From the NCBI RefSeq assembly GCF_002884445.1, contig NZ_KZ614144.1:475272-539271 (forward strand): DNA of 64,000 nt, given 5' to 3'. Below the pieces are notes generated by a model that worked only from the letters and a program-made list of their open reading frames with translations, was not told the origin of the DNA and made no database searches. The stretch's first letter is position 1, and each line of letters opens with the position of its first letter. The translations under genes were made by a program, and so were the position numbers. Positions 1-64,000 of the stretch are shown here, piece by piece. Source of the DNA: Paenibacillus castaneae. GTDB taxonomy: Bacteria > Bacillota > Bacilli > Paenibacillales > Paenibacillaceae.

Positions 1-757
1 CATATATGCTCTCGTCGATCACATACAAGCCTAGCTTGTGGGAGTAGGAAGCAATCGCGCCGATCTCAATTGATCCGTAGGTGTCCAAAATATCCTCTGC
101 GCCAATTCCGAATCTTTTGGCCATATTCACCTGCCAGTGAAGGGGAGCTATCTCGCCGACAACAATTATTTTGCGTATGCCAAATTGCGATGGATCAGGT
201 ACAGCGGCAGCGATGGCATCCAATATGGATGGCATCGTATATAGAAGCTCTGGACGAAATGTGGATAGTCTGGCGACATGCTCTTCAATGGGCAGAGCGA
301 AGGATAACGAGTCAGCCTCCAAGCCAAGCTTCTCAAAAATAGTTAATGCTGTGCTGGCTGCATGTCCTGTACCCATATCAGCTAACGCTTTATGAATCGG
401 ATATCCGATTTCATGATTTGCACCTGTTTTACGCAACCCTCCCTCAAGCCAATTTCGAAAGCATGCGGCTTTGCAGGCCATATATCGCTCATCATCCTCC
501 GTGGAGTAATAAATCGCTTTGCGAATGCCTGATGAGGTACCGGATGTCTTATATATGGATAAACCGGGTTCTGTTCTCTCTTCCTGAGTGAAATAATATT
601 TCTCCAGCACTTCCGCCGTCATAAGCGGCAGCTCTGATAGCTCTGACAGCTCGGCTGCTTGATCATGAATGCCATGCTGCTTGAGCAAGGAGCTGTACCA
701 GGGGTGAAATCGACAAATATGATTCACTTGCTGCTGCCACAAACTTAATGACGTCAT
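1..757 (-). CDS. Adenylate-forming enzyme, PaaK/CapK-like (partial, C-terminus off the window)
   Basis: This is the first 252 codons of a minus-strand gene that runs off the left edge, starting at the ATG at 755-757 with a purine-rich GTAGGGGG upstream. The protein begins MTSLSLWQQQVNHICRFHPW. Around residue 70 it has the phosphate-binding loop of adenylate-forming enzymes (YKTSGTSSGIRKAIYY), and further on a segment IVVGEIAPLHWQVNMAKRFG followed by DTYGSIEIGAIASY. That YGSIE stretch matches the Y-G-x-x-E core (A5) motif seen in phenylacetate-CoA ligases and CapK proteins. Enzymes of this type activate a carboxylate as an acyl-AMP before transfer to a thiol or amine. The substrate cannot be read from the fragment, and a LuxE-like acyl-protein synthetase is an alternative. 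No partner gene is visible on this side; the next gene is divergent. Confidence 0.75.
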   Translation of the reverse strand, partial: MTSLSLWQQQVNHICRFHPWYSSLLKQHGIHDQAAELSELSELPLMTAEVLEKYYFTQEERTEPGLSIYKTSGTSSGIRKAIYYSTEDDERYMACKAACFRNWLEGGLRKTGANHEIGYPIHKALADMGTGHAASTALTIFEKLGLEADSLSFALPIEEHVARLSTFRPELLYTMPSILDAIAAAVPDPSQFGIRKIIVVGEIAPLHWQVNMAKRFGIGAEDILDTYGSIEIGAIASYSHKLGLYVIDESIY

Positions 758-913
758 GCGGAATCGGCCCCCTACTCAGTGTTTTGAATGGATCGTTATA
801 TAAACATATGTCAGTCCAGCTTGATGGTTCAGCTTAGGAGGACAGCGGCCTACATCCATTTTTGCACAAGGTTAATATAATAATAGAAGCAAGAATGAGA
901 GCGGAGGGCTGGA

Positions 914-1753
914 ATGAGAACAACAAGAGTGAATAGCGCTGGCCGCAGCGACCGCGGCCGCAGGGCGTGGGATAAGTGGACCAAAACGAAGGTTTTGGAG
1001 GGGGATCATCTGCTGCGGAGGCATTTGCCTGTAACTCGGGTTATGACGAAGCGAAGTCTCGAGAAAATGTTGGAAATGTACAAAATGGTTTACGTTAAGC
1101 CGATTAATGGAGCACAAGGACGCGGTGTTATGAAGGTGGAGAAAATTTCATACAAGCGCGGAGGAGTCAATAAGCAAGCGTATGTTTACCAGCTTAACGA
1201 GAAAAGGCTCAGCTTCACAACCTATGAATCAGCCTATCGATCAATCGTGAAGGATACGAAAGGGGAGGTTTATATTGTGCAAAAAGGCATTCGTCTGCTT
1301 AAACATAATAGACGGCCTTTTGATATACGCCTTGTCGTCCAAAGATCGCCTCACGGGGGATGGGAAGCGACTGGGACGGTGGGCAGAGCGGCTCATCCAC
1401 GCAAAATTGTAACCAATGGCAGCCAGGGCGGGACGATCTATCCGACCGCGTATTTGCTGAAGCATTATACAACCGCAGCGAAACGAAAGCAGATGCTCGG
1501 TGAAATGGATCGTCTCGGTGTGCATACGGCAAAGCGTCTGCATCGTGCCTATCCGGTTATTAAGGAAATTGGCGTAGACCTTGCGATCGACAGCAGCTTG
1601 AAGCCGTGGATACTAGAGGTGAATACCATACCCGATCCATGTCCATTTGCCCTGCTCCCAGATCAATCCATGCTCCGCAAAATTATACGTTATGGCAAGG
1701 CTTACGGTAAAACGTATCGTCTCGTCTGCAAGAAGGCCAAGAGAGGATTATAA
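914..1753 (+). CDS. YheC/YheD-family endospore coat-associated ATP-grasp protein
   Basis: This 279-residue protein of the YheC/YheD ATP-grasp family is found on spore coats of Bacillus relatives. It starts at ATG 914 behind the SD GCGGAGGG. Residues 59-75 (VYVKPINGAQGRGVMKV) form the ATP-grasp nucleotide-binding strand and glycine loop. FDIRLVVQR follows near residue 135, and WILEVNTIPDP near residue 237 supplies the metal-binding Glu-x-Asn of the fold. The N-terminus is very basic. It is shorter than the two-domain YheC/YheD proteins (about 360-450 residues), so it carries essentially the ATP-grasp domain alone. The ligated substrate is unknown for the family. It is probably monocistronic, as a hairpin follows the stop. 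Confidence 0.85.
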   Translation: MRTTRVNSAGRSDRGRRAWDKWTKTKVLEGDHLLRRHLPVTRVMTKRSLEKMLEMYKMVYVKPINGAQGRGVMKVEKISYKRGGVNKQAYVYQLNEKRLSFTTYESAYRSIVKDTKGEVYIVQKGIRLLKHNRRPFDIRLVVQRSPHGGWEATGTVGRAAHPRKIVTNGSQGGTIYPTAYLLKHYTTAAKRKQMLGEMDRLGVHTAKRLHRAYPVIKEIGVDLAIDSSLKPWILEVNTIPDPCPFALLPDQSMLRKIIRYGKAYGKTYRLVCKKAKRGL

Positions 1754-1776
1754 GCTAGGGAAGGAAGCGGGTATCG

Positions 1777-1814
1777 GAGGCGGCTATAATGGATAAATCC
1801 ATTTTAGCCGCCTC
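1777..1814. terminator. Terminator-like hairpin after the YheC/D gene
   Basis: An 18-base arm beginning GAGGCGGCTA pairs with the arm ending TAGCCGCCTC across a two-base loop, with one mismatch. There is no strong T-run after it, so it may be a weak terminator or an mRNA-stabilising hairpin. Confidence 0.55.
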
Positions 1815-2013
1815 TGCCCGTTTAAGCAGGCAGCAACACATGCCCCCATCCGCCGCTTTTTTTGAAACACGGGCCTATACATACATAAAAAATATAAAAT
1901 ACATGTTTTCTTATCTGCAAGAATGGATAAAATACGCAAAAACCAACAAACTTAACTTGTGGCCTTTGTATATGATCAGGGGAAATGCTGCGATATAGAA
2001 TGGAGTGTTACGT

Positions 2014-3453
2014 TTGAGTAAGCAACAAATAGATTCGAAAACGCTGCATAGAGGGTTGAAGGCTCGCCATATGACGATGATTTCGCTGGGGGGTTCAATC
2101 GGGACAGGACTGTTTCTTGCCAGCGGCGGTGCTATTCATTCGGCGGGTCCCGGAGGAGCATTGCTCGCATATGCGTTAATTGGGGTTATGGTTTATTTCC
2201 TGATGACAAGTTTGGGTGAGATGGCAACTCATATGCCGGTCTCTGGAACGTTCAGCACCTACGCCACCCGCTTTGTTGATCCATCCTTCGGCTTCGCCCT
2301 AGGGTGGAACTACTGGTACAACTGGGCAATTACGATAGCAGCTGAGCTGTCGGCAGCCACTTTGATTATGAAGTTTTGGTTTCCAGATAGTCCTTCGATA
2401 CTATGGAGCGGTTTGTTTCTATTATTGATGTTGGGGCTCAACTTTTTGTCCGTGAAGAGCTATGGAGAGTCGGAGTATTGGTTTGCCATGATCAAAATTG
2501 TAACGGTTGTCATATTCATCGTCATCGGTCTTCTGATGGTAATTGGCATCTGGAACGGGGAAGCTGTTGGCTTCCACAACCTGACGAGCAATCCGTTTCC
2601 AGCAGGCTTTCTGGCTACGCTTGGCGTATTTATGGCAGCAGGCTTCTCCTTCCAAGGGACGGAGCTCATCGGAGTAACGGCGGGCGAGAGTGAGAATCCG
2701 CGCGAAAATATACCACGAGCGATACGCTCGATATTTTGGCGTATTCTTTTGTTTTACATTTTAGCCATATTGTTGATCGGCTTGCTTATTCCGCATACGA
2801 ACCCACAGATGGCGAGCAGTGATATTTCTACAAGTCCTTTTACTATTATTTTCGAAAAAGCAGGTCTGGCGGTTGCCGCTTCAATTATGAATGCGGTCAT
2901 TCTGACTTCGGTTCTATCGGCAGGCAATTCAGGAATGTATGCGTCAACCCGCATGCTCTGGGTGCTGGCGAAGGAGGGGAAGGCTCCTCGTTTTCTTGCT
3001 AGGCTCAATAAGCACGGTGTGCCGGTAACCTCATTGCTTGCGACAGCGGCGCTAGGCATGCTGGCCTTTCTCGCATCCTTTTTCGGTGACGGCGTTGTTT
3101 ATTTGTGGCTGCTTAATGCGTCGGGGATGTCAGGCTTCATCGTCTGGCTTGGGATTGCTATCAGTCATTACCGCTTTCGCAAAGCATTTATTTACCAAGG
3201 CCATAGATTAGATGAATTATCTTACCGCGCGAAATGGTTTCCGCTCGGCCCGATCCTCGCGATGCTGCTATGTATCATTGTCATTGGCGGACAGTTTGTG
3301 GGTGCGCTGAAGGACGGCCGCATCGACTGGCCTTATATTGTTGCATCCTATATAGGTATACCTTTATTCCTGTCTATTTACCTCGGTCATAAGTGGAAGC
3401 ACCGTACGAAGCTGCTAACGTTGTCTGAGTGCAAATTAGAGTCAGAGGATTAG
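2014..3453 (+). CDS. lysP: Amino acid permease, LysP-like (APC family)
   Basis: This is a 479-residue integral membrane transporter of the amino acid-polyamine-organocation superfamily with about twelve hydrophobic segments. The N-terminal HMTMISLGGSIGTGLFLASG is the substrate-binding loop of helix 1. GFSFQGTELIGVTAGESENP in helix 6 and its loop matches the LysP/GabP/AnsP branch, and LysP is the closest by eye. The start is the TTG at 2014, six bases after the SD GGAGTG. A GTG at 2005 is in frame but sits inside that SD. The likely role is proton-driven uptake of a basic amino acid, probably lysine. The specificity is inferred from overall resemblance only. No lysine riboswitch or T-box is visible in the 260-base leader, and the gene stands alone. 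Confidence 0.8.
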   Translation: MSKQQIDSKTLHRGLKARHMTMISLGGSIGTGLFLASGGAIHSAGPGGALLAYALIGVMVYFLMTSLGEMATHMPVSGTFSTYATRFVDPSFGFALGWNYWYNWAITIAAELSAATLIMKFWFPDSPSILWSGLFLLLMLGLNFLSVKSYGESEYWFAMIKIVTVVIFIVIGLLMVIGIWNGEAVGFHNLTSNPFPAGFLATLGVFMAAGFSFQGTELIGVTAGESENPRENIPRAIRSIFWRILLFYILAILLIGLLIPHTNPQMASSDISTSPFTIIFEKAGLAVAASIMNAVILTSVLSAGNSGMYASTRMLWVLAKEGKAPRFLARLNKHGVPVTSLLATAALGMLAFLASFFGDGVVYLWLLNASGMSGFIVWLGIAISHYRFRKAFIYQGHRLDELSYRAKWFPLGPILAMLLCIIVIGGQFVGALKDGRIDWPYIVASYIGIPLFLSIYLGHKWKHRTKLLTLSECKLESED

Positions 3454-3587
3454 TTCTTTAGGCATATGTTTTCAAGGCATTTGTTTAATGAATGCATCTA
3501 ATGGTTTATATACACGCAACAATATCTCATTTATAATAAACAGATTTCAAAGTCAGACATCCTTGTTTTCCATTGGAGGTTATGTAA

Positions 3588-3752
3588 ATGAAAATCATTG
3601 AGAGCGCCAAATATTGTTGGCATACGTTCTGGTCTAGTTACAACATTGTCATGTATGAGAGCTGTATAGATGAAGGCATGCGTAGGAAGCTGAAAAAGAA
3701 ATTTCACTATCATAATCAGAAGCTGGTTCAGCTATCTTGGAGAATGATTTAG
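3588..3752 (+). CDS. Small protein, 54 aa; paralogue of the riboswitch-controlled protein at 50515-50667
   Basis: This short ORF (MKIIESAKYCWHTFWSSYNI...) is supported by a near-perfect SD (GGAGG) seven bases before ATG 3588 and by a strong terminator just after its stop. It aligns without a gap over its first 46 residues to the protein at 50515-50667. Trp11, His12, Asn19, Cys26, Asp28, Glu29, Arg32, Tyr41, His42, Lys45 and Leu46 are identical, with many conservative matches between them. It looks like one amphipathic helical unit rich in aromatic and basic residues, with no signal peptide or membrane segment. I do not recognise the family. A TATAAT sits about 50 bases upstream, but I could not assign a matching -35. 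Conservation between two loci argues strongly that it is translated. Confidence 0.7.
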   Translation: MKIIESAKYCWHTFWSSYNIVMYESCIDEGMRRKLKKKFHYHNQKLVQLSWRMI

Positions 3753-3765
3753 GTATAGTATAGAG

Positions 3766-3809
3766 AAAAAGGTCTTGTCAGCTGCTATAGCAGTCGATAA
3801 GACCTTTTA
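3766..3809 (+). terminator. Rho-independent terminator after the small protein gene
   Basis: AAAAGGTCTTGTC pairs with GATAAGACCTTTT around an internal GCTGCTATAGCAG hairpin. The A-rich and T-rich flanks make it potentially bidirectional. Confidence 0.8.
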
Positions 3810-3900
3810 TATACATATTTTTATATTTTCGTTCTTTATTAAGAATATTTTGGTACAATAAACTCGAAAGCATTTTGTGGGTCATATGGGGGAAATCATT

Positions 3901-4905
3901 TTGAGCATAAGCGTAGTAGTTCCCATGTACAAAGCAGAAAAATATTTACATTCGTGTATTGCTAGTATTCTAAAACAAACTTTTCAAAATTTCGAGATAT
4001 TGCTTGTAAATGATGGATCTCCAGATAAGTGCGGTGAGATTGCGGATGAATACTGTAACCAAGATTCAAGAATAAAAGTCTTTCATAAACAAAACGGGGG
4101 AATAAGCAGCGCAAGGAACGCTGGAATTGATGCAGCAACAGGAGAATACATCGTTTTTATTGATTCGGATGATCAGATATCCGACAATTACTTGCAGCGA
4201 TTATATTTTACAGCCAAAAACAACAATTGTGATGCAGTAGTCTGCGGCTATCGAGAAGTTGCAACAGACAAACAGGTTGTTCCTGGTTTTAAACTTCATC
4301 AAATACGAAACGGCAAAGAATTTGTGCTAAGTTCTACCCATGTGCACTCTAGAAATGATCTTTGTTTTACATGGAGAATTTTATTCCGACTAGATATGAT
4401 TAAAAAAAATAATATTCGTTTCAACGAAAATTTATTCGTAGGCGAAGATACCATATTCAACTTAGAGTATTTCTTGGAAGCAGAAAGAATGTATTGTATT
4501 CCGGACGCCTTGTATTATTACACTGTAAATAATCCAAACAGTATCATGAAAACATTATATAAGCCTAATCTGGAAAGCAGCTTAATATTGCAATACGGGA
4601 TCAGAAAACAACTATCCGAAAAATTCGGATTAATGGATAACAACTCATATCGAGGTGATATGGCCTATTATTATATAACTTCAATATATAGAATGCTGGT
4701 CAGAAATTTAATAAGCAGTCCTGAGACAGATAAGATGACGGGACTAGCCAGAATATTAAACTATGAAATGTTCACCGATAGCTTTAATGAAATTGGATTC
4801 TCATACAAGTGCGGCAATGTGAAGGAATACATTTATTATTTAGCGCTTAGATATAAGTTAATGCCCTTGCTTAAAAGAGAGTTTCATCAATCCGTTGCCA
4901 ATTAA
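3901..4905 (+). CDS. Family 2 glycosyltransferase (orphan)
   Basis: This is a GT-A fold glycosyltransferase of about 334 residues. The protein opens SISVVVPMYKAEKYLHSCI, followed by ILLVNDGSPDKC (the first nucleotide-sugar Asp) and YIVFIDSDDQIS (the DxD metal-binding motif), the standard GT2 order. GEDTIFNLEYF later supplies the ED acceptor-site motif. A TTG start at 3901 behind GGGGGAA fits the family N-terminus best; GTG 3877 and ATG 3886 are in-frame alternatives. It is AT-richer than its neighbours and lies far from the exopolysaccharide locus at 27-50 kb, whose GT2 enzymes it resembles. Donor and acceptor are unknown. It may be a transferred or displaced glycan gene. Confidence 0.85.
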   Translation: MSISVVVPMYKAEKYLHSCIASILKQTFQNFEILLVNDGSPDKCGEIADEYCNQDSRIKVFHKQNGGISSARNAGIDAATGEYIVFIDSDDQISDNYLQRLYFTAKNNNCDAVVCGYREVATDKQVVPGFKLHQIRNGKEFVLSSTHVHSRNDLCFTWRILFRLDMIKKNNIRFNENLFVGEDTIFNLEYFLEAERMYCIPDALYYYTVNNPNSIMKTLYKPNLESSLILQYGIRKQLSEKFGLMDNNSYRGDMAYYYITSIYRMLVRNLISSPETDKMTGLARILNYEMFTDSFNEIGFSYKCGNVKEYIYYLALRYKLMPLLKREFHQSVAN

Positions 4906-4996
4906 TTCGGTGAGCGGCAGGGGATTTACTCCAAAGAACGATTTAACTCGCCCGGTGTTTCAATCCCCCACTAAATCCATAACTCACGACTATAAC

Positions 4997-6109
4997 TTAC
5001 TTCTTAAAAGCTTCAAATGTAATGGCGAATTCAGGAATGCCTTCTGCATAGGGTGTATATTCGTACTGGCCGAAGGCTATAATTACTGCGTCATGCTTAA
5101 GGTAGAAAGGACGATCACCTGCAATCCCCTCAAATGGAGAGAGCAAATTCAAATTTCTGGTTTTAATCTGGTTGCGTATCGCGGCGTTTATGATTGCTAC
5201 GTAATTTGGATTGCTGTTTGCAGCTTCTTTTAACGTCACTACGTCACCGGAACTAAGATCGAAAGTATAAGGTACGCGCTCGGTCATGCCATGAGCACCG
5301 CCGGTGTAGAGATAATAATCGATATAGAGGCTTAATTGATTCTGTTCATTATAAGTTACCGTATAATAGCTCTGATAAGTTGCGTCTGGTATTGTTGTGT
5401 CCTTATCTGCAGCTCCGAGCTCGTCATTGGAGGCAGATGCCTCGGCAATGGCATGTTGACCAGAGGCGGCATAGGCTTCTGCTTCTTTCTTCAGGTAGGT
5501 GTTCATTTTATACTCCGTTTCCGGATTCTCATATCCGGTAATGACGGGATATTGAATGAGAAGCGATTGGCCAGCCGTATGGTTGCTAATCGTTTTTGTC
5601 TCAATGGCGAGCTTGTTTTCTGTAAGGGTTTGGATACCAACGCTGCGTGATGCAGCATCATAGGTGATGCCGTATCCCATCCGTTCCAGGATAAAACGCA
5701 AGGGCATGTATGCCGAACCATTCTGCAAAATCGCCGGGTTTCCATAGATGAGCTGTCCGTTAAGCTCATAGCTGCCATCCTTCGAATTTGCAGTAAATAC
5801 GCGGTCGCGTCCTTGAATCGTAACAGCTTTTGTGTTCGAGTCAAAGGAGGTGGCTAACCCGAGCTTGTCATTCAGCGCTCGGATGCTAATATAAGTATTT
5901 CCATCCACATTTGCGGTTGGCACAGTTGATTTGATGCCATCGATGACGAAGGGCTGAGAGACAACTTGCAGTGTCTGCGCTGCTGCTGCGACTGTGTTAA
6001 CTCCTGGAGTCCAGGCTATTGTGGAAGCGGACCCGAGAAGAAGTGCTGCTGCTAGAACGGTGGAAATTTTGTGTTTTGCCTTATTGCTTTTGTGTTTGTG
6101 TGGTTTCAT
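4997..6109 (-). CDS. Secreted protein with copper-amine-oxidase N-terminal-like repeats and a DUF3298/RsiV-type C-terminal domain
   Basis: This is an exported protein of 370 residues. The ATG at 6107-6109 follows the strong SD GAGAGGAGG. It has a basic N-terminus, a hydrophobic stretch ISTVLAAALLLGSAS and a likely cleavage region near TVAAAAQ. Residues about 45-160 carry stalk-type repeats of the copper amine oxidase N-terminal family (YISIRALNDKLGL and, later, YMPLRFILERMGYGITYD), which are wall-associated modules in Paenibacillus and carry no oxidase activity. The C-terminal 200 residues (LYIDYYLYTGGAHGMT, ...GIPEFAITFEAFKK) resemble the DUF4163/DUF3298 pair of PdaC and RsiV. A ligand-binding or lysozyme-sensing surface role is possible but only inferred. 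It is convergent with the upstream glycosyltransferase. Confidence 0.8.
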   Translation of the reverse strand: MKPHKHKSNKAKHKISTVLAAALLLGSASTIAWTPGVNTVAAAAQTLQVVSQPFVIDGIKSTVPTANVDGNTYISIRALNDKLGLATSFDSNTKAVTIQGRDRVFTANSKDGSYELNGQLIYGNPAILQNGSAYMPLRFILERMGYGITYDAASRSVGIQTLTENKLAIETKTISNHTAGQSLLIQYPVITGYENPETEYKMNTYLKKEAEAYAASGQHAIAEASASNDELGAADKDTTIPDATYQSYYTVTYNEQNQLSLYIDYYLYTGGAHGMTERVPYTFDLSSGDVVTLKEAANSNPNYVAIINAAIRNQIKTRNLNLLSPFEGIAGDRPFYLKHDAVIIAFGQYEYTPYAEGIPEFAITFEAFKK

Positions 6110-6181
6110 AGTTATGAAACCTCCTCTCTGATGGGTGACGAACAAACAGACGCTTCGCATACCAGTAAAGTTACAGAGGAA

Positions 6182-6221
6182 AAGAGGCTGTTTCTGATTA
6201 TTAACCTCAGAACAGCCTCTT
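6182..6221 (-). terminator. Terminator of the SLH protein gene at 6230-7474
   Basis: AAGAGGCTGTTCTGA pairs with TCAGAAACAGCCTCTT (one bulge) on the minus strand, followed by TTTTCC. It lies ten bases past the stop codon. Confidence 0.7.
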
Positions 6222-6229
6222 TAACCATT

Positions 6230-7474
6230 TTATTTTTTTGTCGCAATCGAGAATATGACGGTTTTGTCAGAAGCGTCAATTTGAACGTTGACATTGTCTG
6301 TCCCGATCAATTGCTGCTTGGAGGCTACTTTGGTGCCGGCTTCGACACGTTTGCAGATGTCGTTAAACAGTTCTTTAAATGCGGAAGCGTTATAACCAAA
6401 TAATTGATTGGCAAATTGCTCGACTACTTCTTTGTTGCGGGCAAGCGTTCCTTCTCTGAGTCTCATCGTTATCCCGTATGTATTATACTGCGGGTCGAGC
6501 CATACGGCTGCTTCTTCATTAACAGCGGCAGTACCGGATGTTCGGTTCAGTATGCTGTCCTTCTCGGCTTGATCCTTGAACAGTCGAAGTGTTGTTTCGT
6601 ACAAATCATGATTGGAACCGCGCAGCTCTCCGGCTTGGATCAGTGAATCATATGCATCCCACATCCGTTTATCCGGGAATACAATAATTTTTTTGCCGCC
6701 GCCGATTGTAGGAACGATCCGCTCCAGCTTCTCTGGCGAGACGGTTACGGCAAGCCGTTTCGATTTGATAGTTAGACGGTTAAGAATAACGAGTGCTTCC
6801 GCCCGTGTAACGGTATCTCCAACGCCGAAGAAGCCGTTTGGATAGCCTTGCATGATCCCTTTCACGAGAGATTCGGCTATAAATTTTTGTTCGCGCTCGG
6901 AGGCGCCCATCAGGTCGCCGTATGCTTGGGCCATTTTCTGACCAAACAAGCCGTCCTCCAAATATTCGGTTTCCTGCAGCGTGTAATAAATAATTTCGGC
7001 CACGTTCTCGCGTGTCATGTTCGCTTGGAAGTCGCTGTAACGGCTCTTATTCAGGAAATGGAGATCGCTAGCAACATCGATATATTGCTTCGCCCAATAA
7101 CCGACGGGGCTAGGTTTGAAATCGAAGTAACGGTAATCCTGCTTCAGAATCGCTTGGTTCTCGACGCTCAGCGACTGAAGGAAGATGGTGTTCCAGCTGC
7201 GCGAGCCATTTTGATGCAGATCTGTATAAGAGAGAACGAGCATTTTGATAAATTGATCTACCTTCACAGGCTCTTGAGGTTTAAATGTCCCGTCCGGATA
7301 ACCGTCCAAAATTCCCTGCTTTACCATATCCGTAATCGTCTTCTCAGCCCAATGGCCTTTAATATCTTTGAATGCGGCGGCTGAGGCTGCTGCAGCTTTT
7401 TCGAATGAGATCGAGCTAATAGAGGCCATACAAAAAATAATGAATATAGTTGTAATTAGAGTGAAACGCTTCAT
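6230..7474 (-). CDS. SLH-domain surface protein
   Basis: This exported protein of 414 residues starts at ATG 7472-7474 behind AGGGGGA; an upstream in-frame start lacks an SD. The signal sequence runs MKRFTLITTIFIIFCMASIS to about AAAASAA. S-layer homology motifs follow: FKDIKGHWAEKTITDMVKQG with ILDGYPDGTFKPQEPV, a degenerate middle copy around residues 120-170, and a third ending IMQGYPNGFFGVGDTVTRAE. SLH triplets bind pyruvylated secondary cell-wall polymer and anchor proteins to the wall. The C-terminal 180 residues (VSPEKLERIVPTIGGGKKII...) match no domain I know. The protein lies tail-to-head with the larger SLH gene upstream and has its own terminator. Confidence 0.85.
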   Translation of the reverse strand: MKRFTLITTIFIIFCMASISSISFEKAAAASAAAFKDIKGHWAEKTITDMVKQGILDGYPDGTFKPQEPVKVDQFIKMLVLSYTDLHQNGSRSWNTIFLQSLSVENQAILKQDYRYFDFKPSPVGYWAKQYIDVASDLHFLNKSRYSDFQANMTRENVAEIIYYTLQETEYLEDGLFGQKMAQAYGDLMGASEREQKFIAESLVKGIMQGYPNGFFGVGDTVTRAEALVILNRLTIKSKRLAVTVSPEKLERIVPTIGGGKKIIVFPDKRMWDAYDSLIQAGELRGSNHDLYETTLRLFKDQAEKDSILNRTSGTAAVNEEAAVWLDPQYNTYGITMRLREGTLARNKEVVEQFANQLFGYNASAFKELFNDICKRVEAGTKVASKQQLIGTDNVNVQIDASDKTVIFSIATKK

Positions 7475-7732
7475 GAAATATCCCCCTAAATTTGAAAAAA
7501 CGATATATTCCGACAATATCTAGATAACCACATTTATTCGTTATTGAGAATAGGTCTAAAGACGTGTAGCGTTGAATGGATCCCGTTTTGCTGACGTTTT
7601 TCGATCAGAAGAGGGGGTTTTTCTAGGGGTGATGTAAACTGTTCTATGATTTTGTTCTATGTATAGAACAAAAAAACTGCCCCGCAAGCAGATTATCTAC
7701 TCGCAGGACAGCCCTTCTTTGCGCTGTGATGA
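7475..7732. promoter_or_regulatory. Intergenic region with a terminator and a 22-base palindrome
   Basis: TTTGTTCTAT at 7651-7660, a GT centre and ATAGAACAAA form a perfect dyad at about 7651-7672, with a further GTTCTATG copy at 7641-7648. It lies upstream of the SLH gene at 6230-7474 and beside the terminator of the next gene. It could be an operator or a second terminator stem. No clear -35/-10 pair was identified. Confidence 0.35.
7670..7711 (-). terminator. Terminator of the large SLH protein gene
   Basis: On the minus strand CTGTCCTGCGAG pairs with CTTGCGGGGCAG (12 bp with G-U pairs, 11-base loop) and is followed by seven T residues. It starts about 20 bases past the stop at 7733. Confidence 0.85.
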
Positions 7733-10363
7733 TTATTTGACTTGTGGTACCCAAGTGTTGACTGCTGTATGTCCATCTCCAACATGATCTTGGTCGAACG
7801 TTAATGGAGTTACATAGTAACCGATCAGTTCGTATTTATCATTGTAGAAAACGACTATAATGAACATGTCCTTAATAAATTCGTTGTTGGTCGTATGATA
7901 ATGAGTTCCTGCGATAAAATTGTCCATCTCATCGAAATACATTTTTCGAGCGCTGGACATGGCGTACCCAGGATAGCCTTCTGGAGAAATGGTTACTTTG
8001 AAATAATCTTTGCTCAAATCTGCCGGATATTTGCCATAAGCTTCATTGATCACTTCAAAACCGATTGAAATAAATTTAGCATCAGGATGAACCTGAAGCA
8101 GCTTCTGCTTATTAAAGGTTGTATTGTAAGCAAAGCTATAAGGCGTGGATGTGGGATCATTTACAAATGCATCCACTAGCTGTTGTTTTGTGAATGGTTT
8201 AGTCTCTAAGCCGAAATCAGAAGTTGATCTAGGCACAGTAGTAAGATCGTATTGATAAACGCCTTCCGTAATTAAGGTGTCGGCTTTGTAAACTTTTAGA
8301 TACCATTCTCCTTTGCCTTTAGGAACATAAGCTGTTGGTATCCAGCAGCTATTATTTTCACAAGAGAAGATCGGATTGGGATCATCTTTGGACTGGAATA
8401 TTTTATATTTATGTTCGCTTGTTAGACGCTCGCCCAGCAGCGCTCCGCTTTGAAGGATATAGTTGCGTTCTGGAACGGTTACACCGTCTTTATTAATGTT
8501 GTAGTAAGTGTCGCTGTGAATTTTGAAAGCTTCTTGTATCGTTCTTGGGTAAAGAATTTGAATTTGGTAGTATTTATGGAATATGCCATCGCCACTTGTT
8601 ACATAAATCCATATTCTAATATCTTCCAAGGGGTTGATTTCTAGATCAAACTGCTTAGAGCCATCCGAAAGTGTGTAATAATTGGAATTGTCGCCAGATG
8701 AGGGTTCAACCCAAATGCCTACATTCGAATACACGGAGGCCGTAACAGTTACTGGAACGGTTGTCTTACTCATTGTGCGATCCGTAACAATACTATAGCC
8801 TAGAACATCCGACTTGAAGCCCGTTTGACCCGTAGTGTAGTAATTTGCATCGAGCTGGTTGAGGGTTAGCTCGCCCACTGTAATGCCGGATAGCGTCGCA
8901 TCCTTGCACCAAACGCCTTCTGTACAAGTAGTCTCGGGTTCTTCTTCGCCTGGTTCTTCACCTGGCTGTTCACCGCCACCATTACCGCTTCCATTCCCAT
9001 TGCCGCCGCTATTGGACGAACCGCCAGAAGAAGGCGGTGTAGTTACAGCTGTATTGGCCGATTCTCCGTCTGCTTTGTTAGGCTTCGTCTCGAAGCTAGA
9101 GCCTGCTGCTGCTTTGTTGATTGTTGCTGCTTCTACTGTTCCTTGACCCAGCAAGCTAGCTACTGCATCAAGTACTAGCTTCATAATAGTAGCTTCTTTG
9201 CTTAGATTGATTTTTGTGTTAGATGCTGACTGCTCAACATTTAATTGATTAATTTTGCCGCTAGGCACGCTTACTTTAATGTCTGAAGCTAACACTTGGA
9301 CGGTTTCAAATTGTCCGACCAATTGAACCTCAGAGCCTGTTGGAAGAGCCTTGGATAGCTCTACATTCTGGAATCCGCTTCCGGTAACATTGGATTCCTC
9401 AAGCTTTACGGGCGAGTTTACAACAACATATTGAATGGAAGATTCGCCTACGACGACAACACGCACCGTACCGTCTCTTTTATCTACTGAAATGCGAACT
9501 AGAACAGAATCTTCAAAGTGTACGGAGTTAGGACCGCCGCCTTGAATAGTCGTCGAACCTTTTACTGTTACCTTTTTGAAATAAGCGTCACCTTCACCAA
9601 CAGCTGCTGTCAGCGTCAGATCACCTTCGATGATCAAGTTCCGCAGTGTAACGCCTGAAGCGGCTACAACCACGTTTCCTTTAATGGTTTCTGATCCCGT
9701 TTCTGGACCATATACACCTGCAACGCTGTATGTAGTAGTTGGTTTGGCATAACCGATAGCCTTCTCTAGAGCCGTTATCGCTTCCGCTCTTGTGAGGTTT
9801 CCTTTTGGAGCGAACTTTTCATTCGGATAGCCGTTCATCACACCGGCCTCTACAAGCGCAGCAACTGCTGGCTTGCTCCAAGCTGCAAATGCCGTAATAT
9901 CCTTAAACGAATTAATAGTTTCAGTGTTGCTGGAATTAAGCTTGAGCAAGCTTGCTATCATACTAGCTGCTTCCTCACGTGTTACTTGCTTATTCCAACC
10001 GATTGTACCGTTATCATAGCCTTTAACGTAGCCAGCCTTCACCGCAATCGCGATTTCGCTGTACGCCCAATTGGTATTTGCTAGATCAGAGAAAGAAATA
10101 CTTCCTTTGTCTGTTAATTGGAATGAACGATTGATTAAAGTAATCATTTCTGCGCGGGTAACTGGGCGATTGGGCTGGTAGGATCCGTTATCATAGCCCT
10201 TTAATAAATCGGCCTCTGCCCATTTGCGAAGATTTGCTTCCGCCCAATGGCCTTGCAAATCATCAACCGATTCAGCTGCCCATACGGTACTGAATAGTGA
10301 TAATGACATAGCAAGCACAATCATTAAGCTTACTGTTTTTTTCATGCTTTTAAATAAAAACAA
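7733..10363 (-). CDS. Large SLH-domain surface protein with beta-helix-like and cadherin-like regions
   Basis: This exported wall-anchored protein has 876 residues. I chose the TTG at 10361-10363 because GGGAGG lies eight bases upstream; the next in-frame ATG (10343-10345) has no SD. After the signal peptide (VSLMIVLAMSLSLFSTVWAA) come three clear SLH motifs: LQGHWAEANLRKWAEADLLK, FSDLANTNWAYSEIAIAVKA and FKDITAFAAWSKPAVAALVE. Each is followed by a GYDNG- or GYPNE-type turn and TRAEA or TREEA. Residues about 225-470 are short repeated beta strands (IKGNVVVAASGVTLRNLIIE) typical of a pectin-lyase-like helix. A Gly/Ser/Pro/Glu linker then leads to a cadherin-like beta-sandwich near residues 490-620 and an unassigned C-terminal 250 residues. 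The ligand or function is unknown. Confidence 0.85.
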   Translation of the reverse strand: MFLFKSMKKTVSLMIVLAMSLSLFSTVWAAESVDDLQGHWAEANLRKWAEADLLKGYDNGSYQPNRPVTRAEMITLINRSFQLTDKGSISFSDLANTNWAYSEIAIAVKAGYVKGYDNGTIGWNKQVTREEAASMIASLLKLNSSNTETINSFKDITAFAAWSKPAVAALVEAGVMNGYPNEKFAPKGNLTRAEAITALEKAIGYAKPTTTYSVAGVYGPETGSETIKGNVVVAASGVTLRNLIIEGDLTLTAAVGEGDAYFKKVTVKGSTTIQGGGPNSVHFEDSVLVRISVDKRDGTVRVVVVGESSIQYVVVNSPVKLEESNVTGSGFQNVELSKALPTGSEVQLVGQFETVQVLASDIKVSVPSGKINQLNVEQSASNTKINLSKEATIMKLVLDAVASLLGQGTVEAATINKAAAGSSFETKPNKADGESANTAVTTPPSSGGSSNSGGNGNGSGNGGGEQPGEEPGEEEPETTCTEGVWCKDATLSGITVGELTLNQLDANYYTTGQTGFKSDVLGYSIVTDRTMSKTTVPVTVTASVYSNVGIWVEPSSGDNSNYYTLSDGSKQFDLEINPLEDIRIWIYVTSGDGIFHKYYQIQILYPRTIQEAFKIHSDTYYNINKDGVTVPERNYILQSGALLGERLTSEHKYKIFQSKDDPNPIFSCENNSCWIPTAYVPKGKGEWYLKVYKADTLITEGVYQYDLTTVPRSTSDFGLETKPFTKQQLVDAFVNDPTSTPYSFAYNTTFNKQKLLQVHPDAKFISIGFEVINEAYGKYPADLSKDYFKVTISPEGYPGYAMSSARKMYFDEMDNFIAGTHYHTTNNEFIKDMFIIVVFYNDKYELIGYYVTPLTFDQDHVGDGHTAVNTWVPQVK

Positions 10364-10692
10364 TTCATCTGCCTCCCTGGAAGTCCAGTTTTTTAAGATA
10401 CAAATTTCGACGATTAAACCTGCTGTTTCCACACTATAAAACTAAATATGTAAATTAAGCGATTTTTCTGAGAAAATATGTCGAAATTTGTTCTGATCTA
10501 TTATACCCGAAATATTGGGTATTTGAGAATCGTTTGGTAGAATTGTGGGAAAGTTTTCAATAGAAGCAGGAGAAATATAGTGTTCAAGACCTATCAAATT
10601 GAGGGCATTTTGCTTGCAACTGCAAAAAAAGCCTAGTGCTTCGCATATTTGCGAGGAACTAGGCTTTTTGGAGTAATCCTGTTGCTGTTATA
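10364..10692. promoter_or_regulatory. Intergenic region between the large SLH gene and ytxJ
   Basis: It contains, on the minus strand, GGGTATAATAG about 150 bases upstream of the SLH start (a possible -10), overlapping the dyad ATACCC-N8-GGGTAT at about 10504-10523. It also contains the terminator at 10626-10669. No convincing -35 was seen. Confidence 0.35.
10626..10669. terminator. Bidirectional terminator downstream of ytxJ
   Basis: AAAAAGCCTAGT and ACTAGGCTTTTT form the outer stem and TTCGC/GCGAG the inner stem. A-run and T-run flanks allow function on either strand; it lies just after the ytxJ stop. Confidence 0.85.
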
Positions 10693-11031
10693 TTAGTCGA
10701 GGACAGCTGTAATATGTGCTTTTGTGATCGACCAATGAGAAGCGGTCCATACTTTTTCTTTCTTTTCCAAATAAATGATCTGCGGCGATTCATGCTTCAC
10801 GGATGTGTCTTCGGCGATTTGATTCGAAACGGGACGAGACTCGATTACTTTAACGAGTACATAGTCAACGTCTTCTCTTGGTTTGCCATCCAGGTATTGA
10901 TTAAATTCTTGGTAGGCATTCGCGCTCACAGGGCAGGTCGTGCTGTGCTTAAATACAATAAGCGGACGGGTAGCTGAGCCTTCGTAGGCGTTATTCCATT
11001 CTTCGATAGATGTGATTTCTTTATAGGTCAT
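10693..11031 (-). CDS. ytxJ: Bacillithiol system redox-active protein YtxJ
   Basis: This is a 112-residue thioredoxin-fold protein of the YtxJ family, which acts as a monothiol bacilliredoxin-like protein in the bacillithiol redox system of Firmicutes. The start ATG at 11029-11031 follows AAAGGAG. The protein reads TYKEITSIEEWNNAYEGSA, then LIVFKHSTTCPVSANAYQEF with a single active-site Cys in T-C-P-V-S, and ends with the conserved block SPQIIYLEKKEKVWTASHWS. Length and motif order match B. subtilis YtxJ closely. It is a single-gene unit with a strong terminator behind it. The longer frame to 11118 has no SD. Confidence 0.9.
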   Translation of the reverse strand: MTYKEITSIEEWNNAYEGSATRPLIVFKHSTTCPVSANAYQEFNQYLDGKPREDVDYVLVKVIESRPVSNQIAEDTSVKHESPQIIYLEKKEKVWTASHWSITKAHITAVLD

Positions 11032-11189
11032 CGTTTGGAAACACTCCTTTGTTCTGCTGCGCAGATGATGATGAATTCGTAGTACAAGTATTATAACTCT
11101 TTTGAAGAAGTAAATCACCTTGGATAAAAGCAGGTCTATAGCAAGAATGACGGCTTTATTGTAGATTGCAGGTTGCTCTTAAACAATTG

Positions 11190-11376
11190 CTTACGGACAC
11201 TGAATCCGTTATTCATGAGATTATACGATGTAAGAGGGCCTAACGGAAATGAGATACGCTATTCCCCTCCGTATGGGTCAATTTCAATATATTACGGGCA
11301 AATAACGCTTCTGGTGTCCGCAAGCATTCCGAAATAGGGGTAATCGCATCATATAACGGCTCCCATGTCCGTTAAT
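11190..11376. repeat. Cluster of palindromic intergenic repeat units
   Basis: Four imperfect units share the pattern TTACGGACACTGAATCCGTTAT. Copies at 11190-11213 and 11241-11263 read forward; copies at 11301-11324 and 11353-11376 are inverted. Each unit is itself a weak dyad, ACGGA-N7-TCCGT, so the array can fold into nested hairpins. The stretch has no ORF and sits between ytxJ and the HPr gene. It looks like a dispersed REP- or MITE-like element of the host genome. Confidence 0.55.
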
Positions 11377-11408
11377 TAGATGGCCCCGCCTCATCTGATA
11401 AAGCAAAA

Positions 11409-11446
11409 GCAGCCAATCCTCTAGTGAGGATTGAACTGCCTTTTTG
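11409..11446. terminator. Terminator downstream of the mannitol-PTS operon
   Basis: AATCCTC-TAGT-GAGGATT is flanked by AGC(A)GCC-type bases and by T-rich sequence on both strands (TTTTGCTTT after it on the minus strand). It lies about 80 bases past the HPr stop. Confidence 0.6.
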
Positions 11447-11522
11447 GAGTTGTCAGATCACTTTAAGCGAGCTAGAGTATGCCTGAGGTACAATACAACT
11501 CATATGGAATGATAGCCTAATG

Positions 11523-11783
11523 CTATTCGTGGATCTCTGTCAAAAGCTGTCCTAGAGCCTCAAGCGCCTGCTCTTCTTGCTCGCCGTCAATCTCCAGTGT
11601 TACTTCCTCGTTCACTGCAATGCCCAGCGTAAGCATGCTTAGGGAGCTTTTGCCGTTCACCTTTTTCCCTTTATTAATAACGCTCACCTTACATGGAAAG
11701 GTACCTGCGGTTTGGACGAATGTTTTGGTTGGGCGCACGTGGAAGCCTGTTGGATTCAGAATAGTGAAGGTTTTGCTAATCAT
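11523..11783 (-). CDS. ptsH: Phosphocarrier protein HPr
   Basis: This 86-residue HPr relays phosphate from Enzyme I to sugar-specific EIIA proteins. NPTGFHVRPTKTF contains the catalytic His15 (usual form G-x-H-A-R-P), and VNGKSSLSMLTLGI contains the Ser46 position that HPr kinase modifies in Firmicutes. Its start overlaps the end of the Enzyme I gene by eight bases, so the two are translationally coupled. It is the last gene of the mannitol operon. The order EI then HPr is the reverse of the usual ptsHI. Val and Lys replacing Ala and Ala/Thr beside the active His set it apart from housekeeping HPr, suggesting a specialised copy. Confidence 0.92.
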   Translation of the reverse strand: MISKTFTILNPTGFHVRPTKTFVQTAGTFPCKVSVINKGKKVNGKSSLSMLTLGIAVNEEVTLEIDGEQEEQALEALGQLLTEIHE

Positions 11784-13512
11784 GTTGTGTCACTCCGTTT
11801 CTTGTGTGTTCTACAAACTGTGTAATTTCCTGTGTACTGCGCATTGTTAAAGCTTGGTTCGCGTAATCGGACCATTCGGAGCGGTCAAGCTGTCCGATCA
11901 GTTCTCTTGCTTGCAGAATGGCGCCTGAGCTCATGCTGAATTCATGCAGGCCAAGTCCGAGAAGCAGCGGTATCGCGGTATGGTCTCCAGCCATCTCGCC
12001 GCACATGCCAACCCATTTGCCTTCCTTCTCCGCCGCTTGAATAACAAGGCGAATCAGGCGCAGCAAGGATGGGTGCCAAGGCTGATAAAGATAGGATACC
12101 GTTTCGTTCATGCGGTCTGCAGCCATTGTATATTGAATCAAGTCATTTGTTCCGATGCTGAAGAAATCAACCTCCGGTGCAAATAGGTCTGCAGCGACTG
12201 CCGCTGCTGGAATTTCAACCATCATACCGACCTCAATGTGCTCGGCAAGCTGAACGCCCTCGGCAATTAGCTTCTGTTTCTCTTCCTCCAGAAGCTTCTT
12301 AGCTTCGAGCAGCTCTTCTAATACAGCAATCATCGGAAACATAATTTTTAAATTACCGTAACGGCTTGCGCGAAGCAGCGCTCGAAGCTGTGTGCGGAAC
12401 AGCTCCTGCCTATCCAGGCAGAGCCGTAATGCACGCTGGCCGAGAAAAGGGTTGCTTTCCTTCGGCAGCTCCATATAGGGAAGCTCCTTGTCGCCGCCAA
12501 TATCAAGCGTGCGGATGACGACAGGCTTCGGATTCATTTTCTCAAGCGCATATTTGTAACTGGTGAACTGCTCCTCTTCGGTAGGAAGGGAGCTGCGTCC
12601 CATATATAAAAATTCGGTCCGGAAAAGACCGATTCCCTCAGCGCCGTTGTCGATTGCCCGCGCAATATCCTCTAGACTTCCGATATTGGCTGCTAATTCC
12701 ACCTGCTTGCCATCCTTGGACAGGGTTGGCTGATCCCTCAGCCCTTTCAATTCCGTCCGGCGCACGTCGTCCTTCTGTTTCTTGTCTTGATAGCTCTCGA
12801 GCTCTTCAGACGATGGATTAACAAGAATAACACCTTGATTCGCATCCATAATGATGGTGGAAAATTCGGGAATCTCATTAACTGCTGAACCGGCACCTAC
12901 AATTGCGGGTATTTCCAGTGACCGTGCCATAATGGCGGAATGAGAAGTGCGGCTGCCTACTTCTGTGATAAAGCCGCGAACGACCTCTAGATTAAGCTGA
13001 GCAGTATCTGAAGGCGTCAAATCGCGTGCTACGATTATACATTCCTCCGAGAGATTAGCTAGGTCCATGTGCGGAACGCCGCGCAAATGACTCATCATGC
13101 GTCCGGAGACATCCTCGATATCAATAGCACGGCCTCGCAGCAGCTCATCGGACATCGACTGCAGCAGCTCGATAAACGATTGCGATACCTCGTGAAGAGC
13201 AAACTCGGCGTTAACAGCCTCGTCGGCTATTTTCTCTTCGATCGCTTCAATGAGATCGGGATCCTCAAGTATCATCAAATGGCCTTCGAATATCTCGGCT
13301 TTATCGGCACCTAGCCGTTCCTCCGCCGAGGCGCGAATCGCCTCGACTTCCTCTCGGGACACCGCAACCGCTTGACGAAACCGTTCTACCTCCGACGCAC
13401 TGTCTTGAATCGTTTGCTGTGTAGGAATGAATCGCTCAGATGCGAGATGAAACGCACGAGCGATAGCGATTCCCGGAGAAGCCGCAATACCTTTCCATGC
13501 TTGTGTCATCAT
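11776..13512 (-). CDS. ptsI: PTS Enzyme I (phosphoenolpyruvate-protein phosphotransferase)
   Basis: This is a full-length 578-residue Enzyme I, which autophosphorylates from PEP and passes phosphate to HPr. WKGIAASPGIAIARAF opens the protein, and GSRTSHSAIMARSLEIPA near residue 190 holds the phosphorylated His. GLFRTEFLYMGR, FFSIGTNDLIQYTMA and GMCGEMAGD are the PEP-binding and catalytic-Cys blocks of the C-terminal barrel. It starts at ATG 13512, four bases after the mtlD stop, and overlaps ptsH. This places it in a six-gene mannitol operon rather than a general ptsHI operon. Whether the genome has another Enzyme I cannot be told from here. Confidence 0.93.
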   Translation of the reverse strand: MMTQAWKGIAASPGIAIARAFHLASERFIPTQQTIQDSASEVERFRQAVAVSREEVEAIRASAEERLGADKAEIFEGHLMILEDPDLIEAIEEKIADEAVNAEFALHEVSQSFIELLQSMSDELLRGRAIDIEDVSGRMMSHLRGVPHMDLANLSEECIIVARDLTPSDTAQLNLEVVRGFITEVGSRTSHSAIMARSLEIPAIVGAGSAVNEIPEFSTIIMDANQGVILVNPSSEELESYQDKKQKDDVRRTELKGLRDQPTLSKDGKQVELAANIGSLEDIARAIDNGAEGIGLFRTEFLYMGRSSLPTEEEQFTSYKYALEKMNPKPVVIRTLDIGGDKELPYMELPKESNPFLGQRALRLCLDRQELFRTQLRALLRASRYGNLKIMFPMIAVLEELLEAKKLLEEEKQKLIAEGVQLAEHIEVGMMVEIPAAAVAADLFAPEVDFFSIGTNDLIQYTMAADRMNETVSYLYQPWHPSLLRLIRLVIQAAEKEGKWVGMCGEMAGDHTAIPLLLGLGLHEFSMSSGAILQARELIGQLDRSEWSDYANQALTMRSTQEITQFVEHTRNGVTQHD

Positions 13513-13516
13513 TTCC

Positions 13517-14692
13517 TCATTCCTTTCCCTTGTTGTCTGATCTATTCGATTGCTGCAGCTCTTGGTATTGAGCTGCTACTTGAATATGCAGCGGATGCTG
13601 CTCATCTAAACCAGTATATTTTGTTACCGTACGATCAAGGCCTTGCTCCTGGATAGAAGCTTGGAGCTCGGCGGCCTCGGGATCATCGATGTTATTGAAG
13701 AGCAAAGCGGCTGCCATAGCAGTCGTCAAATGAGTAACGGGTATGCCGAGTTGATAAGCTAATAATGCCGGTCTCACAAGGCGATCATTCGGAGATAGCT
13801 TGCGAATTGGCGAGCGGCCGATTCGTACAATCTCATCCACCAAGTAAGGGTTGATGAAGCGTTCTAATATTTGTTCAACGTAGAGTCTGTGCTCCTTCTC
13901 GTCGAACTGATACGTTTGAATAAGTGCAGCTCCCGACTCAAGCAAAGCGCCTCGTACCTCAGCTACAATTGCAGGGTCCTTCATGGCCTCCTGAATGGTA
14001 TCGTACCCTTTCAGATAACCGTGATAAGCGGCAACGCAATGACCGGTATTGACGGTAAACAGCTTGCGTTCGATATAAGGCTCCAGCTGGTCGACATAAT
14101 GTATTCCCTCAATTTCTTCTAAGGAAGCGAGCAGGGGGGAGCGCTCCACGGTCCATTCATAGAATGGCTCAACTGTAACTTGAAGAGGGTCCGCATGCTG
14201 TTGCAGCGGAACGATACGATCCACGGCTGCGTCGGGGAATACGATGTGCAGATCGGCCTGTGCCTGCGCTTCTACTGGCAAATGCTCATAGACGAATTGT
14301 TTCAATATTGTACTGCCGCCAAGTGCGTTCTCGCAGGCGATAATAGGGAGTACGGCCTTGCCTTTGGCGAGTCTGAGCTCAATGCCCTTGGCGACTGCCG
14401 CAGCAATGTGCTTGAGTACGGATACCCCTACAGCGGTCGTGACAATATCAGCTTCTGCAATCGTCTCCGCGACGAGTGCAATATCTTTGCCATCAATAGC
14501 TGTAACATGATCGACGAGGTACGTATCCGCTTGTTCGTTAGCAAGCTTCACGGCGTATTCTCGTTTCGTTTGCAATTGAGAAACGAGCACATCGTTTACA
14601 TCAACGAAGCATACCTCATAGCCCGCATTATGCAGCAGCAGTCCGATAAAGCCTCTGCCTATGTTGCCAGCTCCGAAGTGAACGGCCTTCAT
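13517..14692 (-). CDS. mtlD: Mannitol-1-phosphate 5-dehydrogenase
   Basis: This 391-residue enzyme oxidises mannitol 1-phosphate to fructose 6-phosphate with NAD. The Rossmann motif HFGAGNIGRGFIG lies at residues 5-17. The polyol-dehydrogenase catalytic region near residue 205-225 has VDQLEPYIERKLFTVNTGHC, with the conserved K-x5-N-x2-H arrangement. Length and start match MtlD. It overlaps mtlF by four bases (ATGA), so translation is coupled, and is followed at once by Enzyme I. This is the first catabolic step after PTS import. Confidence 0.95.
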   Translation of the reverse strand: MKAVHFGAGNIGRGFIGLLLHNAGYEVCFVDVNDVLVSQLQTKREYAVKLANEQADTYLVDHVTAIDGKDIALVAETIAEADIVTTAVGVSVLKHIAAAVAKGIELRLAKGKAVLPIIACENALGGSTILKQFVYEHLPVEAQAQADLHIVFPDAAVDRIVPLQQHADPLQVTVEPFYEWTVERSPLLASLEEIEGIHYVDQLEPYIERKLFTVNTGHCVAAYHGYLKGYDTIQEAMKDPAIVAEVRGALLESGAALIQTYQFDEKEHRLYVEQILERFINPYLVDEIVRIGRSPIRKLSPNDRLVRPALLAYQLGIPVTHLTTAMAAALLFNNIDDPEAAELQASIQEQGLDRTVTKYTGLDEQHPLHIQVAAQYQELQQSNRSDNKGKE

Positions 14693-15126
14693 GATTCCAT
14701 CCCCGATTGAAAGATGGAAATAAGCTCTTCCTCTGAGGAAGCGTTCAATATGCGCTGCATGTCATCATCCTCTGATACGAGCATGGCTACGTTCGTCAAT
14801 ATATCGAGGTGATCGTCACCGACCGCCGCTAAACCGATAATGAGCTGGGCGGGCTCCTCGCCGCCGAAATCTACGCCAGCTGGCACGATCATAATGGCCA
14901 TGCCTGTCGAGCGAATAAGCGCTTTGGAATCATTAGTTCCGTGAGGCATAGCCAGGCCTCCGCCGATGTAGGTGGAAAGAGCATCCTCGCGTTCGATCAT
15001 TTTTTCGATATATTCCTGCGGAGCGTGACCTGCGTCCACAAGCATCTGTCCGACCATGCGGATTGCTTCGTATTTGTCTGTTACGTTTACGTTTAGTTTT
15101 ATTTTCTCTTTAGATAGAATAGTCAT
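14689..15126 (-). CDS. mtlF: PTS mannitol-specific EIIA component
   Basis: This 145-residue EIIA of the fructose-mannitol family takes phosphate from HPr and gives it to the EIIB domain of MtlA. YIGGGLAMPHGTNDSK contains the phosphorylated His (about residue 62). The start ATG 15124-15126 follows GGAGAG with seven bases of spacing; the upstream in-frame TTG lies inside that SD region. Its ATG shares a base with the mtlR stop, and its end overlaps mtlD. A separate MtlF is the normal partner of the EIICB-type MtlA encoded upstream. Confidence 0.94.
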   Translation of the reverse strand: MTILSKEKIKLNVNVTDKYEAIRMVGQMLVDAGHAPQEYIEKMIEREDALSTYIGGGLAMPHGTNDSKALIRSTGMAIMIVPAGVDFGGEEPAQLIIGLAAVGDDHLDILTNVAMLVSEDDDMQRILNASSEEELISIFQSGMES

Positions 15127-17183
15127 TATGATTCTCTCCAATCCAGTTTGGTTTTTATATAATGCTCCAGCTTTTGGGAAATGAATAGCTTGATGCTTGC
15201 CGCATGACCGTGCGCCAGTAAAGCAAGCAGGTCAGGCAGCAGCAGCATTGCGCTTATTTCGCTGAGCAGCTCTAGGCTGTAAGAGTCAAGCTTCAAGGGA
15301 CCAAGCATCATTAGCAGCTGCATGGCTTGATCTTCTCCATCCTCGCTAAGCAGAAGAGGCCTGTCGTATCGGTATAAGGCGAGCAGAGGCTCTTCGATCC
15401 ATTCGCATCGCGTATGAATCAAAGCTAGCTGAGTGTCGGGAATGATAACACTGCCTTGCTGCTCTCTTGCCAGTAGAAGCTCGGTTATTTTCTCGCGATT
15501 GGAATCGATATAGGGCTTGCTCAATAAGGAAAGCATGCTTGGCAGCTGATTCTCTAGTCGTTCCTGATTCTGCATGAGCTTTAAATCATGAACGCGGAAG
15601 CCGTCAAGCAAACGCAAGACAACGCCAGAGTAGTGCTGCAGCTGCAATAAACGTTCCATTGGAGATTGCCCGGATACTTCTGTTTCTGTCGTAGTGGCTG
15701 GAATAACTTTCTTTAAAGTTGTTCCCTCGATATAAGCGCGCAGCTTATTTGTTTCTTCAGGCGTAAGCATGGGACTTAACTTGATATAGCGGTCCGGGTC
15801 TAACGGCAATTCAACCGTTGAAATAATCAAATCATATCGGCTAGGCGGAAGTCTCGTTGCTTCGTACCATGAATAGTGACCAATCAAGTCAATTTGCGGC
15901 AGCTCCTTGGCAATTTTGACAGCAAGGAGCTTGGATGAACCGATACCGCTCGTACAGACAAGGACAGCTCTTATTTTTCTTGGAAAGGGCTGTAATCGCT
16001 CCAAGGAAGCCCCGAAATGCATGACGAGATAACCGATTTCCTCATCAGGCACTTTTAATGAATGGTATATTTCTTGTACACCGTTTCGCACAATTGAAAA
16101 CAAGGGACCGTAATCCTTTTTGATAGGCCCAAGCATCGGATTTCGTATCGCTAAGCCTTCCTTAATCCGTTGGAAGGCTGGTTTTATATGCTGAATGAGG
16201 CCTTCCTCCAATGAACGGTCCTCCATAAGCGACATGCGAAGCTGCTTCTCAACATAATGGATGAGCTGCCTGACACCTTCGATGGTTGGCATATCGTCAT
16301 GATGGATCAGGAGGCTGCTTTCAGGAAATGCTTCGTTATCGAGCAATTGAGAAAGGTACCGTCTTTCTTCTATTAGAAGCTGTATGCCAAGAACATCCAG
16401 CAGTTCCTTCAATAAAGGTATTTCATCGCCTTTGTTATAATCGGAAGCTGACACCATATTGCCCTGCTCAATGCGGGTTAACGCAACGGACAGCTTAATA
16501 AGCATTCTGGTGTAGTCGGATTCGGATAAGATATTTGGCCAATCATCATTCAGTTCCCATAAAGCCTGTTCCAGCATCTTGAAGTTTTCTTTGCCGATCA
16601 TGCCAAGCAGTTGCGCCGTTGCCGGATTCGTAACCGCCATATTTTTGAATTGCCCGAATAAATCGGAATCATCTAGATGATTGAGCGCAAGCAAGCTGAT
16701 ATAGTGACGTTTTGCTTCTTCTGGACCGTTAATTTCGATGCCGTATCCTCTTCTTCGAACAAGGTTCAAGCCTTGCTTAACAAGCGTTTCCTCAAGCTCA
16801 TCAAGGTCATGGCTGATCGTTGGCATCGTAACGCGCAGCTCATGAGCGAGCGTGAACAGCTTGATCGGCTCGTCATGCTGAAGCAGTCTGCTGAGAGCGA
16901 TGATCTTCCGTTCATCTGCCGTATATTCGAAGGATCTGGAACGATCGAAGGATTGTTTGAAACGCTCCAAAGCTTCGTCATCCGCTTCGATTTTGATGCC
17001 AAGTCCCGAAATCTTATGAAGCAGAATGCCGTTTGCGGCTAGCAGTGGTTCGATATCGCTCAGCTCGCGATGGATCGTTCTTGTGCTCGTTCCAACAAAA
17101 GCAGCAATGTCCGCTGCGGTTATTTCATGCTCCTGCTCAAGCAGCAGCTCAATAATTCGACGTTGCCTAGTTGAGGCTTTGAT
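15126..17183 (-). CDS. mtlR: Mannitol operon transcriptional activator MtlR, apparently starting at ATC
   Basis: This is a PRD-containing activator of 685 residues, the usual MtlR length. The order is an N-terminal HTH (TRQRRIIELLLEQEHEITAA...GTSTRTIHRELSDIE), a second HTH (LAHELRVTMPTISHDLDELE), two PRDs, an EIIB-like domain with VLVCTSGIGSSK, and an EIIA-like domain with ALIHTRC. The first HTH lies upstream of every ATG, GTG or TTG: the first such codon is TTG 16970, which would delete 71 residues. An in-frame TAG stands two codons before ATC 17181-17183, and AAGGAGG lies seven bases before that ATC, so initiation at ATC is the best reading. The EIIA and PRD His residues let HPr and EIIs set its activity. 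It lies directly downstream of mtlA. Confidence 0.9.
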   Translation of the reverse strand: MKASTRQRRIIELLLEQEHEITAADIAAFVGTSTRTIHRELSDIEPLLAANGILLHKISGLGIKIEADDEALERFKQSFDRSRSFEYTADERKIIALSRLLQHDEPIKLFTLAHELRVTMPTISHDLDELEETLVKQGLNLVRRRGYGIEINGPEEAKRHYISLLALNHLDDSDLFGQFKNMAVTNPATAQLLGMIGKENFKMLEQALWELNDDWPNILSESDYTRMLIKLSVALTRIEQGNMVSASDYNKGDEIPLLKELLDVLGIQLLIEERRYLSQLLDNEAFPESSLLIHHDDMPTIEGVRQLIHYVEKQLRMSLMEDRSLEEGLIQHIKPAFQRIKEGLAIRNPMLGPIKKDYGPLFSIVRNGVQEIYHSLKVPDEEIGYLVMHFGASLERLQPFPRKIRAVLVCTSGIGSSKLLAVKIAKELPQIDLIGHYSWYEATRLPPSRYDLIISTVELPLDPDRYIKLSPMLTPEETNKLRAYIEGTTLKKVIPATTTETEVSGQSPMERLLQLQHYSGVVLRLLDGFRVHDLKLMQNQERLENQLPSMLSLLSKPYIDSNREKITELLLAREQQGSVIIPDTQLALIHTRCEWIEEPLLALYRYDRPLLLSEDGEDQAMQLLMMLGPLKLDSYSLELLSEISAMLLLPDLLALLAHGHAASIKLFISQKLEHYIKTKLDWRES

Positions 17184-17210
17184 AGGCTATCCTCCTTAGC
17201 AGAAGAATGG

Positions 17211-17244
17211 ACTTAACGCCGACAGATATCTGTCAGCGTTAAGT
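17211..17244. terminator. Near-perfect 34-base palindrome between mtlA and mtlR
   Basis: ACTTAACGC-(CG)-ACAGATATCTGT-(CA)-GCGTTAAGT folds into a stem of about 16 bp with no U-run. It begins ten bases after the mtlA stop and ends 27 bases before the mtlR start. It may be an RNA-processing or stability hairpin, or a partial attenuator, that lowers mtlR relative to mtlA. Confidence 0.5.
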
Positions 17245-17253
17245 ATAGTGTCA

Positions 17254-18696
17254 TTAACTTAGTCTTTGAACGAGCAAATCATACTCTGGACTTTTAAGGA
17301 AATTTTCGATCGAAATATGCTCAGCGCTTGGCGCCTTTTGCCGTGCCCGATCGGTAAGTGTTTTATGGGTGATCACGATATCTGCGTCACCCGGGATATC
17401 GCTGATTGCGGTATTGATGACGGTAATCGGCAGCTTAGCTGCATTAACTTTTTTACGCAATATGGAAGCTCCCATTGCACTTGAACCCATGCCTGCATCG
17501 CAGGAGAATACGATCTTCTTCACTTGCTCTTTCGACAGCTGCGTTTGCTCTGTTTGCGAAGGAGCTGGCGAAGCAGCATTTCCTTTCGATTCAGCTTTCA
17601 TTTGCTGCATTTTCTGTGCCGCAAGCTCAAGCTCGTTATCGGCATCCTCTTTCTGCTTGCTGGTTTTAAGCAGCACGGCTGAGACGAGGAATGAAACAAT
17701 TGTGGCGACCGCCACACCGCTAAGCATTGCCAGGTAACCGCCTTTTGGCGTCATTGTGAAGTAAGCGATAATACTGCCCGGCGAAGGAGCTGCTACAAGA
17801 CCTGCTCCGAAGATGGAGAAGGTGAATGTACCGGAAACGCCACCGGCGATTGCTGCTAAAATTAAACGCGGATTCATGAGGATGTAAGGGAAATAGATTT
17901 CATGAATACCACCGAAGAAATGAATGATGGCAGCGCCTGGCGCGGAATTTTTAACCATTCCTTTGCCGAACAGCCAGTAAGCAAGCAGAATGCCAAGACC
18001 TGGACCGGGATTGGATTCCAGCATGTAAATAATGGATTTACCGGCTTGTGATGCCTGATCCAGCGCGAGCGGTCCCAGTATGCCATGGTTAATGGCATTA
18101 TTGAGGAACAACACCTTGGCTGGCTCAATCAATATGTTTGCCAGAGGCAGTAAGCCAGTGTTGATCAGCCATTCAACGCCGGAAGCAAGCACCTTACTGA
18201 GTGCTTCAACAACGGGTCCGATTCCCTTGAATGCAATCAGCGCTAGCCCGCCGCCGATGATGCCGGAAGAGAAGTTGTTAATAAGCATTTCGAAGCCGGA
18301 AGGAATTTTTCCTTCAATGGAGTTATCGAATTTCTTCAATACCCATGCCCCGAACGGGCCGACAATCATCGCTCCGAGGAACATCGGTATGTCCGCTCCT
18401 GCGATAACGCCAAGTGTAACGATCGCGCCGACTACGCCGCCTCGCACGCCGTGAATCATTTGACCGCCTGTATAACCGATAAGAATAGGGAGCAAATACG
18501 TAATCATCGGTCCAACAAGCGTTGCTAGGCTCTCATTCGGAATCCAGCCTGTCGGTATAAACAGAGCTGTTATGAGGCCCCATGCAATAAAAGCGCCAAT
18601 ATTCGGCATAACCATGCCGCTTAAAAAACGACCAAATCGTTGAACGGACACTTTAATGCCGCCTGATAATGGTGTTTCAGTTGCCATTTTACTCAT
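17254..18696 (-). CDS. mtlA: PTS mannitol-specific EIICB transporter
   Basis: This 480-residue permease imports mannitol and phosphorylates it to mannitol 1-phosphate. The EIIC membrane domain occupies residues about 1-345 and includes the sugar-binding motif HFFGGIHEIYFPYI. A charged, Gln-rich linker leads to EIIB, where IVFSCDAGMGSSAMGAS holds the phosphorylated Cys. There is no fused EIIA, consistent with the separate mtlF. ATG 18696 follows GGAGG. It is the first gene of the operon mtlA-mtlR-mtlF-mtlD-ptsI-ptsH. Confidence 0.95.
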   Translation of the reverse strand: MSKMATETPLSGGIKVSVQRFGRFLSGMVMPNIGAFIAWGLITALFIPTGWIPNESLATLVGPMITYLLPILIGYTGGQMIHGVRGGVVGAIVTLGVIAGADIPMFLGAMIVGPFGAWVLKKFDNSIEGKIPSGFEMLINNFSSGIIGGGLALIAFKGIGPVVEALSKVLASGVEWLINTGLLPLANILIEPAKVLFLNNAINHGILGPLALDQASQAGKSIIYMLESNPGPGLGILLAYWLFGKGMVKNSAPGAAIIHFFGGIHEIYFPYILMNPRLILAAIAGGVSGTFTFSIFGAGLVAAPSPGSIIAYFTMTPKGGYLAMLSGVAVATIVSFLVSAVLLKTSKQKEDADNELELAAQKMQQMKAESKGNAASPAPSQTEQTQLSKEQVKKIVFSCDAGMGSSAMGASILRKKVNAAKLPITVINTAISDIPGDADIVITHKTLTDRARQKAPSAEHISIENFLKSPEYDLLVQRLS

Positions 18697-18721
18697 GCTT
18701 CAACCTCCATATTGTAATTTA

Positions 18722-18780
18722 CTGGTGTGTATAGGATAACCACCAGAACCTAATATAATCGTAGTGTTTAGCGCTTTCAT
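18722..18780 (-). promoter_or_regulatory. Candidate control region of the mannitol operon
   Basis: On the minus strand TGAAAGCGCTAAAC (about 18766-18780) matches most of a catabolite-responsive element (cre), with two mismatches in the right half. An inverted repeat CTGGTG-N13-CACCAG at about 18722-18746 could be an activator or operator site. It lies 26-84 bases upstream of mtlA and is shared with the divergent potA side. Confidence 0.4.
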
Positions 18781-18842
18781 TTTCAATGATTTGAAAAGCA
18801 GATTACGTCATCATTGTTGTTGCCATCATTTTTCTTTTACTA

Positions 18843-18870
18843 TTGCCAATTTCGGGGGATGCTGTATAAT
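18843..18870 (+). promoter_or_regulatory. Putative sigma-A promoter of potABCD
   Basis: TTGCCA at 18843-18848 and TATAAT at 18865-18870 are spaced by 16 bases. They lie 38 bases upstream of the potA start. Confidence 0.65.
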
Positions 18871-18907
18871 CACTATTGTTTCTTCTATTAGTAAAGGGGC
18901 TTAGGAT

Positions 18908-20017
18908 ATGCCAGATCAAACGATCATACGCTTCGAGCATGTGACGAAGCAATATAACGATAATGAAAATGCAATATTAAAGGATGTTAGCTTTACGATC
19001 GAGCGCGGCAAGTTCTACACGCTGCTTGGTCCTTCAGGCTGCGGCAAAACGACGATATTAAGGCTGATTGCCGGTTTTACCGAGCCATCGGAAGGAAATA
19101 TATATTTTAATGGTAAAGTGATCAACCTTGTACCTGCCAACGAGCGTCAAGTAAACACAGTGTTTCAGGATTACGCGCTGTTTCCCCACCTGAACGTATT
19201 CGAGAATGTCGCCTTTGGCCTGCGCATTAGAAAGCTGAAGAATGCTGAGGTTACAGCGAAGGTGAAGGAAGCTCTGCGTTTCGTTAACCTGCACGGCTAT
19301 GAAACACGAGAAATTACAGAAATGTCGGGCGGCCAGCGCCAACGGGTAGCGATTGCAAGAGCGATTGTGAACGAGCCGGAAATAATACTGCTGGACGAAC
19401 CTCTTTCAGCACTGGATCTAAAGCTGCGTACAGAAATGCAGTATGAGCTGCGCGAGCTGCAGCGCCGGCTTGGCATTACGTTTATCTTCGTCACCCATGA
19501 CCAAGAGGAAGCGCTAGCCATGTCCGATGAAATTTTTGTTATTAATGAAGGTAAAATCCAGCAGAGCGGTACGCCAACGGATATATATGACGAGCCGATC
19601 AATCGTTTTGTCGCTGACTTTATTGGAGAATCGAACATTGTGCCGGGTAGAATGGCGCGTGATTTCGAGGTGGAATTTGCTGGCCGCACGTTTGAGTGCG
19701 TGGACCAAGGGCTGCACCCCAATGAACCTGTAGACATCGTCATCCGGCCTGAGGATCTTGAAATTACATCATCAGAGAACGGCAAGCTTCAGGTAAAAGT
19801 AGATTCGCAGCTGTTCCGCGGTGTGCATTACGAGATTTGCGGCTATGATCAGTCTGGCAATGAGTGGCTGGTTCATTCTACGCGCAAGGCGACAGTAGGC
19901 GAGCAAATTGGGCTGACCTTTGATCCGGAGGCCATACATGTCATGAGGCTTGACGAGACGGAAGAAGAATTCGACAAGCGTCTGGAAGCATACAGCGAGG
20001 CTGCCGATGACCAATAA
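18908..20017 (+). CDS. potA: Spermidine/putrescine ABC transporter ATP-binding protein
   Basis: This 369-residue ATPase energises polyamine uptake. Walker A is [19 protein letters not shown], the signature is [15 protein letters not shown] and Walker B is [12 protein letters not shown], followed by the VTHDQEEAL switch. A C-terminal TOBE-like domain ([12 protein letters not shown]...) marks the CUT1/PotA type. The start ATG 18908 follows AAAGGGGC. The gene overlaps potB by 11 bases, and a promoter is visible upstream. The four-gene order potA-potB-potC-potD supports the specificity. Confidence 0.94.
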
Positions 20018-20825
20018 AGCACGCAGCATATACCTCGTTCCCTACCTGTTGTGGATTGTTCTGTTCGTCGTTGCGCCGATCCTGTTGATCGTATATTATT
20101 CGCTCTTTGATGTGGAAGGAAATCTTACGCTTAGTAATTATGCTAAATTTTTTACGCCGGTGTATTTGCGGATGACCGTCAGCTCATTCTGGTATGCCTT
20201 CCTAATCACTGCAATCTCTTTGCTTGTAGCCTATCCGACGGCCTATCTTTTAACAAGGACGAAGCATAAACAGCTGTGGCTGCTGCTCGTCATACTGCCA
20301 AGCTGGATAAATCTGCTCCTGAAAGCGTACGCCTTCATCGGGCTATTTGGAACATATGGCTTAGCAAATGCTGTGCTGGAGCTGCTGGGCATTGGCAAGC
20401 AGCAAATATTATTTACCGATTTCAGCTTTATTTTCGTATCGGTCTATATCTTCATCCCGTTCATGGTGCTGCCGATCTTTAATGCGCTTGAAGAGATGAA
20501 TCCTTCGCTTGTCTATGCGGCACGCGATCTAGGGGCATCGGCATGGACAACGTTCCGCCGTGTTATATTCCCTCTTACGATTAGCGGTGTGAAGTCGGGC
20601 TGTATGGCCGTTTTCATTCCAGCGCTGTCGCTGTTCATGATTACAAGGCTGATTGCCGGCAACCGGGTTATCACGCTCGGTACGGCGATTGAGCAGCATT
20701 TCCTCGTCACCCAGGACTGGGGCATGGGCGCGACGATTGCCGTTTTCCTCATTATAGCGATGGGCTTAATGATGCTGCTGACCGGGAATCGAAAGCGAGG
20801 TTTAACCGATGCACAGAAAAAATAA
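20007..20825 (+). CDS. potB: Spermidine/putrescine ABC transporter permease PotB
   Basis: This is a 272-residue inner-membrane permease with six hydrophobic segments. The cytoplasmic EAA-type loop [20 protein letters not shown] couples to the PotA ATPase. ATG 20007 lies within the last codons of potA, consistent with translational coupling; the in-frame extension to 19950 would lie inside potA and is not needed. It overlaps potC by 17 bases. PotB and PotC together form the translocation channel. Confidence 0.93.
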
Positions 20826-21654
20826 ATGGTCCAATCTTTATCTGATCGCCGTATTTGCCATACTTTACGCGCCGATCTTCTATTTGATGTTTTATTCCTT
20901 CAACAGCGGCGGAGCCATGCGCAATTTCGAAAGCTTTACGCTGGATTACTATAAAGAAGTATTCGAGGATACTCGTTTACTTATCATTGTTTTGAATACA
21001 TTCGTCATTGCGCTGCTGTCTTCTGCAATCTCGACAATATTAGGAGTCATGGGTGCGATTGCGATTCATCTCGTCAGAACGAACCGTCCGAAGCAGACGC
21101 TGCTGACGTTGAATAATGTACTGATCGTCAGTCCTGACGTCATTATCGGAGCATCGTTTCTCATCTTGTTCACTTTAATTGGCATCAAGCTGGGCTTCTT
21201 CTCGGTGCTGCTGTCACATATCGCGTTCAGCGTTCCGATCGTCGTTATTATGGTGCTGCCGAAGCTTGGGGAAATGAGCTCCACGCTACTGGATGCCGCG
21301 CGGGATCTTGGCGCAAGCTCATGGCAGGTGCTGACGAGGGTTGTGCTGCCATTCATTAAGCCGGGCATATTCGCAGGCTTCTTCATGGCGCTGACGTATT
21401 CCCTTGATGATTTTGCGGTTACCTTTTTCGTTACGGGCAACGGTTATTCGACGCTTTCTGTAGAAATCTACTCCCGTGCACGCCAAGGGGTGTCGCTGTC
21501 GATTAACGCATTATCCACGCTTATTTTCTTATTTACTATTCTGCTGGTCATCGGCTATTACTTCGTCAACCAGCGTAATATGAAGCCATCATCCAAGCGT
21601 ACGAATGTCCAGGATGCATCACAGATTAACTCACTAGAGGAGGGCACCAAATGA
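20809..21654 (+). CDS. potC: Spermidine/putrescine ABC transporter permease PotC
   Basis: This is a 281-residue permease and partner of PotB, with six hydrophobic stretches. The EAA loop is [20 protein letters not shown] followed by LPFIKPG. The C-terminal YSLDDFAVTFFVTGNGYSTL is typical of PotC. It is coupled to both neighbours by overlaps (17 bases with potB, ATGA with potD). Confidence 0.93.
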   Translation: MHRKNKWSNLYLIAVFAILYAPIFYLMFYSFNSGGAMRNFESFTLDYYKEVFEDTRLLIIVLNTFVIALLSSAISTILGVMGAIAIHLVRTNRPKQTLLTLNNVLIVSPDVIIGASFLILFTLIGIKLGFFSVLLSHIAFSVPIVVIMVLPKLGEMSSTLLDAARDLGASSWQVLTRVVLPFIKPGIFAGFFMALTYSLDDFAVTFFVTGNGYSTLSVEIYSRARQGVSLSINALSTLIFLFTILLVIGYYFVNQRNMKPSSKRTNVQDASQINSLEEGTK

Positions 21655-22724
21655 ATCAGCTTGTACGCATGTTCGTCATCGTGTTTGTCGCGTCATTTGG
21701 CCTCCTCTATCTGACGTCTTACTTGAATTCAAGCGCTGGATACAGCGGAAACAATACACTAACTATTTACAACTGGGGAGATTATATCGATCCGGATCTG
21801 CTGAGCCGATTCGAGAAGGAGACGGGCATTAAAGTCATTTACCAAACGTTTGATTCCAATGAAGCGATGATGACGAAGATCGCTCAAGGCGGAACAACCT
21901 TCGATGTAAGCATTCCTTCGGAGTATGCCATCAGCAAAATGAAAGAGGAAAACCTGCTGCTTGAGCTGGATCATTCCAAGCTTCCGAATTTGAAATACAT
22001 TGATCCACGCTTTATGAACTTATCGTTTGATCAGGATAATGCCTATTCCATCCCGTACTTCTGGGGAACGGTCGGCATCGTATTTAATCCTGAGCTTGTT
22101 GGCGATCTGACATTCACCAGCTGGGATGATCTATGGGATGAAAGTCTTCGCAATCAAATCCTGCTGGTGGATGGAGCGCGCGAGGTTATCGGGATGGGAT
22201 TGAACAGCCTGCATTACTCGCTTAACGATACGAATGAGGCTCATTTGCAGGAAGCTAAAGCTAAGCTGCAGCTTCTGACGCCGAATGTAAAAGCTATTGT
22301 AGGCGATGAGATTAAGCTGCTGCTGGCGAATGAGGAGGCGGCTGTCGGCCTTGTCTGGTCCGGCGATGCATCCGAAATTATGGATCAGAACGACAAGCTT
22401 GATTATATAGTGCCGGAGGAAGGCTCCAATCTCTGGTTCGATAATATGGTCATTCCGAAGACGGCTCGCAACATTGAGGGAGCGCATCAATTCATCAACT
22501 TCATGCTCGACCCTGAGGTTGCGGCACAAAATGCTGAATATGTGGGCTATTCCACACCTAATAAGGCGGCGCTTGAGCTGCTTCCAGAAGACATTTCGAC
22601 GGATGAGCGCTTTTATCCAGATGAAGAGCTGACCTCTAAGCTGGAGGTTTACAACAATCTAGGCAAAAAAATGCTAGCCCATTACAACGAGCTGTTCCTC
22701 GAGTTTAAAATGCACAAGAAATGA
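21651..22724 (+). CDS. potD: Polyamine-binding protein of the PotABCD transporter
   Basis: This 357-residue extracellular binding protein begins with a hydrophobic N-terminal segment (MFVIVFVASFGLLYLTSYLN). The mature part has TLTIYNWGDYIDPDLLSRFE, the hallmark of PotD/PotF, and later NLWFDNMVIPKTARN and MLDPEVAAQNAEYVGYSTPN. In Gram-positive bacteria such proteins are usually lipoproteins, but no Cys lipobox is present here. It is probably held by an uncleaved N-terminal helix or secreted. It is the last gene of the operon, with a terminator following. Confidence 0.93.
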   Translation: MNQLVRMFVIVFVASFGLLYLTSYLNSSAGYSGNNTLTIYNWGDYIDPDLLSRFEKETGIKVIYQTFDSNEAMMTKIAQGGTTFDVSIPSEYAISKMKEENLLLELDHSKLPNLKYIDPRFMNLSFDQDNAYSIPYFWGTVGIVFNPELVGDLTFTSWDDLWDESLRNQILLVDGAREVIGMGLNSLHYSLNDTNEAHLQEAKAKLQLLTPNVKAIVGDEIKLLLANEEAAVGLVWSGDASEIMDQNDKLDYIVPEEGSNLWFDNMVIPKTARNIEGAHQFINFMLDPEVAAQNAEYVGYSTPNKAALELLPEDISTDERFYPDEELTSKLEVYNNLGKKMLAHYNELFLEFKMHKK

Positions 22725-22747
22725 CCTAAAAAGAGCGATTACATTGA

Positions 22748-22779
22748 GCCCTACTCATGATATGATGAGTGGGGCTTTT
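22748..22779 (+). terminator. Terminator of potABCD
   Basis: GCCCTACTCAT pairs with ATGAGTGGGGC (one G-U) across a six-base loop and is followed by TTTTATT. Confidence 0.85.
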
Positions 22780-22821
22780 ATTAGACATGCGGCATAACTT
22801 GCATAGATGGAGCGTAGATGA

Positions 22822-23745
22822 ATGAATAACAAATGGTTGAATTACGTTGGACTTGTACTTGTTGCTGTTATATGGGGCGCTAACTTTGGCATATCGCGCC
22901 TGGCGATGGAATCGTTTAACCCTATTGTGTTTTCTGTTCTCAGATTCGGCATAGCTATTCCGTTCTTTTTTCTCATTCTAAAATGGACAGAGGGCAGTGT
23001 TGGAATTCCGTGGCGAATCGTGCCAAGGCTGGCATTGATCGGTCTTCTCGGGATCACTGTACTTGAAATTACTGTGATGTATTCGATTAAATTTACGACT
23101 TTGGCAAACGCTTCACTGCTGAACGTAGCGCCGTGGCCGATCTTCGCCGCGTTGTTTGCGCCGCTGTTCATGCGCGAGTCCATCACCCTTAGACTGATAG
23201 TAGGGGGAGCCATATCGTTAGTAGGCGTTAGCCTCGTAATATTAGGAGGAAGCGAAGGCTTCAGTCTAACCTCCGACAATATGCTGGGCAATGCGATGGC
23301 GTTCGGTGTAAGCATTATAGGCGCTCTGTTCAATCTTAGCTCGATGTCGCTTATGAAGCAATATTCCGCGCTGCGAGTAAGCACATGGACGATCACGTTC
23401 GGATTATTATTTATGCTTCCGCTTACGATCGGCGGATGGAGCCAGACGGACTGGTCCGCTCTGCAAGCAGGACAATATCTTTCTATTGGGTATAACGTGC
23501 TTATTTGCACCGTGCTAGCTTTTGTCGTATGGAATACATGTATGTTCAGAGTAGGGGCGACACGCTCTAATTTCTTCCGCTACGCCGTTCCAGCTGCGGC
23601 CGTTATTGCAGGCTACTTTATGTTTGATGAGAAAATTGCGCTTCTTCAAATGTGCGGAGCTGCCTGTATGGCTGCGGGGCTTATATGGATCAGCATCGAA
23701 CGCAAACGTCCAGCGCCGATAGCGATCAGTAATAAAACCGTATAA
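22822..23745 (+). CDS. EamA-family (drug/metabolite transporter) permease
   Basis: This 307-residue membrane protein has ten predicted hydrophobic helices arranged as two EamA repeats. The first begins with YVGLVLVAVIWGANFGISRL and the second near MLGNAMAFGVSIIGALFNLS. DMT transporters export metabolites or amino acids, but the substrate cannot be deduced here. It is a single-gene unit: the pot operon terminator precedes it and a strong hairpin follows 108 bases after its stop. ATG 22822 is preceded by a weak purine stretch only. Confidence 0.85.
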   Translation: MNNKWLNYVGLVLVAVIWGANFGISRLAMESFNPIVFSVLRFGIAIPFFFLILKWTEGSVGIPWRIVPRLALIGLLGITVLEITVMYSIKFTTLANASLLNVAPWPIFAALFAPLFMRESITLRLIVGGAISLVGVSLVILGGSEGFSLTSDNMLGNAMAFGVSIIGALFNLSSMSLMKQYSALRVSTWTITFGLLFMLPLTIGGWSQTDWSALQAGQYLSIGYNVLICTVLAFVVWNTCMFRVGATRSNFFRYAVPAAAVIAGYFMFDEKIALLQMCGAACMAAGLIWISIERKRPAPIAISNKTV

Positions 23746-24686
23746 ATGTGAGCTTTCTTACGGATAGTTGACTTATTCCTATCGTTTTGTAAGCGTTTGT
23801 GCAAAAATATTTTCACATTTCGAGACTAGAAATAAAGCGCTTGCATAGAGTTGAGGGGATAAACCCAGTCGTAGCAATACTTCTGGGGTTATTCTCTCAT
23901 TTTTATGTCAAATCCCATCACAATTACGCCATGCCTTGCGTACACTTTTCTAAAGTGGTACGGTTTTATTAATGAATGAGGCAGCGCTTTTCGTGATAAT
24001 ATGGGTATGGGATATAAAAGCGTTAGTGACAGAAGCCGTGTTATTCATCTTCGTTCCACAATCCATTTCCATACTCTGCAGTTTGAGCTATCTCAAAGCT
24101 ATTTCGATCCAAGGCTGCTTTCCTGTATTCATGATGTTCTAAAGCTTGTAATCTCGGGCGTTTTAGTCAGAGGATAAGCGTTCGACGAAGATCACTTTTT
24201 AAGCGAATCAATATTCAGAAAATTTAAAAAACGACGAATTTTACTCTATTCCATGAAATGAGGTGGTACATGAAAAATATCCTATTGTGAGAGTTTAACC
24301 GTTCATAAGATGCTTGGTAATTCGGCCGAATATGTATGATGGAGCTTCGAAATGCAAACTTGTCAAATATGTGACATCAACCAACCTGACATAAGGTGTA
24401 ATGTGGATAATTTACGTTTTTCGATATTTTACTAGAATGACAGAGGTTAAATGTCTAAAAATAACTGAATTAATAAAAACACATGTATGTTATGAAAACT
24501 ATCATAGGTTGAAATTCATTATGACAATAGATAAAAAAGAGGAATTTTTGCATTTTTAATCGAAAAAAATCTTTTAAAATTGTTTTGAAACAGTTAAAAT
24601 CATTAAAGCGGCTTTTATAAAAGAGAAGTTGGTATGATTTTTATATCTTAACGGAGTCGGAATCTATAATGAAGGAATGAATCGAA
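23746..24686. other. 940-base gene-poor region upstream of glutamate dehydrogenase
   Basis: It holds a terminator (23853-23904) and otherwise mostly AT-rich DNA. Three very short ORFs were seen. ATG 24270 encodes MKNILL after an SD AGGTGG. ATG 24352 encodes a 27-residue peptide (MQTCQICDINQPDIRC...) after GGAG. ATG 24001 encodes 58 residues with no SD. The first two could be leader peptides of gdh, but nothing else supports that. ATAAAGCGCTTGCA near 23831 is a half-match to a cre site. No recognisable gene remnant was found. Confidence 0.5.
23853..23904 (+). terminator. Terminator downstream of the EamA gene
   Basis: GAGGGGATAAACCCAG pairs with CTGGGGTTATTCTCTC through G-U pairs, followed by ATTTTTATG. 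Confidence 0.75.
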
Positions 24687-25946
24687 ATGACAGTTAGTGT
24701 GGTCCAAGAGACGTTAAATCCGTACAAAATTGCTCAGCAACAAATTGACACAGCAGCAGCGCATTTAAATTTGCCTTTACATGTGACCGAAATTCTGAAG
24801 CAACCTAGACGTGTGCTATCAGTTAACTTCTCCGTTCGTATGGATGACGGCTCTATCCGTGTGTTCGAAGGCTATCGCGCCCAACACAACGATGCAATTG
24901 GTCCGACTAAGGGCGGCATTCGTTTTCACCCTGATGTAACACTTGATGAAGTTAAGGCGCTATCCATGTGGATGAGCTTCAAATGCGGCGTAGTTGGCTT
25001 GCCATATGGCGGCGGTAAAGGCGGCGTTGTTTGCGATCCGCATCTTCTTAGTAAAGGCGAGCTTGAGCGTGTTAGCCGTGGCTTCATGGAAGCTATTGCT
25101 GATTTCGTTGGCCCGGACAAAGATATCCCAGCACCAGATGTGTACACAACTCCGCAAATTATGGGTTGGATGATGGACACTTACAGCAAGCTGAAAGGTG
25201 TTAATTCCCCTGGTGTTATTACAGGTAAACCGCTTATTATCGGCGGATCGAAAGGTCGTAATGAAGCGACAGCTCAGGGCTGTGTTTATACGATTCTTGC
25301 AGCTTTGAAGGATAAAAACCTGCCTGTTCAGAACGCAACAGCAGCTGTACAAGGATTTGGTAACGCAGGAAGAATTGCAGCGCGCCTACTAAGCGAAGCA
25401 GGCTGCAAAATCGTTGCAGTCAGCGATTCCAAAGGCGGACTTTATGATCCTAATGGATTAGATATTGAGAAAGTAAGCATGCTAAAAGATACATCGTCAA
25501 TTAGCGAATATGGTGAAAAATACGCAATTTCAAATGAAGCATTGCTTGAGCTTGATGTTGATATTCTTGTACCAGCAGCGCTTGAGAACGTAATTACTGC
25601 TGTTAACGCAGATAACATCAAAGCGAAAATCGTTGCAGAAGCGGCTAACGGTCCTACAACACCGGAAGCGGACCGCGTTCTTGCAAGCAAAGGCATTGTT
25701 GTTATTCCTGACGTTTTGGCTAATGCCGGCGGTGTTACTGTTTCTTACTTCGAATGGGTACAAAACCTTGCGAACTACTACTGGAGCGAGGCTGAAGTGC
25801 TTGAGAAGCTTGAAACAAACATGATCCTTTCCTATGTTGCTGTTCGTGATTTGGCAGAAGAGCATCATACAGACCTTCGCACAGCGGCATACATGATTTC
25901 GATTAAACGTATTGCAGCAGCGATGGAAGCAAGAGGCTGGATCTAA
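24687..25946 (+). CDS. gudB: NAD-type glutamate dehydrogenase (RocG/GudB-like)
   Basis: This 419-residue Glu/Leu/Phe/Val dehydrogenase interconverts glutamate and 2-oxoglutarate plus ammonia. TKGGIRFHPDVTLDEVKALS and LPYGGGKGGVVCDP hold the substrate-binding and catalytic lysines. The Rossmann domain has VQGFGNAGRIAARLL, and LANAGGVTVSYFEWVQN lies near the C-terminus. Length matches RocG/GudB of Bacillus (about 424); rocG is an equally good name. ATG 24687 follows GAAGGAATG. It is followed after 37 bases by the diaminopimelate dehydrogenase gene, probably in the same transcript. Confidence 0.93.
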   Translation: MTVSVVQETLNPYKIAQQQIDTAAAHLNLPLHVTEILKQPRRVLSVNFSVRMDDGSIRVFEGYRAQHNDAIGPTKGGIRFHPDVTLDEVKALSMWMSFKCGVVGLPYGGGKGGVVCDPHLLSKGELERVSRGFMEAIADFVGPDKDIPAPDVYTTPQIMGWMMDTYSKLKGVNSPGVITGKPLIIGGSKGRNEATAQGCVYTILAALKDKNLPVQNATAAVQGFGNAGRIAARLLSEAGCKIVAVSDSKGGLYDPNGLDIEKVSMLKDTSSISEYGEKYAISNEALLELDVDILVPAALENVITAVNADNIKAKIVAEAANGPTTPEADRVLASKGIVVIPDVLANAGGVTVSYFEWVQNLANYYWSEAEVLEKLETNMILSYVAVRDLAEEHHTDLRTAAYMISIKRIAAAMEARGWI

Positions 25947-25983
25947 ACTATTTTTTATAGAAACAGAAGGGGTGAACGGCATC

Positions 25984-26961
25984 GTGGGAGAGCAGATTCG
26001 CATTGGTATTATTGGTTACGGTAACTTAGGTCGCGGAGTAGAACTTGCGATTAGACAGAATCCGGATTTGAGATTGGATGCTATCTTTACACGCAGGGAT
26101 CCGGCTTCCATTCCGTCCGATACGAAGGCGTATTCGATTGACGATGCAGAACGCTTCGTTAATGAAATTGATGTTATGATTTTGTGCGGCGGCTCAGCTA
26201 AGGATTTGCCTGAGCAAGGGCCTGCCTTTGCACGGTTATTCAATACGGTTGACAGCTTCGATACGCACGCGCGAATTCCGGAATACTTCGAGTTAGTGGA
26301 TACGGCAGCGAAATTGAACGGTAAAGTGAGCGTCATATCAACGGGCTGGGACCCAGGTTTGTTCTCACTTAATCGTTTGCTGGCGCAAGCTATATTGCCA
26401 GAGGGCAATGAATATACGTTCTGGGGCAAAGGCGTAAGCCAAGGCCATTCTGATGCTATTCGTCGCGTTAAGGGCGTGAAAAACGGCGTTCAATACACGA
26501 TTCCAAGTGAAGCGGCAGTAAATCGTGTGCGGAGCGGCGAGAATCCTGTCCTAACGACAAGAGAGAAGCATATCCGTGATTGCTATATCGTTGCGGAGGA
26601 CGGTGCTGATCAAGAGGCTATCGCAGAAGAAATTCGTACGATGCCTAACTATTTTGCCGATTACGATACTACGGTTCATTTCATTGATGAAGCAACGCTG
26701 CAAGCGGAGCATCAAGCAATGCCGCATGGCGGGACCGTGCTTCGCAGCGGTAAGACAGGTGAGAACAGCACACAAATTATCGAATTCGGCTTGAAACTGG
26801 ATAGCAACCCGGAGTTTACGGCAAGCGTTCTAGTAGCCTATGCTAGAGCGGCCTATAAGCTTGCTCACGAAGGCCAAGCGGGCGCGAAAACGGTATTCGA
26901 TATTCCATTCGGCCATCTTTCACCTAAATCTGCAGCAGAGCTTCGTAAAGAACTGTTGTAA
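25984..26961 (+). CDS. ddh: meso-Diaminopimelate D-dehydrogenase
   Basis: This enzyme of about 325 residues makes meso-diaminopimelate from tetrahydrodipicolinate, ammonia and NADPH in one step, the short branch of lysine and peptidoglycan precursor synthesis. GIIGYGNLGRGVELAI is the NADPH-binding fold. DSFDTHARIPEYF and VISTGWDPGLFSLNRL are characteristic of Ddh, and GKGVSQGHSDAIRRVKGVKN covers substrate residues. GTG 25984 is preferred, nine bases after AGAAGGGG; in-frame starts further up lie inside the preceding gene. Both this and the preceding gene assimilate ammonia into amino acids, which may explain the pairing. Confidence 0.93.
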   Translation: MGEQIRIGIIGYGNLGRGVELAIRQNPDLRLDAIFTRRDPASIPSDTKAYSIDDAERFVNEIDVMILCGGSAKDLPEQGPAFARLFNTVDSFDTHARIPEYFELVDTAAKLNGKVSVISTGWDPGLFSLNRLLAQAILPEGNEYTFWGKGVSQGHSDAIRRVKGVKNGVQYTIPSEAAVNRVRSGENPVLTTREKHIRDCYIVAEDGADQEAIAEEIRTMPNYFADYDTTVHFIDEATLQAEHQAMPHGGTVLRSGKTGENSTQIIEFGLKLDSNPEFTASVLVAYARAAYKLAHEGQAGAKTVFDIPFGHLSPKSAAELRKELL

Positions 26962-27168
26962 AAAGCGATTTGTGCGAAGAAAAATGTCGAGCTCATGAAA
27001 TTGATATACCTTTTTTTGGAAATGTGGGGTATACTAGCAATAGTTAAAACGCTCATTTTCTGAATATCGCGAGAAATGCTGAATGTTATCGTTTCGTATG
27101 ATAGAATATGGTCAAACTTACCCATCCAGGTAATTTTGATTACATTCTATAAGGACGTGAACTTCAGG

Positions 27169-27954
27169 ATGATAGATATCCATACACACATTCTCCCAGG
27201 CGTGGATGATGGTGCAGCTAATTGGGAAGACACTCTGAATATGGCTCGAGCAGCTGTGTTGGAGGGGATTACAACCATTATTGCAACTCCACATCATGCC
27301 AATGGGACATATACCAATTTAGCAGTAGAAATTACAGAGCACACTCGAAGCATTAACGAACAGTTATTTGCGGCGGGTGTGCCTGTTACTATTCGGACCG
27401 GTCAAGAAATCCGTGTTCATGATGATCTGCTGGAAGCATGGTATAGGAATGAACTACTCTCGTTAGCTGAATCGAATTACGTATTAATAGAAATGCCATC
27501 ATCTCGAATACCGAAAACGATGATTGAACTCATACACGAGCTTAAGGTAATAGGCCTTAGGCCTATTATTGCTCATCCTGAACGAAATGCAGAGGTAGTA
27601 CAACATCCAGATCGACTAGCCGAGCTAATTGATATAGGAGCATTCGCACAGGTTACTTCCCATTCCTTGCTTGGCGGCTTTGGCAAACGAATCGAGCAAG
27701 CTGCTTGGTCGTTATTAAGAAGCGGTCTTATTCATATTGTGTCCTCTGATGCGCATCATATCGAACGTCGCGGTTTCCGACTGCGCGAGTCCTATGAGCT
27801 CATTGAGCAGCGTATGGGAGCGGAGTGGGTCTATTATTTACAACAAAACGCCTCTAGTATAATCGATAACCTTCCATTTGAACTCCATCCCGATATAAAT
27901 CCTTCATCTAACGGCGCAGTGCGTCGTCTATTTAACTTATTCCGTAAAAAATAG
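27169..27954 (+). CDS. PHP-type protein tyrosine phosphatase (CpsB/YwqE-like)
   Basis: This manganese-dependent tyrosine phosphatase has 261 residues. MIDIHTHILPGVDDGAANWE gives the first metal-binding His pair and Asp, IIATPHHANGTY, IIAHPERNAEV and VSSDAHHIERRGFRL the remaining ligands, in the order seen in CpsB, Wzb-type PHP enzymes and YwqE. In this family it dephosphorylates the CpsD-type kinase encoded 3.3 kb downstream and thereby sets capsule or EPS chain assembly. ATG 27169 gives the native family N-terminus; the in-frame extension to 27076 is not conserved. Here it is separated from CpsC and CpsD by an S-layer-type gene. Confidence 0.92.
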   Translation: MIDIHTHILPGVDDGAANWEDTLNMARAAVLEGITTIIATPHHANGTYTNLAVEITEHTRSINEQLFAAGVPVTIRTGQEIRVHDDLLEAWYRNELLSLAESNYVLIEMPSSRIPKTMIELIHELKVIGLRPIIAHPERNAEVVQHPDRLAELIDIGAFAQVTSHSLLGGFGKRIEQAAWSLLRSGLIHIVSSDAHHIERRGFRLRESYELIEQRMGAEWVYYLQQNASSIIDNLPFELHPDINPSSNGAVRRLFNLFRKK

Positions 27955-28071
27955 CAAATATATTTCCTATAAGTAATTATTAGTAAAAAAGATATTGTGT
28001 ATATACGATTTACATTCGTTGTTAAATATTGAATTACAATAAGACTATCGAATTATATTTCGAAAAAACGT

Positions 28072-28100
28072 TTACTTTTATGGCAAATGAAGGATATAAT
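28072..28100 (+). promoter_or_regulatory. Putative sigma-A promoter of the S-layer-type gene
   Basis: TTACTT at 28072-28077 and TATAAT at 28095-28100 have a 17-base spacer. They lie 199 bases before the GTG start, giving a long untranslated leader, as is common for abundant surface proteins. Confidence 0.6.
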
Positions 28101-28298
28101 AAGAAAGAGTAAAATCAGGACTAAAATACTGTCCATTAATTACCGATATAGTATATATCTCTTTTTTTTGCTAGACCTATGATTCAAGAATCATATAAAT
28201 GGTCTAAGTGTTGTATCATATGTAATAATTTACATAGCGGCAGTACTAGACATCGTTTTTCGAAGCGATGCAAACTATTAATCATAGGGGTGAATGTA

Positions 28299-30365
28299 GT
28301 GACTTTTAGGAAAAAACTAGTGATGACTACAATCGCGGCTAGCGTAGCAGCAACCGCATTTGCAGGAATCCCACTCAGCAGCAAGGGCTTGGCAGAGAAG
28401 CTAGGAGTAAGCAGTGTTGCTTATGCAGCTGCATCTGAAACGCACGCATCATATATTGAGAAAGCAAGAAAGTTTTATAATGCTCTAGCACAAGACCCAG
28501 CTGGTTTGAAAGATGTAAATGATTTCAAAGCACAGGTAGCTCAATTGTTGAGCGATAAACCGGAAATTATTGATCCTATCGTGAAAGTGCTTGGAGACGA
28601 CAAAGCTGAATTCACAGCGATGATCATTGATATTCTAAGTACTTCTCTTGATTCTAACTGGGAGACTCATTTCAAAGATCTTCGCGGTGAATATAATGAT
28701 TTCTTGAAATCATTGGTTCCAGAAGGCTATGAATTGACGGTTGATGACATCGCAGGAACGATCTTAGATCTTGAAACTGCACTAGTGCCGTTATCGCTAG
28801 GTATTCTTGATAAAACGGGAACAGAACTTCACGATATCATCAAAGGTGCTGTAGTTAATCCTAATGTAATTGCATTAGAAAAATACTATGATGTTGAACA
28901 ATTTGATTTCGTTGATGTCTACAAAGCTGTTTTTAATGAAAAAGCAATTTCAAAAGAACTAGCTTTGAACGCTTTCTCAGCATTAGAAAAAGCTCACAAA
29001 ATTGCGTTTCCAGTAGATTCTGGTAACGGCGGTAACTTTGGTGGTGGCGGTGCACCATCAGTTACTGTACCTTTGCCAGCAAACGTGAATGCTCTTCTTG
29101 ACAATCTAAAAGCGGCTCTTGAGAAAGCGACTGATGCTGAGAAAGCTGCAATTATTGAAAAATTCGTAAAAGATGCGCAAGCGGCGATTAATACACTAGC
29201 GGTTGTTGATGCATCAAGCTCCGTATCCGTTGTTAACGGAGAAGCGGTACTGAAGCTGGATGATGCTAAAGTATTAACAGTTATTGCAGGTATTGAAGCA
29301 TTGGCTATTAAAGTGAAGGAAATTGCACCGAAAGCCGTGCTAACTAACCTTGGACTAACCTTTAACCTAGGTGCTGTTTCACAAAAAGCATTTGTTCTGA
29401 ATTTATCAGAAGCCGTAGTTAAAGCTGGTGCTTCAGCTAATCTTACAGGTTCGAAATTCATTGTTGATAAATTTGAAGTTACAACTCCATTTGGCGGTAC
29501 ATTCTCTTCTGTACTTGCTTTGACTGTTAAAGCAAGCGATGCAACTGAGGCTGAAGTGGGTGCTTTGAAATCGGCTTCATCTGTATATGATTTCAATTTG
29601 ACAGTTGGCGGTACAGCGACAACTTCGTTCTCTGAACCAATTGTTGTTAGTATCCCGCTTGGCAGCATTGATGGCCTTGATAAAGAGCTTCTCTCCGTTG
29701 CGAAGATCGTTAATGGAAAGCTTGAATTCCATGGCGGCCGAGTTAAGGGCAGCTCAATTGTGGAATCACGTGATTCCTTCTCCTCTTATGTAGTTGTTGA
29801 GAATAAAGTATCATTTAACGATATTGCTTCCGTACAAGCTTGGGCAGGTCGCCAAATCGAAGTGATTGCAGCTAAAGGCGCAATTGAAGGTAAAGCGGCT
29901 GGCAAGTTTGCACCGAAAGATAATGTAACTCGCGCAGAATTTGCGAAAATGCTTATCCGCGGACTAGATCTGGAGAATGCTTCTGCAACTGCAAGCTTTG
30001 ATGATGTGAAAGCTGGCGACTGGTTTGCTCCTTATGTAGCAGCAGCAACGAAGCTTGGAATTATCAACGGACGTACAGCTACCAAATTTGATCCAAATGC
30101 AACAATTACACGTGCAGAGATGGCAACTATGATTGCTCGTGCACTTAAAGTAACAACGGGTGCTGCTGATGTTGCTGATGAAGCTGCTGCACTTAAAGGA
30201 TTTGCTGATGCTGCGAAGATCAACCCAACTCTAAAAGCTGGTGTAGCTTTTGCAGCTAACGAGGGTATCGTAATTGGTGCTAATGGTAAGTTCTTGCCAA
30301 ATGACAAAGCAAATCGCGCTGAGGCTGCTGTTATTATCTACAGAGCAATCAACTTCGGCGAATAA
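28299..30365 (+). CDS. S-layer-type protein with C-terminal SLH domains
   Basis: This exported protein of 688 residues starts at GTG 28299, five bases after the SD AGGGGTGA. The signal peptide (TFRKKLVMTTIAASVAATAF to about VAYAAAS) precedes a helical N-terminal region of some 240 residues. A Gly-rich hinge (SGNGGNFGGGGAP) and a coiled, Ala/Lys-rich stretch follow, then a beta-rich region, and three SLH motifs in the last 180 residues, with TRAEFAKMLIRGL, TRAEMATMIARAL and NRAEAAVIIYRAI ending the three copies. SLH triplets bind secondary wall polymer. The biased Ala/Lys/Val composition suggests a highly expressed S-layer or major wall protein. It has its own promoter and terminator although it lies inside the EPS locus. 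Confidence 0.88.
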   Translation: MTFRKKLVMTTIAASVAATAFAGIPLSSKGLAEKLGVSSVAYAAASETHASYIEKARKFYNALAQDPAGLKDVNDFKAQVAQLLSDKPEIIDPIVKVLGDDKAEFTAMIIDILSTSLDSNWETHFKDLRGEYNDFLKSLVPEGYELTVDDIAGTILDLETALVPLSLGILDKTGTELHDIIKGAVVNPNVIALEKYYDVEQFDFVDVYKAVFNEKAISKELALNAFSALEKAHKIAFPVDSGNGGNFGGGGAPSVTVPLPANVNALLDNLKAALEKATDAEKAAIIEKFVKDAQAAINTLAVVDASSSVSVVNGEAVLKLDDAKVLTVIAGIEALAIKVKEIAPKAVLTNLGLTFNLGAVSQKAFVLNLSEAVVKAGASANLTGSKFIVDKFEVTTPFGGTFSSVLALTVKASDATEAEVGALKSASSVYDFNLTVGGTATTSFSEPIVVSIPLGSIDGLDKELLSVAKIVNGKLEFHGGRVKGSSIVESRDSFSSYVVVENKVSFNDIASVQAWAGRQIEVIAAKGAIEGKAAGKFAPKDNVTRAEFAKMLIRGLDLENASATASFDDVKAGDWFAPYVAAATKLGIINGRTATKFDPNATITRAEMATMIARALKVTTGAADVADEAAALKGFADAAKINPTLKAGVAFAANEGIVIGANGKFLPNDKANRAEAAVIIYRAINFGE

Positions 30366-30381
30366 TCCATCTTAATTAGAA

Positions 30382-30418
30382 AATATTCCTCTCATGTAGA
30401 TGGGAGGAATATTTTTTG
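30382..30418 (+). terminator. Terminator of the S-layer-type gene
   Basis: AATATTCCTC pairs with GAGGAATATT across a 12-base loop, followed by TTTTGGG. It is positioned 17 bases after the stop. Confidence 0.85.
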
Positions 30419-30473
30419 GGATTTTTGTGGTGTATTGAGAGAATTTAGGTTACTATTGAGAAGGAGTAGTTCT

Positions 30474-30497
30474 TCAGAATCAAATTGATTATTCTGA
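30474..30497. promoter_or_regulatory. Dyad in the leader of the chain-length regulator gene
   Basis: TCAGAAT-N10-ATTCTGA lies 25 bases before the start region of the Wzz-like gene. It could be an operator for the EPS operon or an RNA hairpin. No clear -35/-10 pair was found beside it. Confidence 0.35.
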
Positions 30498-30521
30498 CCT
30501 ATATCCAACGGAGGGTGCACA

Positions 30522-31289
30522 GTGTCAAATGAACTAGATTTGCGGCAATATATGACAATTATTAGGAAACGAATAGTTTTGATTATATTGTTTGTATTTA
30601 TTTGTACAGCAATTGCAGCTGTATTTAGTATGTTCTTTAAAGATCGTGTGTATGAAGCTTCAACGAAAATTATCGTCAATCAAACAACGGCGCAGCTTGC
30701 CACCGGCCAGCTCGATATTAATCAAATTAATACGAACATAAGAATGATTGATACATACAAAGAGATTATTAAGACACCAGCCATTTTAGATAAAGTGGCG
30801 GGGCAGTATCCTCAATTAGGATTAACAGCTGAAGAGCTTTCTCGCAAGATCAAAGTGAGTTCTGTAAACAATACGCAGGTTATGACGTTAGTCGTGCAGG
30901 ACGTGGATTATCGTAAGGCTGCAGAAGTTGTAAATGCTGTTTCTCATGTTTTTCAAACGGAAATCAAGCACATCTTCCAAGTTGAGAATGTATCGATACT
31001 TAATGAAGCGCTTCTAGATGCGGAACCTAATCCAGTTTCGCCTAATGTGCCGCTAAATATAGCCATTGCTTTTGTTGTTTCACTCATGCTAGCTGTCGGA
31101 ATTACATTTCTACTAGAATATTTGGACGATACCATTAAGACAGAAGCGGATGTTCTTGAATATTTGGGTCAGCCAACATTGGCAATGATCTCTAAAATGA
31201 AACCAGAGGACATAGCCTTGAACCAGACAAGCAAGATTAAACAAACATACAAGGCGGGTGAACCAGAACGTGTCTCGATTGGAAAATAA
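30522..31289 (+). CDS. Wzz/CpsC-type chain-length regulator and kinase activator
   Basis: This 255-residue membrane protein has two transmembrane segments: IVLIILFVFICTAIAAVFSM near the N-terminus and NIAIAFVVSLMLAVGITFLL near residue 190. An extracellular loop of about 140 residues lies between them. This is the CpsC/YwqC/CapA arrangement, in which the short C-terminal tail activates the separate cytoplasmic BY-kinase. GTG 30522 follows CGGAGGGTG. It overlaps the kinase gene, so the two proteins are made together. It sets polymer length and export with the Wzy and Wzx proteins of this locus. Confidence 0.9.
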   Translation: MSNELDLRQYMTIIRKRIVLIILFVFICTAIAAVFSMFFKDRVYEASTKIIVNQTTAQLATGQLDINQINTNIRMIDTYKEIIKTPAILDKVAGQYPQLGLTAEELSRKIKVSSVNNTQVMTLVVQDVDYRKAAEVVNAVSHVFQTEIKHIFQVENVSILNEALLDAEPNPVSPNVPLNIAIAFVVSLMLAVGITFLLEYLDDTIKTEADVLEYLGQPTLAMISKMKPEDIALNQTSKIKQTYKAGEPERVSIGK

Positions 31290-31962
31290 ACGTCATATTA
31301 TAACGCTAACAAATCCCAAATCCCCCATATCAGAATCATATCGGGCCTTAAGGACGAATATCGATTTCTCCTCCATTGACGAATCGTTGCAGGTGTTGAT
31401 GGTTTCATCAGCCGGCCCAGGGGAAGGCAAGTCAACAACTATTACGAATCTAGCCGTTACCTTTGCTCAATCGGAGCGGAAAGTCGTATTGATTGATGCG
31501 GATTTGCGTAAGCCGACAGCTCATCATACCTTCTCTATATCTAATCGGTTTGGTTTGTCATCAGTTGTTTCACAGCAATGCTCTTTGGAGGAAGTCATTC
31601 AAATAACGGACATTCCGAACCTGGATGTCATTACATCAGGCGCTATTCCGCCGAATCCTGCAGAAATGATGGGGTCAAAGAGAATGACCGCAATTATTAA
31701 CCAGCTTAGAGAAATGTATGACATCATTCTCATAGATACACCCCCACTGCTAGCCGTTACGGATGCCCAAATCATAGCAACGAAGTGTGACGGCGCTATT
31801 CTCGTTGTCGATCAAGGCAAGGTTAAGCGGCATATCGCAGCGAAAGCCATAAAAAACTTAGAGGGTGTAAGCGCACGTATATTGGGCGTCGTACTCAATA
31901 ATGTGAAGCGTAAGGCTAATGAAGAAGCCTATTATTATTATTATGGTAGTCAAGATAAATAG
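31270..31962 (+). CDS. CpsD-type tyrosine-protein kinase (BY-kinase)
   Basis: This is a cytoplasmic bacterial tyrosine kinase of about 230 residues. Walker A is SAGPGEGKSTTITNLA, Walker A' is VVLIDADLRKPTAHH and Walker B is DIILIDTPPLLAV. The C-terminus ends in the autophosphorylated Tyr cluster AYYYYYGSQDK. GTG 31270 (eight bases after GGCGGGTGA) is chosen; GTG 31258 is also in frame. It overlaps the CpsC-like gene by about 20-30 bases. It pairs with the CpsC tail for activation and with the PHP phosphatase at 27169-27954 for reversal. Substrates in relatives include UDP-sugar dehydrogenases such as the one at 35490-36872. Confidence 0.92.
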   Translation: MSRLENKRHIITLTNPKSPISESYRALRTNIDFSSIDESLQVLMVSSAGPGEGKSTTITNLAVTFAQSERKVVLIDADLRKPTAHHTFSISNRFGLSSVVSQQCSLEEVIQITDIPNLDVITSGAIPPNPAEMMGSKRMTAIINQLREMYDIILIDTPPLLAVTDAQIIATKCDGAILVVDQGKVKRHIAAKAIKNLEGVSARILGVVLNNVKRKANEEAYYYYYGSQDK

Positions 31963-32006
31963 TAATCTATACAAATTGATGGTAGCTGTGGAGAGGGAGA
32001 AGAAAA

Positions 32007-33830
32007 GTGAGTAATAAGAATCGTATGTTAGTCATTCTGATGGTAGATATTTGTATTATATGGGTAGCAGTTTCGATTTCCTATCTATTTCGCTTTAATG
32101 GATCGGTCCCTCCCTACTATAAATCGCAAATGCTAGTATTTGCTATATTAATAACATTAATTTGTGGATTAAGTTTATATTGTTTCCGTATGTATAGACA
32201 AATGTGGCAGTACGCCAGTGTTGGAGAAATTATTGAACTTGTGAAAGCCATTCTAACAGGGATGGTGTTGTCTTATCTTGCGACATACCTGGTGTTCGGG
32301 GAAAGAGTCCCTCTATCTATTACTTCGCGTACGGTTGAGCTTATGCTGCTCTTCATGGGCGGCTCACGCTTTGTATGGCGATTAATTCGTGTGAATAGAA
32401 CAAAAAAAGCGGATTTAGACGTAAATGTAATAGTTATAGGAGCCGGAGATTGCGGTGCACTCATTGCTAAAGAAATAATGACAAGTAATAGCTTTAAAGG
32501 AAATCGTATTATAGGGTTCATAGATGACGATCCTAATAAACGTAATATGCAGGTAGCAGGCTTGCGGGTGCTTGGAAACCGTACAAATATTGAAGAGATC
32601 GTTCGGAATCATCTTATTCAGGACATTATTATCGCTATGCCTTCCGCGAAGCGGTCGGATATAACTGATATTATAAATATTTGTAAGCTGACAGGCGCGA
32701 AGGTTAGGATTATTCCTTCCATTAATGATTTTATTAAAGGTCGTATTGCAGTGAATACGTTAAGAAATGTAGAAGTAGAGGATCTGCTTGGAAGAGAACC
32801 CGTTAAGATTGATATGAATGGAATAATGGATTATGTCGCAGAGAAAGTCGTTCTCGTAACAGGAGCCGGAGGCTCGATTGGTTCAGAGTTATCCAGACAA
32901 ATTTCATTATATAATCCAGCGAAATTGCTGCTGTTAGGACATGGTGAGAACAGCATTTATACCATTGAGATGGAGCTTAGAAATAAGTTTCCAAATCTGC
33001 AGCTAGAGACAGTTATTGCTGATATTCAAGACCGTAATCGAATGGAGCATGTATTTAATAGGTTTAAGCCGCAGGTTGTCTTCCATGCAGCCGCACATAA
33101 GCATGTACCGCTAATGGAACGCAATCCATCCGAGGCTGTTAAGAACAATGTGTTTGGTACTAGAAATGTGGCGGACTGTGCAGACAAATACAAGGCTGAA
33201 AGATTTGTAATGATTTCTTCGGATAAGGCTGTTAATCCATCTAGTATTATGGGGGCTACAAAACGTTTAGCTGAGATGTACATACAAAGCATTAACTCCA
33301 TAAGCGCAACGCAATTTGTAGCAGTCAGATTCGGAAACGTACTTGGCAGCCGAGGCAGTGTTATTCCCAGGTTCAAACAGCAGATTGCTACAGGTGGCCC
33401 AGTAACGGTGACACATCCAGACATGGTCAGATATTTCATGACTATACCGGAAGCAGTACAGCTCGTTATTCAAGCAGGTGCTTTCGCCAAAGGGGGCGAG
33501 ATCTTTGTTCTTGATATGGGCAAGCCTGTTCGTATTCTTGATCTCGCTAAAGATCTAATTCGATTATCGGGTTATGAGCCTGATTCAGATATAGAAATCA
33601 ACTTCAGTGGTATGCGGGAAGGTGAGAAGCTGTTCGAGGAGCTGCTTACAGACGAAGAAGCCATATCATCAACCCAGCATGAGCGTATTTTTATTGGCAA
33701 GCCGACTGAGATTAATAGAGTAGAGTTGGAAATGCAGTTTAAACAAATCGAGAGAGTACTTGGAGAAAATCATAATTCAATTAAAGATGTTATTGAGCAC
33801 TTAGTCCCTTTTTATTCACATGTATCTTAA
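32007..33830 (+). CDS. Membrane-bound nucleotide-sugar 4,6-dehydratase (EpsC/CapD/WbpM-like)
   Basis: This 607-residue protein has four N-terminal membrane helices, a first CoA-binding-like Rossmann domain (VIVIGAGDCGALIAKEI) and a C-terminal SDR domain (VVLVTGAGGSIGSELSRQIS). MISSDKAVNPSSIMGATKRL shows the M-x-x-x-K catalytic variant that replaces Tyr-x-x-x-Lys in long-chain UDP-GlcNAc C6-dehydratases. The expected product is UDP-4-keto-6-deoxy-GlcNAc, the precursor of bacillosamine, QuiNAc or FucNAc; the exact product is inferred. GTG 32007 follows GAGAGGGAG. It comes directly after the kinase and probably in one operon with it. Confidence 0.92.
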   Translation: MSNKNRMLVILMVDICIIWVAVSISYLFRFNGSVPPYYKSQMLVFAILITLICGLSLYCFRMYRQMWQYASVGEIIELVKAILTGMVLSYLATYLVFGERVPLSITSRTVELMLLFMGGSRFVWRLIRVNRTKKADLDVNVIVIGAGDCGALIAKEIMTSNSFKGNRIIGFIDDDPNKRNMQVAGLRVLGNRTNIEEIVRNHLIQDIIIAMPSAKRSDITDIINICKLTGAKVRIIPSINDFIKGRIAVNTLRNVEVEDLLGREPVKIDMNGIMDYVAEKVVLVTGAGGSIGSELSRQISLYNPAKLLLLGHGENSIYTIEMELRNKFPNLQLETVIADIQDRNRMEHVFNRFKPQVVFHAAAHKHVPLMERNPSEAVKNNVFGTRNVADCADKYKAERFVMISSDKAVNPSSIMGATKRLAEMYIQSINSISATQFVAVRFGNVLGSRGSVIPRFKQQIATGGPVTVTHPDMVRYFMTIPEAVQLVIQAGAFAKGGEIFVLDMGKPVRILDLAKDLIRLSGYEPDSDIEINFSGMREGEKLFEELLTDEEAISSTQHERIFIGKPTEINRVELEMQFKQIERVLGENHNSIKDVIEHLVPFYSHVS

Positions 33831-33860
33831 CATCAGCAATTGAGAGAGCGAGGAAATGAT

Positions 33861-34499
33861 ATGCGGAAGAATAGATGGAAGAAGATATTAATTTGGACAG
33901 CATCGATTATAGTGGTCTTGGGAATTGGGGGCTTATTCGCAGCGAACTATGCTGTGGATAAGCTTATTTCGACGTTAGCGGCAGATCTGGAAAATGACTT
34001 ATTAACTGAGGATGTACCAAATGAACCGGTTGCTCCTGAGAAGTCGGGAGACGATCAAACTGATGTTAATAACAATGAAACAGTAAAGGATTTAGAGGGA
34101 GCATCTTCACCAAAAGGAGACACCACTAATAAAACAGACAAGTCAGGTCAAGAGAATACTTCAACTGATGATTCCAAAAATAAGAGTGGTGATGGTAAGA
34201 AAACGGATGGATATAGTGCTGAAGTATCCGTAGATAAAGCCAAAGACTTGCAAGAGAAAATAACGGTTGGAGAGAAAGCTCAACTTACGGGAGTTCTTCT
34301 TAAAGAATTGACTATGGAAGATATTAAAGAACTTCAAGCACTATCCAAGGGTGGCATGAGTGTTGAAGAGAAGAAAAAAGCACGTAGTATTATTCTTGAA
34401 AGGCTATCTCCTGAGCAATATGATGAGCTGATTCAAGTAGCCAAAAAATATGGAATGAGTCAGGGTAAGTCTTATGCTGAGGTTAGTAAAGAGAAATAG
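33861..34499 (+). CDS. Membrane-anchored protein of unknown function with acidic/Thr-Ser-Lys linker
   Basis: This 212-residue protein has one N-terminal transmembrane helix (ILIWTASIIVVLGIGGLFAA). Outside it lies a low-complexity Asp/Asn/Thr/Lys-rich linker (residues about 50-125) and a helical C-terminal domain (LTMEDIKELQALSKGGMSVE, ...LSPEQYDELIQVAKKYG). No catalytic motif is visible. ATG 33861 follows GAGGAAATGAT, while the TTG at 33840 lacks an SD. Position between the dehydratase and galU suggests a role in EPS assembly or wall attachment, but I do not recognise the family. Its layout resembles the membrane-anchored protein at 52429-53154 without clear sequence similarity. Confidence 0.75.
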   Translation: MRKNRWKKILIWTASIIVVLGIGGLFAANYAVDKLISTLAADLENDLLTEDVPNEPVAPEKSGDDQTDVNNNETVKDLEGASSPKGDTTNKTDKSGQENTSTDDSKNKSGDGKKTDGYSAEVSVDKAKDLQEKITVGEKAQLTGVLLKELTMEDIKELQALSKGGMSVEEKKKARSIILERLSPEQYDELIQVAKKYGMSQGKSYAEVSKEK

Positions 34500-34544
34500 G
34501 CCATTTCAAAGAAATTGAATAAGGCTATTTTAGGAGGTTATATC

Positions 34545-35429
34545 ATGAAAGTTCGTAAGGCTATAATTCCAGCAGCTGGCTTAGGAACAAGATTCTTGCC
34601 AGCTACTAAGGCTATGCCTAAAGAAATGCTTCCTATCGTCGATAAACCGACTATCCAATATATAGTAGAAGAAGCAGTAGAGTCAGGAATTGAAGATATT
34701 ATTATTGTAACGGGCAAAGGGAAAAGAGCGATTGAAGATCATTTTGATAATTCATTCGAGCTAGAACAAAGCTTATTCGAAAAAGGGAAGTTTGAACTGT
34801 TAAACGAAGTGCAAAAGTCTTCAAAAATGGTGGATATACATTATATTCGTCAGAAAGAGGCCAGAGGCCTTGGTCATGCGATTTGGTGTGCAAGAAAGTT
34901 TATTGGAAATGAGCCCTTTGCAGTGTTGCTAGGTGATGATATCGTGCAGGCTGAAAAACCTTGTTTGAAGCAGATGATTGAGCAGTATGATCGATATAAG
35001 TCATCGGTTATTGGTGTACAGAGTGTTTCTGAGGATGAGGTTTCTAGATATGGGATTGTTGACGGAAAGGAAATCCATGACCGTCTTTATAGTGTGAATA
35101 ACTTAGTAGAAAAGCCTAAGAAAGAAGAAGCCCCTTCAAGTATTGCGATAATGGGGCGTTATATTCTTAGTCCGAAAATTTTTGATATACTACATGATCA
35201 AAAACCAGGAGCAGGTGGCGAAATTCAGCTAACAGATGCCATCGCGGAATTAAATCGAATGGAAGCCGTATACGCCTATGACTTTGAAGGGACTAGGTAT
35301 GATGTAGGGGAGAAATTGGGCTTTATCAAGACTCAGTTGGAATTTGCCTTGCAGCGTGACGATCTGAGAGAGGAATTACTAGAGTATCTTAAGCAGTTGG
35401 TCCAGAAAGACTTAATGATTAGGCTCTAA
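34545..35429 (+). CDS. galU: UTP-glucose-1-phosphate uridylyltransferase
   Basis: This 294-residue enzyme makes UDP-glucose from UTP and glucose 1-phosphate. The nucleotidyl-transferase signature [20 protein letters not shown] with [20 protein letters not shown] is complete, and [18 protein letters not shown] near the C-terminus is standard for GalU/GtaB. ATG 34545 follows an excellent SD (TAGGAGGT). It supplies the UDP-glucose used by the dehydrogenase encoded next. Confidence 0.96.
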
Positions 35430-35489
35430 TTAAGATATATTTCCCAAAAATTTCATTCAATAAATCGCCTATGATTGGAGTCGCCATAT

Positions 35490-36872
35490 ATGAAGAGAAT
35501 AGCAGTTATTGGAACAGGTTACGTGGGCTTAGTCTCAGGAACCTGTTTCTCACATATAGGAAATACGGTAATCTGCTGTGATATTGATCAGCAAAAAATT
35601 AATAATTTAAAAAACGGTAGCATTCCTATTTATGAACCGGGTCTAGAAGACATGGTGAAGGCAAATGTAGAGGCAGGACGTCTAATGTTTACTACAGACA
35701 TTCCGGCTGCTATTCAGACAGCAGATATTATATATATTGCGGTAGGAACACCAATGTCCATCACTGGCGAAGCTGATTTGCGTTATGTAACATCGGTTGC
35801 TCAGACAATTGGTGCTAATCTTAATACATACAAAGTAATTGTAAATAAAAGCACTGTGCCAGTTGGGACTGGAAGACTAGTAGAAAGAATTATAAAAGAA
35901 CATTTATTAGATAAAACGATCGAATTTGATGTTGTCTCTAATCCGGAGTTTCTCAAAGAAGGTTCAGCAATAGAAGATTGTATGAATATGGAGCGAGCTG
36001 TAATCGGAGCTACAAGTGAGAGAGCTGCAAAGCTCATTGAAGAGCTACACGAGCCTTTTCAGACAACAATCTTCGTTACTGACTTAGAAAGCGCAGAGAT
36101 GATCAAATATGCGTCTAATACTTTTCTAGCAACAAAAATATCATTTATAAACTCCATCGCGAATATTTGCGAAAGGGTAGGAGCAGATGTAAATGAGGTT
36201 GCAGCAGGTATGGGATTGGATTCTAGAATAGGCTCAAAATTTCTACAAGCGGGCATCGGTTATGGTGGATCTTGTTTCCCTAAGGATACTCATGCACTTG
36301 TTCATATAGCTGAAGAATCAGGTTATAATTTCCAACTTATGAAGTCAGTTATTGAAACAAACGAACAACAACGAGTAGTTGTAATACAAAAAATTAAAGA
36401 GCTTGTTGGAGACCTTAGAGGGAAGACCATTGGTATTCTAGGACTGGCATTTAAACCGAATACGGATGATATGCGCGATGCTCCGTCACTTTCTATTATT
36501 CCGAAATTGCTGCAGCAAGGCGCAAAAATAAAAGCTTACGATCCGATAGCTTCTAAAGAAGCTAAGATTCACTTTGGTGAAAAAATCAAATACGAGAATG
36601 ACCCATATGAAACTGTTATGAATTGTGATGTGTGCTTGATCTTGACCGAGTGGAATCAGGTAAAAACAATGGACTTAGATCAGGTGAAAGAATTATTGAA
36701 ACAGCCTATTATGGTTGATGGCAGAAACTGCTTTGATCCTGAAATGATGAGAGCACGTGGATTTACATATTCGTCTATTGGGAGACCTAATGTCTATAGG
36801 GAAGATAACAGTTTTCGAGGAGCAAATGAAAAACTAGAAAAACTAGGATATAGCTTTGAGGCGGGGGTATAA
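35490..36872 (+). CDS. ugd: UDP-glucose 6-dehydrogenase
   Basis: This 460-residue enzyme oxidises UDP-glucose twice to UDP-glucuronate. RIAVIGTGYVGLVSGTCFSH is the NAD-binding fold, EFLKEGSAIEDCMNMERAVI the substrate strand, and IGYGGSCFPKDTHALVHIAE carries the catalytic Cys. ILGLAFKPNTDDMRDAPSLS closes the C-terminal domain. ATG 35490 follows TTGGAG. In related systems this enzyme is phosphorylated by the CpsD-type kinase. Its product feeds the UDP-glucuronate 4-epimerase at 49185-50183. Confidence 0.95.
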   Translation: MKRIAVIGTGYVGLVSGTCFSHIGNTVICCDIDQQKINNLKNGSIPIYEPGLEDMVKANVEAGRLMFTTDIPAAIQTADIIYIAVGTPMSITGEADLRYVTSVAQTIGANLNTYKVIVNKSTVPVGTGRLVERIIKEHLLDKTIEFDVVSNPEFLKEGSAIEDCMNMERAVIGATSERAAKLIEELHEPFQTTIFVTDLESAEMIKYASNTFLATKISFINSIANICERVGADVNEVAAGMGLDSRIGSKFLQAGIGYGGSCFPKDTHALVHIAEESGYNFQLMKSVIETNEQQRVVVIQKIKELVGDLRGKTIGILGLAFKPNTDDMRDAPSLSIIPKLLQQGAKIKAYDPIASKEAKIHFGEKIKYENDPYETVMNCDVCLILTEWNQVKTMDLDQVKELLKQPIMVDGRNCFDPEMMRARGFTYSSIGRPNVYREDNSFRGANEKLEKLGYSFEAGV

Positions 36873-36876
36873 GATA

Positions 36877-37497
36877 ATGGCTTACTTGAAATTAAAGCGA
36901 ATAATGGATTTCTCACTAGCACTTATTGGTTTAATTGTATTGTCACCTATCTTCCTAGCTCTAATTTTAGCTATTAAAGTAGATTCAAAGGGTCCTGTAC
37001 TATTTAAACAAAAAAGATTCGGCATAAATAAAAACTACTTTTATATTTTAAAATTCCGCACAATGAGAGTAGACACACCAAAGGATACCCCGACACATTT
37101 ACTGTCCAACTCTGAAGCCTACATAACCCGTATTGGAGGCTTTCTTAGAAAGACATCTCTCGATGAGATACCCCAAATCATAAATATTATTGCAGGGCAA
37201 ATGTCGATTGTTGGACCGCGCCCCGCTCTCTGGAATCAATATGATCTAATTGCAGAGAGAGAGAGATACAATGCTAATGATATAATGCCTGGTCTTACTG
37301 GATGGGCTCAAATTAATGGTCGCGATGAGCTGCCAATCGAGGTTAAGGCTAAGCTAGATGGAGAGTATGTTGAGAAAATGAGTCTCTCTATGGATATAAA
37401 ATGTTTTATGGGTACCGTTGTAAGTGTTCTTAAAAGCGATGGTGTAGTTGAAGGTGGAACGAGCAGCGTAGCAGGGAAGAGTAGACTAGAGAGTTAA
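36877..37497 (+). CDS. Initiating undecaprenyl-phosphate sugar-phosphate transferase
   Basis: This 206-residue bacterial sugar transferase starts the repeat unit on undecaprenyl phosphate. It has one N-terminal membrane helix (LIGLIVLSPIFLALILAIKV), then FYILKFRTMR, TSLDEIPQIINIIAGQMSIV with GPRPAL, and MPGLTGWAQINGRDELP, the ordered motifs of the PglC/EpsL monotopic class. ATG 36877 follows GAGGCGGGGG, four bases after the ugd stop. With the upstream 4,6-dehydratase and the SDR enzyme that follows, the first sugar may be a 6-deoxy-N-acetyl sugar (inference). Confidence 0.92.
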   Translation: MAYLKLKRIMDFSLALIGLIVLSPIFLALILAIKVDSKGPVLFKQKRFGINKNYFYILKFRTMRVDTPKDTPTHLLSNSEAYITRIGGFLRKTSLDEIPQIINIIAGQMSIVGPRPALWNQYDLIAERERYNANDIMPGLTGWAQINGRDELPIEVKAKLDGEYVEKMSLSMDIKCFMGTVVSVLKSDGVVEGGTSSVAGKSRLES

Positions 37498-37545
37498 AAA
37501 TTTATAACTAATCTGTTATAGCAGGAGTCAGGAGTTTGACGAGAA

Positions 37546-38436
37546 ATGAACAAAGCGGGCATAGAAAAAAAGAAAATACTTATTACAGCTAAAAACAGTT
37601 ACGTTGGTAATTCGTTTGCGAATTGGGTCAAAGCTAATAATAATTACTCAATCGACTTCATCTCCTGCCGTACGAATGATTGGAAACATGTGTCGTTTTC
37701 TAGCTATGATGTTATTTTGCATGTTGCAGGTATTGCTCATGTCGACGCAAAGTCTGATCAAGAGGCCTTGTATTATAAGGTTAATCGAGATTTAACAATC
37801 GAACTAGCTAAGAAAGCTAAGCTAGAGGGTGTTAAACAATTTATATTTATGAGCAGCATGATTGTTTTTGGTGAAAGTAATTCAAAATTACCGAATGTTG
37901 AAGTAACAAAACAAACAAAGCCTAATCCAAGTGGTTTTTATGGAGACAGTAAATTACAAGCAGAGATGGGTATAACATCACTTCAAGATGAAATTTTCAA
38001 TGTCGTAATCATACGGCCTCCAATGATTTATGGGAAAGGTTCAAAGGGAAATTTCCCGAAATTAGTTCAACTGGCTAAGAAAGCTCCCATTTTTCCCAAC
38101 ATAGATAACAAGCGTAGTATGCTCTATATAGATAATCTCAGTGAGTTTATAAAGCTAATGATACATAATGATGAGTTTGGTATTTTTCATCCACAGAATA
38201 AGGAATACGTAAATACATCAGATATGGTTAATAAGATTGGAAACGTTTATGGGAAAAAAATTGTATTAACAAAACTATTCAATCCATTAATAATTAGCAT
38301 TGGCAATAAAGTTAATACGGTAAACAAAGTATTTGGAACCTTTACATATGAGAAGGAAATGTCAATATATAAAGAAAGTTATTGGGTGAGTAATCTAGAG
38401 AACTCATTACTACTAACGGAGCGAAGTGAAACATGA
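37546..38436 (+). CDS. SDR-family nucleotide-sugar epimerase/reductase
   Basis: This extended SDR protein of 296 residues has the catalytic Y-x-x-x-K in GFYGDSKLQAE and VVIIRPPMIYGKGSKGNFP downstream, as in WbpV/FnlB-type 4-reductases and UDP-sugar epimerases. The N-terminal dinucleotide motif is degenerate: LITAKNSYVGNSF replaces the usual T-G-x-x-G-x-x-G. Placed next to an initiating transferase and after a WbpM-like dehydratase, it could reduce the 4-keto sugar to UDP-QuiNAc or UDP-FucNAc, as in Pseudomonas O-antigen loci. This is inference from context. It overlaps the next gene by ATGA. Confidence 0.82.
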   Translation: MNKAGIEKKKILITAKNSYVGNSFANWVKANNNYSIDFISCRTNDWKHVSFSSYDVILHVAGIAHVDAKSDQEALYYKVNRDLTIELAKKAKLEGVKQFIFMSSMIVFGESNSKLPNVEVTKQTKPNPSGFYGDSKLQAEMGITSLQDEIFNVVIIRPPMIYGKGSKGNFPKLVQLAKKAPIFPNIDNKRSMLYIDNLSEFIKLMIHNDEFGIFHPQNKEYVNTSDMVNKIGNVYGKKIVLTKLFNPLIISIGNKVNTVNKVFGTFTYEKEMSIYKESYWVSNLENSLLLTERSET

Positions 38437-39518
38437 AAAAAGTTTTGATACTGGTGAACCATGATGTTGTAATATACAACTTCAGAAAAGAGTTAGTAGA
38501 ACGTTTACTAAAAGATGGATACGAAGTCTATATCTCTTCTCCATATGGTGAACGTATAGATGATCTTAGGAAATTGGGATGCAAGTATGTGGAGGCAACG
38601 ATAGCAAGGCACGGGACTAACCCAATAGAGGAACTAAAATTACTGCGATACTACAAAAAAATAATGAAGGAAATTAAACCACATATTGTTCTTTCCTACA
38701 CGATTAAGCCTAACATTTATGGCGGAATGGCATCTGCTTCATTGAATATTCCTTATATAGCAAATATAACTGGTCTTGGAACAGCAGTTGAAAATGATGG
38801 AATTATGCAGAAGGTTACAGTTCTTCTTTATAAATATGCGTTTAGAAAAATTAGTTGTTTGTTTTTTCAGAACGAAGAAAATAAACAGTTTTTTATAAAC
38901 AGAAATATAGCCGTAGACAAGCATAGGCTAATTCCGGGATCAGGTGTTAATTTAGACCATTTTACTGTATTAGAGTACCCTCCTGAAGATACGATAGAGT
39001 TTGTATTTATATCGCGAATTATGAAGGAAAAAGGAATAGACCAGTATTTAGAAGCAGCTAAATATATTAGGGAGAAATATGTAAATACAAGATTTCATAT
39101 TATTGGATTTTGCGAAGAGGATTATGAGGACAAATTTAGGGAATTGAAAGGTATAGTTGAGTATCATGGTATGCAAAGAGACATAAGAACTTTTCTTGAA
39201 AAGACACATTGTACCGTTCATCCAACATATTACCCCGAGGGAATGTCAAATGTTTTGCTGGAGAGTGCAGCGAGTGGTAGGCCGATTATAACAACTGATA
39301 GAAGCGGTTGTCGTGAAATAGTAGATGTGAATAAAAATGGATATATTGCAAAACAAAGGAATGTTACTGATCTAATTGTAAAGATTGAGGAATTTATTGG
39401 TTTAAGCTATGAACAAAAAAAAGCAATGGGACTTTACGGTAGAGCTAAGGTAGAGAAGCAGTTTGATAGACAGGAAGTTGTAAATGCATATCTAAGTGAG
39501 GTAGCAAAAACACATTAG
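38433..39518 (+). CDS. Family 4 glycosyltransferase (CapM/EpsD-like)
   Basis: This is a GT-B fold enzyme of 361 residues. VLILVNHDVVIYNFRKELVE opens the acceptor domain, and VLSYTIKPNIYGGMASASL is typical of the GT4 group containing CapM. HPTYYPEGMSNVLLESAASG carries the E-x7-E donor motif. Donor and linkage are unknown. It is translationally coupled to the preceding SDR gene. Confidence 0.88.
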   Translation: MKKVLILVNHDVVIYNFRKELVERLLKDGYEVYISSPYGERIDDLRKLGCKYVEATIARHGTNPIEELKLLRYYKKIMKEIKPHIVLSYTIKPNIYGGMASASLNIPYIANITGLGTAVENDGIMQKVTVLLYKYAFRKISCLFFQNEENKQFFINRNIAVDKHRLIPGSGVNLDHFTVLEYPPEDTIEFVFISRIMKEKGIDQYLEAAKYIREKYVNTRFHIIGFCEEDYEDKFRELKGIVEYHGMQRDIRTFLEKTHCTVHPTYYPEGMSNVLLESAASGRPIITTDRSGCREIVDVNKNGYIAKQRNVTDLIVKIEEFIGLSYEQKKAMGLYGRAKVEKQFDRQEVVNAYLSEVAKTH

Positions 39519-39545
39519 GGTTATAAATACAAAGAGGTGGGACGT

Positions 39546-40445
39546 ATGAAAGTAGATTATAAGAAGGTAATTAAGAATAAAGATTTACGCTTAAAATTAA
39601 TAGGCTTATTTAATCTCATTCCTGATAAACCAATACTTAAACTTCAATATAGAATTAAAAATGGTAGAAAACTAAATCTTAGTGAGCCTAAAAGATATAC
39701 GGAGAAACTGCAGTGGTACAAGTTAAATTATCGAGATAAATTAATGACGAAATGTTCTGATAAGTATGAAGTGAGAAGTTATATCGAGGAAAAGGGTTAT
39801 GGAGATATATTAAATGAATTGTATGGTGTATATGAGAATGTAAATGAAATCAATTTTGAATTATTACCAAATTCATTTGCTATAAAGGTAAATAATGCTT
39901 CAGGAACAAATATATTTATAACAGACAAAACCTTAATGGATATTAATGCAGTTAAGAAACAATTACAAGTTTGGTTAAACCCTAAAAGGTACTCACCAGG
40001 AAGAGAATGGTGTTATTATGATATACATCCTAAAATAATCATCGAGAAACTTATTGAGCGGGATATAAATAATGATCTTCCAGACTATAAGTTTTTTTGT
40101 TTTGATGGAAAGGTATTTTGTTTATATACCATGATAGATTATGCGGATAATCATGAAAATGGAAAGCTTGGTTTTTATAATAGAAATTTTAATAAAATGC
40201 CATATAGAAGAACTGATTTCGGAGAGATTACTGTTGAGCTGGATAAGCCTAAAAATTTTGAGAAAATGATAGAAATAGCGACAAAGCTTTCTGAGGATTT
40301 TCCACATGTAAGAGTCGACTTTTATAACGTTGACGGGAAAATTATCTTTGGAGAATTAACATTTTATAATGCCAGTGGTTATACATCGTTTGAACCTGAT
40401 GAATTTGATTTTATTTTAGGTGAACAGTTTGTATTACCTACTTGA
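39546..40445 (+). CDS. TupA-like ATP-grasp protein
   Basis: This 299-residue protein of the TupA-like ATP-grasp family (named after the teichuronopeptide gene of Bacillus halodurans) occurs in polysaccharide loci. LNLSEPKRYTEKLQWYKLNY and KCSDKYEVRSYIEEKGYGDI are the conserved opening. The family nucleotide-binding core follows at FAIKVNNASGTNIFITDK, and DFPHVRVDFYNVDGKIIFGE with LTFYNASG gives the metal-binding end. It may attach an amino acid to a uronic acid of the polymer, as TupA is proposed to do. That would fit the uronate pathway here, but is inferred. ATG 39546 follows AGAGGTGG. Confidence 0.85.
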   Translation: MKVDYKKVIKNKDLRLKLIGLFNLIPDKPILKLQYRIKNGRKLNLSEPKRYTEKLQWYKLNYRDKLMTKCSDKYEVRSYIEEKGYGDILNELYGVYENVNEINFELLPNSFAIKVNNASGTNIFITDKTLMDINAVKKQLQVWLNPKRYSPGREWCYYDIHPKIIIEKLIERDINNDLPDYKFFCFDGKVFCLYTMIDYADNHENGKLGFYNRNFNKMPYRRTDFGEITVELDKPKNFEKMIEIATKLSEDFPHVRVDFYNVDGKIIFGELTFYNASGYTSFEPDEFDFILGEQFVLPT

Positions 40446-40511
40446 CTCTTGCAAAAATAATAATCTGAGCTTAAAACAGACAGACTGGTAGCGTTAGTGG
40501 TCCTAGGGGCG

Positions 40512-41050
40512 TTATGAGATCATGTTAAGATCTCGTAATATGTCGAACAGCGGCTTCTTTTGCATCGCTTGTTCATAGACAAACAGCAGTAATTGCGCTT
40601 TATTCCCATGACGAAATCTTCGGACGACATCACCAAGGGTTAACTTGGGTGAAGGTTTCGACCATTGAATTCTTTGAAACTCTAAGAGATTTTGGATAAG
40701 AAATTGTATAGCCCAGAAACGATTAATGCCATGCTCAGGATCGTAACGAGAACCAGGCTTTGATCTTTACACATGATACAAAACGGGGATGCTGTCGCAT
40801 CAAACTTGTCTTCCCATGATAACAACACCCGAACATTCTCTGTGTCTGCAAGAGGTCTTTCGTAGGCATAGACACGATAACGATTGTTCTCTACGGGTAC
40901 GGAGCAGAGATCCGCGTTTTCGATGTACGTTGCCGCAAAGTCGGACATCGATGTCCGAAGCTTGCTAGCCCAATATTCAGCTACAAGAATGACACGCTTA
41001 CTTACCTTGGATATAGGTGATTTAGTATATCCAAATACTGTAGAAAGCAA
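40512..41050 (-). pseudogene. IS4-type transposase remnant
   Basis: On the minus strand the first part (41050 to about 40750) encodes a DDE transposase fragment with RYRVYAYERPLADTENVRVL and ATASPFCIMCKDQSLVLVTI. A second piece, in another frame from about 40713 to the TAA at 40512, reads NRFWAIQFLIQNLLEF, then PSPKLTLGDVVRRFRHGNKA and FVYEQAMQKKPLFDILRDL. The central Y-x-x-R-W-x-I-E region of the catalytic domain is missing and the two parts are frameshifted, so it is a dead remnant lacking its N-terminus. I did not find terminal inverted repeats. It sits inside the glycosyltransferase block and marks a past rearrangement. Confidence 0.85.
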
Positions 41051-41232
41051 TCATAACAACTTGTATAATAATTCATCGAATGTTGAAGTTGTAATGTATG
41101 GGTTTAAGCGTTAGAGTGAGCAGATCAAAAGCAAATATAGCCAAATTGATAATAAGGAATTGCTTTGGGAAATTTGAATTATAAAGTATGTAATAGATAT
41201 ATTCTTATGGAAATAAGAGAGGTATTATTTTG

Positions 41233-42339
41233 ATGGCGCTGATAAGGGTTTTGCATGTGGTAACAAAAATGGATGCTGCAGGTTTAGAAACATTAATTAT
41301 GAATTTTTATAGAAATATAGACAGAAGTAAGGTTCAATTTGATTTTCTTACACATAGATCAGAAAAGGGTTATTATGATGACGAAATATTATCATTAGGG
41401 GGAAGGATATATCATGTTCCTTCCATTAACCCATTTAAACATTCTCATTATTTAAGGGCGCTGGAAAAATTCTTTAGTGAGCACAGAGAATATAGAATAG
41501 TTCATTCGCACATTAATACTTATAGTATGTATCCCTTACGTGCTGCAATGAAAGAAAGTGTTCCAATTCGAATAGCACATAGTCATGCTATGCATGGGCC
41601 TATTGATTTGAAAATGCCATTTAGGGAATATACTAAATCTAAGTTGAAAAATTACTCAACACATAATTTTGCATGTTCTCTAATGGCTGGTAATTGGTTG
41701 TTTGGATCAACTGCAATCTCCAAAGATAACTTCAGAGTTATCAATAACTCTATAGATTCATCGTTATATACTTATAATCAAAAAACTGAAGAGATAGTTA
41801 AAGAAGAGATGAATTTAAAAGGGAAATTTGTAATAGGACATATTGGGAGATTTAATAAGCCGAAAAACCACAAATTCTTATTAGAAATATTTAAATTAAT
41901 TCATGATAAAGAGGCCACTGCAGTATTATTGCTTGTTGGCGATGGAATACTCCGTCAGGAAATTGAAAAAAAAGCATTAGTATTGGGGCTATTGGAAAGC
42001 GTTATATTTACTGGAGTTCGAGCTGATATTCCTAGTTTACTGCAGTCAATGGATGTATTTGTGTTTCCTTCGTTATACGAGGGACTTGGTATAGCAGCAA
42101 TTGAAGCACAAGCAGCTGGAGTGCGTACTATAGTGTCGGATACGATCCCAAATGAAGCATTTGTTACAGATTTAATACAAAAAATTTCTTTAAATAATGA
42201 TGCGGAGACTTGGGCTAAAGCAATATTGAAATGTAAAGGTCATAAAAAAACTAATACTTATGAGAGTATAAAGGCATCTGGTTTTGATATATTAGAACAG
42301 GTAATAGAACTTGAAGCATTTTATCAAAAGTCTTACTAG
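41233..42339 (+). CDS. Family 4 glycosyltransferase (EpsF-like)
   Basis: This is a GT-B enzyme of 368 residues. IRVLHVVTKMDAAGLETLIM and the block IVHSHINTYSMYPLRAAMKE are typical of EpsF and related GT4 proteins. FVIGHIGRFNKPKNHKFLLE begins the donor domain, and FPSLYEGLGIAAIEAQAAGV holds the E-x7-E motif. ATG 41233 follows AGAGAGGT. It is the first intact gene after the transposase remnant. Confidence 0.9.
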   Translation: MALIRVLHVVTKMDAAGLETLIMNFYRNIDRSKVQFDFLTHRSEKGYYDDEILSLGGRIYHVPSINPFKHSHYLRALEKFFSEHREYRIVHSHINTYSMYPLRAAMKESVPIRIAHSHAMHGPIDLKMPFREYTKSKLKNYSTHNFACSLMAGNWLFGSTAISKDNFRVINNSIDSSLYTYNQKTEEIVKEEMNLKGKFVIGHIGRFNKPKNHKFLLEIFKLIHDKEATAVLLLVGDGILRQEIEKKALVLGLLESVIFTGVRADIPSLLQSMDVFVFPSLYEGLGIAAIEAQAAGVRTIVSDTIPNEAFVTDLIQKISLNNDAETWAKAILKCKGHKKTNTYESIKASGFDILEQVIELEAFYQKSY

Positions 42340-42438
42340 TAAAATCAGGTGAAATAAGAGATTATGAATTGAGTTTAATATAGTTGAAAATTTAATGAAG
42401 TTGATTCTATAGTTAATAAGCGAGTAGAGAGGTATATG

Positions 42439-43479
42439 ATGAATGAATTAATTTCAATTATTGTACCAATATATAATGCGGAACAGTACTTAGCGAGATG
42501 TGTAAATAGTATTATAAATCAAACTTATAAAAATATTGAAATAGTACTTGTTAATGATGGATCGCAGGACAGTAGCGGTGTTATATGTGATGAGTTTGCT
42601 GATAAGGATAATAGAATAAAAGCTATTCATATTAGTAACAAGGGTGTGAGTCATGCGCGTAATGTTGGAATAGACAATACATCAGGGAATTATATTCAAT
42701 TTGTGGATTCAGATGATTATATTGAACCTAATATGGTTGAATTGCTAGTTAAGTATATCACCGATCATGATGTGGATCTAATCATTTGTGGTCACACTAG
42801 CATAGATGCTAATAATAATCTTGAAGAAAGAGCTCGGATGAACGACGCTATATATTCGAGTAAGAATGAAATCTACTTTAAGCTATTAGATTGTAGAAAT
42901 TCATCTTTTATGAATCCTCCATGGAATAAATTGTATAAATCTAACATTATAAAGACATACAATATTAGATTTGATGAGAATATTTCACTAGGCGAGGATT
43001 TTATCTTTAACTTGAATTATACAAAATATATTGTAAGTATGGCAACTCTTGACTTGCAATTATATAACTACTGGAAAGAATCTAATATATCTCTAACGAC
43101 GAAATACAGAAGTGATAATTGGGGAATTATGCGTCTATGGTTTATTAAATATAAGGAATTGCTTAATGATAAGTATTTCATAAATAAATATGAAAATCAA
43201 ATTAATGGATTTATATTAAAATGCATCCAAATCACGCTTTCTGCTACTTTCAATTCGAATAATATCTCTAAAGAGGAAGGCCTAAGGGTAATAGAATCAA
43301 TTATGAAAGATGATATTACTACTGAAGCCTTGAAGAATATTGAACCTATAGGCTTAAATTCTAAGATAATATTGTTTTGTTTTAAGAAAAAAGAAAAGAA
43401 AGTTCTTGCAATATATTATTGGTTAAAGCATTCGATAAGGAGAAAAAATATAAAATTATATATGAGGTTAAAAAGGTGA
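42439..43479 (+). CDS. Family 2 glycosyltransferase
   Basis: This is a GT-A enzyme of about 346 residues with the motif series ISIIVPIYNAEQYLARCVNS, IVLVNDGSQDSSG and YIQFVDSDDYIEPN (DxD). GEDFIFNLNYT carries the acceptor-site ED. ATG 42439 has the better spacing to AGAGAGG than ATG 42436. It shares architecture with the GT2 proteins at 44787-45803 and 3901-4905. The sugar is unknown. Confidence 0.9.
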   Translation: MNELISIIVPIYNAEQYLARCVNSIINQTYKNIEIVLVNDGSQDSSGVICDEFADKDNRIKAIHISNKGVSHARNVGIDNTSGNYIQFVDSDDYIEPNMVELLVKYITDHDVDLIICGHTSIDANNNLEERARMNDAIYSSKNEIYFKLLDCRNSSFMNPPWNKLYKSNIIKTYNIRFDENISLGEDFIFNLNYTKYIVSMATLDLQLYNYWKESNISLTTKYRSDNWGIMRLWFIKYKELLNDKYFINKYENQINGFILKCIQITLSATFNSNNISKEEGLRVIESIMKDDITTEALKNIEPIGLNSKIILFCFKKKEKKVLAIYYWLKHSIRRKNIKLYMRLKR

Positions 43480-43519
43480 GTAGAATTTGGGAATAAGGAA
43501 AAGCTTAGAGGTGGCATAA

Positions 43520-44746
43520 ATGAAGATAAACAGCTATATGATAGGAATACTCATCGCTTACAATATTATTATTCAAACAATACTAAGTTATAACTTATAT
43601 ATAATTAATATAACGAACATGGTAATGATGCTAGCTCCTGTTGCTCTAACCTATATTGTTGTTTTATATACTAGAGAATCAATGAAAATATTATTGAATA
43701 CTAGAGCTGTAACATTTACCCTATATATGGTTTTTTTACTTGTTGGATCTTATGTTGTGAGAGGTAGTGAGAGCTATACTTTATATTACGTCTATGATTT
43801 CTTCTTATACGGATTAGTACCTCTCTTACTAATTATTTTACCTTTTAAAGTTGAATATGTTGTGCGGGGAGTAATGTTAACATCGCTACTTGTATATACG
43901 AACATAAATTATTTTTTCTTTAGTAATACTAGTGATAATCAGTTAACAGATGCTAATATTCTTGGAATGGGACTATCCTATGCAGTTTTGGTATGTGTAA
44001 TAGCATCATTAATACATTTTATATTCTATAGGAATAATGCTAAATTTATAGACTATATTGCATATGTTACAAATCTGGTTCTGATAATAAGATTGGTGAA
44101 TTTTGGTAATAGGGGTGCTTTCTTATCGTTGATTATCTTCTTGTTTTTACTGTGGTATATAAAAAAAAGTGAAAACGGAAAATTGAGTATCAAGATTATT
44201 AGTATAAGCGTTGTTGTAGTTTCATTAGCTTTAATTGTGGTCTCCCAATTTAATACTATTTTAATAAAAATAATGTTGAATTTAGAGAAGTTTAATATTT
44301 CTCTATATTCTATCGAAAAAACGTATTCTTTATATATTGAACAAGGTAATGTAGACAATGGACGAGATACTATTGTTAATTGGGCATATAAATTAATAAT
44401 TGATTCACCTTTTTTTGGGTATGGAATAGGAGTGTTTCAAGAAATATATGGTACTTACCCCCATAATTTTGCTCTTCAGTTGTTGTGTGAATTAGGTATA
44501 GTCTTTTCCTTGCCAATTTTTATTATCTTGATGAAAAGTATACTAAATATCTTTAGAGGTGAAAGACACACATTGGATAGTCGGGTTTTTATACTGTTAC
44601 TATTTTCAATTAGTATACCAAGATTATTCTTTTCACAAGAGTTCTGGTCGACACCAAGTTTTTGGTTGCTAATATATTTTACGATAATTCAACCTAAAAA
44701 AAGCAAAGGTGAATATTTACTTGTCACGAAAAAAACTAGATTATAA
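43520..44746 (+). CDS. O-antigen ligase/polymerase-like membrane protein (Wzy)
   Basis: This 408-residue integral membrane protein has about eleven hydrophobic segments and a long loop between residues about 245 and 310. INFRGAF-type residues (VNFGNRGAFLSLIIF), DNGRDTIVNWAYKLIIDSPF with FGYGIGVF, and YPHNFALQLLCELGI are the features of the Wzy/WaaL family. As the only such protein in a locus with Wzx, CpsC and CpsD, it is the likely repeat-unit polymerase. ATG 43520 follows AGAGGTGGC. Confidence 0.88.
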   Translation: MKINSYMIGILIAYNIIIQTILSYNLYIINITNMVMMLAPVALTYIVVLYTRESMKILLNTRAVTFTLYMVFLLVGSYVVRGSESYTLYYVYDFFLYGLVPLLLIILPFKVEYVVRGVMLTSLLVYTNINYFFFSNTSDNQLTDANILGMGLSYAVLVCVIASLIHFIFYRNNAKFIDYIAYVTNLVLIIRLVNFGNRGAFLSLIIFLFLLWYIKKSENGKLSIKIISISVVVVSLALIVVSQFNTILIKIMLNLEKFNISLYSIEKTYSLYIEQGNVDNGRDTIVNWAYKLIIDSPFFGYGIGVFQEIYGTYPHNFALQLLCELGIVFSLPIFIILMKSILNIFRGERHTLDSRVFILLLFSISIPRLFFSQEFWSTPSFWLLIYFTIIQPKKSKGEYLLVTKKTRL

Positions 44747-44786
44747 AACCCATAGAGTAACTCATATTTCAGGAGGAAATGAAATT

Positions 44787-45803
44787 GTGAAAAAAGTGAG
44801 TGTTATTATACCTGTATATAATATGGAAAGATCGCTGTTAGTAAGTATAAATAGGATAGTTTCTCAAACGTATAGTAACATTGAAATTATTATTATAGAT
44901 GATGGTTCTAAAGATAATAGCCTTGAAATATGTGAAAAACTCCGAAAAGAAAATGATTGTATACAGGTAATTCATACAGAAAATCAAGGGAGCGGTCCAG
45001 CTAGAAATATAGGTATTGAAAAAGCTACTGGTGATTACATATACTTCCCCGATTCAGATGATGTTATTGAGACTAATGCAATTGAAATACTTGTAGAAGC
45101 AATGCAAAGATATCGAAGCGATTTGATTATATTTGGGTATAAAACTATATTGGGCGACAGAGAGGCTATAAAAAAGTATGCTAACAAAATATGCTTAGGG
45201 CAGGAAGTAAGAGAAAATTACAATCTATATTTTTTTATGAGTAGTGAATTTGGGATACAGGGTGCTCCGTGGAATAAGTTCTTTGATCTGAATAAAATAC
45301 GTGAGCACAATATTAGATTTCCGGATTTGAAAAGACATCAAGATGAGGTGTTCATTTCGAGGTATGTCGAAATAGCCGAACGAGTTTGTTTTATTGATGA
45401 AGTGCTTTATAACTACTATGCTAACGATATGAAAAAAGAATTAGAAAAATACCCAGATAATTATATAGATATCGTTGAGGAACTTTATAAGTATAGGCTT
45501 GAAATAGTAAATAAATGGAATCCTAATAATTCTGAGCTCAATATATTGATTCGACGAGAATATCTAGGTAACATTATTAGGGCAATGATGTTTTCCTTTA
45601 ATAAAAAATCAGGTTTAAAAAGAAGACAACGAATAATATGGCTTAGTGAGCAAATTGCGAAAAAGAAACTAGACACAGTTTTTACAGTGGACGAATGCAC
45701 AAGCTTATTTCAAAGGCTAGTAGTACGATTTATAAACAATATAAATACAAAAAAACTTTATCGATTATTACGTTTAATTGTATTAGTTAAGTATAAAAAA
45801 TAG
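44787..45803 (+). CDS. Family 2 glycosyltransferase
   Basis: This is a 338-residue GT-A enzyme. VSVIIPVYNMERSLLVSINR, IIIIDDGSKDNSLEIC and YIYFPDSDDVIETN (DxD) appear in order, with RHQDEVFISRYV in place of the usual GED motif. GTG 44787 is chosen because AGGAGG lies ten bases upstream. Extending to the in-frame ATG at 44709 would overlap the polymerase gene and add an unconserved stretch. Donor and acceptor are unknown. Confidence 0.88.
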   Translation: MKKVSVIIPVYNMERSLLVSINRIVSQTYSNIEIIIIDDGSKDNSLEICEKLRKENDCIQVIHTENQGSGPARNIGIEKATGDYIYFPDSDDVIETNAIEILVEAMQRYRSDLIIFGYKTILGDREAIKKYANKICLGQEVRENYNLYFFMSSEFGIQGAPWNKFFDLNKIREHNIRFPDLKRHQDEVFISRYVEIAERVCFIDEVLYNYYANDMKKELEKYPDNYIDIVEELYKYRLEIVNKWNPNNSELNILIRREYLGNIIRAMMFSFNKKSGLKRRQRIIWLSEQIAKKKLDTVFTVDECTSLFQRLVVRFINNINTKKLYRLLRLIVLVKYKK

Positions 45804-45815
45804 TCTATTTCTTTA

Positions 45816-45863
45816 ATTGATCTTTTTATTGATCTTTTTATAGATCTTTTTATAGATTTTTTT
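45816..45863. repeat. Four tandem copies of a 12-base unit
   Basis: Units ATTGATCTTTTT, ATTGATCTTTTT, ATAGATCTTTTT and ATAGATTTTTTT follow one another without spacing, 12 bases after a glycosyltransferase stop. The unit is T-rich and could vary in copy number. It may also serve as an intrinsic pausing tract. Confidence 0.75.
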
Positions 45864-46011
45864 ATAGGTCATATTACTGGCCGATCACTTTATTGTTGTT
45901 CTAATAGAATATTATTTATTACTATGAGATATCAGACTTCATACATAGTTATATTTAATATACATTTAGCTTACACACCTAACATTCATTATTTGACTAA
46001 AGGTGAACTGA

Positions 46012-46038
46012 AAGATATTGATTCCGATTCAATATCTT
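46012..46038. promoter_or_regulatory. Hairpin in the leader of the glycosyltransferase at 46065
   Basis: AAGATATTGA and TCAATATCTT form a perfect 10-bp stem with a seven-base loop, ending about 15 bases before the SD. There is no T-run, so a leader RNA hairpin is likelier than a terminator. The remainder of 45864-46011 shows nothing recognisable. Confidence 0.45.
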
Positions 46039-46064
46039 AGCTTAGTGAAAGAATGGAGATAATC

Positions 46065-47180
46065 ATGAACAAAGTTTACATCTTATATCGTTCTTTTTTT
46101 GACTTAGAAGGAGAGGAATTAACAGTTGGTGGAATTCAAACTTATATAAGACAACTAACTGATGTTATTAAGAAAAGAAATGAGACACCAGTGATAGTAC
46201 AATTTGCGAACGGTGATTTTCATAAGAAATATAATGATATTGACGTCTATGGTATTGATGTTAGGGGTAAAAGTACTGAGCAGAATAAATGCAAAGTATT
46301 GTTAGAGTTTATTGAAAAAAAATTTAATGTCAATGATATTATTATTTTTGCAACTGAAGAAATATTCACTCCTGCATTTACAGAGAGAGTAATTGCAATT
46401 CAGCACGGGATATCTTGGGATATTACAGGGGCTAAGCGCAGATATAATTACTTAATATTAGAAGTGTTTAGAAAAGCAATGAGGAGTTATAAGTTATTAA
46501 AAAGAATTAATAAATTACAAAATATAGTATGTGTTGATTACAATTTTATTAATTGGTATAGAACTCAGGTTTATGTAGTAGACAAAAATATTTATACAAT
46601 ACCCAATTCCACAAATAACAAACATCCCATTGCAAATAAAGCTACAGAAAAAATTAAAATAATATTCGCAAGACGATTTCAGATTTATAGAGGAACGAGG
46701 CTATTTGCAAGTGCAGTAAAAAATATACTAGATAAATATGATAACGTTGAATTTACTTTTGCAGGAACAGGACCTGATGAGGATTATTTAAAAAAAATAT
46801 TTAGAGAAAACCCTAAAGTAAACTTTATTACGTATGAAAGCGAAAAAAGCCTTGTGATCCATGGAGAATATAATATAGCTATAATTCCTAGTATTGGATC
46901 GGAAGGAACCTCACTATCATTATTGGAAGCGATGGCATCAAAATGTGCTGTAATTGCTACAAATGTAGGAGGAATGACAAATATTCTGTTGGATAATTAT
47001 AATGGTCGGTTGATAAATCCAAACGAGGATCAGCTTTATGATGTAATAGAAGAATTAATTTTAAATAAAGAATTTCGTGAGAAGCTTGCAGAGAACGCAT
47101 ATCTAACGGTATCTCAAGCTTTTAATGATAAAATATGGGGAGAAAAATGGAATAAGGTGCTTGATCATATAATGTATTAA
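46065..47180 (+). CDS. Family 4 glycosyltransferase
   Basis: This is a GT-B enzyme of 371 residues, starting at ATG 46065 behind ATGGAG. VGGIQTYIRQLTDVIKKRNE gives the N-terminal glycine loop. IFARRFQIYRGTRLFASAVK opens the donor domain, and IPSIGSEGTSLSLLEAMASK is the E-x7-E region. It is separated from the upstream gene by repeats and a hairpin, so it may be independently expressed. Specificity is unknown. Confidence 0.88.
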   Translation: MNKVYILYRSFFDLEGEELTVGGIQTYIRQLTDVIKKRNETPVIVQFANGDFHKKYNDIDVYGIDVRGKSTEQNKCKVLLEFIEKKFNVNDIIIFATEEIFTPAFTERVIAIQHGISWDITGAKRRYNYLILEVFRKAMRSYKLLKRINKLQNIVCVDYNFINWYRTQVYVVDKNIYTIPNSTNNKHPIANKATEKIKIIFARRFQIYRGTRLFASAVKNILDKYDNVEFTFAGTGPDEDYLKKIFRENPKVNFITYESEKSLVIHGEYNIAIIPSIGSEGTSLSLLEAMASKCAVIATNVGGMTNILLDNYNGRLINPNEDQLYDVIEELILNKEFREKLAENAYLTVSQAFNDKIWGEKWNKVLDHIMY

Positions 47181-47239
47181 AGTGGGGCGCAAGGATGAGT
47201 TAAGCAGAGGGAACTGTTAAGTACAGGGGTGATGGAGAC

Positions 47240-48715
47240 ATTTATAGGATAAGAGATAAAATAATTAAAATCCTGAACAATCAAACAACTACTAGTAGAT
47301 TACTAAAAGGATTAAGTTGGAATGTTGTTGGAATTATCGGACAAAAGTCTTTTACCATGATATCTAGTATATTGGTTGCGAGAATGTTAGGTGCTACAGT
47401 ATTTGGCGAATATGGTATTATAAATGGTACAGTATCAATGTTTGCAACCTTTGCAGGTTTAGCACTAGGCATGACCTCAACAAAAATTATAGCTGAATAT
47501 AAAACAAATGATAAGAATAAGGTCGAACGAGTGCTTGGTTTAACTAATCTATTTGCTGTGTTATCAGGAATTATAATGATGGTATTGGTATATTTGTTAG
47601 CCGATTGGTTAGCGATTAACCATTTGAATAATAAGAGTATAGCAATATATCTTAAAATAGCAGCAATTGGGTTATTATTTAACACCTTTAATGGTGTACA
47701 AAGAGGCTCTCTTTCAGGATTCGAAAAATTCTCCCATATTGCTAAAGTAGATGTATTGATGGGGATATCATCATGCTTTTTGACTTTATATTTTACTTAC
47801 TATTATGGGTTAATTGGTTTAGTAACAGTGGGCATTGCGATTAGTGTAATTAATAATATTGTTTGTACATATTTAATACGAAGAACACTTAAACAAAACA
47901 ATATGAAAATTAATTATAAAGAATTTTATAAAGAGATTAATATTTTTTGGTACTTCTCTCTTCCTTCAATGTTATCGAGTATTATGGTAGGGCCTGTGAC
48001 ATGGTTTGCTAATACTGTATTTGTTAAAATTCCGAATGGATATACAGAATTGGGAATATATAACGCAGCTAATCAATGGAAAACCTTATTAATGTTATTA
48101 CCCCAAACATTTAGTATGGTAATGCTACCGATTCTTGTCTCTGCTAAAAATAAAAATGATATAAATTTGGATAAAATCAATATGTGGTTTTCTTGGATAA
48201 TAGTTATCGTACTTTCTATTCCATTAGTTAATATTCCAGATGTTATATCTTATTTATACGGCAGTGAATATATCTCACAAAGTTATAATACTACATTGGT
48301 AATTGTGGCATTAACAACACTTTTGATATCATATAATTCAGGAATTGGAAGAGTATTAATGACTAATAACTTGGTTTGGTTATCATTTTTAAGTAATTTA
48401 TTTTGGGGGATTGTATTAATTGTAAGTTCTTATATTCTTCGAGATTTAGGTTCTATTGGTTTTGCTTTGGCTTTCTTAACTGCATATGTAATAAATACGA
48501 TTGTATTTTTTCCTATATATATTATAAAAAAAATAATACCTAAATCTTTTGTTTTTTCGAAAGAAATTGTATTGCTTTGGGGAGTTATTATAGGGGAAGC
48601 TTTAGTAACAATAACAGAAATGAATTTATTTATTCGTTTGGGTATAGTAGCTGTCAATATTTTAGTGGTTCTTGGATTCGTTTATAAATACTTTATTAAG
48701 AAATTAAAGGGTTGA
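47240..48715 (+). CDS. Wzx-type polysaccharide flippase without a canonical start codon
   Basis: This is an oligosaccharide flippase of the MATE-like Wzx family with about 12-14 helices. The first conserved segment, LLKGLSWNVVGIIGQKSFTM, lies upstream of the first in-frame ATG (47357) and continues into ISSILVARMLGATVFGEYGI, so the protein must start earlier. The frame is open back to a TAA at about 47200 but holds no ATG, GTG or TTG. ATT 47240, 10 bases after AGGGG and directly after GGAG, is the best candidate and gives 491 residues. Alternatives are a frameshift from ATG 47232 or a decayed start. Its role is to flip lipid-linked repeat units outward. Confidence 0.8.
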   Translation: MYRIRDKIIKILNNQTTTSRLLKGLSWNVVGIIGQKSFTMISSILVARMLGATVFGEYGIINGTVSMFATFAGLALGMTSTKIIAEYKTNDKNKVERVLGLTNLFAVLSGIIMMVLVYLLADWLAINHLNNKSIAIYLKIAAIGLLFNTFNGVQRGSLSGFEKFSHIAKVDVLMGISSCFLTLYFTYYYGLIGLVTVGIAISVINNIVCTYLIRRTLKQNNMKINYKEFYKEINIFWYFSLPSMLSSIMVGPVTWFANTVFVKIPNGYTELGIYNAANQWKTLLMLLPQTFSMVMLPILVSAKNKNDINLDKINMWFSWIIVIVLSIPLVNIPDVISYLYGSEYISQSYNTTLVIVALTTLLISYNSGIGRVLMTNNLVWLSFLSNLFWGIVLIVSSYILRDLGSIGFALAFLTAYVINTIVFFPIYIIKKIIPKSFVFSKEIVLLWGVIIGEALVTITEMNLFIRLGIVAVNILVVLGFVYKYFIKKLKG

Positions 48716-48751
48716 AAACAACTCGCCTGTGAGTTGTTTTCAACCCTTTAA
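48704..48751 (+). terminator. Long hairpin terminator overlapping the flippase stop
   Basis: AAAGGGTTGAAAACAACTC pairs with GAGTTGTTTTCAACCCTTT across GCCTGT. The TGA stop lies in the left arm. The stem is about 19 bp and perfect, with a short TTTAAT tail. Confidence 0.8.
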
Positions 48752-49184
48752 TATCGATGTTAGCGACAATGAGTAGGGTGAAATAAAGCAGTAATTGAAA
48801 TAATGGGATGGGTATTAAACAATTGAATGAATTTATTGAATTAGCTAATTATTCAACACTTTTTTATCCATATATATCGAATCAAAGATCGCAGAGATAA
48901 AAACCTGACCCTAAGATGGCTAATAATGAAATAGAGGGTATTATCTCTTATATAAACTGCCGAATTTCTTGCGAATTTCGGAAAAGTTATGATAAATCGC
49001 ATTGTTAATCCCATCGAATTTCAATCATTTGCAGAGTACTTCGACGATGTTGAGTATGCCCTGTCACTTAATTTACTTAGTCCCTGTCTATCTGTGAACT
49101 GATATCCAGTTTGGTATATCCTTACCATAGTTTTATAAATCTTAAGACAACTTATATAAAAATATATAGAATAAAGGTGAACAG
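48752..49184. other. AT-rich intergenic stretch, possible decayed sequence
   Basis: It has no ORF with an SD. A short open frame near 49017-49100 reads IEFQSFAEYFDDVEYALSLN and ends in a stop after about 30 codons, without a match I know. A dyad CCGAATTTC-TTGC-GAATTTCGG lies near 48959-48980. It may be the residue of a deleted gene. A promoter for the epimerase must lie here, but I could not place it. Confidence 0.35.
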
Positions 49185-50183
49185 ATGGATACCATCGTTG
49201 TAACAGGAGGAGCAGGCTTTATAGGTTCCCACCTCTGCGAAGCATTATTGCAAAAAGGGCATAAAGTTATTAATATTGATTGCTTTAACGACTATTATGA
49301 TCCAGAAATCAAAAGAAACAATGTTAAGGAAACACAACAATTAGTTGAAAAGCTCAATTTGACTGATGATTGCTATAAGGTTGAAGAGGGAGATTTTCGA
49401 GATATCGATTTTTTGAATCATGTATTTGAAGAAAATAAAGTGGATACGATTGTACATCTTGCAGCCTATGCAGGTGTAAGACCTTCTATTCAAAATCCGG
49501 TTCTTTACACTGATGTTAATATTAATGGGACAGTAAACCTGCTAGAAATGAGCAAAAAGCATAATATAAAGAGCTTTGTGTTTGCTTCTTCTTCCTCTGT
49601 TTATGGAAACAACAAGAAAGTACCTTTTTCTGAGGAAGATGTTGTTGATTTTCCTATCTCCCCGTACGCTGCGACGAAAAAAGCGGGTGAACTTTTGTGC
49701 CATACTTATCATAGCTTGTACAATATCAATATGGCATGTTTGCGTTTCTTTACTGTATATGGTCCAAGACAACGTCCAGATCTCGCTATACATAAGTTTA
49801 CAAAGTTAATTTCTGAAGGGCAGCCTATTCCTTATTATGGTGATGGTTCCTCGGAAAGAGACTATACATACATTGAAGATATTATTGATGGGGTTACTAA
49901 AGCTGTTGAATGGGCAAGTGAAGGTGAAAAGAAATATGAAGTATTTAATCTTGGTGAATCCAATACCATCAGCTTGAAAAGAATGGTCGAAGCAATAGAG
50001 GATTCGCTAGGAAGAAACGCTGAAATTAATAAAATGCCTATGCAGCCTGGGGATGTAAATCGGACTTTTGCAGATGTTAGCAAGGCGAAAAAAGTATTGA
50101 AATATAACCCGTCTTGGCATTTTGAAGATGGAATTAGTGAATTTATTAATTGGATGAGAAACGTGGGAAATATTCAAAAATAA
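49185..50183 (+). CDS. UDP-glucuronate 4-epimerase-like NAD-dependent epimerase
   Basis: This is a 332-residue extended SDR. IVVTGGAGFIGSHLCEALLQ binds NAD, NDYYDPEIKRNN is diagnostic of the UDP-glucuronate 4-epimerase group (LspL, Cap1J), and ISPYAATKKAGELLCHTYH holds Tyr-x-x-x-Lys. MPMQPGDVNRTFADVSKAKK marks the C-terminus. It would convert UDP-glucuronate from Ugd to UDP-galacturonate for the EPS. ATG 49185 follows AAAGGTGA. It comes last in the locus, and a related fragment follows it. Confidence 0.9.
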   Translation: MDTIVVTGGAGFIGSHLCEALLQKGHKVINIDCFNDYYDPEIKRNNVKETQQLVEKLNLTDDCYKVEEGDFRDIDFLNHVFEENKVDTIVHLAAYAGVRPSIQNPVLYTDVNINGTVNLLEMSKKHNIKSFVFASSSSVYGNNKKVPFSEEDVVDFPISPYAATKKAGELLCHTYHSLYNINMACLRFFTVYGPRQRPDLAIHKFTKLISEGQPIPYYGDGSSERDYTYIEDIIDGVTKAVEWASEGEKKYEVFNLGESNTISLKRMVEAIEDSLGRNAEINKMPMQPGDVNRTFADVSKAKKVLKYNPSWHFEDGISEFINWMRNVGNIQK

Positions 50184-50254
50184 ATAATAATACTTCTGTG
50201 AGGTTCATCGGAGGATTTCTGATAAGTGAAGGATGCTGCGAAATAGGAAGCAGA

Positions 50255-50344
50255 AGTGAACCAGATACTAGTAAGGCTAAGTGACATTTGGGATATGATC
50301 CAATGTGGCATATTGAAGATGGTATTAATAAGTTTGTTGATTAG
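50255..50344 (+). pseudogene. 3' remnant of a second epimerase gene
   Basis: The in-frame string DTSKAK, a TGA stop, then HLGYDPMWHIEDGINKFVD and TAG parallels the end of the intact epimerase (ADVSKAKKVLKYNPSWHFED, then GISEFINWM). Just upstream, GAAGTGAACCAG recalls the D-V-N-R/Q of the same enzymes in another frame. It is a decayed paralogue, not a duplicate of the neighbour, because many residues differ. Confidence 0.75.
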
Positions 50345-50383
50345 GATGAAGCTTTAAATAATACAAAACAACTGCATAACCCA

Positions 50384-50474
50384 CACGATAAAGGCAAAAC
50401 CATTGAAAAGTGGTGACGCAAAGCTACAGGGGCTTATCTTTTAAAAGACTGCCAGCCAGCTACCGAATATCGTG
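50384..50474 (+). ncRNA. Cyclic di-GMP-I (GEMM-I) riboswitch
   Basis: P1 is CACGATA (50384-50390) with TATCGTG (50468-50474). Inside are AAGGCAAAAC, the helix ACCATT closed by a GAAA tetraloop with AGTGGT, GACGCAAAGC, a variable arm, and the tetraloop-receptor and ligand-side block GCCAGCCAGCTACCGA. All the diagnostic conserved elements of the GEMM-I aptamer are present in order. It begins about 40 bases after the epimerase remnant and controls the small ORF at 50515. Confidence 0.95.
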
Positions 50475-50510
50475 CCTCCCGCGTGGTTTATGTGGAAACA
50501 TGGAGGTTAT
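50475..50510 (+). promoter_or_regulatory. Riboswitch expression platform: SD-sequestering hairpin
   Basis: CCTCC at 50475-50479 follows the aptamer P1 directly and can pair with the SD GGAGG at 50502-50506, with CGTG and TTT against CATG and AAA inside. There is no T-run, so control is probably translational. Which ligand state is ON was not determined; adjacency to P1 would suit OFF when c-di-GMP is bound. Confidence 0.6.
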
Positions 50511-50514
50511 TATT

Positions 50515-50667
50515 ATGTTCATGCGCACAAAGGTTGTACGTGAATGGCATCTGCTCTGTATGGGATTCAATGAATTGCTGTGGAAAGATTGCTTAGATGA
50601 GAAAAAGCGCATGGAGATTTATTTGAGAATTGTTTATCACAAAAATAAACTAGCGGCGGTCTCATGA
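50515..50667 (+). CDS. Small protein, 50 aa, under a c-di-GMP riboswitch
   Basis: The ORF begins MFMRTKVVREWHLLCMGFNE at ATG 50515, eight bases after GGAGG, and a strong terminator follows 48 bases past the stop. It aligns without gaps to the small protein at 3588-3752, sharing W11, H12, N19, C26, D28, E29, R32, Y41, H42, K45 and L46. There is no signal peptide or membrane helix. It is predicted to be one or two amphipathic helices with one conserved Cys and two conserved His. I do not know the family. Control by c-di-GMP suggests a role in the switch between motile and sessile or matrix-forming states, next to the EPS genes. Whether it is a regulator or an effector cannot be said. Confidence 0.85.
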   Translation: MFMRTKVVREWHLLCMGFNELLWKDCLDEKKRMEIYLRIVYHKNKLAAVS

Positions 50668-50715
50668 ACAAGCAAGTAGCGTGTAATTAATAGATATGAA
50701 TACGCTATATACGTA

Positions 50716-50751
50716 GCTGACGCCCCGTCACTAAGAAGCGTCAGCTTTTTT
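50716..50751 (+). terminator. Terminator after the riboswitch-controlled gene
   Basis: GCTGACGC pairs with GCGTCAGC across 14 bases and is followed by TTTTTTA. Confidence 0.88.
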
Positions 50752-50859
50752 ATTTGAAAATTAATGAAGGAATGAATGCTTCATATAAAACCAAAACAAT
50801 GAAAATTTCGAATAACACTTATGATTATTGCAGGTGCACTCGTTGCACCAACACATCGA

Positions 50860-51310
50860 CCAACCGGAGCAAACAACGGAAGTCAAAAGTGAGCAGGTAC
50901 CTGAGGAAGTAGAATCGTCCCAACCAGAAGATGCTGCTGAACCATCTCCACTTGCAACGGTATCACCAGAACAAACGCCAACTGCAACTTTATAACCAGT
51001 ACATACGTCTAATAATGTAGACAAGGGCTAGTAGCCTGATAAAGAACCTGCTGCTGTGGTAGGTAAGTCTCAGAAAAAAGAAATTGATTCTTCTATAACA
51101 GTTAAACTTCAGAAGCTAAAGCCCTCATGTCAGGCAAAGAGTAATAGTTTGGTCAAAGCAGAGGCTGATTGTGATGCCGAATTCAATCAATTAATAAGCA
51201 GCGCTCAAAGTGAGTATAAGGCAGCAGAACTAGGCGATCAATGCCTGCCTGATTGGAGCGCACAGTATGAAAGTGCGAAAGCTCAAGCTAGAGCGGATGC
51301 GCACTATCAT
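50860..51310 (+). pseudogene. Decayed paralogue of the membrane-anchored Cys-pair protein at 52429
   Basis: One reading frame contains QTTEVKSEQVPEEVESSQPE, a TAA, then two adjacent TAG codons, and afterwards KKEIDSSITVKLQKLKPSCQ, AEADCDAEFNQLISSAQSEY and LPDWSAQYESAKAQARADA. These match the linker and C-terminal domain of the intact protein at 52429-53154 (KKEIDAKISGEMQKLRAACT, EEANCDGKFNQLLSQAKSDY, LPDWSSEYEAAKEKTSSDAL). An internal deletion has removed the segment between the two Cys. The N-terminal membrane helix is lost and the end runs into a frameshift. The open stretch 51056-51472 is not a separate gene. Confidence 0.8.
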
Positions 51311-51356
51311 TGCAAACTCACTCATATAGTCATCTTTATTATTCCAAGGAGGCCCC

Positions 51357-52262
51357 ATGAAAAAATCACGTATACTATCCGTTTTTTTAGCTCTTATGAT
51401 GCTATCTTCCGTTCTTGCCGCATCTGCAGCGGCGGCAACGACGACGATCCAAACAAAAACGCAGCCAATTAATCTTATGTTTGATGGGCAAGCGCTTAAA
51501 TTGCCGGAAGGCCAGTATTCCTTCATCTATCAAGGACGTACATATGTCCCGATTCGTTATATCTCCTATGCGTTGCAGAAATCAGTAAATTGGGATGGCG
51601 GGAAGGCTACTATTTCGGATCCAACAGAAAAGGAGCTTGAAGCGCTGAAAAAGCAATTACAAAGTGCAGCTTCAGGCAGCCAGAAACCGCAAGCGAGTAT
51701 TAATATTACGATTTCACCCGTCAAAGCAACTCTTGTCTTCAATGGCAAAGTAACCCCATTGCCTGCGGGACAATCGATCTATGGTTATAAAGGTTCTATC
51801 TATGTGCCTATTCGCTTCTTGTCTGAATCAATGGGGACAACAATTAATTGGGATCCTGTCACGAAAACGGTAAGCGGACAGTCAGCAGGCTATAACGGCG
51901 GCGGGACTTCATTACCTGGAATCGGCGGGGGAGGCACTACTGGAGGAACAGGTGAAACAAAGCTTACTTACGAGCAAATTACTAGTCAGACGGAAACGAA
52001 GCTGCAAGCTTTACGTAATAGCTGCAAAACATCTTTAATTACTTTAGCAGCTAAGTATTTAGATGCAACGACAGATAAAGCTCGCGATGATCTTATGGCG
52101 CAGGCTAATCAAGTGCTTTCGAAATGCTCATCGGATTTTGAAGATATTATGAATAATACTAGAGCCCAGCTAACGGCTGGCAAATATAGCACGGATATTA
52201 TTGCAGAATACCGTAAAACATTTGAAGCTGACATTGCGGCTAGCCGCGAATATATTAAGTAA
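51357..52262 (+). CDS. Secreted copper-amine-oxidase-N-type protein with C-terminal Cys-pair helical module
   Basis: This is a 301-residue exported protein. ATG 51357 follows CCAAGGAGG. The signal peptide is KKSRILSVFLALMMLSSVLA with cleavage near AASAAAA. Two copper-amine-oxidase N-terminal-like repeats follow: YVPIRYISYALQKSVNWDGG and YVPIRFLSESMGTTINWDPV. A Gly/Thr hinge (GGGTSLPGIGGGGTTGGTG) leads to a helical module of about 85 residues with LQALRNSCKTSLITLA and LSKCSSDFEDIMNN. The same two-Cys helical pattern occurs in the next gene and in the preceding pseudogene. A disulphide between the two Cys is possible outside the cell. Function unknown. Confidence 0.85.
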   Translation: MKKSRILSVFLALMMLSSVLAASAAAATTTIQTKTQPINLMFDGQALKLPEGQYSFIYQGRTYVPIRYISYALQKSVNWDGGKATISDPTEKELEALKKQLQSAASGSQKPQASINITISPVKATLVFNGKVTPLPAGQSIYGYKGSIYVPIRFLSESMGTTINWDPVTKTVSGQSAGYNGGGTSLPGIGGGGTTGGTGETKLTYEQITSQTETKLQALRNSCKTSLITLAAKYLDATTDKARDDLMAQANQVLSKCSSDFEDIMNNTRAQLTAGKYSTDIIAEYRKTFEADIAASREYIK

Positions 52263-52268
52263 ACCTAT

Positions 52269-52303
52269 AAATTCCCTGACGCGTGGGCTCAGGGAATTTT
52301 TTA
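52269..52303 (+). terminator. Terminator of the copper-amine-oxidase-N-type gene
   Basis: AAATTCCCTG pairs with CAGGGAATTT across an 11-base loop, followed by TTTTATTT. Confidence 0.88.
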
Positions 52304-52428
52304 TTTGAAAAATGATAATCTTCTTATAAATTCATCCACATTTCTCCAATCATGTATAATAGTTTGTAAGACTGCTGCCGTTATATTTCAGTTTGTAAAT
52401 TAATTGCAAGTAGGTGACATAATAGCTA

Positions 52429-53154
52429 ATGAAAGAAGACAATAGTGGTAATCAAAAATGGTTGAAGCGACTAGTCATAATAGGTATATCTGTAGTTGTC
52501 ATTGTAATCGTGGTCGTTAATGTCGTTAAGCTCAGCTCAAAATGGAATACTGTTAATCAGATGACGGCTGAATTGGAGAAAGGTTCTGAGACCGTTAAGG
52601 AGGAGCCTTCTGAAACACCTGCTGGATCCAATGCTCCTTCAGATCTCAACTCAGGCATAGAAGAAACGCCAGAAGTAACGCCGCAGACTGAGAAAGTTGA
52701 TGAAGAAATACCAGTGCCAAGCCATGAACCGAGTCCGAAACCGAGTTCTAATCCAACTGAGACTGGCAATGAAACGGTAAAGGATACTGAAGCTCCGACA
52801 AAGAAACCGCCTAGCAAGAAAGAAATTGATGCGAAAATTTCAGGAGAAATGCAGAAGCTGAGAGCTGCCTGTACGGCATCCAGCAATAAGCTGGTTCAGC
52901 AGATCAAGCAGGAGCTTAGTGGGGATGAAGAAGCCTCGCTGCGAACGATTCAGAAGAAATTTATAGTGAAGGTTGCCGCTGAGGAAGCGAATTGCGATGG
53001 GAAATTCAATCAACTCCTTAGCCAGGCCAAAAGTGATTATAGCGCAGCAGATATTAGTCATGATGGCTTGCCGGACTGGAGCTCGGAATATGAAGCGGCC
53101 AAGGAGAAAACCAGCTCTGATGCTTTGACCGAAATCGCTAGTGTTCTAAAATAA
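52429..53154 (+). CDS. Membrane-anchored protein with Pro/Glu/Thr linker and Cys-pair helical domain
   Basis: This is a 241-residue protein with one N-terminal membrane helix (RLVIIGISVVVIVIVVVNVV). An extracellular low-complexity linker rich in Pro, Glu, Ser and Thr covers residues about 40-125, followed by a helical domain of about 110 residues. That domain has MQKLRAACTASSNKLVQQIK and AAEEANCDGKFNQLLSQAKS, ending LPDWSSEYEAAKEKTSSDA. It is the intact version of the upstream pseudogene, and its domain is related to the C-terminal module of the protein at 51357-52262. No enzymatic motif is seen. A surface-exposed or wall-spanning role is inferred from the layout. Confidence 0.8.
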   Translation: MKEDNSGNQKWLKRLVIIGISVVVIVIVVVNVVKLSSKWNTVNQMTAELEKGSETVKEEPSETPAGSNAPSDLNSGIEETPEVTPQTEKVDEEIPVPSHEPSPKPSSNPTETGNETVKDTEAPTKKPPSKKEIDAKISGEMQKLRAACTASSNKLVQQIKQELSGDEEASLRTIQKKFIVKVAAEEANCDGKFNQLLSQAKSDYSAADISHDGLPDWSSEYEAAKEKTSSDALTEIASVLK

Positions 53155-53256
53155 TAATATGTCCGAGCTCTTATATACCATTCATCGAGCTAAAGTCTTA
53201 ATGCAATCGATTCAGGATATCAGAAATACGCAGGGCCCCAATTGGATAAAAGGTTT

Positions 53257-53284
53257 AAGGCACCCATTCGAGTGCCTTTTTTTG
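53257..53284 (+). terminator. Terminator after the membrane-anchored protein gene
   Basis: AAGGCAC-CCATTCGA-GTGCCTT is followed by TTTTTG. It lies about 100 bases past the stop. Confidence 0.8.
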
Positions 53285-53412
53285 TTTGGTCTCGCTGAGA
53301 GTGTTATCGAAACAGCTTAAATTGTGGGTTAGAGATAATTAGGTATCTATATGAGAGTTAGTAGCAAATACCGCTGGGGAATGACAGGAGTCAATGCTTT
53401 TTTTATATAGAT

Positions 53413-53541
53413 TCATTTAAATCGTTTTCTCCTATTACTTTTAAATTTGTACCAGTAATGACCATGCTCATCCTTAAATAGTCGAATACCAAATAGCTTT
53501 AAAGGAGTCCTTATTTCAACAAACATAAGATAGCTGGACAT
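53413..53541 (-). CDS. Small basic protein, 42 aa (hypothetical)
   Basis: The minus-strand ORF begins MSSYLMFVEIRTPLKLFGIR at ATG 53539-53541 and ends in a Lys/Arg-rich tail (KSNRRKRFK). The SD AAAGAGGTGATT stands five bases before the start, which is the main support. It may form a short beta hairpin plus a basic end. I do not recognise it. It is convergent with the gene at 52429 and divergent from the VanZ gene. Confidence 0.45.
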   Translation of the reverse strand: MSSYLMFVEIRTPLKLFGIRLFKDEHGHYWYKFKSNRRKRFK

Positions 53542-53782
53542 ATAATCACCTCTTTATTAATCTACTATTATTAATAATACCAAAAAAAACAATTATTTAC
53601 TAGTTGTGAATAGGACTTTATTACCTTTTTATAGAGTATAAGGTCCTAGTTGATATCATTCTCAGCTTGCATCAATACAGGGAGAAAGCTACTCGTACAC
53701 AATCTACCAGGATGAATTTTGTTTGTAGCGTGAAATTCTAGTATGATAGTAGGAGAGCTTTAATACCGGAGGTGCTGTACTA

Positions 53783-54301
53783 TTGCGAAATACATACAAA
53801 TGGCTGCCTACCCTGGCATGGGGGATTTTATTTATAGGCTGGTTAATTCTTCTTTTTACGCTATCTTCTCAGACGTATGAGCAGCAGAGTATTCAGCCTT
53901 TATTACGCAGTTATTTCAAATATAGTGATTTAGTAAGATGGCTGCCTGACATCACCATTACATACAATAAGAGTGTTGTTAATTCCCATACTAATCCGTT
54001 TCAATTTATTGAATTTCTGTTCCGCAAAGGATCACATTTGTTTGTCTACGCGACCTTTGCTGCTATTGGGTTTATGCTTCTGCGCTCATTTAATCCGAAA
54101 CGCTGGTATTTTGCACTTGCGCTGACACTAGTCATTGCAGTCGTGGTTCCCGCGCTGGATGAATGGAATCAGTCTGGTTCTTCCCACCGTACAGGGAATG
54201 CAACAGATGTCGTGCTCGATTTTGCAGGCGGTTGTGTTGGTCTCATCATATGCTTCTGTCTCCTTGGAATAGTGAAGCTCTTCAGAAGGCGCAGATCATA
54301 G
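53783..54301 (+). CDS. VanZ-family membrane protein
   Basis: This 172-residue protein has about four hydrophobic helices. FTLSSQTYEQQSIQP after helix 1, FRKGSHLFVYATFAAIGFML (the conserved K-x-x-H-x-x-x-Y) and ALDEWNQSGSSHRTGNATDV (the D-E-x-x-Q and D-V motifs) match the VanZ-like family. TTG 53783 is used, preceded by GGAGGTGC at seven bases. VanZ proteins give low-level teicoplanin resistance in enterococci; in Paenibacillus the role of chromosomal copies is unknown. Confidence 0.88.
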   Translation: MRNTYKWLPTLAWGILFIGWLILLFTLSSQTYEQQSIQPLLRSYFKYSDLVRWLPDITITYNKSVVNSHTNPFQFIEFLFRKGSHLFVYATFAAIGFMLLRSFNPKRWYFALALTLVIAVVVPALDEWNQSGSSHRTGNATDVVLDFAGGCVGLIICFCLLGIVKLFRRRRS

Positions 54302-54437
54302 AATGGCTATAATCATTATGTCCCACACCTGATATCTGTTAATAAAGTATAATAGAATTTGGAAATAACAGAAGCAGCAGCCTGAGTCGTGAGTGCTGTT
54401 GCTTTCTGCATTTATAATAAGGGAGCGAGAGAGAGCA

Positions 54438-54935
54438 ATGGCATCGATGGTCATAATGAACGAAAAAATACGTGCCTCCGAGGTACATTTAACCGGATTG
54501 CGCGGCGAGGATCTCGGCATCGTAACTAGGGATGAGGCTTTGGCGAAGGCGCGCGAGCTGAAGGTGGATTTGGTATGCACCTCGCTGATGAGCAGTCCGC
54601 CGCCATGCAAGCTGGTCAGCAAGGGACAAGCGAAGCAGCAGGCGGGTCAAGAGAAGCGTGGCGCGAAAGGGAACGAGCAGCCTGGCAAGGTGAAGGAGCT
54701 GCGCTTGACGCCGCATATTGAAGAGCATGATTATGACACGAAGCTGCGCCAAGCAGTGAAGCTGCTGGCTGCCGGCAACGCTGTTCAGCTTGTGGTGCGT
54801 CTGAAAGGCAAGGAAGGCCCGAAGGCGAAGGAGCTCCTCGAACGTATGCTGAAGGATCTAGCTGAGAGCGGCAAGAAGCAATCCGGCATTCAAGTCAGCG
54901 GTAAGGCAGCTATGGTACAGGTGCTGCCTCTATGA
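54438..54935 (+). CDS. Translation initiation factor IF-3 paralogue
   Basis: This 165-residue protein has both IF3 domains. The N-terminal one has MNEKIRASEVHLTGLRGEDL with GIVTRDEALAKA and the conserved PPPCKLV; the C-terminal one has VKELRLTPHIEEHDYDTKLR. It departs from housekeeping IF3 in the ribosome-contact regions: RLKGKEGPKAKELLE replaces R-F-R-G-R-E-(I/M)-(T/A)-H, and SGKAAMVQVL replaces E-G-R-x-M-x-M-V-L. A charged linker rich in Lys/Gln/Gly joins the domains. No rpmI-rplT follows, as they would for the main infC; instead an ABC exporter gene overlaps by ATGA. ATG 54438 follows GGGAGCGAGAGAGAG. It is probably a divergent accessory IF3. Confidence 0.85.
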   Translation: MASMVIMNEKIRASEVHLTGLRGEDLGIVTRDEALAKARELKVDLVCTSLMSSPPPCKLVSKGQAKQQAGQEKRGAKGNEQPGKVKELRLTPHIEEHDYDTKLRQAVKLLAAGNAVQLVVRLKGKEGPKAKELLERMLKDLAESGKKQSGIQVSGKAAMVQVLPL

Positions 54936-56656
54936 TGCTTCGTCGATTTTTCTCCTATTACAAGCCTTACAAGAAGCTGTTCCTGCTCGATTTCTGCTGT
55001 GCGGTTATACTCGCGCTTCTAGAGCTGAGCTTTCCGCTCGCGGTCAGCTATGTTATTGATAAGCTCCTGCCCGACAGGAACTGGGGATTGATCGTCGTAG
55101 CATGTTCTGTATTGCTAATTGTTTATGTGATTAATACCATTTTATCTTACGTGGTGACCTATTGGGGGCATATGCTGGGCATTAATATTGAGACGGATAT
55201 GCGCAAGAAGCTGTTCGATCATGTACAGAAGCTATCCTTCCGCTTCTTCGATAATACGAAGACAGGTCATCTCATTTCCCGCATGACGAATGATTTATTC
55301 GAGATTGGGGAGGTTGCCCATCACGGTCCAGAGGATATGTTCATCGCCGCGATGACGCTTGTAGGCGCTTTTGGCATTATGGCTTATATTAACCTACAGC
55401 TGGCCATTATGACTTTCGTGATCGTGCCGATCATTATTTGGCTAGTGCTGCTGTTCAACGGTAAAATGACCAAAGCAGCAAACCGTCTGTTCTCGGATAT
55501 GGCTGATTTCAATGCGCGCGTCGAAGATACGGTTGGTGGTATCCGCGTTGTTCAAGCCTTCTCCAACGAGAAGCATGAGAAGAAGCTTTTCAAAGTAAAT
55601 AACTTGCGTTTCCGTGAAGCGAAGCTTATTTCTTACAAAATAATTGGCCTGAACTCATCCATCACCTACATGCTGATGAGGCTCGTATCGCTATTTGTAC
55701 TCATATGCGGTACTTGGTTCGTCATTGATGATCAGCTGACAAATGGTCAATTTCTGACCTTCGTGCTGCTTACAAATATCTTTTTTAAGCCGATTGAAAA
55801 GATTAATGCCGTAATTGAAAGCTATCCGAAGGGAATCGCTGGCTTTAAGCGCTATGTGCAGCTGCTTGAGACCGCGCCAGACGTAGCAGATGCACCGAAC
55901 GCGATCGAGGTTAACCGTTTGCACGGGGATATTCAATACCGCGGGGTAACGTTTGGGTATGAGGGAGAAGCTAAGGTGCTTCAGAATATCGACCTGACTA
56001 TTCGTGCTGGCGAGACCATTGCTTTCGTCGGACCTTCCGGCGCTGGCAAAACGACACTTTGCAGCCTGCTGCCAAGATTTTATGAAATTGATGGTGGCAG
56101 CATTTCAGTTGATGGCTATGACACACGGAAGCTCAAGCTGGAATCCTTGCGTAAGCAAATCGGAATTGTTCAGCAGGATGTGTTCCTGTTTGCAGGAACA
56201 ATTAGAGAGAATATTGCGTACGGGAAGCTTGGCGCGGATGATAAAGATATTTGGCAGGCTGCTCGCCGAGCGAAGCTGGAGGAGTTTATCACGTCGCAGC
56301 CAGAAGGGCTCGATACGGTTGTTGGCGAGCGCGGCGTGAAGCTGTCTGGCGGGCAGAAGCAGCGGCTCGCGATTGCGCGGATGTTCCTCAAGAATCCACC
56401 CATTCTTATTCTCGACGAAGCGACATCTGCGCTTGATACGGAAACAGAAGCCGCGATCCAGCAATCGCTGGCAGAGCTGTCCGTTGGCCGGACGACGCTC
56501 GTTATCGCGCACAGGCTGGCGACGATTAAGAATGCCGACCGTATTGTCGTCGTGACAGAGCAAGGAATTACTGAGCAGGGCCGACATGAGGAGCTTGTAA
56601 CAGCTGGCGGCATTTACAGCCGCTTGCATCAAGCCCAGTTTGGCAGCAGAGCGTGA
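54932..56656 (+). CDS. ABC transporter, fused permease and ATPase (multidrug exporter type)
   Basis: This 574-residue half-transporter has six N-terminal membrane helices followed by an ATPase domain. Walker A is FVGPSGAGKTTLCSLLPRFY, the Q-loop IGIVQQDVFLFAGTIRENIA, the signature KLSGGQKQRLAIARMFL and Walker B PPILILDEATSALD. It resembles YfiB/MsbA/LmrA-type exporters that work as homo- or heterodimers. It starts inside the IF3 paralogue stop codon, so the two are co-translated. The substrate is unknown. Confidence 0.92.
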   Translation: MMLRRFFSYYKPYKKLFLLDFCCAVILALLELSFPLAVSYVIDKLLPDRNWGLIVVACSVLLIVYVINTILSYVVTYWGHMLGINIETDMRKKLFDHVQKLSFRFFDNTKTGHLISRMTNDLFEIGEVAHHGPEDMFIAAMTLVGAFGIMAYINLQLAIMTFVIVPIIIWLVLLFNGKMTKAANRLFSDMADFNARVEDTVGGIRVVQAFSNEKHEKKLFKVNNLRFREAKLISYKIIGLNSSITYMLMRLVSLFVLICGTWFVIDDQLTNGQFLTFVLLTNIFFKPIEKINAVIESYPKGIAGFKRYVQLLETAPDVADAPNAIEVNRLHGDIQYRGVTFGYEGEAKVLQNIDLTIRAGETIAFVGPSGAGKTTLCSLLPRFYEIDGGSISVDGYDTRKLKLESLRKQIGIVQQDVFLFAGTIRENIAYGKLGADDKDIWQAARRAKLEEFITSQPEGLDTVVGERGVKLSGGQKQRLAIARMFLKNPPILILDEATSALDTETEAAIQQSLAELSVGRTTLVIAHRLATIKNADRIVVVTEQGITEQGRHEELVTAGGIYSRLHQAQFGSRA

Positions 56657-56659
56657 CAA

Positions 56660-56709
56660 AGGCTTTCCTAGAGGTCGCATATGACCTTTGGGAAAGCCTG
56701 TTTTTTTTT
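56660..56709. terminator. Strong terminator between convergent transcription units
   Basis: AGGCTTTCCTAGAGGTC pairs with GACCTTTGGGAAAGCCT across GCATAT, followed by GTTTTTTTTT. It lies just after the ABC exporter stop and overlaps the end of the convergent permease gene. Confidence 0.88.
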
Positions 56710-57457
56710 ACACCTCTTTACGATTGAAATACAGAAGACCTGCCGCCCAGAAGACGAAGAAGCTTCCCGCTATCGTAATGAGCATATTCGAAATGGTTGG
56801 AGCAGAGCCATTGAAGCTATCATTACTGAAAGTAAGCATCGTCAGCATGGGCTGTGCCCACGGATAGAACGGTGCGATCTTGGCAGAATTGAGGACCAGT
56901 ATATTCGGTATTGTCAGCATCACATTGATTGCAAGCGGAGCGGCGAAGCTGCTCCAGCTAACGGATACAAGCAGCTGCAGCGCGGCAAGCGGCAAGCAGG
57001 CGAGGAAGCTGCCACCAATCGCCATCAGAAGCGGTGCCCACTCGATGTCGAAGCTGATGCCATGATAGGCGCCTGCTAGGCAGACAGCCCCGAAAAATAG
57101 CAGCTGTGTAAGGGCAATCAGGGTGGCTACGACAATGAATTTGGCACAGTAAAGAGCGGTCCGTGATATGGGAAGAGTCAGCAGCTGCTTCCAGCCTCCG
57201 CTGCCATGCTCATATCTGCAGACGAAGGCGGAGAAAATACCAGTCAGGATGGGCAGGAACAGCATGCTATGAAAGCTAGACATGGCGGATACCAACATAG
57301 CATATTTAGCTTGTGATTCAGAGATATCATAAGAATCGAATGAAACCAGCAAACCGATAGCCAAGGCTAGCAGTGGGCTTAACGGAACGAGAAGCCAGAT
57401 GAACGATTTGGACAGCTTCAGACGTTCGGAAGCAACGAGTCGAACAAAACTTTTCAT
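56708..57457 (-). CDS. Lantibiotic-immunity-type ABC permease (LanG-like)
   Basis: This 249-residue ABC-2 membrane protein has six hydrophobic segments. The segment YEHGSGGWKQLLTLPISRTA is the conserved cytoplasmic block shared with the partner permease (NVEHSSNAWKQLLALPVSRS). ATG 57455-57457 starts one base after the partner stop, so the genes are coupled. The set of one ATPase and two unequal permeases corresponds to LanFEG (SpaFEG, NukFEG, MutFEG) self-immunity transporters, which expel lantibiotics from the membrane. The last codons run into the shared terminator. Confidence 0.85.
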   Translation of the reverse strand: MKSFVRLVASERLKLSKSFIWLLVPLSPLLALAIGLLVSFDSYDISESQAKYAMLVSAMSSFHSMLFLPILTGIFSAFVCRYEHGSGGWKQLLTLPISRTALYCAKFIVVATLIALTQLLFFGAVCLAGAYHGISFDIEWAPLLMAIGGSFLACLPLAALQLLVSVSWSSFAAPLAINVMLTIPNILVLNSAKIAPFYPWAQPMLTMLTFSNDSFNGSAPTISNMLITIAGSFFVFWAAGLLYFNRKEV

Positions 57458-57458
57458 T

Positions 57459-58172
57459 TCAACCCACATCCTTTCCGTTAAAATGAAGCAAGCCGATCAG
57501 CATAATAGCTGCGCCCAGCGCTAATCCAGCCCCCGCGAACAGCTCCTGATTCGGTCCTAAATAAGCAAATATAGGCCAATTGATAGGGAGATATTCTGAC
57601 AGGTTTATGGTAAAAAGTGAAGTAATGGCGGCTACAATCCCAAACGAAACGGGTATAGCCTGGTTTTTGATTGTCAAGCTTAACCATAGCATAAGTGCCA
57701 GCGCTGGAAAGGATGCCAAGAGTGGCATAAAGCAAAGTCGTACGATATCGCCGATCGGTATATCAGTATTGAATTTCAGCGATAAACCAAGCACAGTTGT
57801 GCCAATCGCCAGCAATAGGCAAGAAACAGTCAGCAAAATAACGCAAAGCGTGAATTTGGAGCTGAATACGATGCTTCTGGATACGGGCAGCGCGAGCAGC
57901 TGCTTCCATGCATTGGAGCTATGCTCCACGTTGGCAAGCTGCGATGATACAAGCGTAATGCCAAGAAAGAGAGCAAGCGGTACGAAAAGAAGTATATTTT
58001 GGAGCAGAGTCTCCCATAATTGTCCGGCATAGGTTTGAGTCATATAGTCGTAGCGGAGCCCGAAGTTGAGAGCCTGCATCGCAACGAGTCCGATAGGCCC
58101 TAGAAAGACGAGAAACCAGAGACCCTTGCCGCGTATTTTCAAAAAATCGGATGAAAGCGCCTTGCCCATCAT
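57459..58172 (-). CDS. Lantibiotic-immunity-type ABC permease (LanE-like)
   Basis: This 237-residue ABC-2 membrane protein has six hydrophobic segments and the NVEHSSNAWKQLLALPVSRS block typical of MutE/EpiE/SpaE proteins. It overlaps the ATPase gene by four bases and is followed after one base by the second permease. Similarity between the two permeases in the W-K-Q-L-L segment supports a heterodimeric channel. Confidence 0.85.
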   Translation of the reverse strand: MMGKALSSDFLKIRGKGLWFLVFLGPIGLVAMQALNFGLRYDYMTQTYAGQLWETLLQNILLFVPLALFLGITLVSSQLANVEHSSNAWKQLLALPVSRSIVFSSKFTLCVILLTVSCLLLAIGTTVLGLSLKFNTDIPIGDIVRLCFMPLLASFPALALMLWLSLTIKNQAIPVSFGIVAAITSLFTINLSEYLPINWPIFAYLGPNQELFAGAGLALGAAIMLIGLLHFNGKDVG

Positions 58173-59083
58173 GCCCGTTTTCCCTCCCCGACAATTTGGA
58201 GAAAGAGATCCTCTAATGATTTTCTTTTTTCCTCAACACGGTAAATCGAATGATCTCGCTCAACAAGCCGTTTCACCATACGCGCAATCGTTTCGTTATT
58301 TGTTTGCTCCAGCAGAATGGACGAATCATTCATGATTGCATTTATTCCATGCTCCTTTAATAGAGTCATCGCCAGCTCAGGCTCCGATACGGAGAGGGAG
58401 ATAGAACCTTTCGCTTGTTGGTGCAGGTTTTCGATGGTATCTTGGAACACCAGCTCACCTTGCCTAATAATACCGACCGTCCCGGCCGTCAACTCTACCT
58501 CGCTTAACAAGTGGCTCGATATGAGAACGGTAATGCCATGCTGCTTCGGCATTTGTTTAATTAATTCGCGAATTTCCAATATGCCTGATGGATCAAGTCC
58601 GTTCGTCGGCTCGTCCAGCATAAGCAGCTCTGGATTCCCAAGCAATGCACTCGCTATGCCGAGACGCTGCTTCATTCCAAGCGAGAAGCCTTTGACCGGA
58701 CGACGCGCTTCCTTCGCTAGACCAACGATATCAAGCACCTCGGCTATTCGAGCAGTCGGTACGTCTAGAATACGGCGAATCGCTTCTAGATTGTCCACAG
58801 CACTCAAATGACCGTAATACGACGGATATTCGACAAGCGAGCCAATTCTGCGGAGAATAGAAAGCTTGTCTTTGTTCAGCGCTTTGCCAAAAATATGAAC
58901 AGATCCATTCGACGGCTTGATAAGTCCGAGCAGCATCCGGATCGTGGTTGTTTTGCCAGCACCGTTCGGGCCGAGGAATCCGTAGATATCCCCTCTCGCA
59001 ATTTTTAAATTCAGATTGGAAACCGCATAACGTCCTTTATAACGCTTGCTTAGTCCCTTCGTTTCAATAACCCATTCATTCAC
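58169..59083 (-). CDS. Lantibiotic-immunity-type ABC ATPase (LanF-like)
   Basis: This 304-residue ATPase starts at GTG 59083 behind GAGGTGAT. Walker A is FLGPNGAGKTTTIRMLLGLI, the signature FSLGMKQRLGIASALLG and Walker B ELLMLDEPTNGLD. In place of the Q-loop it has GSLVEYPSYYGHLSAVDNLE. A Glu at this position (E-loop) followed by P-S-Y-Y is characteristic of LanF proteins of lantibiotic immunity transporters. It is the first gene of the three-gene transporter and lies downstream of a two-component system on the same strand. Confidence 0.9.
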   Translation of the reverse strand: MNEWVIETKGLSKRYKGRYAVSNLNLKIARGDIYGFLGPNGAGKTTTIRMLLGLIKPSNGSVHIFGKALNKDKLSILRRIGSLVEYPSYYGHLSAVDNLEAIRRILDVPTARIAEVLDIVGLAKEARRPVKGFSLGMKQRLGIASALLGNPELLMLDEPTNGLDPSGILEIRELIKQMPKQHGITVLISSHLLSEVELTAGTVGIIRQGELVFQDTIENLHQQAKGSISLSVSEPELAMTLLKEHGINAIMNDSSILLEQTNNETIARMVKRLVERDHSIYRVEEKRKSLEDLFLQIVGEGKRA

Positions 59084-59153
59084 GTTAATCACCTCATCAA
59101 CTACTGTAACGGATGAAGGTTAAAATCAAGGTCAGCCAAGTTTAAATTTAGTT

Positions 59154-59198
59154 TAAAAAAAGTCTGAATCCCCAAAACCATTGGTAGGGGGAATTCAG
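59154..59198 (-). terminator. Terminator of the two-component system
   Basis: On the minus strand CTGAATTCCCC pairs with GGGGATTCAG, followed by ACTTTTTTT. It lies about 70 bases past the kinase stop and before the ABC transporter genes. Confidence 0.85.
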
Positions 59199-59268
59199 CC
59201 AGTGAAAAATTAATGATGTGAATAGTTAACGATCCAATAAGCTAATGAATGGAGCAGAGAGATGCTGC

Positions 59269-60660
59269 TTATTTTGGAAAAATAGTAATACGCATTCCGC
59301 TCTCTGAGCTGTCTGTTTGCCAGTCGAGCTGCATTTCATGAATGAGATAATCAACGATGGCAAGGCCGATCCCTGCTCCCTTACTGCTAGAGCTTGTGTT
59401 AAGCCCACCCCCGCGGTCACTAATGACTAGCGCTGTCCGTGAATGATGCTCCCCGGTTGAAATTCGGATATATTGGCCGCTTGCTGCATGCCTTACTACA
59501 TTTTGAAATAAATTATCGAGCACGCGCCGGAAGCCTTCCTTATCTACATTCCAAAGCAGCTTCTCCGCTTTCAAATCAATATCTGCGTCGATCCCTTCCT
59601 GCTCCCAAAGCGGATACCAAGCCGCCGCGCTTTCTCTAACCAATCGCAGCACATCATGCTGTTCCAGCTTGAGCGGGTATCGGCCGCTGGTCATTAGCGT
59701 GTAGGACAGCAGGTTTTCCATGAGGCTGCCTACGCTCGCTATTTTGAGCTCCATTTGCTTAACGGCGGCTTGTCCGGCAGCGCTGAGCGATTCATTCCGC
59801 AGTGAATAGAGGTGACTGTTCATGACGGTTAACGGTGTCCGCAAATCATGCGAGAGGTTGGCGATTAGACTTTTTCGAAGCTCTTCTTCTGCGCGCTCTC
59901 GTTCCTTGCTTTCGCGCAGCTGACTGACCATGTCATTGAAGGCAGCCTCCAGTTGGCCTATTTCATCCTCCTTATGCCATTTAATCGGCACCGGCAGGCC
60001 ATCTTCTCCTTGAATGGTCATTGCGATCTGGAGCTGCAGCAGCCGCTTGCGAATATGACGAAAGAAGAGCAAAGACAGAAGGACGAAGAAGGCGAACATG
60101 ATGAATAGAAAAGCAATATAGAAGGGCGTTCCGCTTCCAACGGGCGTTGCTTGCCGAGTAATAGAGCGCGGCACCTGCAGCACTATGAATGCTGGCCCTG
60201 CTTTATTAGGACCAATGAAAGCAACGACTGTAAACGGATCACTGTCAACATGATCCTTCATGAACTGTATCGCATCCGCAGGCGTCCAGTGCTGAGGAAG
60301 CTTCTTCTGCTGCGGCAGCTGAAGCCTTGTAGTTCCCGAAGCATCCACCCAGAAGAAGGAGGCGTCTGGATACTGCTCTTTCAGTTCATTCAGCTTGCGA
60401 TCAATTTGCGGCGCTGCGGATTCATCCAGCTTTGCGGCTTCCTCATACAGCATTGCAGTCAAAGCACTGGTACTGCCATATTTCAAATAATCAGTGTCAT
60501 GGTTATTGCTTTGTTGGTTTAAGATGATATAGATTATGGAAGCCAATGGGAAAATAATCGGTATAAACAAAAAAGCGAACAAAATAATGAGCAGATAGCG
60601 GGACAACAACGTTTGGCGGAATTTAATGCGGCGAGAACGCCACTGCTTCAGCTTGCTCAT
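59269..60660 (-). CDS. Sensor histidine kinase
   Basis: This 463-residue kinase has a membrane helix at about 17-42, an extracellular sensor of about 140 residues, a second helix (FYIAFLFIMFAFFVLLSLLF) and a HAMP linker. The dimerisation domain has IANLSHDLRTPLTVMNSHLY with the phospho-His, followed by an ATPase domain with NLFQNVVRHAA (N box) and SDRGGGLNTSSSSKGAGIGL (G boxes). It overlaps the response regulator by ATGA. The large outer domain resembles those of LanK and EnvZ-type kinases rather than the short-loop BceS type. It probably responds to an envelope-active compound and controls the adjacent transporter (inference). Confidence 0.92.
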   Translation of the reverse strand: MSKLKQWRSRRIKFRQTLLSRYLLIILFAFLFIPIIFPLASIIYIILNQQSNNHDTDYLKYGSTSALTAMLYEEAAKLDESAAPQIDRKLNELKEQYPDASFFWVDASGTTRLQLPQQKKLPQHWTPADAIQFMKDHVDSDPFTVVAFIGPNKAGPAFIVLQVPRSITRQATPVGSGTPFYIAFLFIMFAFFVLLSLLFFRHIRKRLLQLQIAMTIQGEDGLPVPIKWHKEDEIGQLEAAFNDMVSQLRESKERERAEEELRKSLIANLSHDLRTPLTVMNSHLYSLRNESLSAAGQAAVKQMELKIASVGSLMENLLSYTLMTSGRYPLKLEQHDVLRLVRESAAAWYPLWEQEGIDADIDLKAEKLLWNVDKEGFRRVLDNLFQNVVRHAASGQYIRISTGEHHSRTALVISDRGGGLNTSSSSKGAGIGLAIVDYLIHEMQLDWQTDSSESGMRITIFPK

Positions 60661-61331
60661 GCTCGTATCCGATAGCCGATGCCGCGCACCGTTTCAATGA
60701 TTTCGGGAGCAGCTGGATTCCGCTCGATTTTCTCCCGTAAATAGCGGATATGGACCATTAATGTTTTGTCCCCTTCGATATAAGACTCGCCCCACACGGA
60801 CTCATAGATTTGCTCCTTCGTCATAATTTGCCCCAGATGACGCAGCAAATAGCTGAATATATGAAATTGTTTGCCCGTTAAGGTAATTTCTTCACCTGTA
60901 TCTTGGTTCTCGACAAGGTTCTGCTGCTCGTGCACAAGCAGGTGCTTGATGGCTAATGGCTCGGAGTTACGCGCGCCCGTGCGACGCAGCAGCACTTCGA
61001 TGCGAGCGGTCAATTCATCGGGATGAAAGGGCTTGGTCAGATAGTCGTCGGCGAACTGCAAGCCTTGGAGCTTATCGTCGATGGACGTGCGTGCTGAAAG
61101 CATAAGGATCGGTATGTCTGGAGCCGCCTTCTTCAGCCTTTGGCCCACCGTAAACCCATCCAATCCCGGCAGCATAATGTCCAATATAACGAGCTTGCAG
61201 CCCGCCGCGGCCTCAAGTGCCTGCTCCCCGCTCATTACCCAGTTCACCTCATAGCCTTGCTCCTGCATATGCCGACAAACAAAGCTGCCGATCTCACGAT
61301 CATCCTCAATATATAGCAGTGTTGCGCTCAT
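60657..61331 (-). CDS. Response regulator, OmpR/PhoB family
   Basis: This is a 224-residue regulator. TLLYIEDDREIGSFVCRHMQ holds the acidic pocket, VILDIMLPGLDGFTVG the phosphorylated Asp, and DDYLTKPFHPDEL the switch Lys. The C-terminal winged helix ends LMVHIRYLREKIERNPAAPE with IIETVRGIGYRIRA. ATG 61331 follows GGAAAGGAAT; the in-frame extension to 61445 has no SD. It is coupled to the kinase and is likely to act on the LanFEG-type operon 1.5 kb downstream. Confidence 0.94.
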   Translation of the reverse strand: MSATLLYIEDDREIGSFVCRHMQEQGYEVNWVMSGEQALEAAAGCKLVILDIMLPGLDGFTVGQRLKKAAPDIPILMLSARTSIDDKLQGLQFADDYLTKPFHPDELTARIEVLLRRTGARNSEPLAIKHLLVHEQQNLVENQDTGEEITLTGKQFHIFSYLLRHLGQIMTKEQIYESVWGESYIEGDKTLMVHIRYLREKIERNPAAPEIIETVRGIGYRIRA

Positions 61332-61443
61332 TGTAGTATGATTCCTTTCCGAATTAGCTTTTTCATATATGGTTCGATTATAAGCCACAGTCCCAATGTT
61401 AGCCAAGTAAAGGAGGGTATTGGAATGAAACGTCGCTGCGCGC

Positions 61444-61490
61444 AAAGAAAGCCTGACGCTCTCCCGCGCAGGGAGATCAGCCAGGCTTTC
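61444..61490 (-). terminator. Terminator of the KhtTU operon
   Basis: GAAAGCCTGGCTGA and the arm ending CAGGCTTTC flank an inner CTCCCTGCGCGGGAG hairpin, followed by TTTGCG. It lies about 25 bases after the antiporter stop. Confidence 0.75.
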
Positions 61491-61514
61491 CGCCTATTAC
61501 ACTATATCCGTTAC

Positions 61515-62756
61515 TTAGCCTTCACCAGTGAGGTCCTTCACTGGCACAGTTTTTTTTGGCACTTTCTTTTTATCCCATTTGAAGATGGCGTTCATACCTT
61601 TGTATATGAGCCTCGATTCCTTGGTAAGAAGCGGGCCCAATATAGCTAAGATTAGTACATAGAGCGCCGCAAACGGCTGCAAAAGCTCAAGCAGGCCGCC
61701 AGCCTTGCCGAGATTCGCCATAATGATCGAGAACTCGCCGCGCGACACGATCGTCAGACCGATATTCGCCGATGATTTTGGCGACAAGCCGGCACTTTTT
61801 CCTGCAAGCATACCCGCGACGATGTTGCCGATCAACGTAATGACAACGGCTCCGAGTGAGAGCCACACCGCTCCGCCCAGTTCGAGCGGATTGATCGAAA
61901 GGCCGAAGCTGAAGAAAAACAAAGCGCCGAAGAAATCCCGGAAGGGTAGAATCATATGCTCAATCCGCTTCATATGAACGGTTTCTGCAAGCACGAGTCC
62001 TACAAGCAAAGCACCGATTGCTTCTGCCACATGAATCGTTTCGGAGAAGCCGGCCACGAGGAACAGAAAACCGAATATAAGGAGGAGAAAAAGCTCATTT
62101 GAACGGATATTCAATACCTTATTAAGAAGAGGTGCAGCTTTCCTGCCGATAACAAGGAAGAGGAGCATAAATCCTAATGCATACGAAGCGGAAAGCAGCA
62201 CACCGCCTAAAGTAGATGAGTCGCTGAGTACAAGTCCCGATAGGACTGAAATATAGACAGCGAGGAAAATATCTTCAAACATAATAATGCCAAGAATCAT
62301 TTCTGTTTCTGGATTTGCTGTTCGTTTCAGATCGACAAGCACCTTCGCTACAATAGCGCTCGACGAAATGGTCGTAATGCCGGCGATGACCATCATTTCT
62401 GCAACAGGGAAGCCGTTCATCCAGCCAAACAATAGTCCAAGCGTAAAATTAATGATGATATAGATCGTTCCGCCAATTGCAATTGAGCGTCCCGATTTCA
62501 TTAAGCGGCCTACAGAAAACTCTAAACCGAGATAGAAGAGCAGGAACAGCACGCCAAGCCGCCCCATGAATTCAATGAGCTCCATGCTATGAATAAATCT
62601 AAAATCCAAATTGCCTATTCGCGGCGCATGAGGTCCTACTGCCATGCCGATTAGGATGTAGAAAGGAATGACAGAAAAACGTATTTTTGAAGCCAACAGC
62701 CCGACTAGAGCGATAAGAATAACAGCAAGACCAATTTCTAATATCATGTGATCCAT
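61515..62756 (-). CDS. khtU: K+/H+ antiporter, CPA2 family (KhtU-like)
   Basis: This 413-residue membrane protein has about twelve helices. FLLFYLGLEFSVGRLMKSGR, ITTISSSAIVAKVLVDLKRT and PFRDFFGALFFFSFGLSINP are typical CPA2 motifs, and VSRGEFSIIMANLGKAGGLL follows. It is two bases downstream of the KhtT-like regulator, matching khtTU (yhaTU) of B. subtilis, which exports K+ under alkaline or high-K+ stress. A TrkA-N domain is absent, as in KhtU. Confidence 0.9.
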   Translation of the reverse strand: MDHMILEIGLAVILIALVGLLASKIRFSVIPFYILIGMAVGPHAPRIGNLDFRFIHSMELIEFMGRLGVLFLLFYLGLEFSVGRLMKSGRSIAIGGTIYIIINFTLGLLFGWMNGFPVAEMMVIAGITTISSSAIVAKVLVDLKRTANPETEMILGIIMFEDIFLAVYISVLSGLVLSDSSTLGGVLLSASYALGFMLLFLVIGRKAAPLLNKVLNIRSNELFLLLIFGFLFLVAGFSETIHVAEAIGALLVGLVLAETVHMKRIEHMILPFRDFFGALFFFSFGLSINPLELGGAVWLSLGAVVITLIGNIVAGMLAGKSAGLSPKSSANIGLTIVSRGEFSIIMANLGKAGGLLELLQPFAALYVLILAILGPLLTKESRLIYKGMNAIFKWDKKKVPKKTVPVKDLTGEG

Positions 62757-62758
62757 AA

Positions 62759-63250
62759 TTATTGACTCCCGTTCTGAAGCAACTGCTTAAGAAGCTTCAG
62801 GTGTACACGTTCTCCTGCAGCGATAAGAGTGGTATCCGCTTTGAACACATAGTCGGGACCAGGATTTATATGCTTGGAATCCTTCTCAACAGCGGCAATG
62901 ATCGTTGCGCCAGTTGTTTGGCGGACATCGCATTGCCCGATCGTTTTGCCAATGCAGGAAGCATCGGATTTGATTTTGTACCACTCCATCGTCAAGTCGT
63001 CTAGTGCGACCTCAATGGTTTCGAGCGACTTCGGCTTATACGTCATACCGCCGACAATGGCAGCAACCTGTCTTGCTTCTTCGTCCTCGAGGGTTACCAT
63101 GGAAATGCTGTCGTCCGGATCTTCATGTTCGAAATGGTACATTTCGCGGCGTCCATCATCGTGGATGATAATAACAAATTTCTCACCGCTTCTCGTAATA
63201 ATTTGGTATTTGCGGCCGATACCCGGCAGATCAGATTCTCTAATATTCAT
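62759..63250 (-). CDS. khtT: KhtT-like regulatory subunit with TrkA-C (RCK_C) domain
   Basis: This is a 163-residue cytoplasmic protein. The N-terminal half ([29 protein letters not shown]) is the KhtT-specific domain and the C-terminal half ([20 protein letters not shown] to [10 protein letters not shown]) is an RCK_C fold. In B. subtilis the RCK_C domain of KhtT binds c-di-AMP and activates KhtU. ATG 63250 follows GAGGAGG. It is coupled to khtU. No c-di-AMP riboswitch is visible upstream. Confidence 0.9.
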
Positions 63251-63297
63251 ATTGTTGCCTCCTCATTTGTTGGATATGCCTAAACAAAATGAGTATA

Positions 63298-63660
63298 TTA
63301 GCCAACAAAATGCGAGGTGAATTTAATGGGATGGAGCAGGAGGTCGCGCAGCCGCTGCGGAACAGAGGTTTGAAGCGCAGAAAGGGTAAGGGATAGCGTG
63401 AATATTTGCATAAGCGCATGACTATACGCGATTAAATGGATATTTTCGGGCAGGAAGGACTTCGTTGTCGAATTGGATTTGCTAAATGCTTTGTATGAGG
63501 ATTTGGAAACCGAGTGGAAACGGTTGGAGCCTGCCGTTAGCTCGAAGTTATTGCCTGCTTCATAGGCGAACAGAGCTGCAAAAAGCAGCGGAATAATAAT
63601 AAGTACGCTAAATAAACGGTTGCATGCAAATCGGCCATAAGCGTACATACTATGATTCAT
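63298..63660 (-). CDS. Small membrane or secreted protein upstream of khtTU (hypothetical)
   Basis: This is a 120-residue ORF at ATG 63660 with an excellent SD (GGAGGTGG). A single hydrophobic N-terminal segment (LFSVLIIIPLLFAALFAYEA) is followed by a Ser/Lys-rich middle and a second moderately hydrophobic stretch near residue 85. It occupies the place of khtS (yhaS) in the B. subtilis khtSTU operon, but I cannot confirm sequence kinship. It ends 47 bases before khtT and is probably co-transcribed. Confidence 0.6.
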   Translation of the reverse strand: MNHSMYAYGRFACNRLFSVLIIIPLLFAALFAYEAGNNFELTAGSNRFHSVSKSSYKAFSKSNSTTKSFLPENIHLIAYSHALMQIFTLSLTLSALQTSVPQRLRDLLLHPIKFTSHFVG

Positions 63661-63856
63661 CTGTCCACCTCCAACTCATTAGATAATATAAGTATAACTT
63701 ATAATAATGAAATTAAAAAGGAAGTTTCTTATATTTATTGATGTAAAATGTGCACTATCCCTCTATACCCACTTGTTTACTGAATTGACGATACATGCGT
63801 AGCGTTATAAAATGAGTAAACACATTTTTTAATACAGAGAGAAAGAAGGAAGACGG

Positions 63857-64000
63857 ATGGGAGCTTTGGTGAAACAACTGTCACCGCTTGTGCAGCAGCT
63901 TGATTTGAAGCCGCATGTTGAAGGTGGATGGTACAAAGAGATTTGGAAGGCTGGCTTCGAAATACCGCAGGAGGTTCTGGGAGCTCCATATTCAGGTCCG
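63857..64000 (+). CDS. DUF985-family cupin protein (partial, cut by window end)
   Basis: The first 48 codons begin MGALVKQLSPLVQQLDLKPH and continue VEGGWYKEIWKAGFEIPQ. The L-x-P-H-x-E-G-G-W-Y/F-x-E block is the opening signature of DUF985 (cupin 5) proteins, a small-molecule-binding beta-barrel family of uncertain function. ATG 63857 follows GAAGGAAGACGG. The remainder lies beyond the window. Confidence 0.8.
   Translation, partial: MGALVKQLSPLVQQLDLKPHVEGGWYKEIWKAGFEIPQEVLGAPYSGP

Follow-up and report, generated by a model that had tools for sequence, protein, structure and literature searches.

Spo0E-type proteins, Sda, and SinI are small helical regulators that act through protein contact. 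The predicted hairpin of the proteins described in this study resembles Sda and SinI in being small and helical, although the family members match neither of them in Pfam scans. The Spo0E-like aspartyl-phosphate phosphatases (PF09388) are likewise small proteins of the same genome; in contrast, the present family shows no profile similarity to them, and its conserved residues differ. To our knowledge, little is known about the outputs of c-di-GMP in Paenibacillus and its relatives. Compared with other regulons of the c-di-GMP-I riboswitch (GEMM-I, RF01051), the aptamer studied here is a full member of the class by sequence score and is predicted to bind the ligand, whereas its target is an unnamed small protein and its platform consists of a closing helix, P0, and a CCUCC element facing the Shine-Dalgarno (SD) sequence, with no terminator.

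The locus lies in a 64,000-nucleotide stretch of Paenibacillus castaneae DNA (hereafter, the window), which contains two related small open reading frames (ORFs) with the following features:

3509-3537, + strand: sigma-70-type promoter-like site TATACA-17-TATAAT before the 54-residue ORF (promoter scan, weak)
3575-3579, + strand: SD sequence GGAGG of the 54-residue ORF, 8 nt to the ATG (sequence)
3588-3752, + strand: 54-residue small protein (P0001), family member without a riboswitch (profile E 6.6e-21 with the ORF within the profile; E 1.7e-17 with a profile lacking it)
3767-3808, + strand: terminator-like hairpin after the 54-residue ORF (fold of 3753-3815: -26.9 kcal/mol, z -7.2)
50502-50506, + strand: SD sequence GGAGG of the 50-residue ORF, 8 nt to the ATG (sequence)
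50515-50667, + strand: 50-residue small protein (P0002), family member behind a riboswitch (profile searches)
50716-50751, + strand: terminator-like hairpin and T run after the 50-residue ORF (fold of 50690-50760: -16.0 kcal/mol, z -2.4)

The first-pass annotation had described two such ORFs with near-ideal SDs and terminators, and this description holds: both are found at these coordinates and lengths, share W11-H12, N19, C26, D28-E29, R32, Y41-H42, and K45-L46, and have a terminator-like hairpin past the stop codon. A simple terminator pattern scan picked up neither hairpin. The two proteins align without a gap, with 12 of 40 residues identical, at E 4e-8 in a single BLASTP comparison and E 0.0026 when the whole genome was searched. 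Several searches found exactly these two members in the own genome; a further candidate, L003 (E 0.37), overlaps an apparent transporter gene and was rejected as a non-member. It had also been proposed that one member is controlled by c-di-GMP and the other is constitutive or sporulation-linked. The first part is supported in that a c-di-GMP-I aptamer is present at the 50-residue ORF only, whereas the link to sporulation found no support: the sole site that a scan for sigma-70-type promoters gave upstream on the strand of the 54-residue ORF is the one listed above, and such sites are not enriched in this region (2 vs 2.7 in shuffles).

By sequence, both window ORFs belong to one small-protein family (about 42-70 residues) that is scattered through Bacilli. 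Of the 1029 stretches that six-frame translation of the window yields, an HMM built from 19 relatives outside the GTDB family ranked the two ORFs first, at E 2.9e-16 and 1.7e-15, ahead of the next at 0.28. Because the window ORFs had themselves been part of the profile or query by which these relatives were collected, this result speaks for specificity more than for independence. With HMMs lacking the 54-residue ORF, or built only from members outside GTDB family f1, at least 13 orders of magnitude separated the window ORFs from the next stretch. Searches of 60 genomes (own included), with matches read to E of about 0.1, gave clear same-genus homologs of both queries. The named relatives include P. 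prosopidis and P. vietnamensis, both in Paenibacillus, and 'Bacillus sp. FJAT-28004'; for the 54-residue ORF, the best relative shares only 39% identity, and there is no close ortholog. Profile A1 (18 sequences) matched at E ≤ 0.01 in 34 of 394 genomes of family f1, and in an even sampling of the class (398 genomes from 146 genera), profile A2 (23 sequences) matched 20 genomes, which belong to 12 genera; both counts include weak matches that were not used further. On inspection, five weak matches (L023, L024, L048, L051, and L057) were judged not to be members. At E ≤ 0.001, the final profile A9 (43 rows) matched only the own genome in a phylum-wide sample of 299 genomes with few Bacilli, in which no member outside the class Bacilli was seen; therefore, the profile does not match at random. 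Viral contigs and phages yielded no relative. On plasmids, one relative was found, the hypothetical protein WJV31814.1 from Rossellomorea, which shares 28% identity and the pattern WH...GCLD...HHHE, but matches at E 0.1 only and bears an annotation without function; a further plasmid search gave no other member. Two tandem pairs of members were also observed, L142/L145 (G573) and L124/L144 (G554).

Among the 46 rows chosen for the tree, W11, H12, and H42 are invariant, and C26 is present in 43. Additionally, position 28 is D or C in 44 rows (D in 34, C in 10), position 35 is L or I in all 46, and position 38 is K or R in 44. The gap-free family core is W-H-(x13)-C-x-[DC]-(x13)-H, and both window ORFs are detected by profile and carry W11, H12, C26, and H42 without a gap. 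The motif suggested earlier, W-H-x6-N-x6-C-[IL]-D-E-x2-R-x8-Y-H-x2-K-L, thus keeps its W/H/C/H core but is too tight, because N19 and K45-L46 vary among the rows. Remoter candidates (L019, L085-L094, and L134-L139), many of them without H12, were kept out of the tree; W-N replaces W-H in L086-L091, L093, and L094, and W-R replaces it in L134 and L136-L138. L069 is absent because its protein is identical to that of L038, and A9 additionally omits L078, L130, and L149. Purifying selection was seen in 13 of 14 close pairs (dN/dS 0.02-0.29; the 14th was saturated). For lack of a close partner, the 54-residue ORF does not figure in these pairs, and the case that it is coding is made by the profile, the SD, and its relatives. 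The tree is poorly resolved, with most forks unresolved, and places the 54-residue protein in a non-riboswitch branch (support 83/70). Its description as a gapless paralog of the 50-residue protein stands as regards the gap-free alignment, but the two are not close paralogs. The riboswitch label changes 5 times on the tree compared with a shuffle mean of 15, and none of 500 shuffles was as low, a result inflated by near-copies.

In one branch, which includes the 50-residue window member, a c-di-GMP-I aptamer regularly stands before the gene, with a common P0/CCUCC platform and no terminator, as the aligned loci attest. In the window, this aptamer is:

50383-50467, + strand: c-di-GMP-I riboswitch aptamer RF01051 (77.7 bits vs a gathering score of 35; model positions 1-87 of 87)

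It is the only Rfam match above gathering score in the window and ends 47 nt before the ATG of the 50-residue ORF. An aptamer lies directly upstream at all 14 genus loci of the 50-residue type (the window, nine, and four), at all three loci of genus g25, and in other families of Bacilli (G544; G554, contig 10; G573, contig 7; and one of two members in G737). The 14 genus loci are orthologs and not 14 independent events, so the independent support comes from g25 and the other families. Riboswitches of this class occur in 50 of 51 genus genomes, at 0 to 11 per genome, and an aptamer just before a given small gene should therefore be rare by chance. No such aptamer was found at gathering score or at E ≤ 5 in the leader of the 54-residue ORF or at ten f1 relatives (L009-L012, L014, L015, L083, L084, L095, and L096). 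Similarly, none lies directly upstream of L123-L128, L130-L133, L141, L147, and L149; at L128, one is located about 1.1 kb away in the opposite orientation. The 24 tree rows outside the genus comprise 7 with a riboswitch, 16 without, and 1 that is the second gene of a tandem behind a riboswitch. In G573, the first tandem gene is behind the riboswitch, and the second may thus be co-controlled.

Several further elements were observed beside these searches. At L079 (G391), two tandem c-di-GMP-I-GGC aptamers (1922-2156) lie downstream of the small gene and its riboswitch, at a distance of a few hundred bases. In a non-riboswitch group with a C-x-C tip (L012, L014, L015, L095, and L096), a similar upstream stretch, in L095/L096 TTGCAAATACATTC...GGATATATGTACATG...CAGCCAGAGATGA, appears by eye to be kept despite differing locations; the locations differ even for two near-identical copies in one genome, possibly due to a mobile unit or a shared regulator. 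Also by eye, a TATG-rich element before the SD is common to L009, L010, L011, and L084 (non-riboswitch) across two genera.

The 50-residue gene in the window is located downstream of a polysaccharide cluster, in which Pfam identifies a flippase (PF01943) and an epimerase (PF01370), and polymerase-like and glycosyltransferase-like ORFs are recognizable by eye. We compared 13 of the 14 genus loci with long flanks (G016 was left out). A polysaccharide gene is present in the flank of 12, 11 by Pfam; the call for L104 comes from similarity to UDP-glucose dehydrogenase, the gene lies downstream in L120, and none was recognized in the flank of L115. Moreover, a membrane-anchored-looking neighbor, c0, occurs at all 13 loci (upstream in L120, downstream elsewhere), and the neighbor c1, with a copper amine oxidase N-terminal domain, occurs at 11. 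The 54-residue gene is flanked by an amino acid permease gene on one side and a family-2 glycosyltransferase gene on the other, and its relatives have no neighbor cluster in common. By eye, members in other families share no neighborhood either, with the exception of a glyoxalase-like gene near both L215 and L219. Since no neighborhood is conserved outside the genus or in the non-riboswitch branches, the polysaccharide link rests on one genus. Two further details of these regions were recorded. The first c0 homolog downstream of the 50-residue gene in the window (50815-51472) looks broken, with a 138-residue fragment at 51056-51472, and a second homolog of 241 residues lies at 52429-53154. L219 (G729), which has no riboswitch, is about 1.6 kb upstream of genes that by eye appear to be capsule/exopolysaccharide regulators.

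To describe the platform, we compared 21 aligned family leaders. In the window leader, its elements are:

50372-50381, + strand: 5' strand of the closing helix P0, CTGCATAACC (pair counts, 21 leaders)
50468-50474, + strand: 3' strand of P1, TATCGTG, complementary to CACGATA at 50384-50390 (sequence and pair counts)
50475-50479, + strand: anti-SD CCTCC (94% of cells complementary to the SD)
50485-50495, + strand: 3' strand of P0, GGTTTATGTGG (pair counts, 21 leaders)

P0 directly encloses P1 (CAUAAACC upstream, GGUUUAUG downstream). Scored on the same sequences whose inspection had led to its naming, P0 is paired in 93.2% of 206 cells, compared with 21-41% in slid controls, and 18 cells are changed on both sides; none of 500 shuffles was as high in either measure. 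Two of the five measures are weak: changes on both sides occur in 6 of 10 pairs, a value that 14 of 500 shuffles equal or exceed, and the variety of pair types is no greater than in shuffles (408 of 500). P1 is paired in 79% of cells, with little covariation. The CCUCC between P1 and P0 could pair with the SD in 94.3% of 105 cells (39-63% in slid controls), partly because the SD is conserved for its own reason. A terminator-like hairpin is present in none of the 21 leaders (65 nt before the ATG). Among 32 further c-di-GMP-I loci, 29 from the genus and three from the own genome, 25 have one, although the stretch inspected there (160 nt after the aptamer) is longer and leaves more room for chance. 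Pfam identifies seven of ten ORFs behind other genus riboswitches, namely, five MCP receptors, a CheX/CheC protein, and a GGDEF protein, and leaves three unassigned. When only the longest helix is compared, P0 is not separated from the other riboswitches, in which helices of as many as 11 pairs arise by chance from A/U runs and T tails (n = 32 controls; L006 and L167 without an anchor; L165, L174, and L177 incomplete or misparsed). Nevertheless, within the aligned leaders, position and covariation do set P0 apart from the helices of other riboswitches.

A covariance model of the whole leader, R1, gave seven matches of at least 93.8 bits in the 398 class genomes. Five of them precede family members and hold by construction because those leaders were in R1. 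Behind the remaining two, L181 (G745) and L183 (G769), are unrelated small proteins that contain hydrophobic stretches; a large ORF follows the next match (G583, 93.3 bits). Thus, the search brought no further members into the family, and other small proteins also use the platform, which is not exclusive to this family. A similar P0/anti-SD layout stands before unrelated small proteins of this kind at L181, L183, and L194 (G690), which are possibly further c-di-GMP outputs.

With an extra helix P0, an anti-SD CCUCC, and no terminator, the leaders point to translational control, and c-di-GMP probably controls translation of the 50-residue member, judging from leader anatomy. As for direction, we slightly prefer an OFF switch, with an ON switch as a close rival. 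In an OFF switch, the AGGC of the ligand-free aptamer could hold CCU; with ligand, P1 would form, and CCUCC would be free to sequester the SD, perhaps in a pseudoknot next to P0. In an ON switch, c-di-GMP would instead cause P0 and P1 to form and expose the SD, so that high c-di-GMP would bring about synthesis of the protein, which would promote matrix production, a reading to which we give somewhat less than an even chance. Nested folding without pseudoknots bears on both. Without ligand, predicted P0 pairing is at least 0.8 in 17 of the 21 leaders; with the aptamer forced, it is at least 0.75 in 16, and in the window leader it drops from 0.84 to 0.15. Forcing the aptamer raises anti-SD:SD pairing from 0.01 to 0.19 in the window leader and from 0.02 to 0.53 in L129, and this pairing then reaches at least 0.1 in only 4 of 21 leaders (window, 0.19; L046, 0.11; L129, 0.53; and L142, 0.22). 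The ON switch would suit the polysaccharide genes nearby in the genus, and P0 and CCUCC:GGAGG are mutually exclusive as nested helices; however, little anti-SD:SD pairing is predicted without ligand, with values no higher than 0.02 in 19 of 21 leaders (exceptions: L129, 0.36, and L143, 0.72) and no higher than 0.08 in all 21 when the leaders end at the start codon.

Based on AlphaFold2 models, whose input alignments held ten sequences (the window and named loci), both proteins are predicted to fold as a two-helix hairpin, with helices 2-24 and 29-52 in the 54-residue protein (pLDDT 83.5, pTM 0.58) and 2-24 and 29-49 in the 50-residue protein (pLDDT 81.9, pTM 0.56). A Foldseek search against the PDB returned nothing at E ≤ 0.001, as expected for a bare hairpin. 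The predicted turn lies near residues 25-28, and H12 and H42 should therefore face each other, with C26/[D,C]28 at the tip; we infer this arrangement from the helix limits. The 50-residue product is most likely a small protein-binding adaptor that would act on the motile/sessile switch or on polysaccharide production, a function and target that we likewise infer. Such an adaptor would work like SinI, Sda, or Spo0E-type regulators without being one by the tests made. The 54-residue member has diverged from it, lacks a c-di-GMP riboswitch, and has a terminator of its own.

A metal- or thiol-dependent protein, a sensor or carrier rather than an adaptor, seems unlikely but is compatible with the adaptor reading. 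H12 and H42 would form one site and C26 and D/C28 another, like the dimer tip of a zinc hook. The invariance of W11, H12, and H42 and the near-invariance of C26 would suit this, the alternation of D and C at position 28 fits a ligand position, and the predicted hairpin sets H12 opposite H42 by residue count. However, no convincing match to known metal-binding families was found, C26 would be far from the histidines in a monomer, and three rows lack C26.

Membership in the Spo0E/Sda/SinI group of sporulation or biofilm regulators is very improbable. The similar size and the predicted helical hairpin recall that group, but none of the 43 members matches such Pfam models at E ≤ 1, including those of Sda and SinI (which we take to be PF08970 and PF08671; model scans, not profile-to-profile comparison), and neither the window ORFs nor the members match PF09388. 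Furthermore, the genome has four Spo0E-like proteins of its own (PF09388 matches), and hhalign of the family profile against them gave a probability of 0.5% over 14 columns. More broadly, Pfam assigns no family to either window ORF. The 43 members at E ≤ 1 hit seven unrelated Pfam-A models, none in more than two members, with no shared family; the best match is Ubiquitin_4 in a single member (E 0.0021). NCBIfam gave no match at E ≤ 1 for the window ORFs and the 43 members, PDB sequences gave none at E ≤ 10 for the 43 members, and PHROGs gave scattered matches (best 0.034). In the literature, no description of such a protein was found in titles or the beginnings of abstracts, which is not proof of absence from print. 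Hence the initial statement that no described family has this pattern agrees with our searches, in that no Pfam, NCBIfam, or PDB family claims the members. That the small ORFs are chance look-alikes or parts of non-coding RNAs is barely credible and is refuted for the family, since low pairwise identity (12/40) is outweighed by the occurrence in 34 of 394 and 20 of 398 genomes, the purifying selection, and the HMM specificity.

Collectively, the HMM searches across relatives confirm the family glimpsed in the first-pass annotation as real and apparently unnamed, with clear conservation in related genomes, no assignment to a known family, and only one window member under a c-di-GMP riboswitch. 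On balance, we lean toward a family of hairpin proteins with a riboswitch branch that has a P0 and anti-SD translational platform, in which the product is a small adaptor of the motile/sessile switch or of polysaccharide production. A bolder and more doubtful proposal is that in Bacilli this helical-hairpin family recurs as a small-protein output of c-di-GMP, on a GEMM-I platform (P0 and a pseudoknotted anti-SD) that other small proteins use; partner contact would tune polysaccharide production or motility, and H12/H42 and C26-x-[D/C]28 would make it metal- or redox-gated. The family would give a name to proteins that are now annotated as hypothetical, as is one annotated relative, or are missed for their size. 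The common P0/anti-SD platform is a translational design open to in vitro probing. Moreover, a small protein that is encoded close to polysaccharide clusters and whose mRNA bears a conserved c-di-GMP riboswitch is an effector that can be tested directly. This makes the 50-residue protein a new candidate for a part in the decision between swimming and biofilm life.
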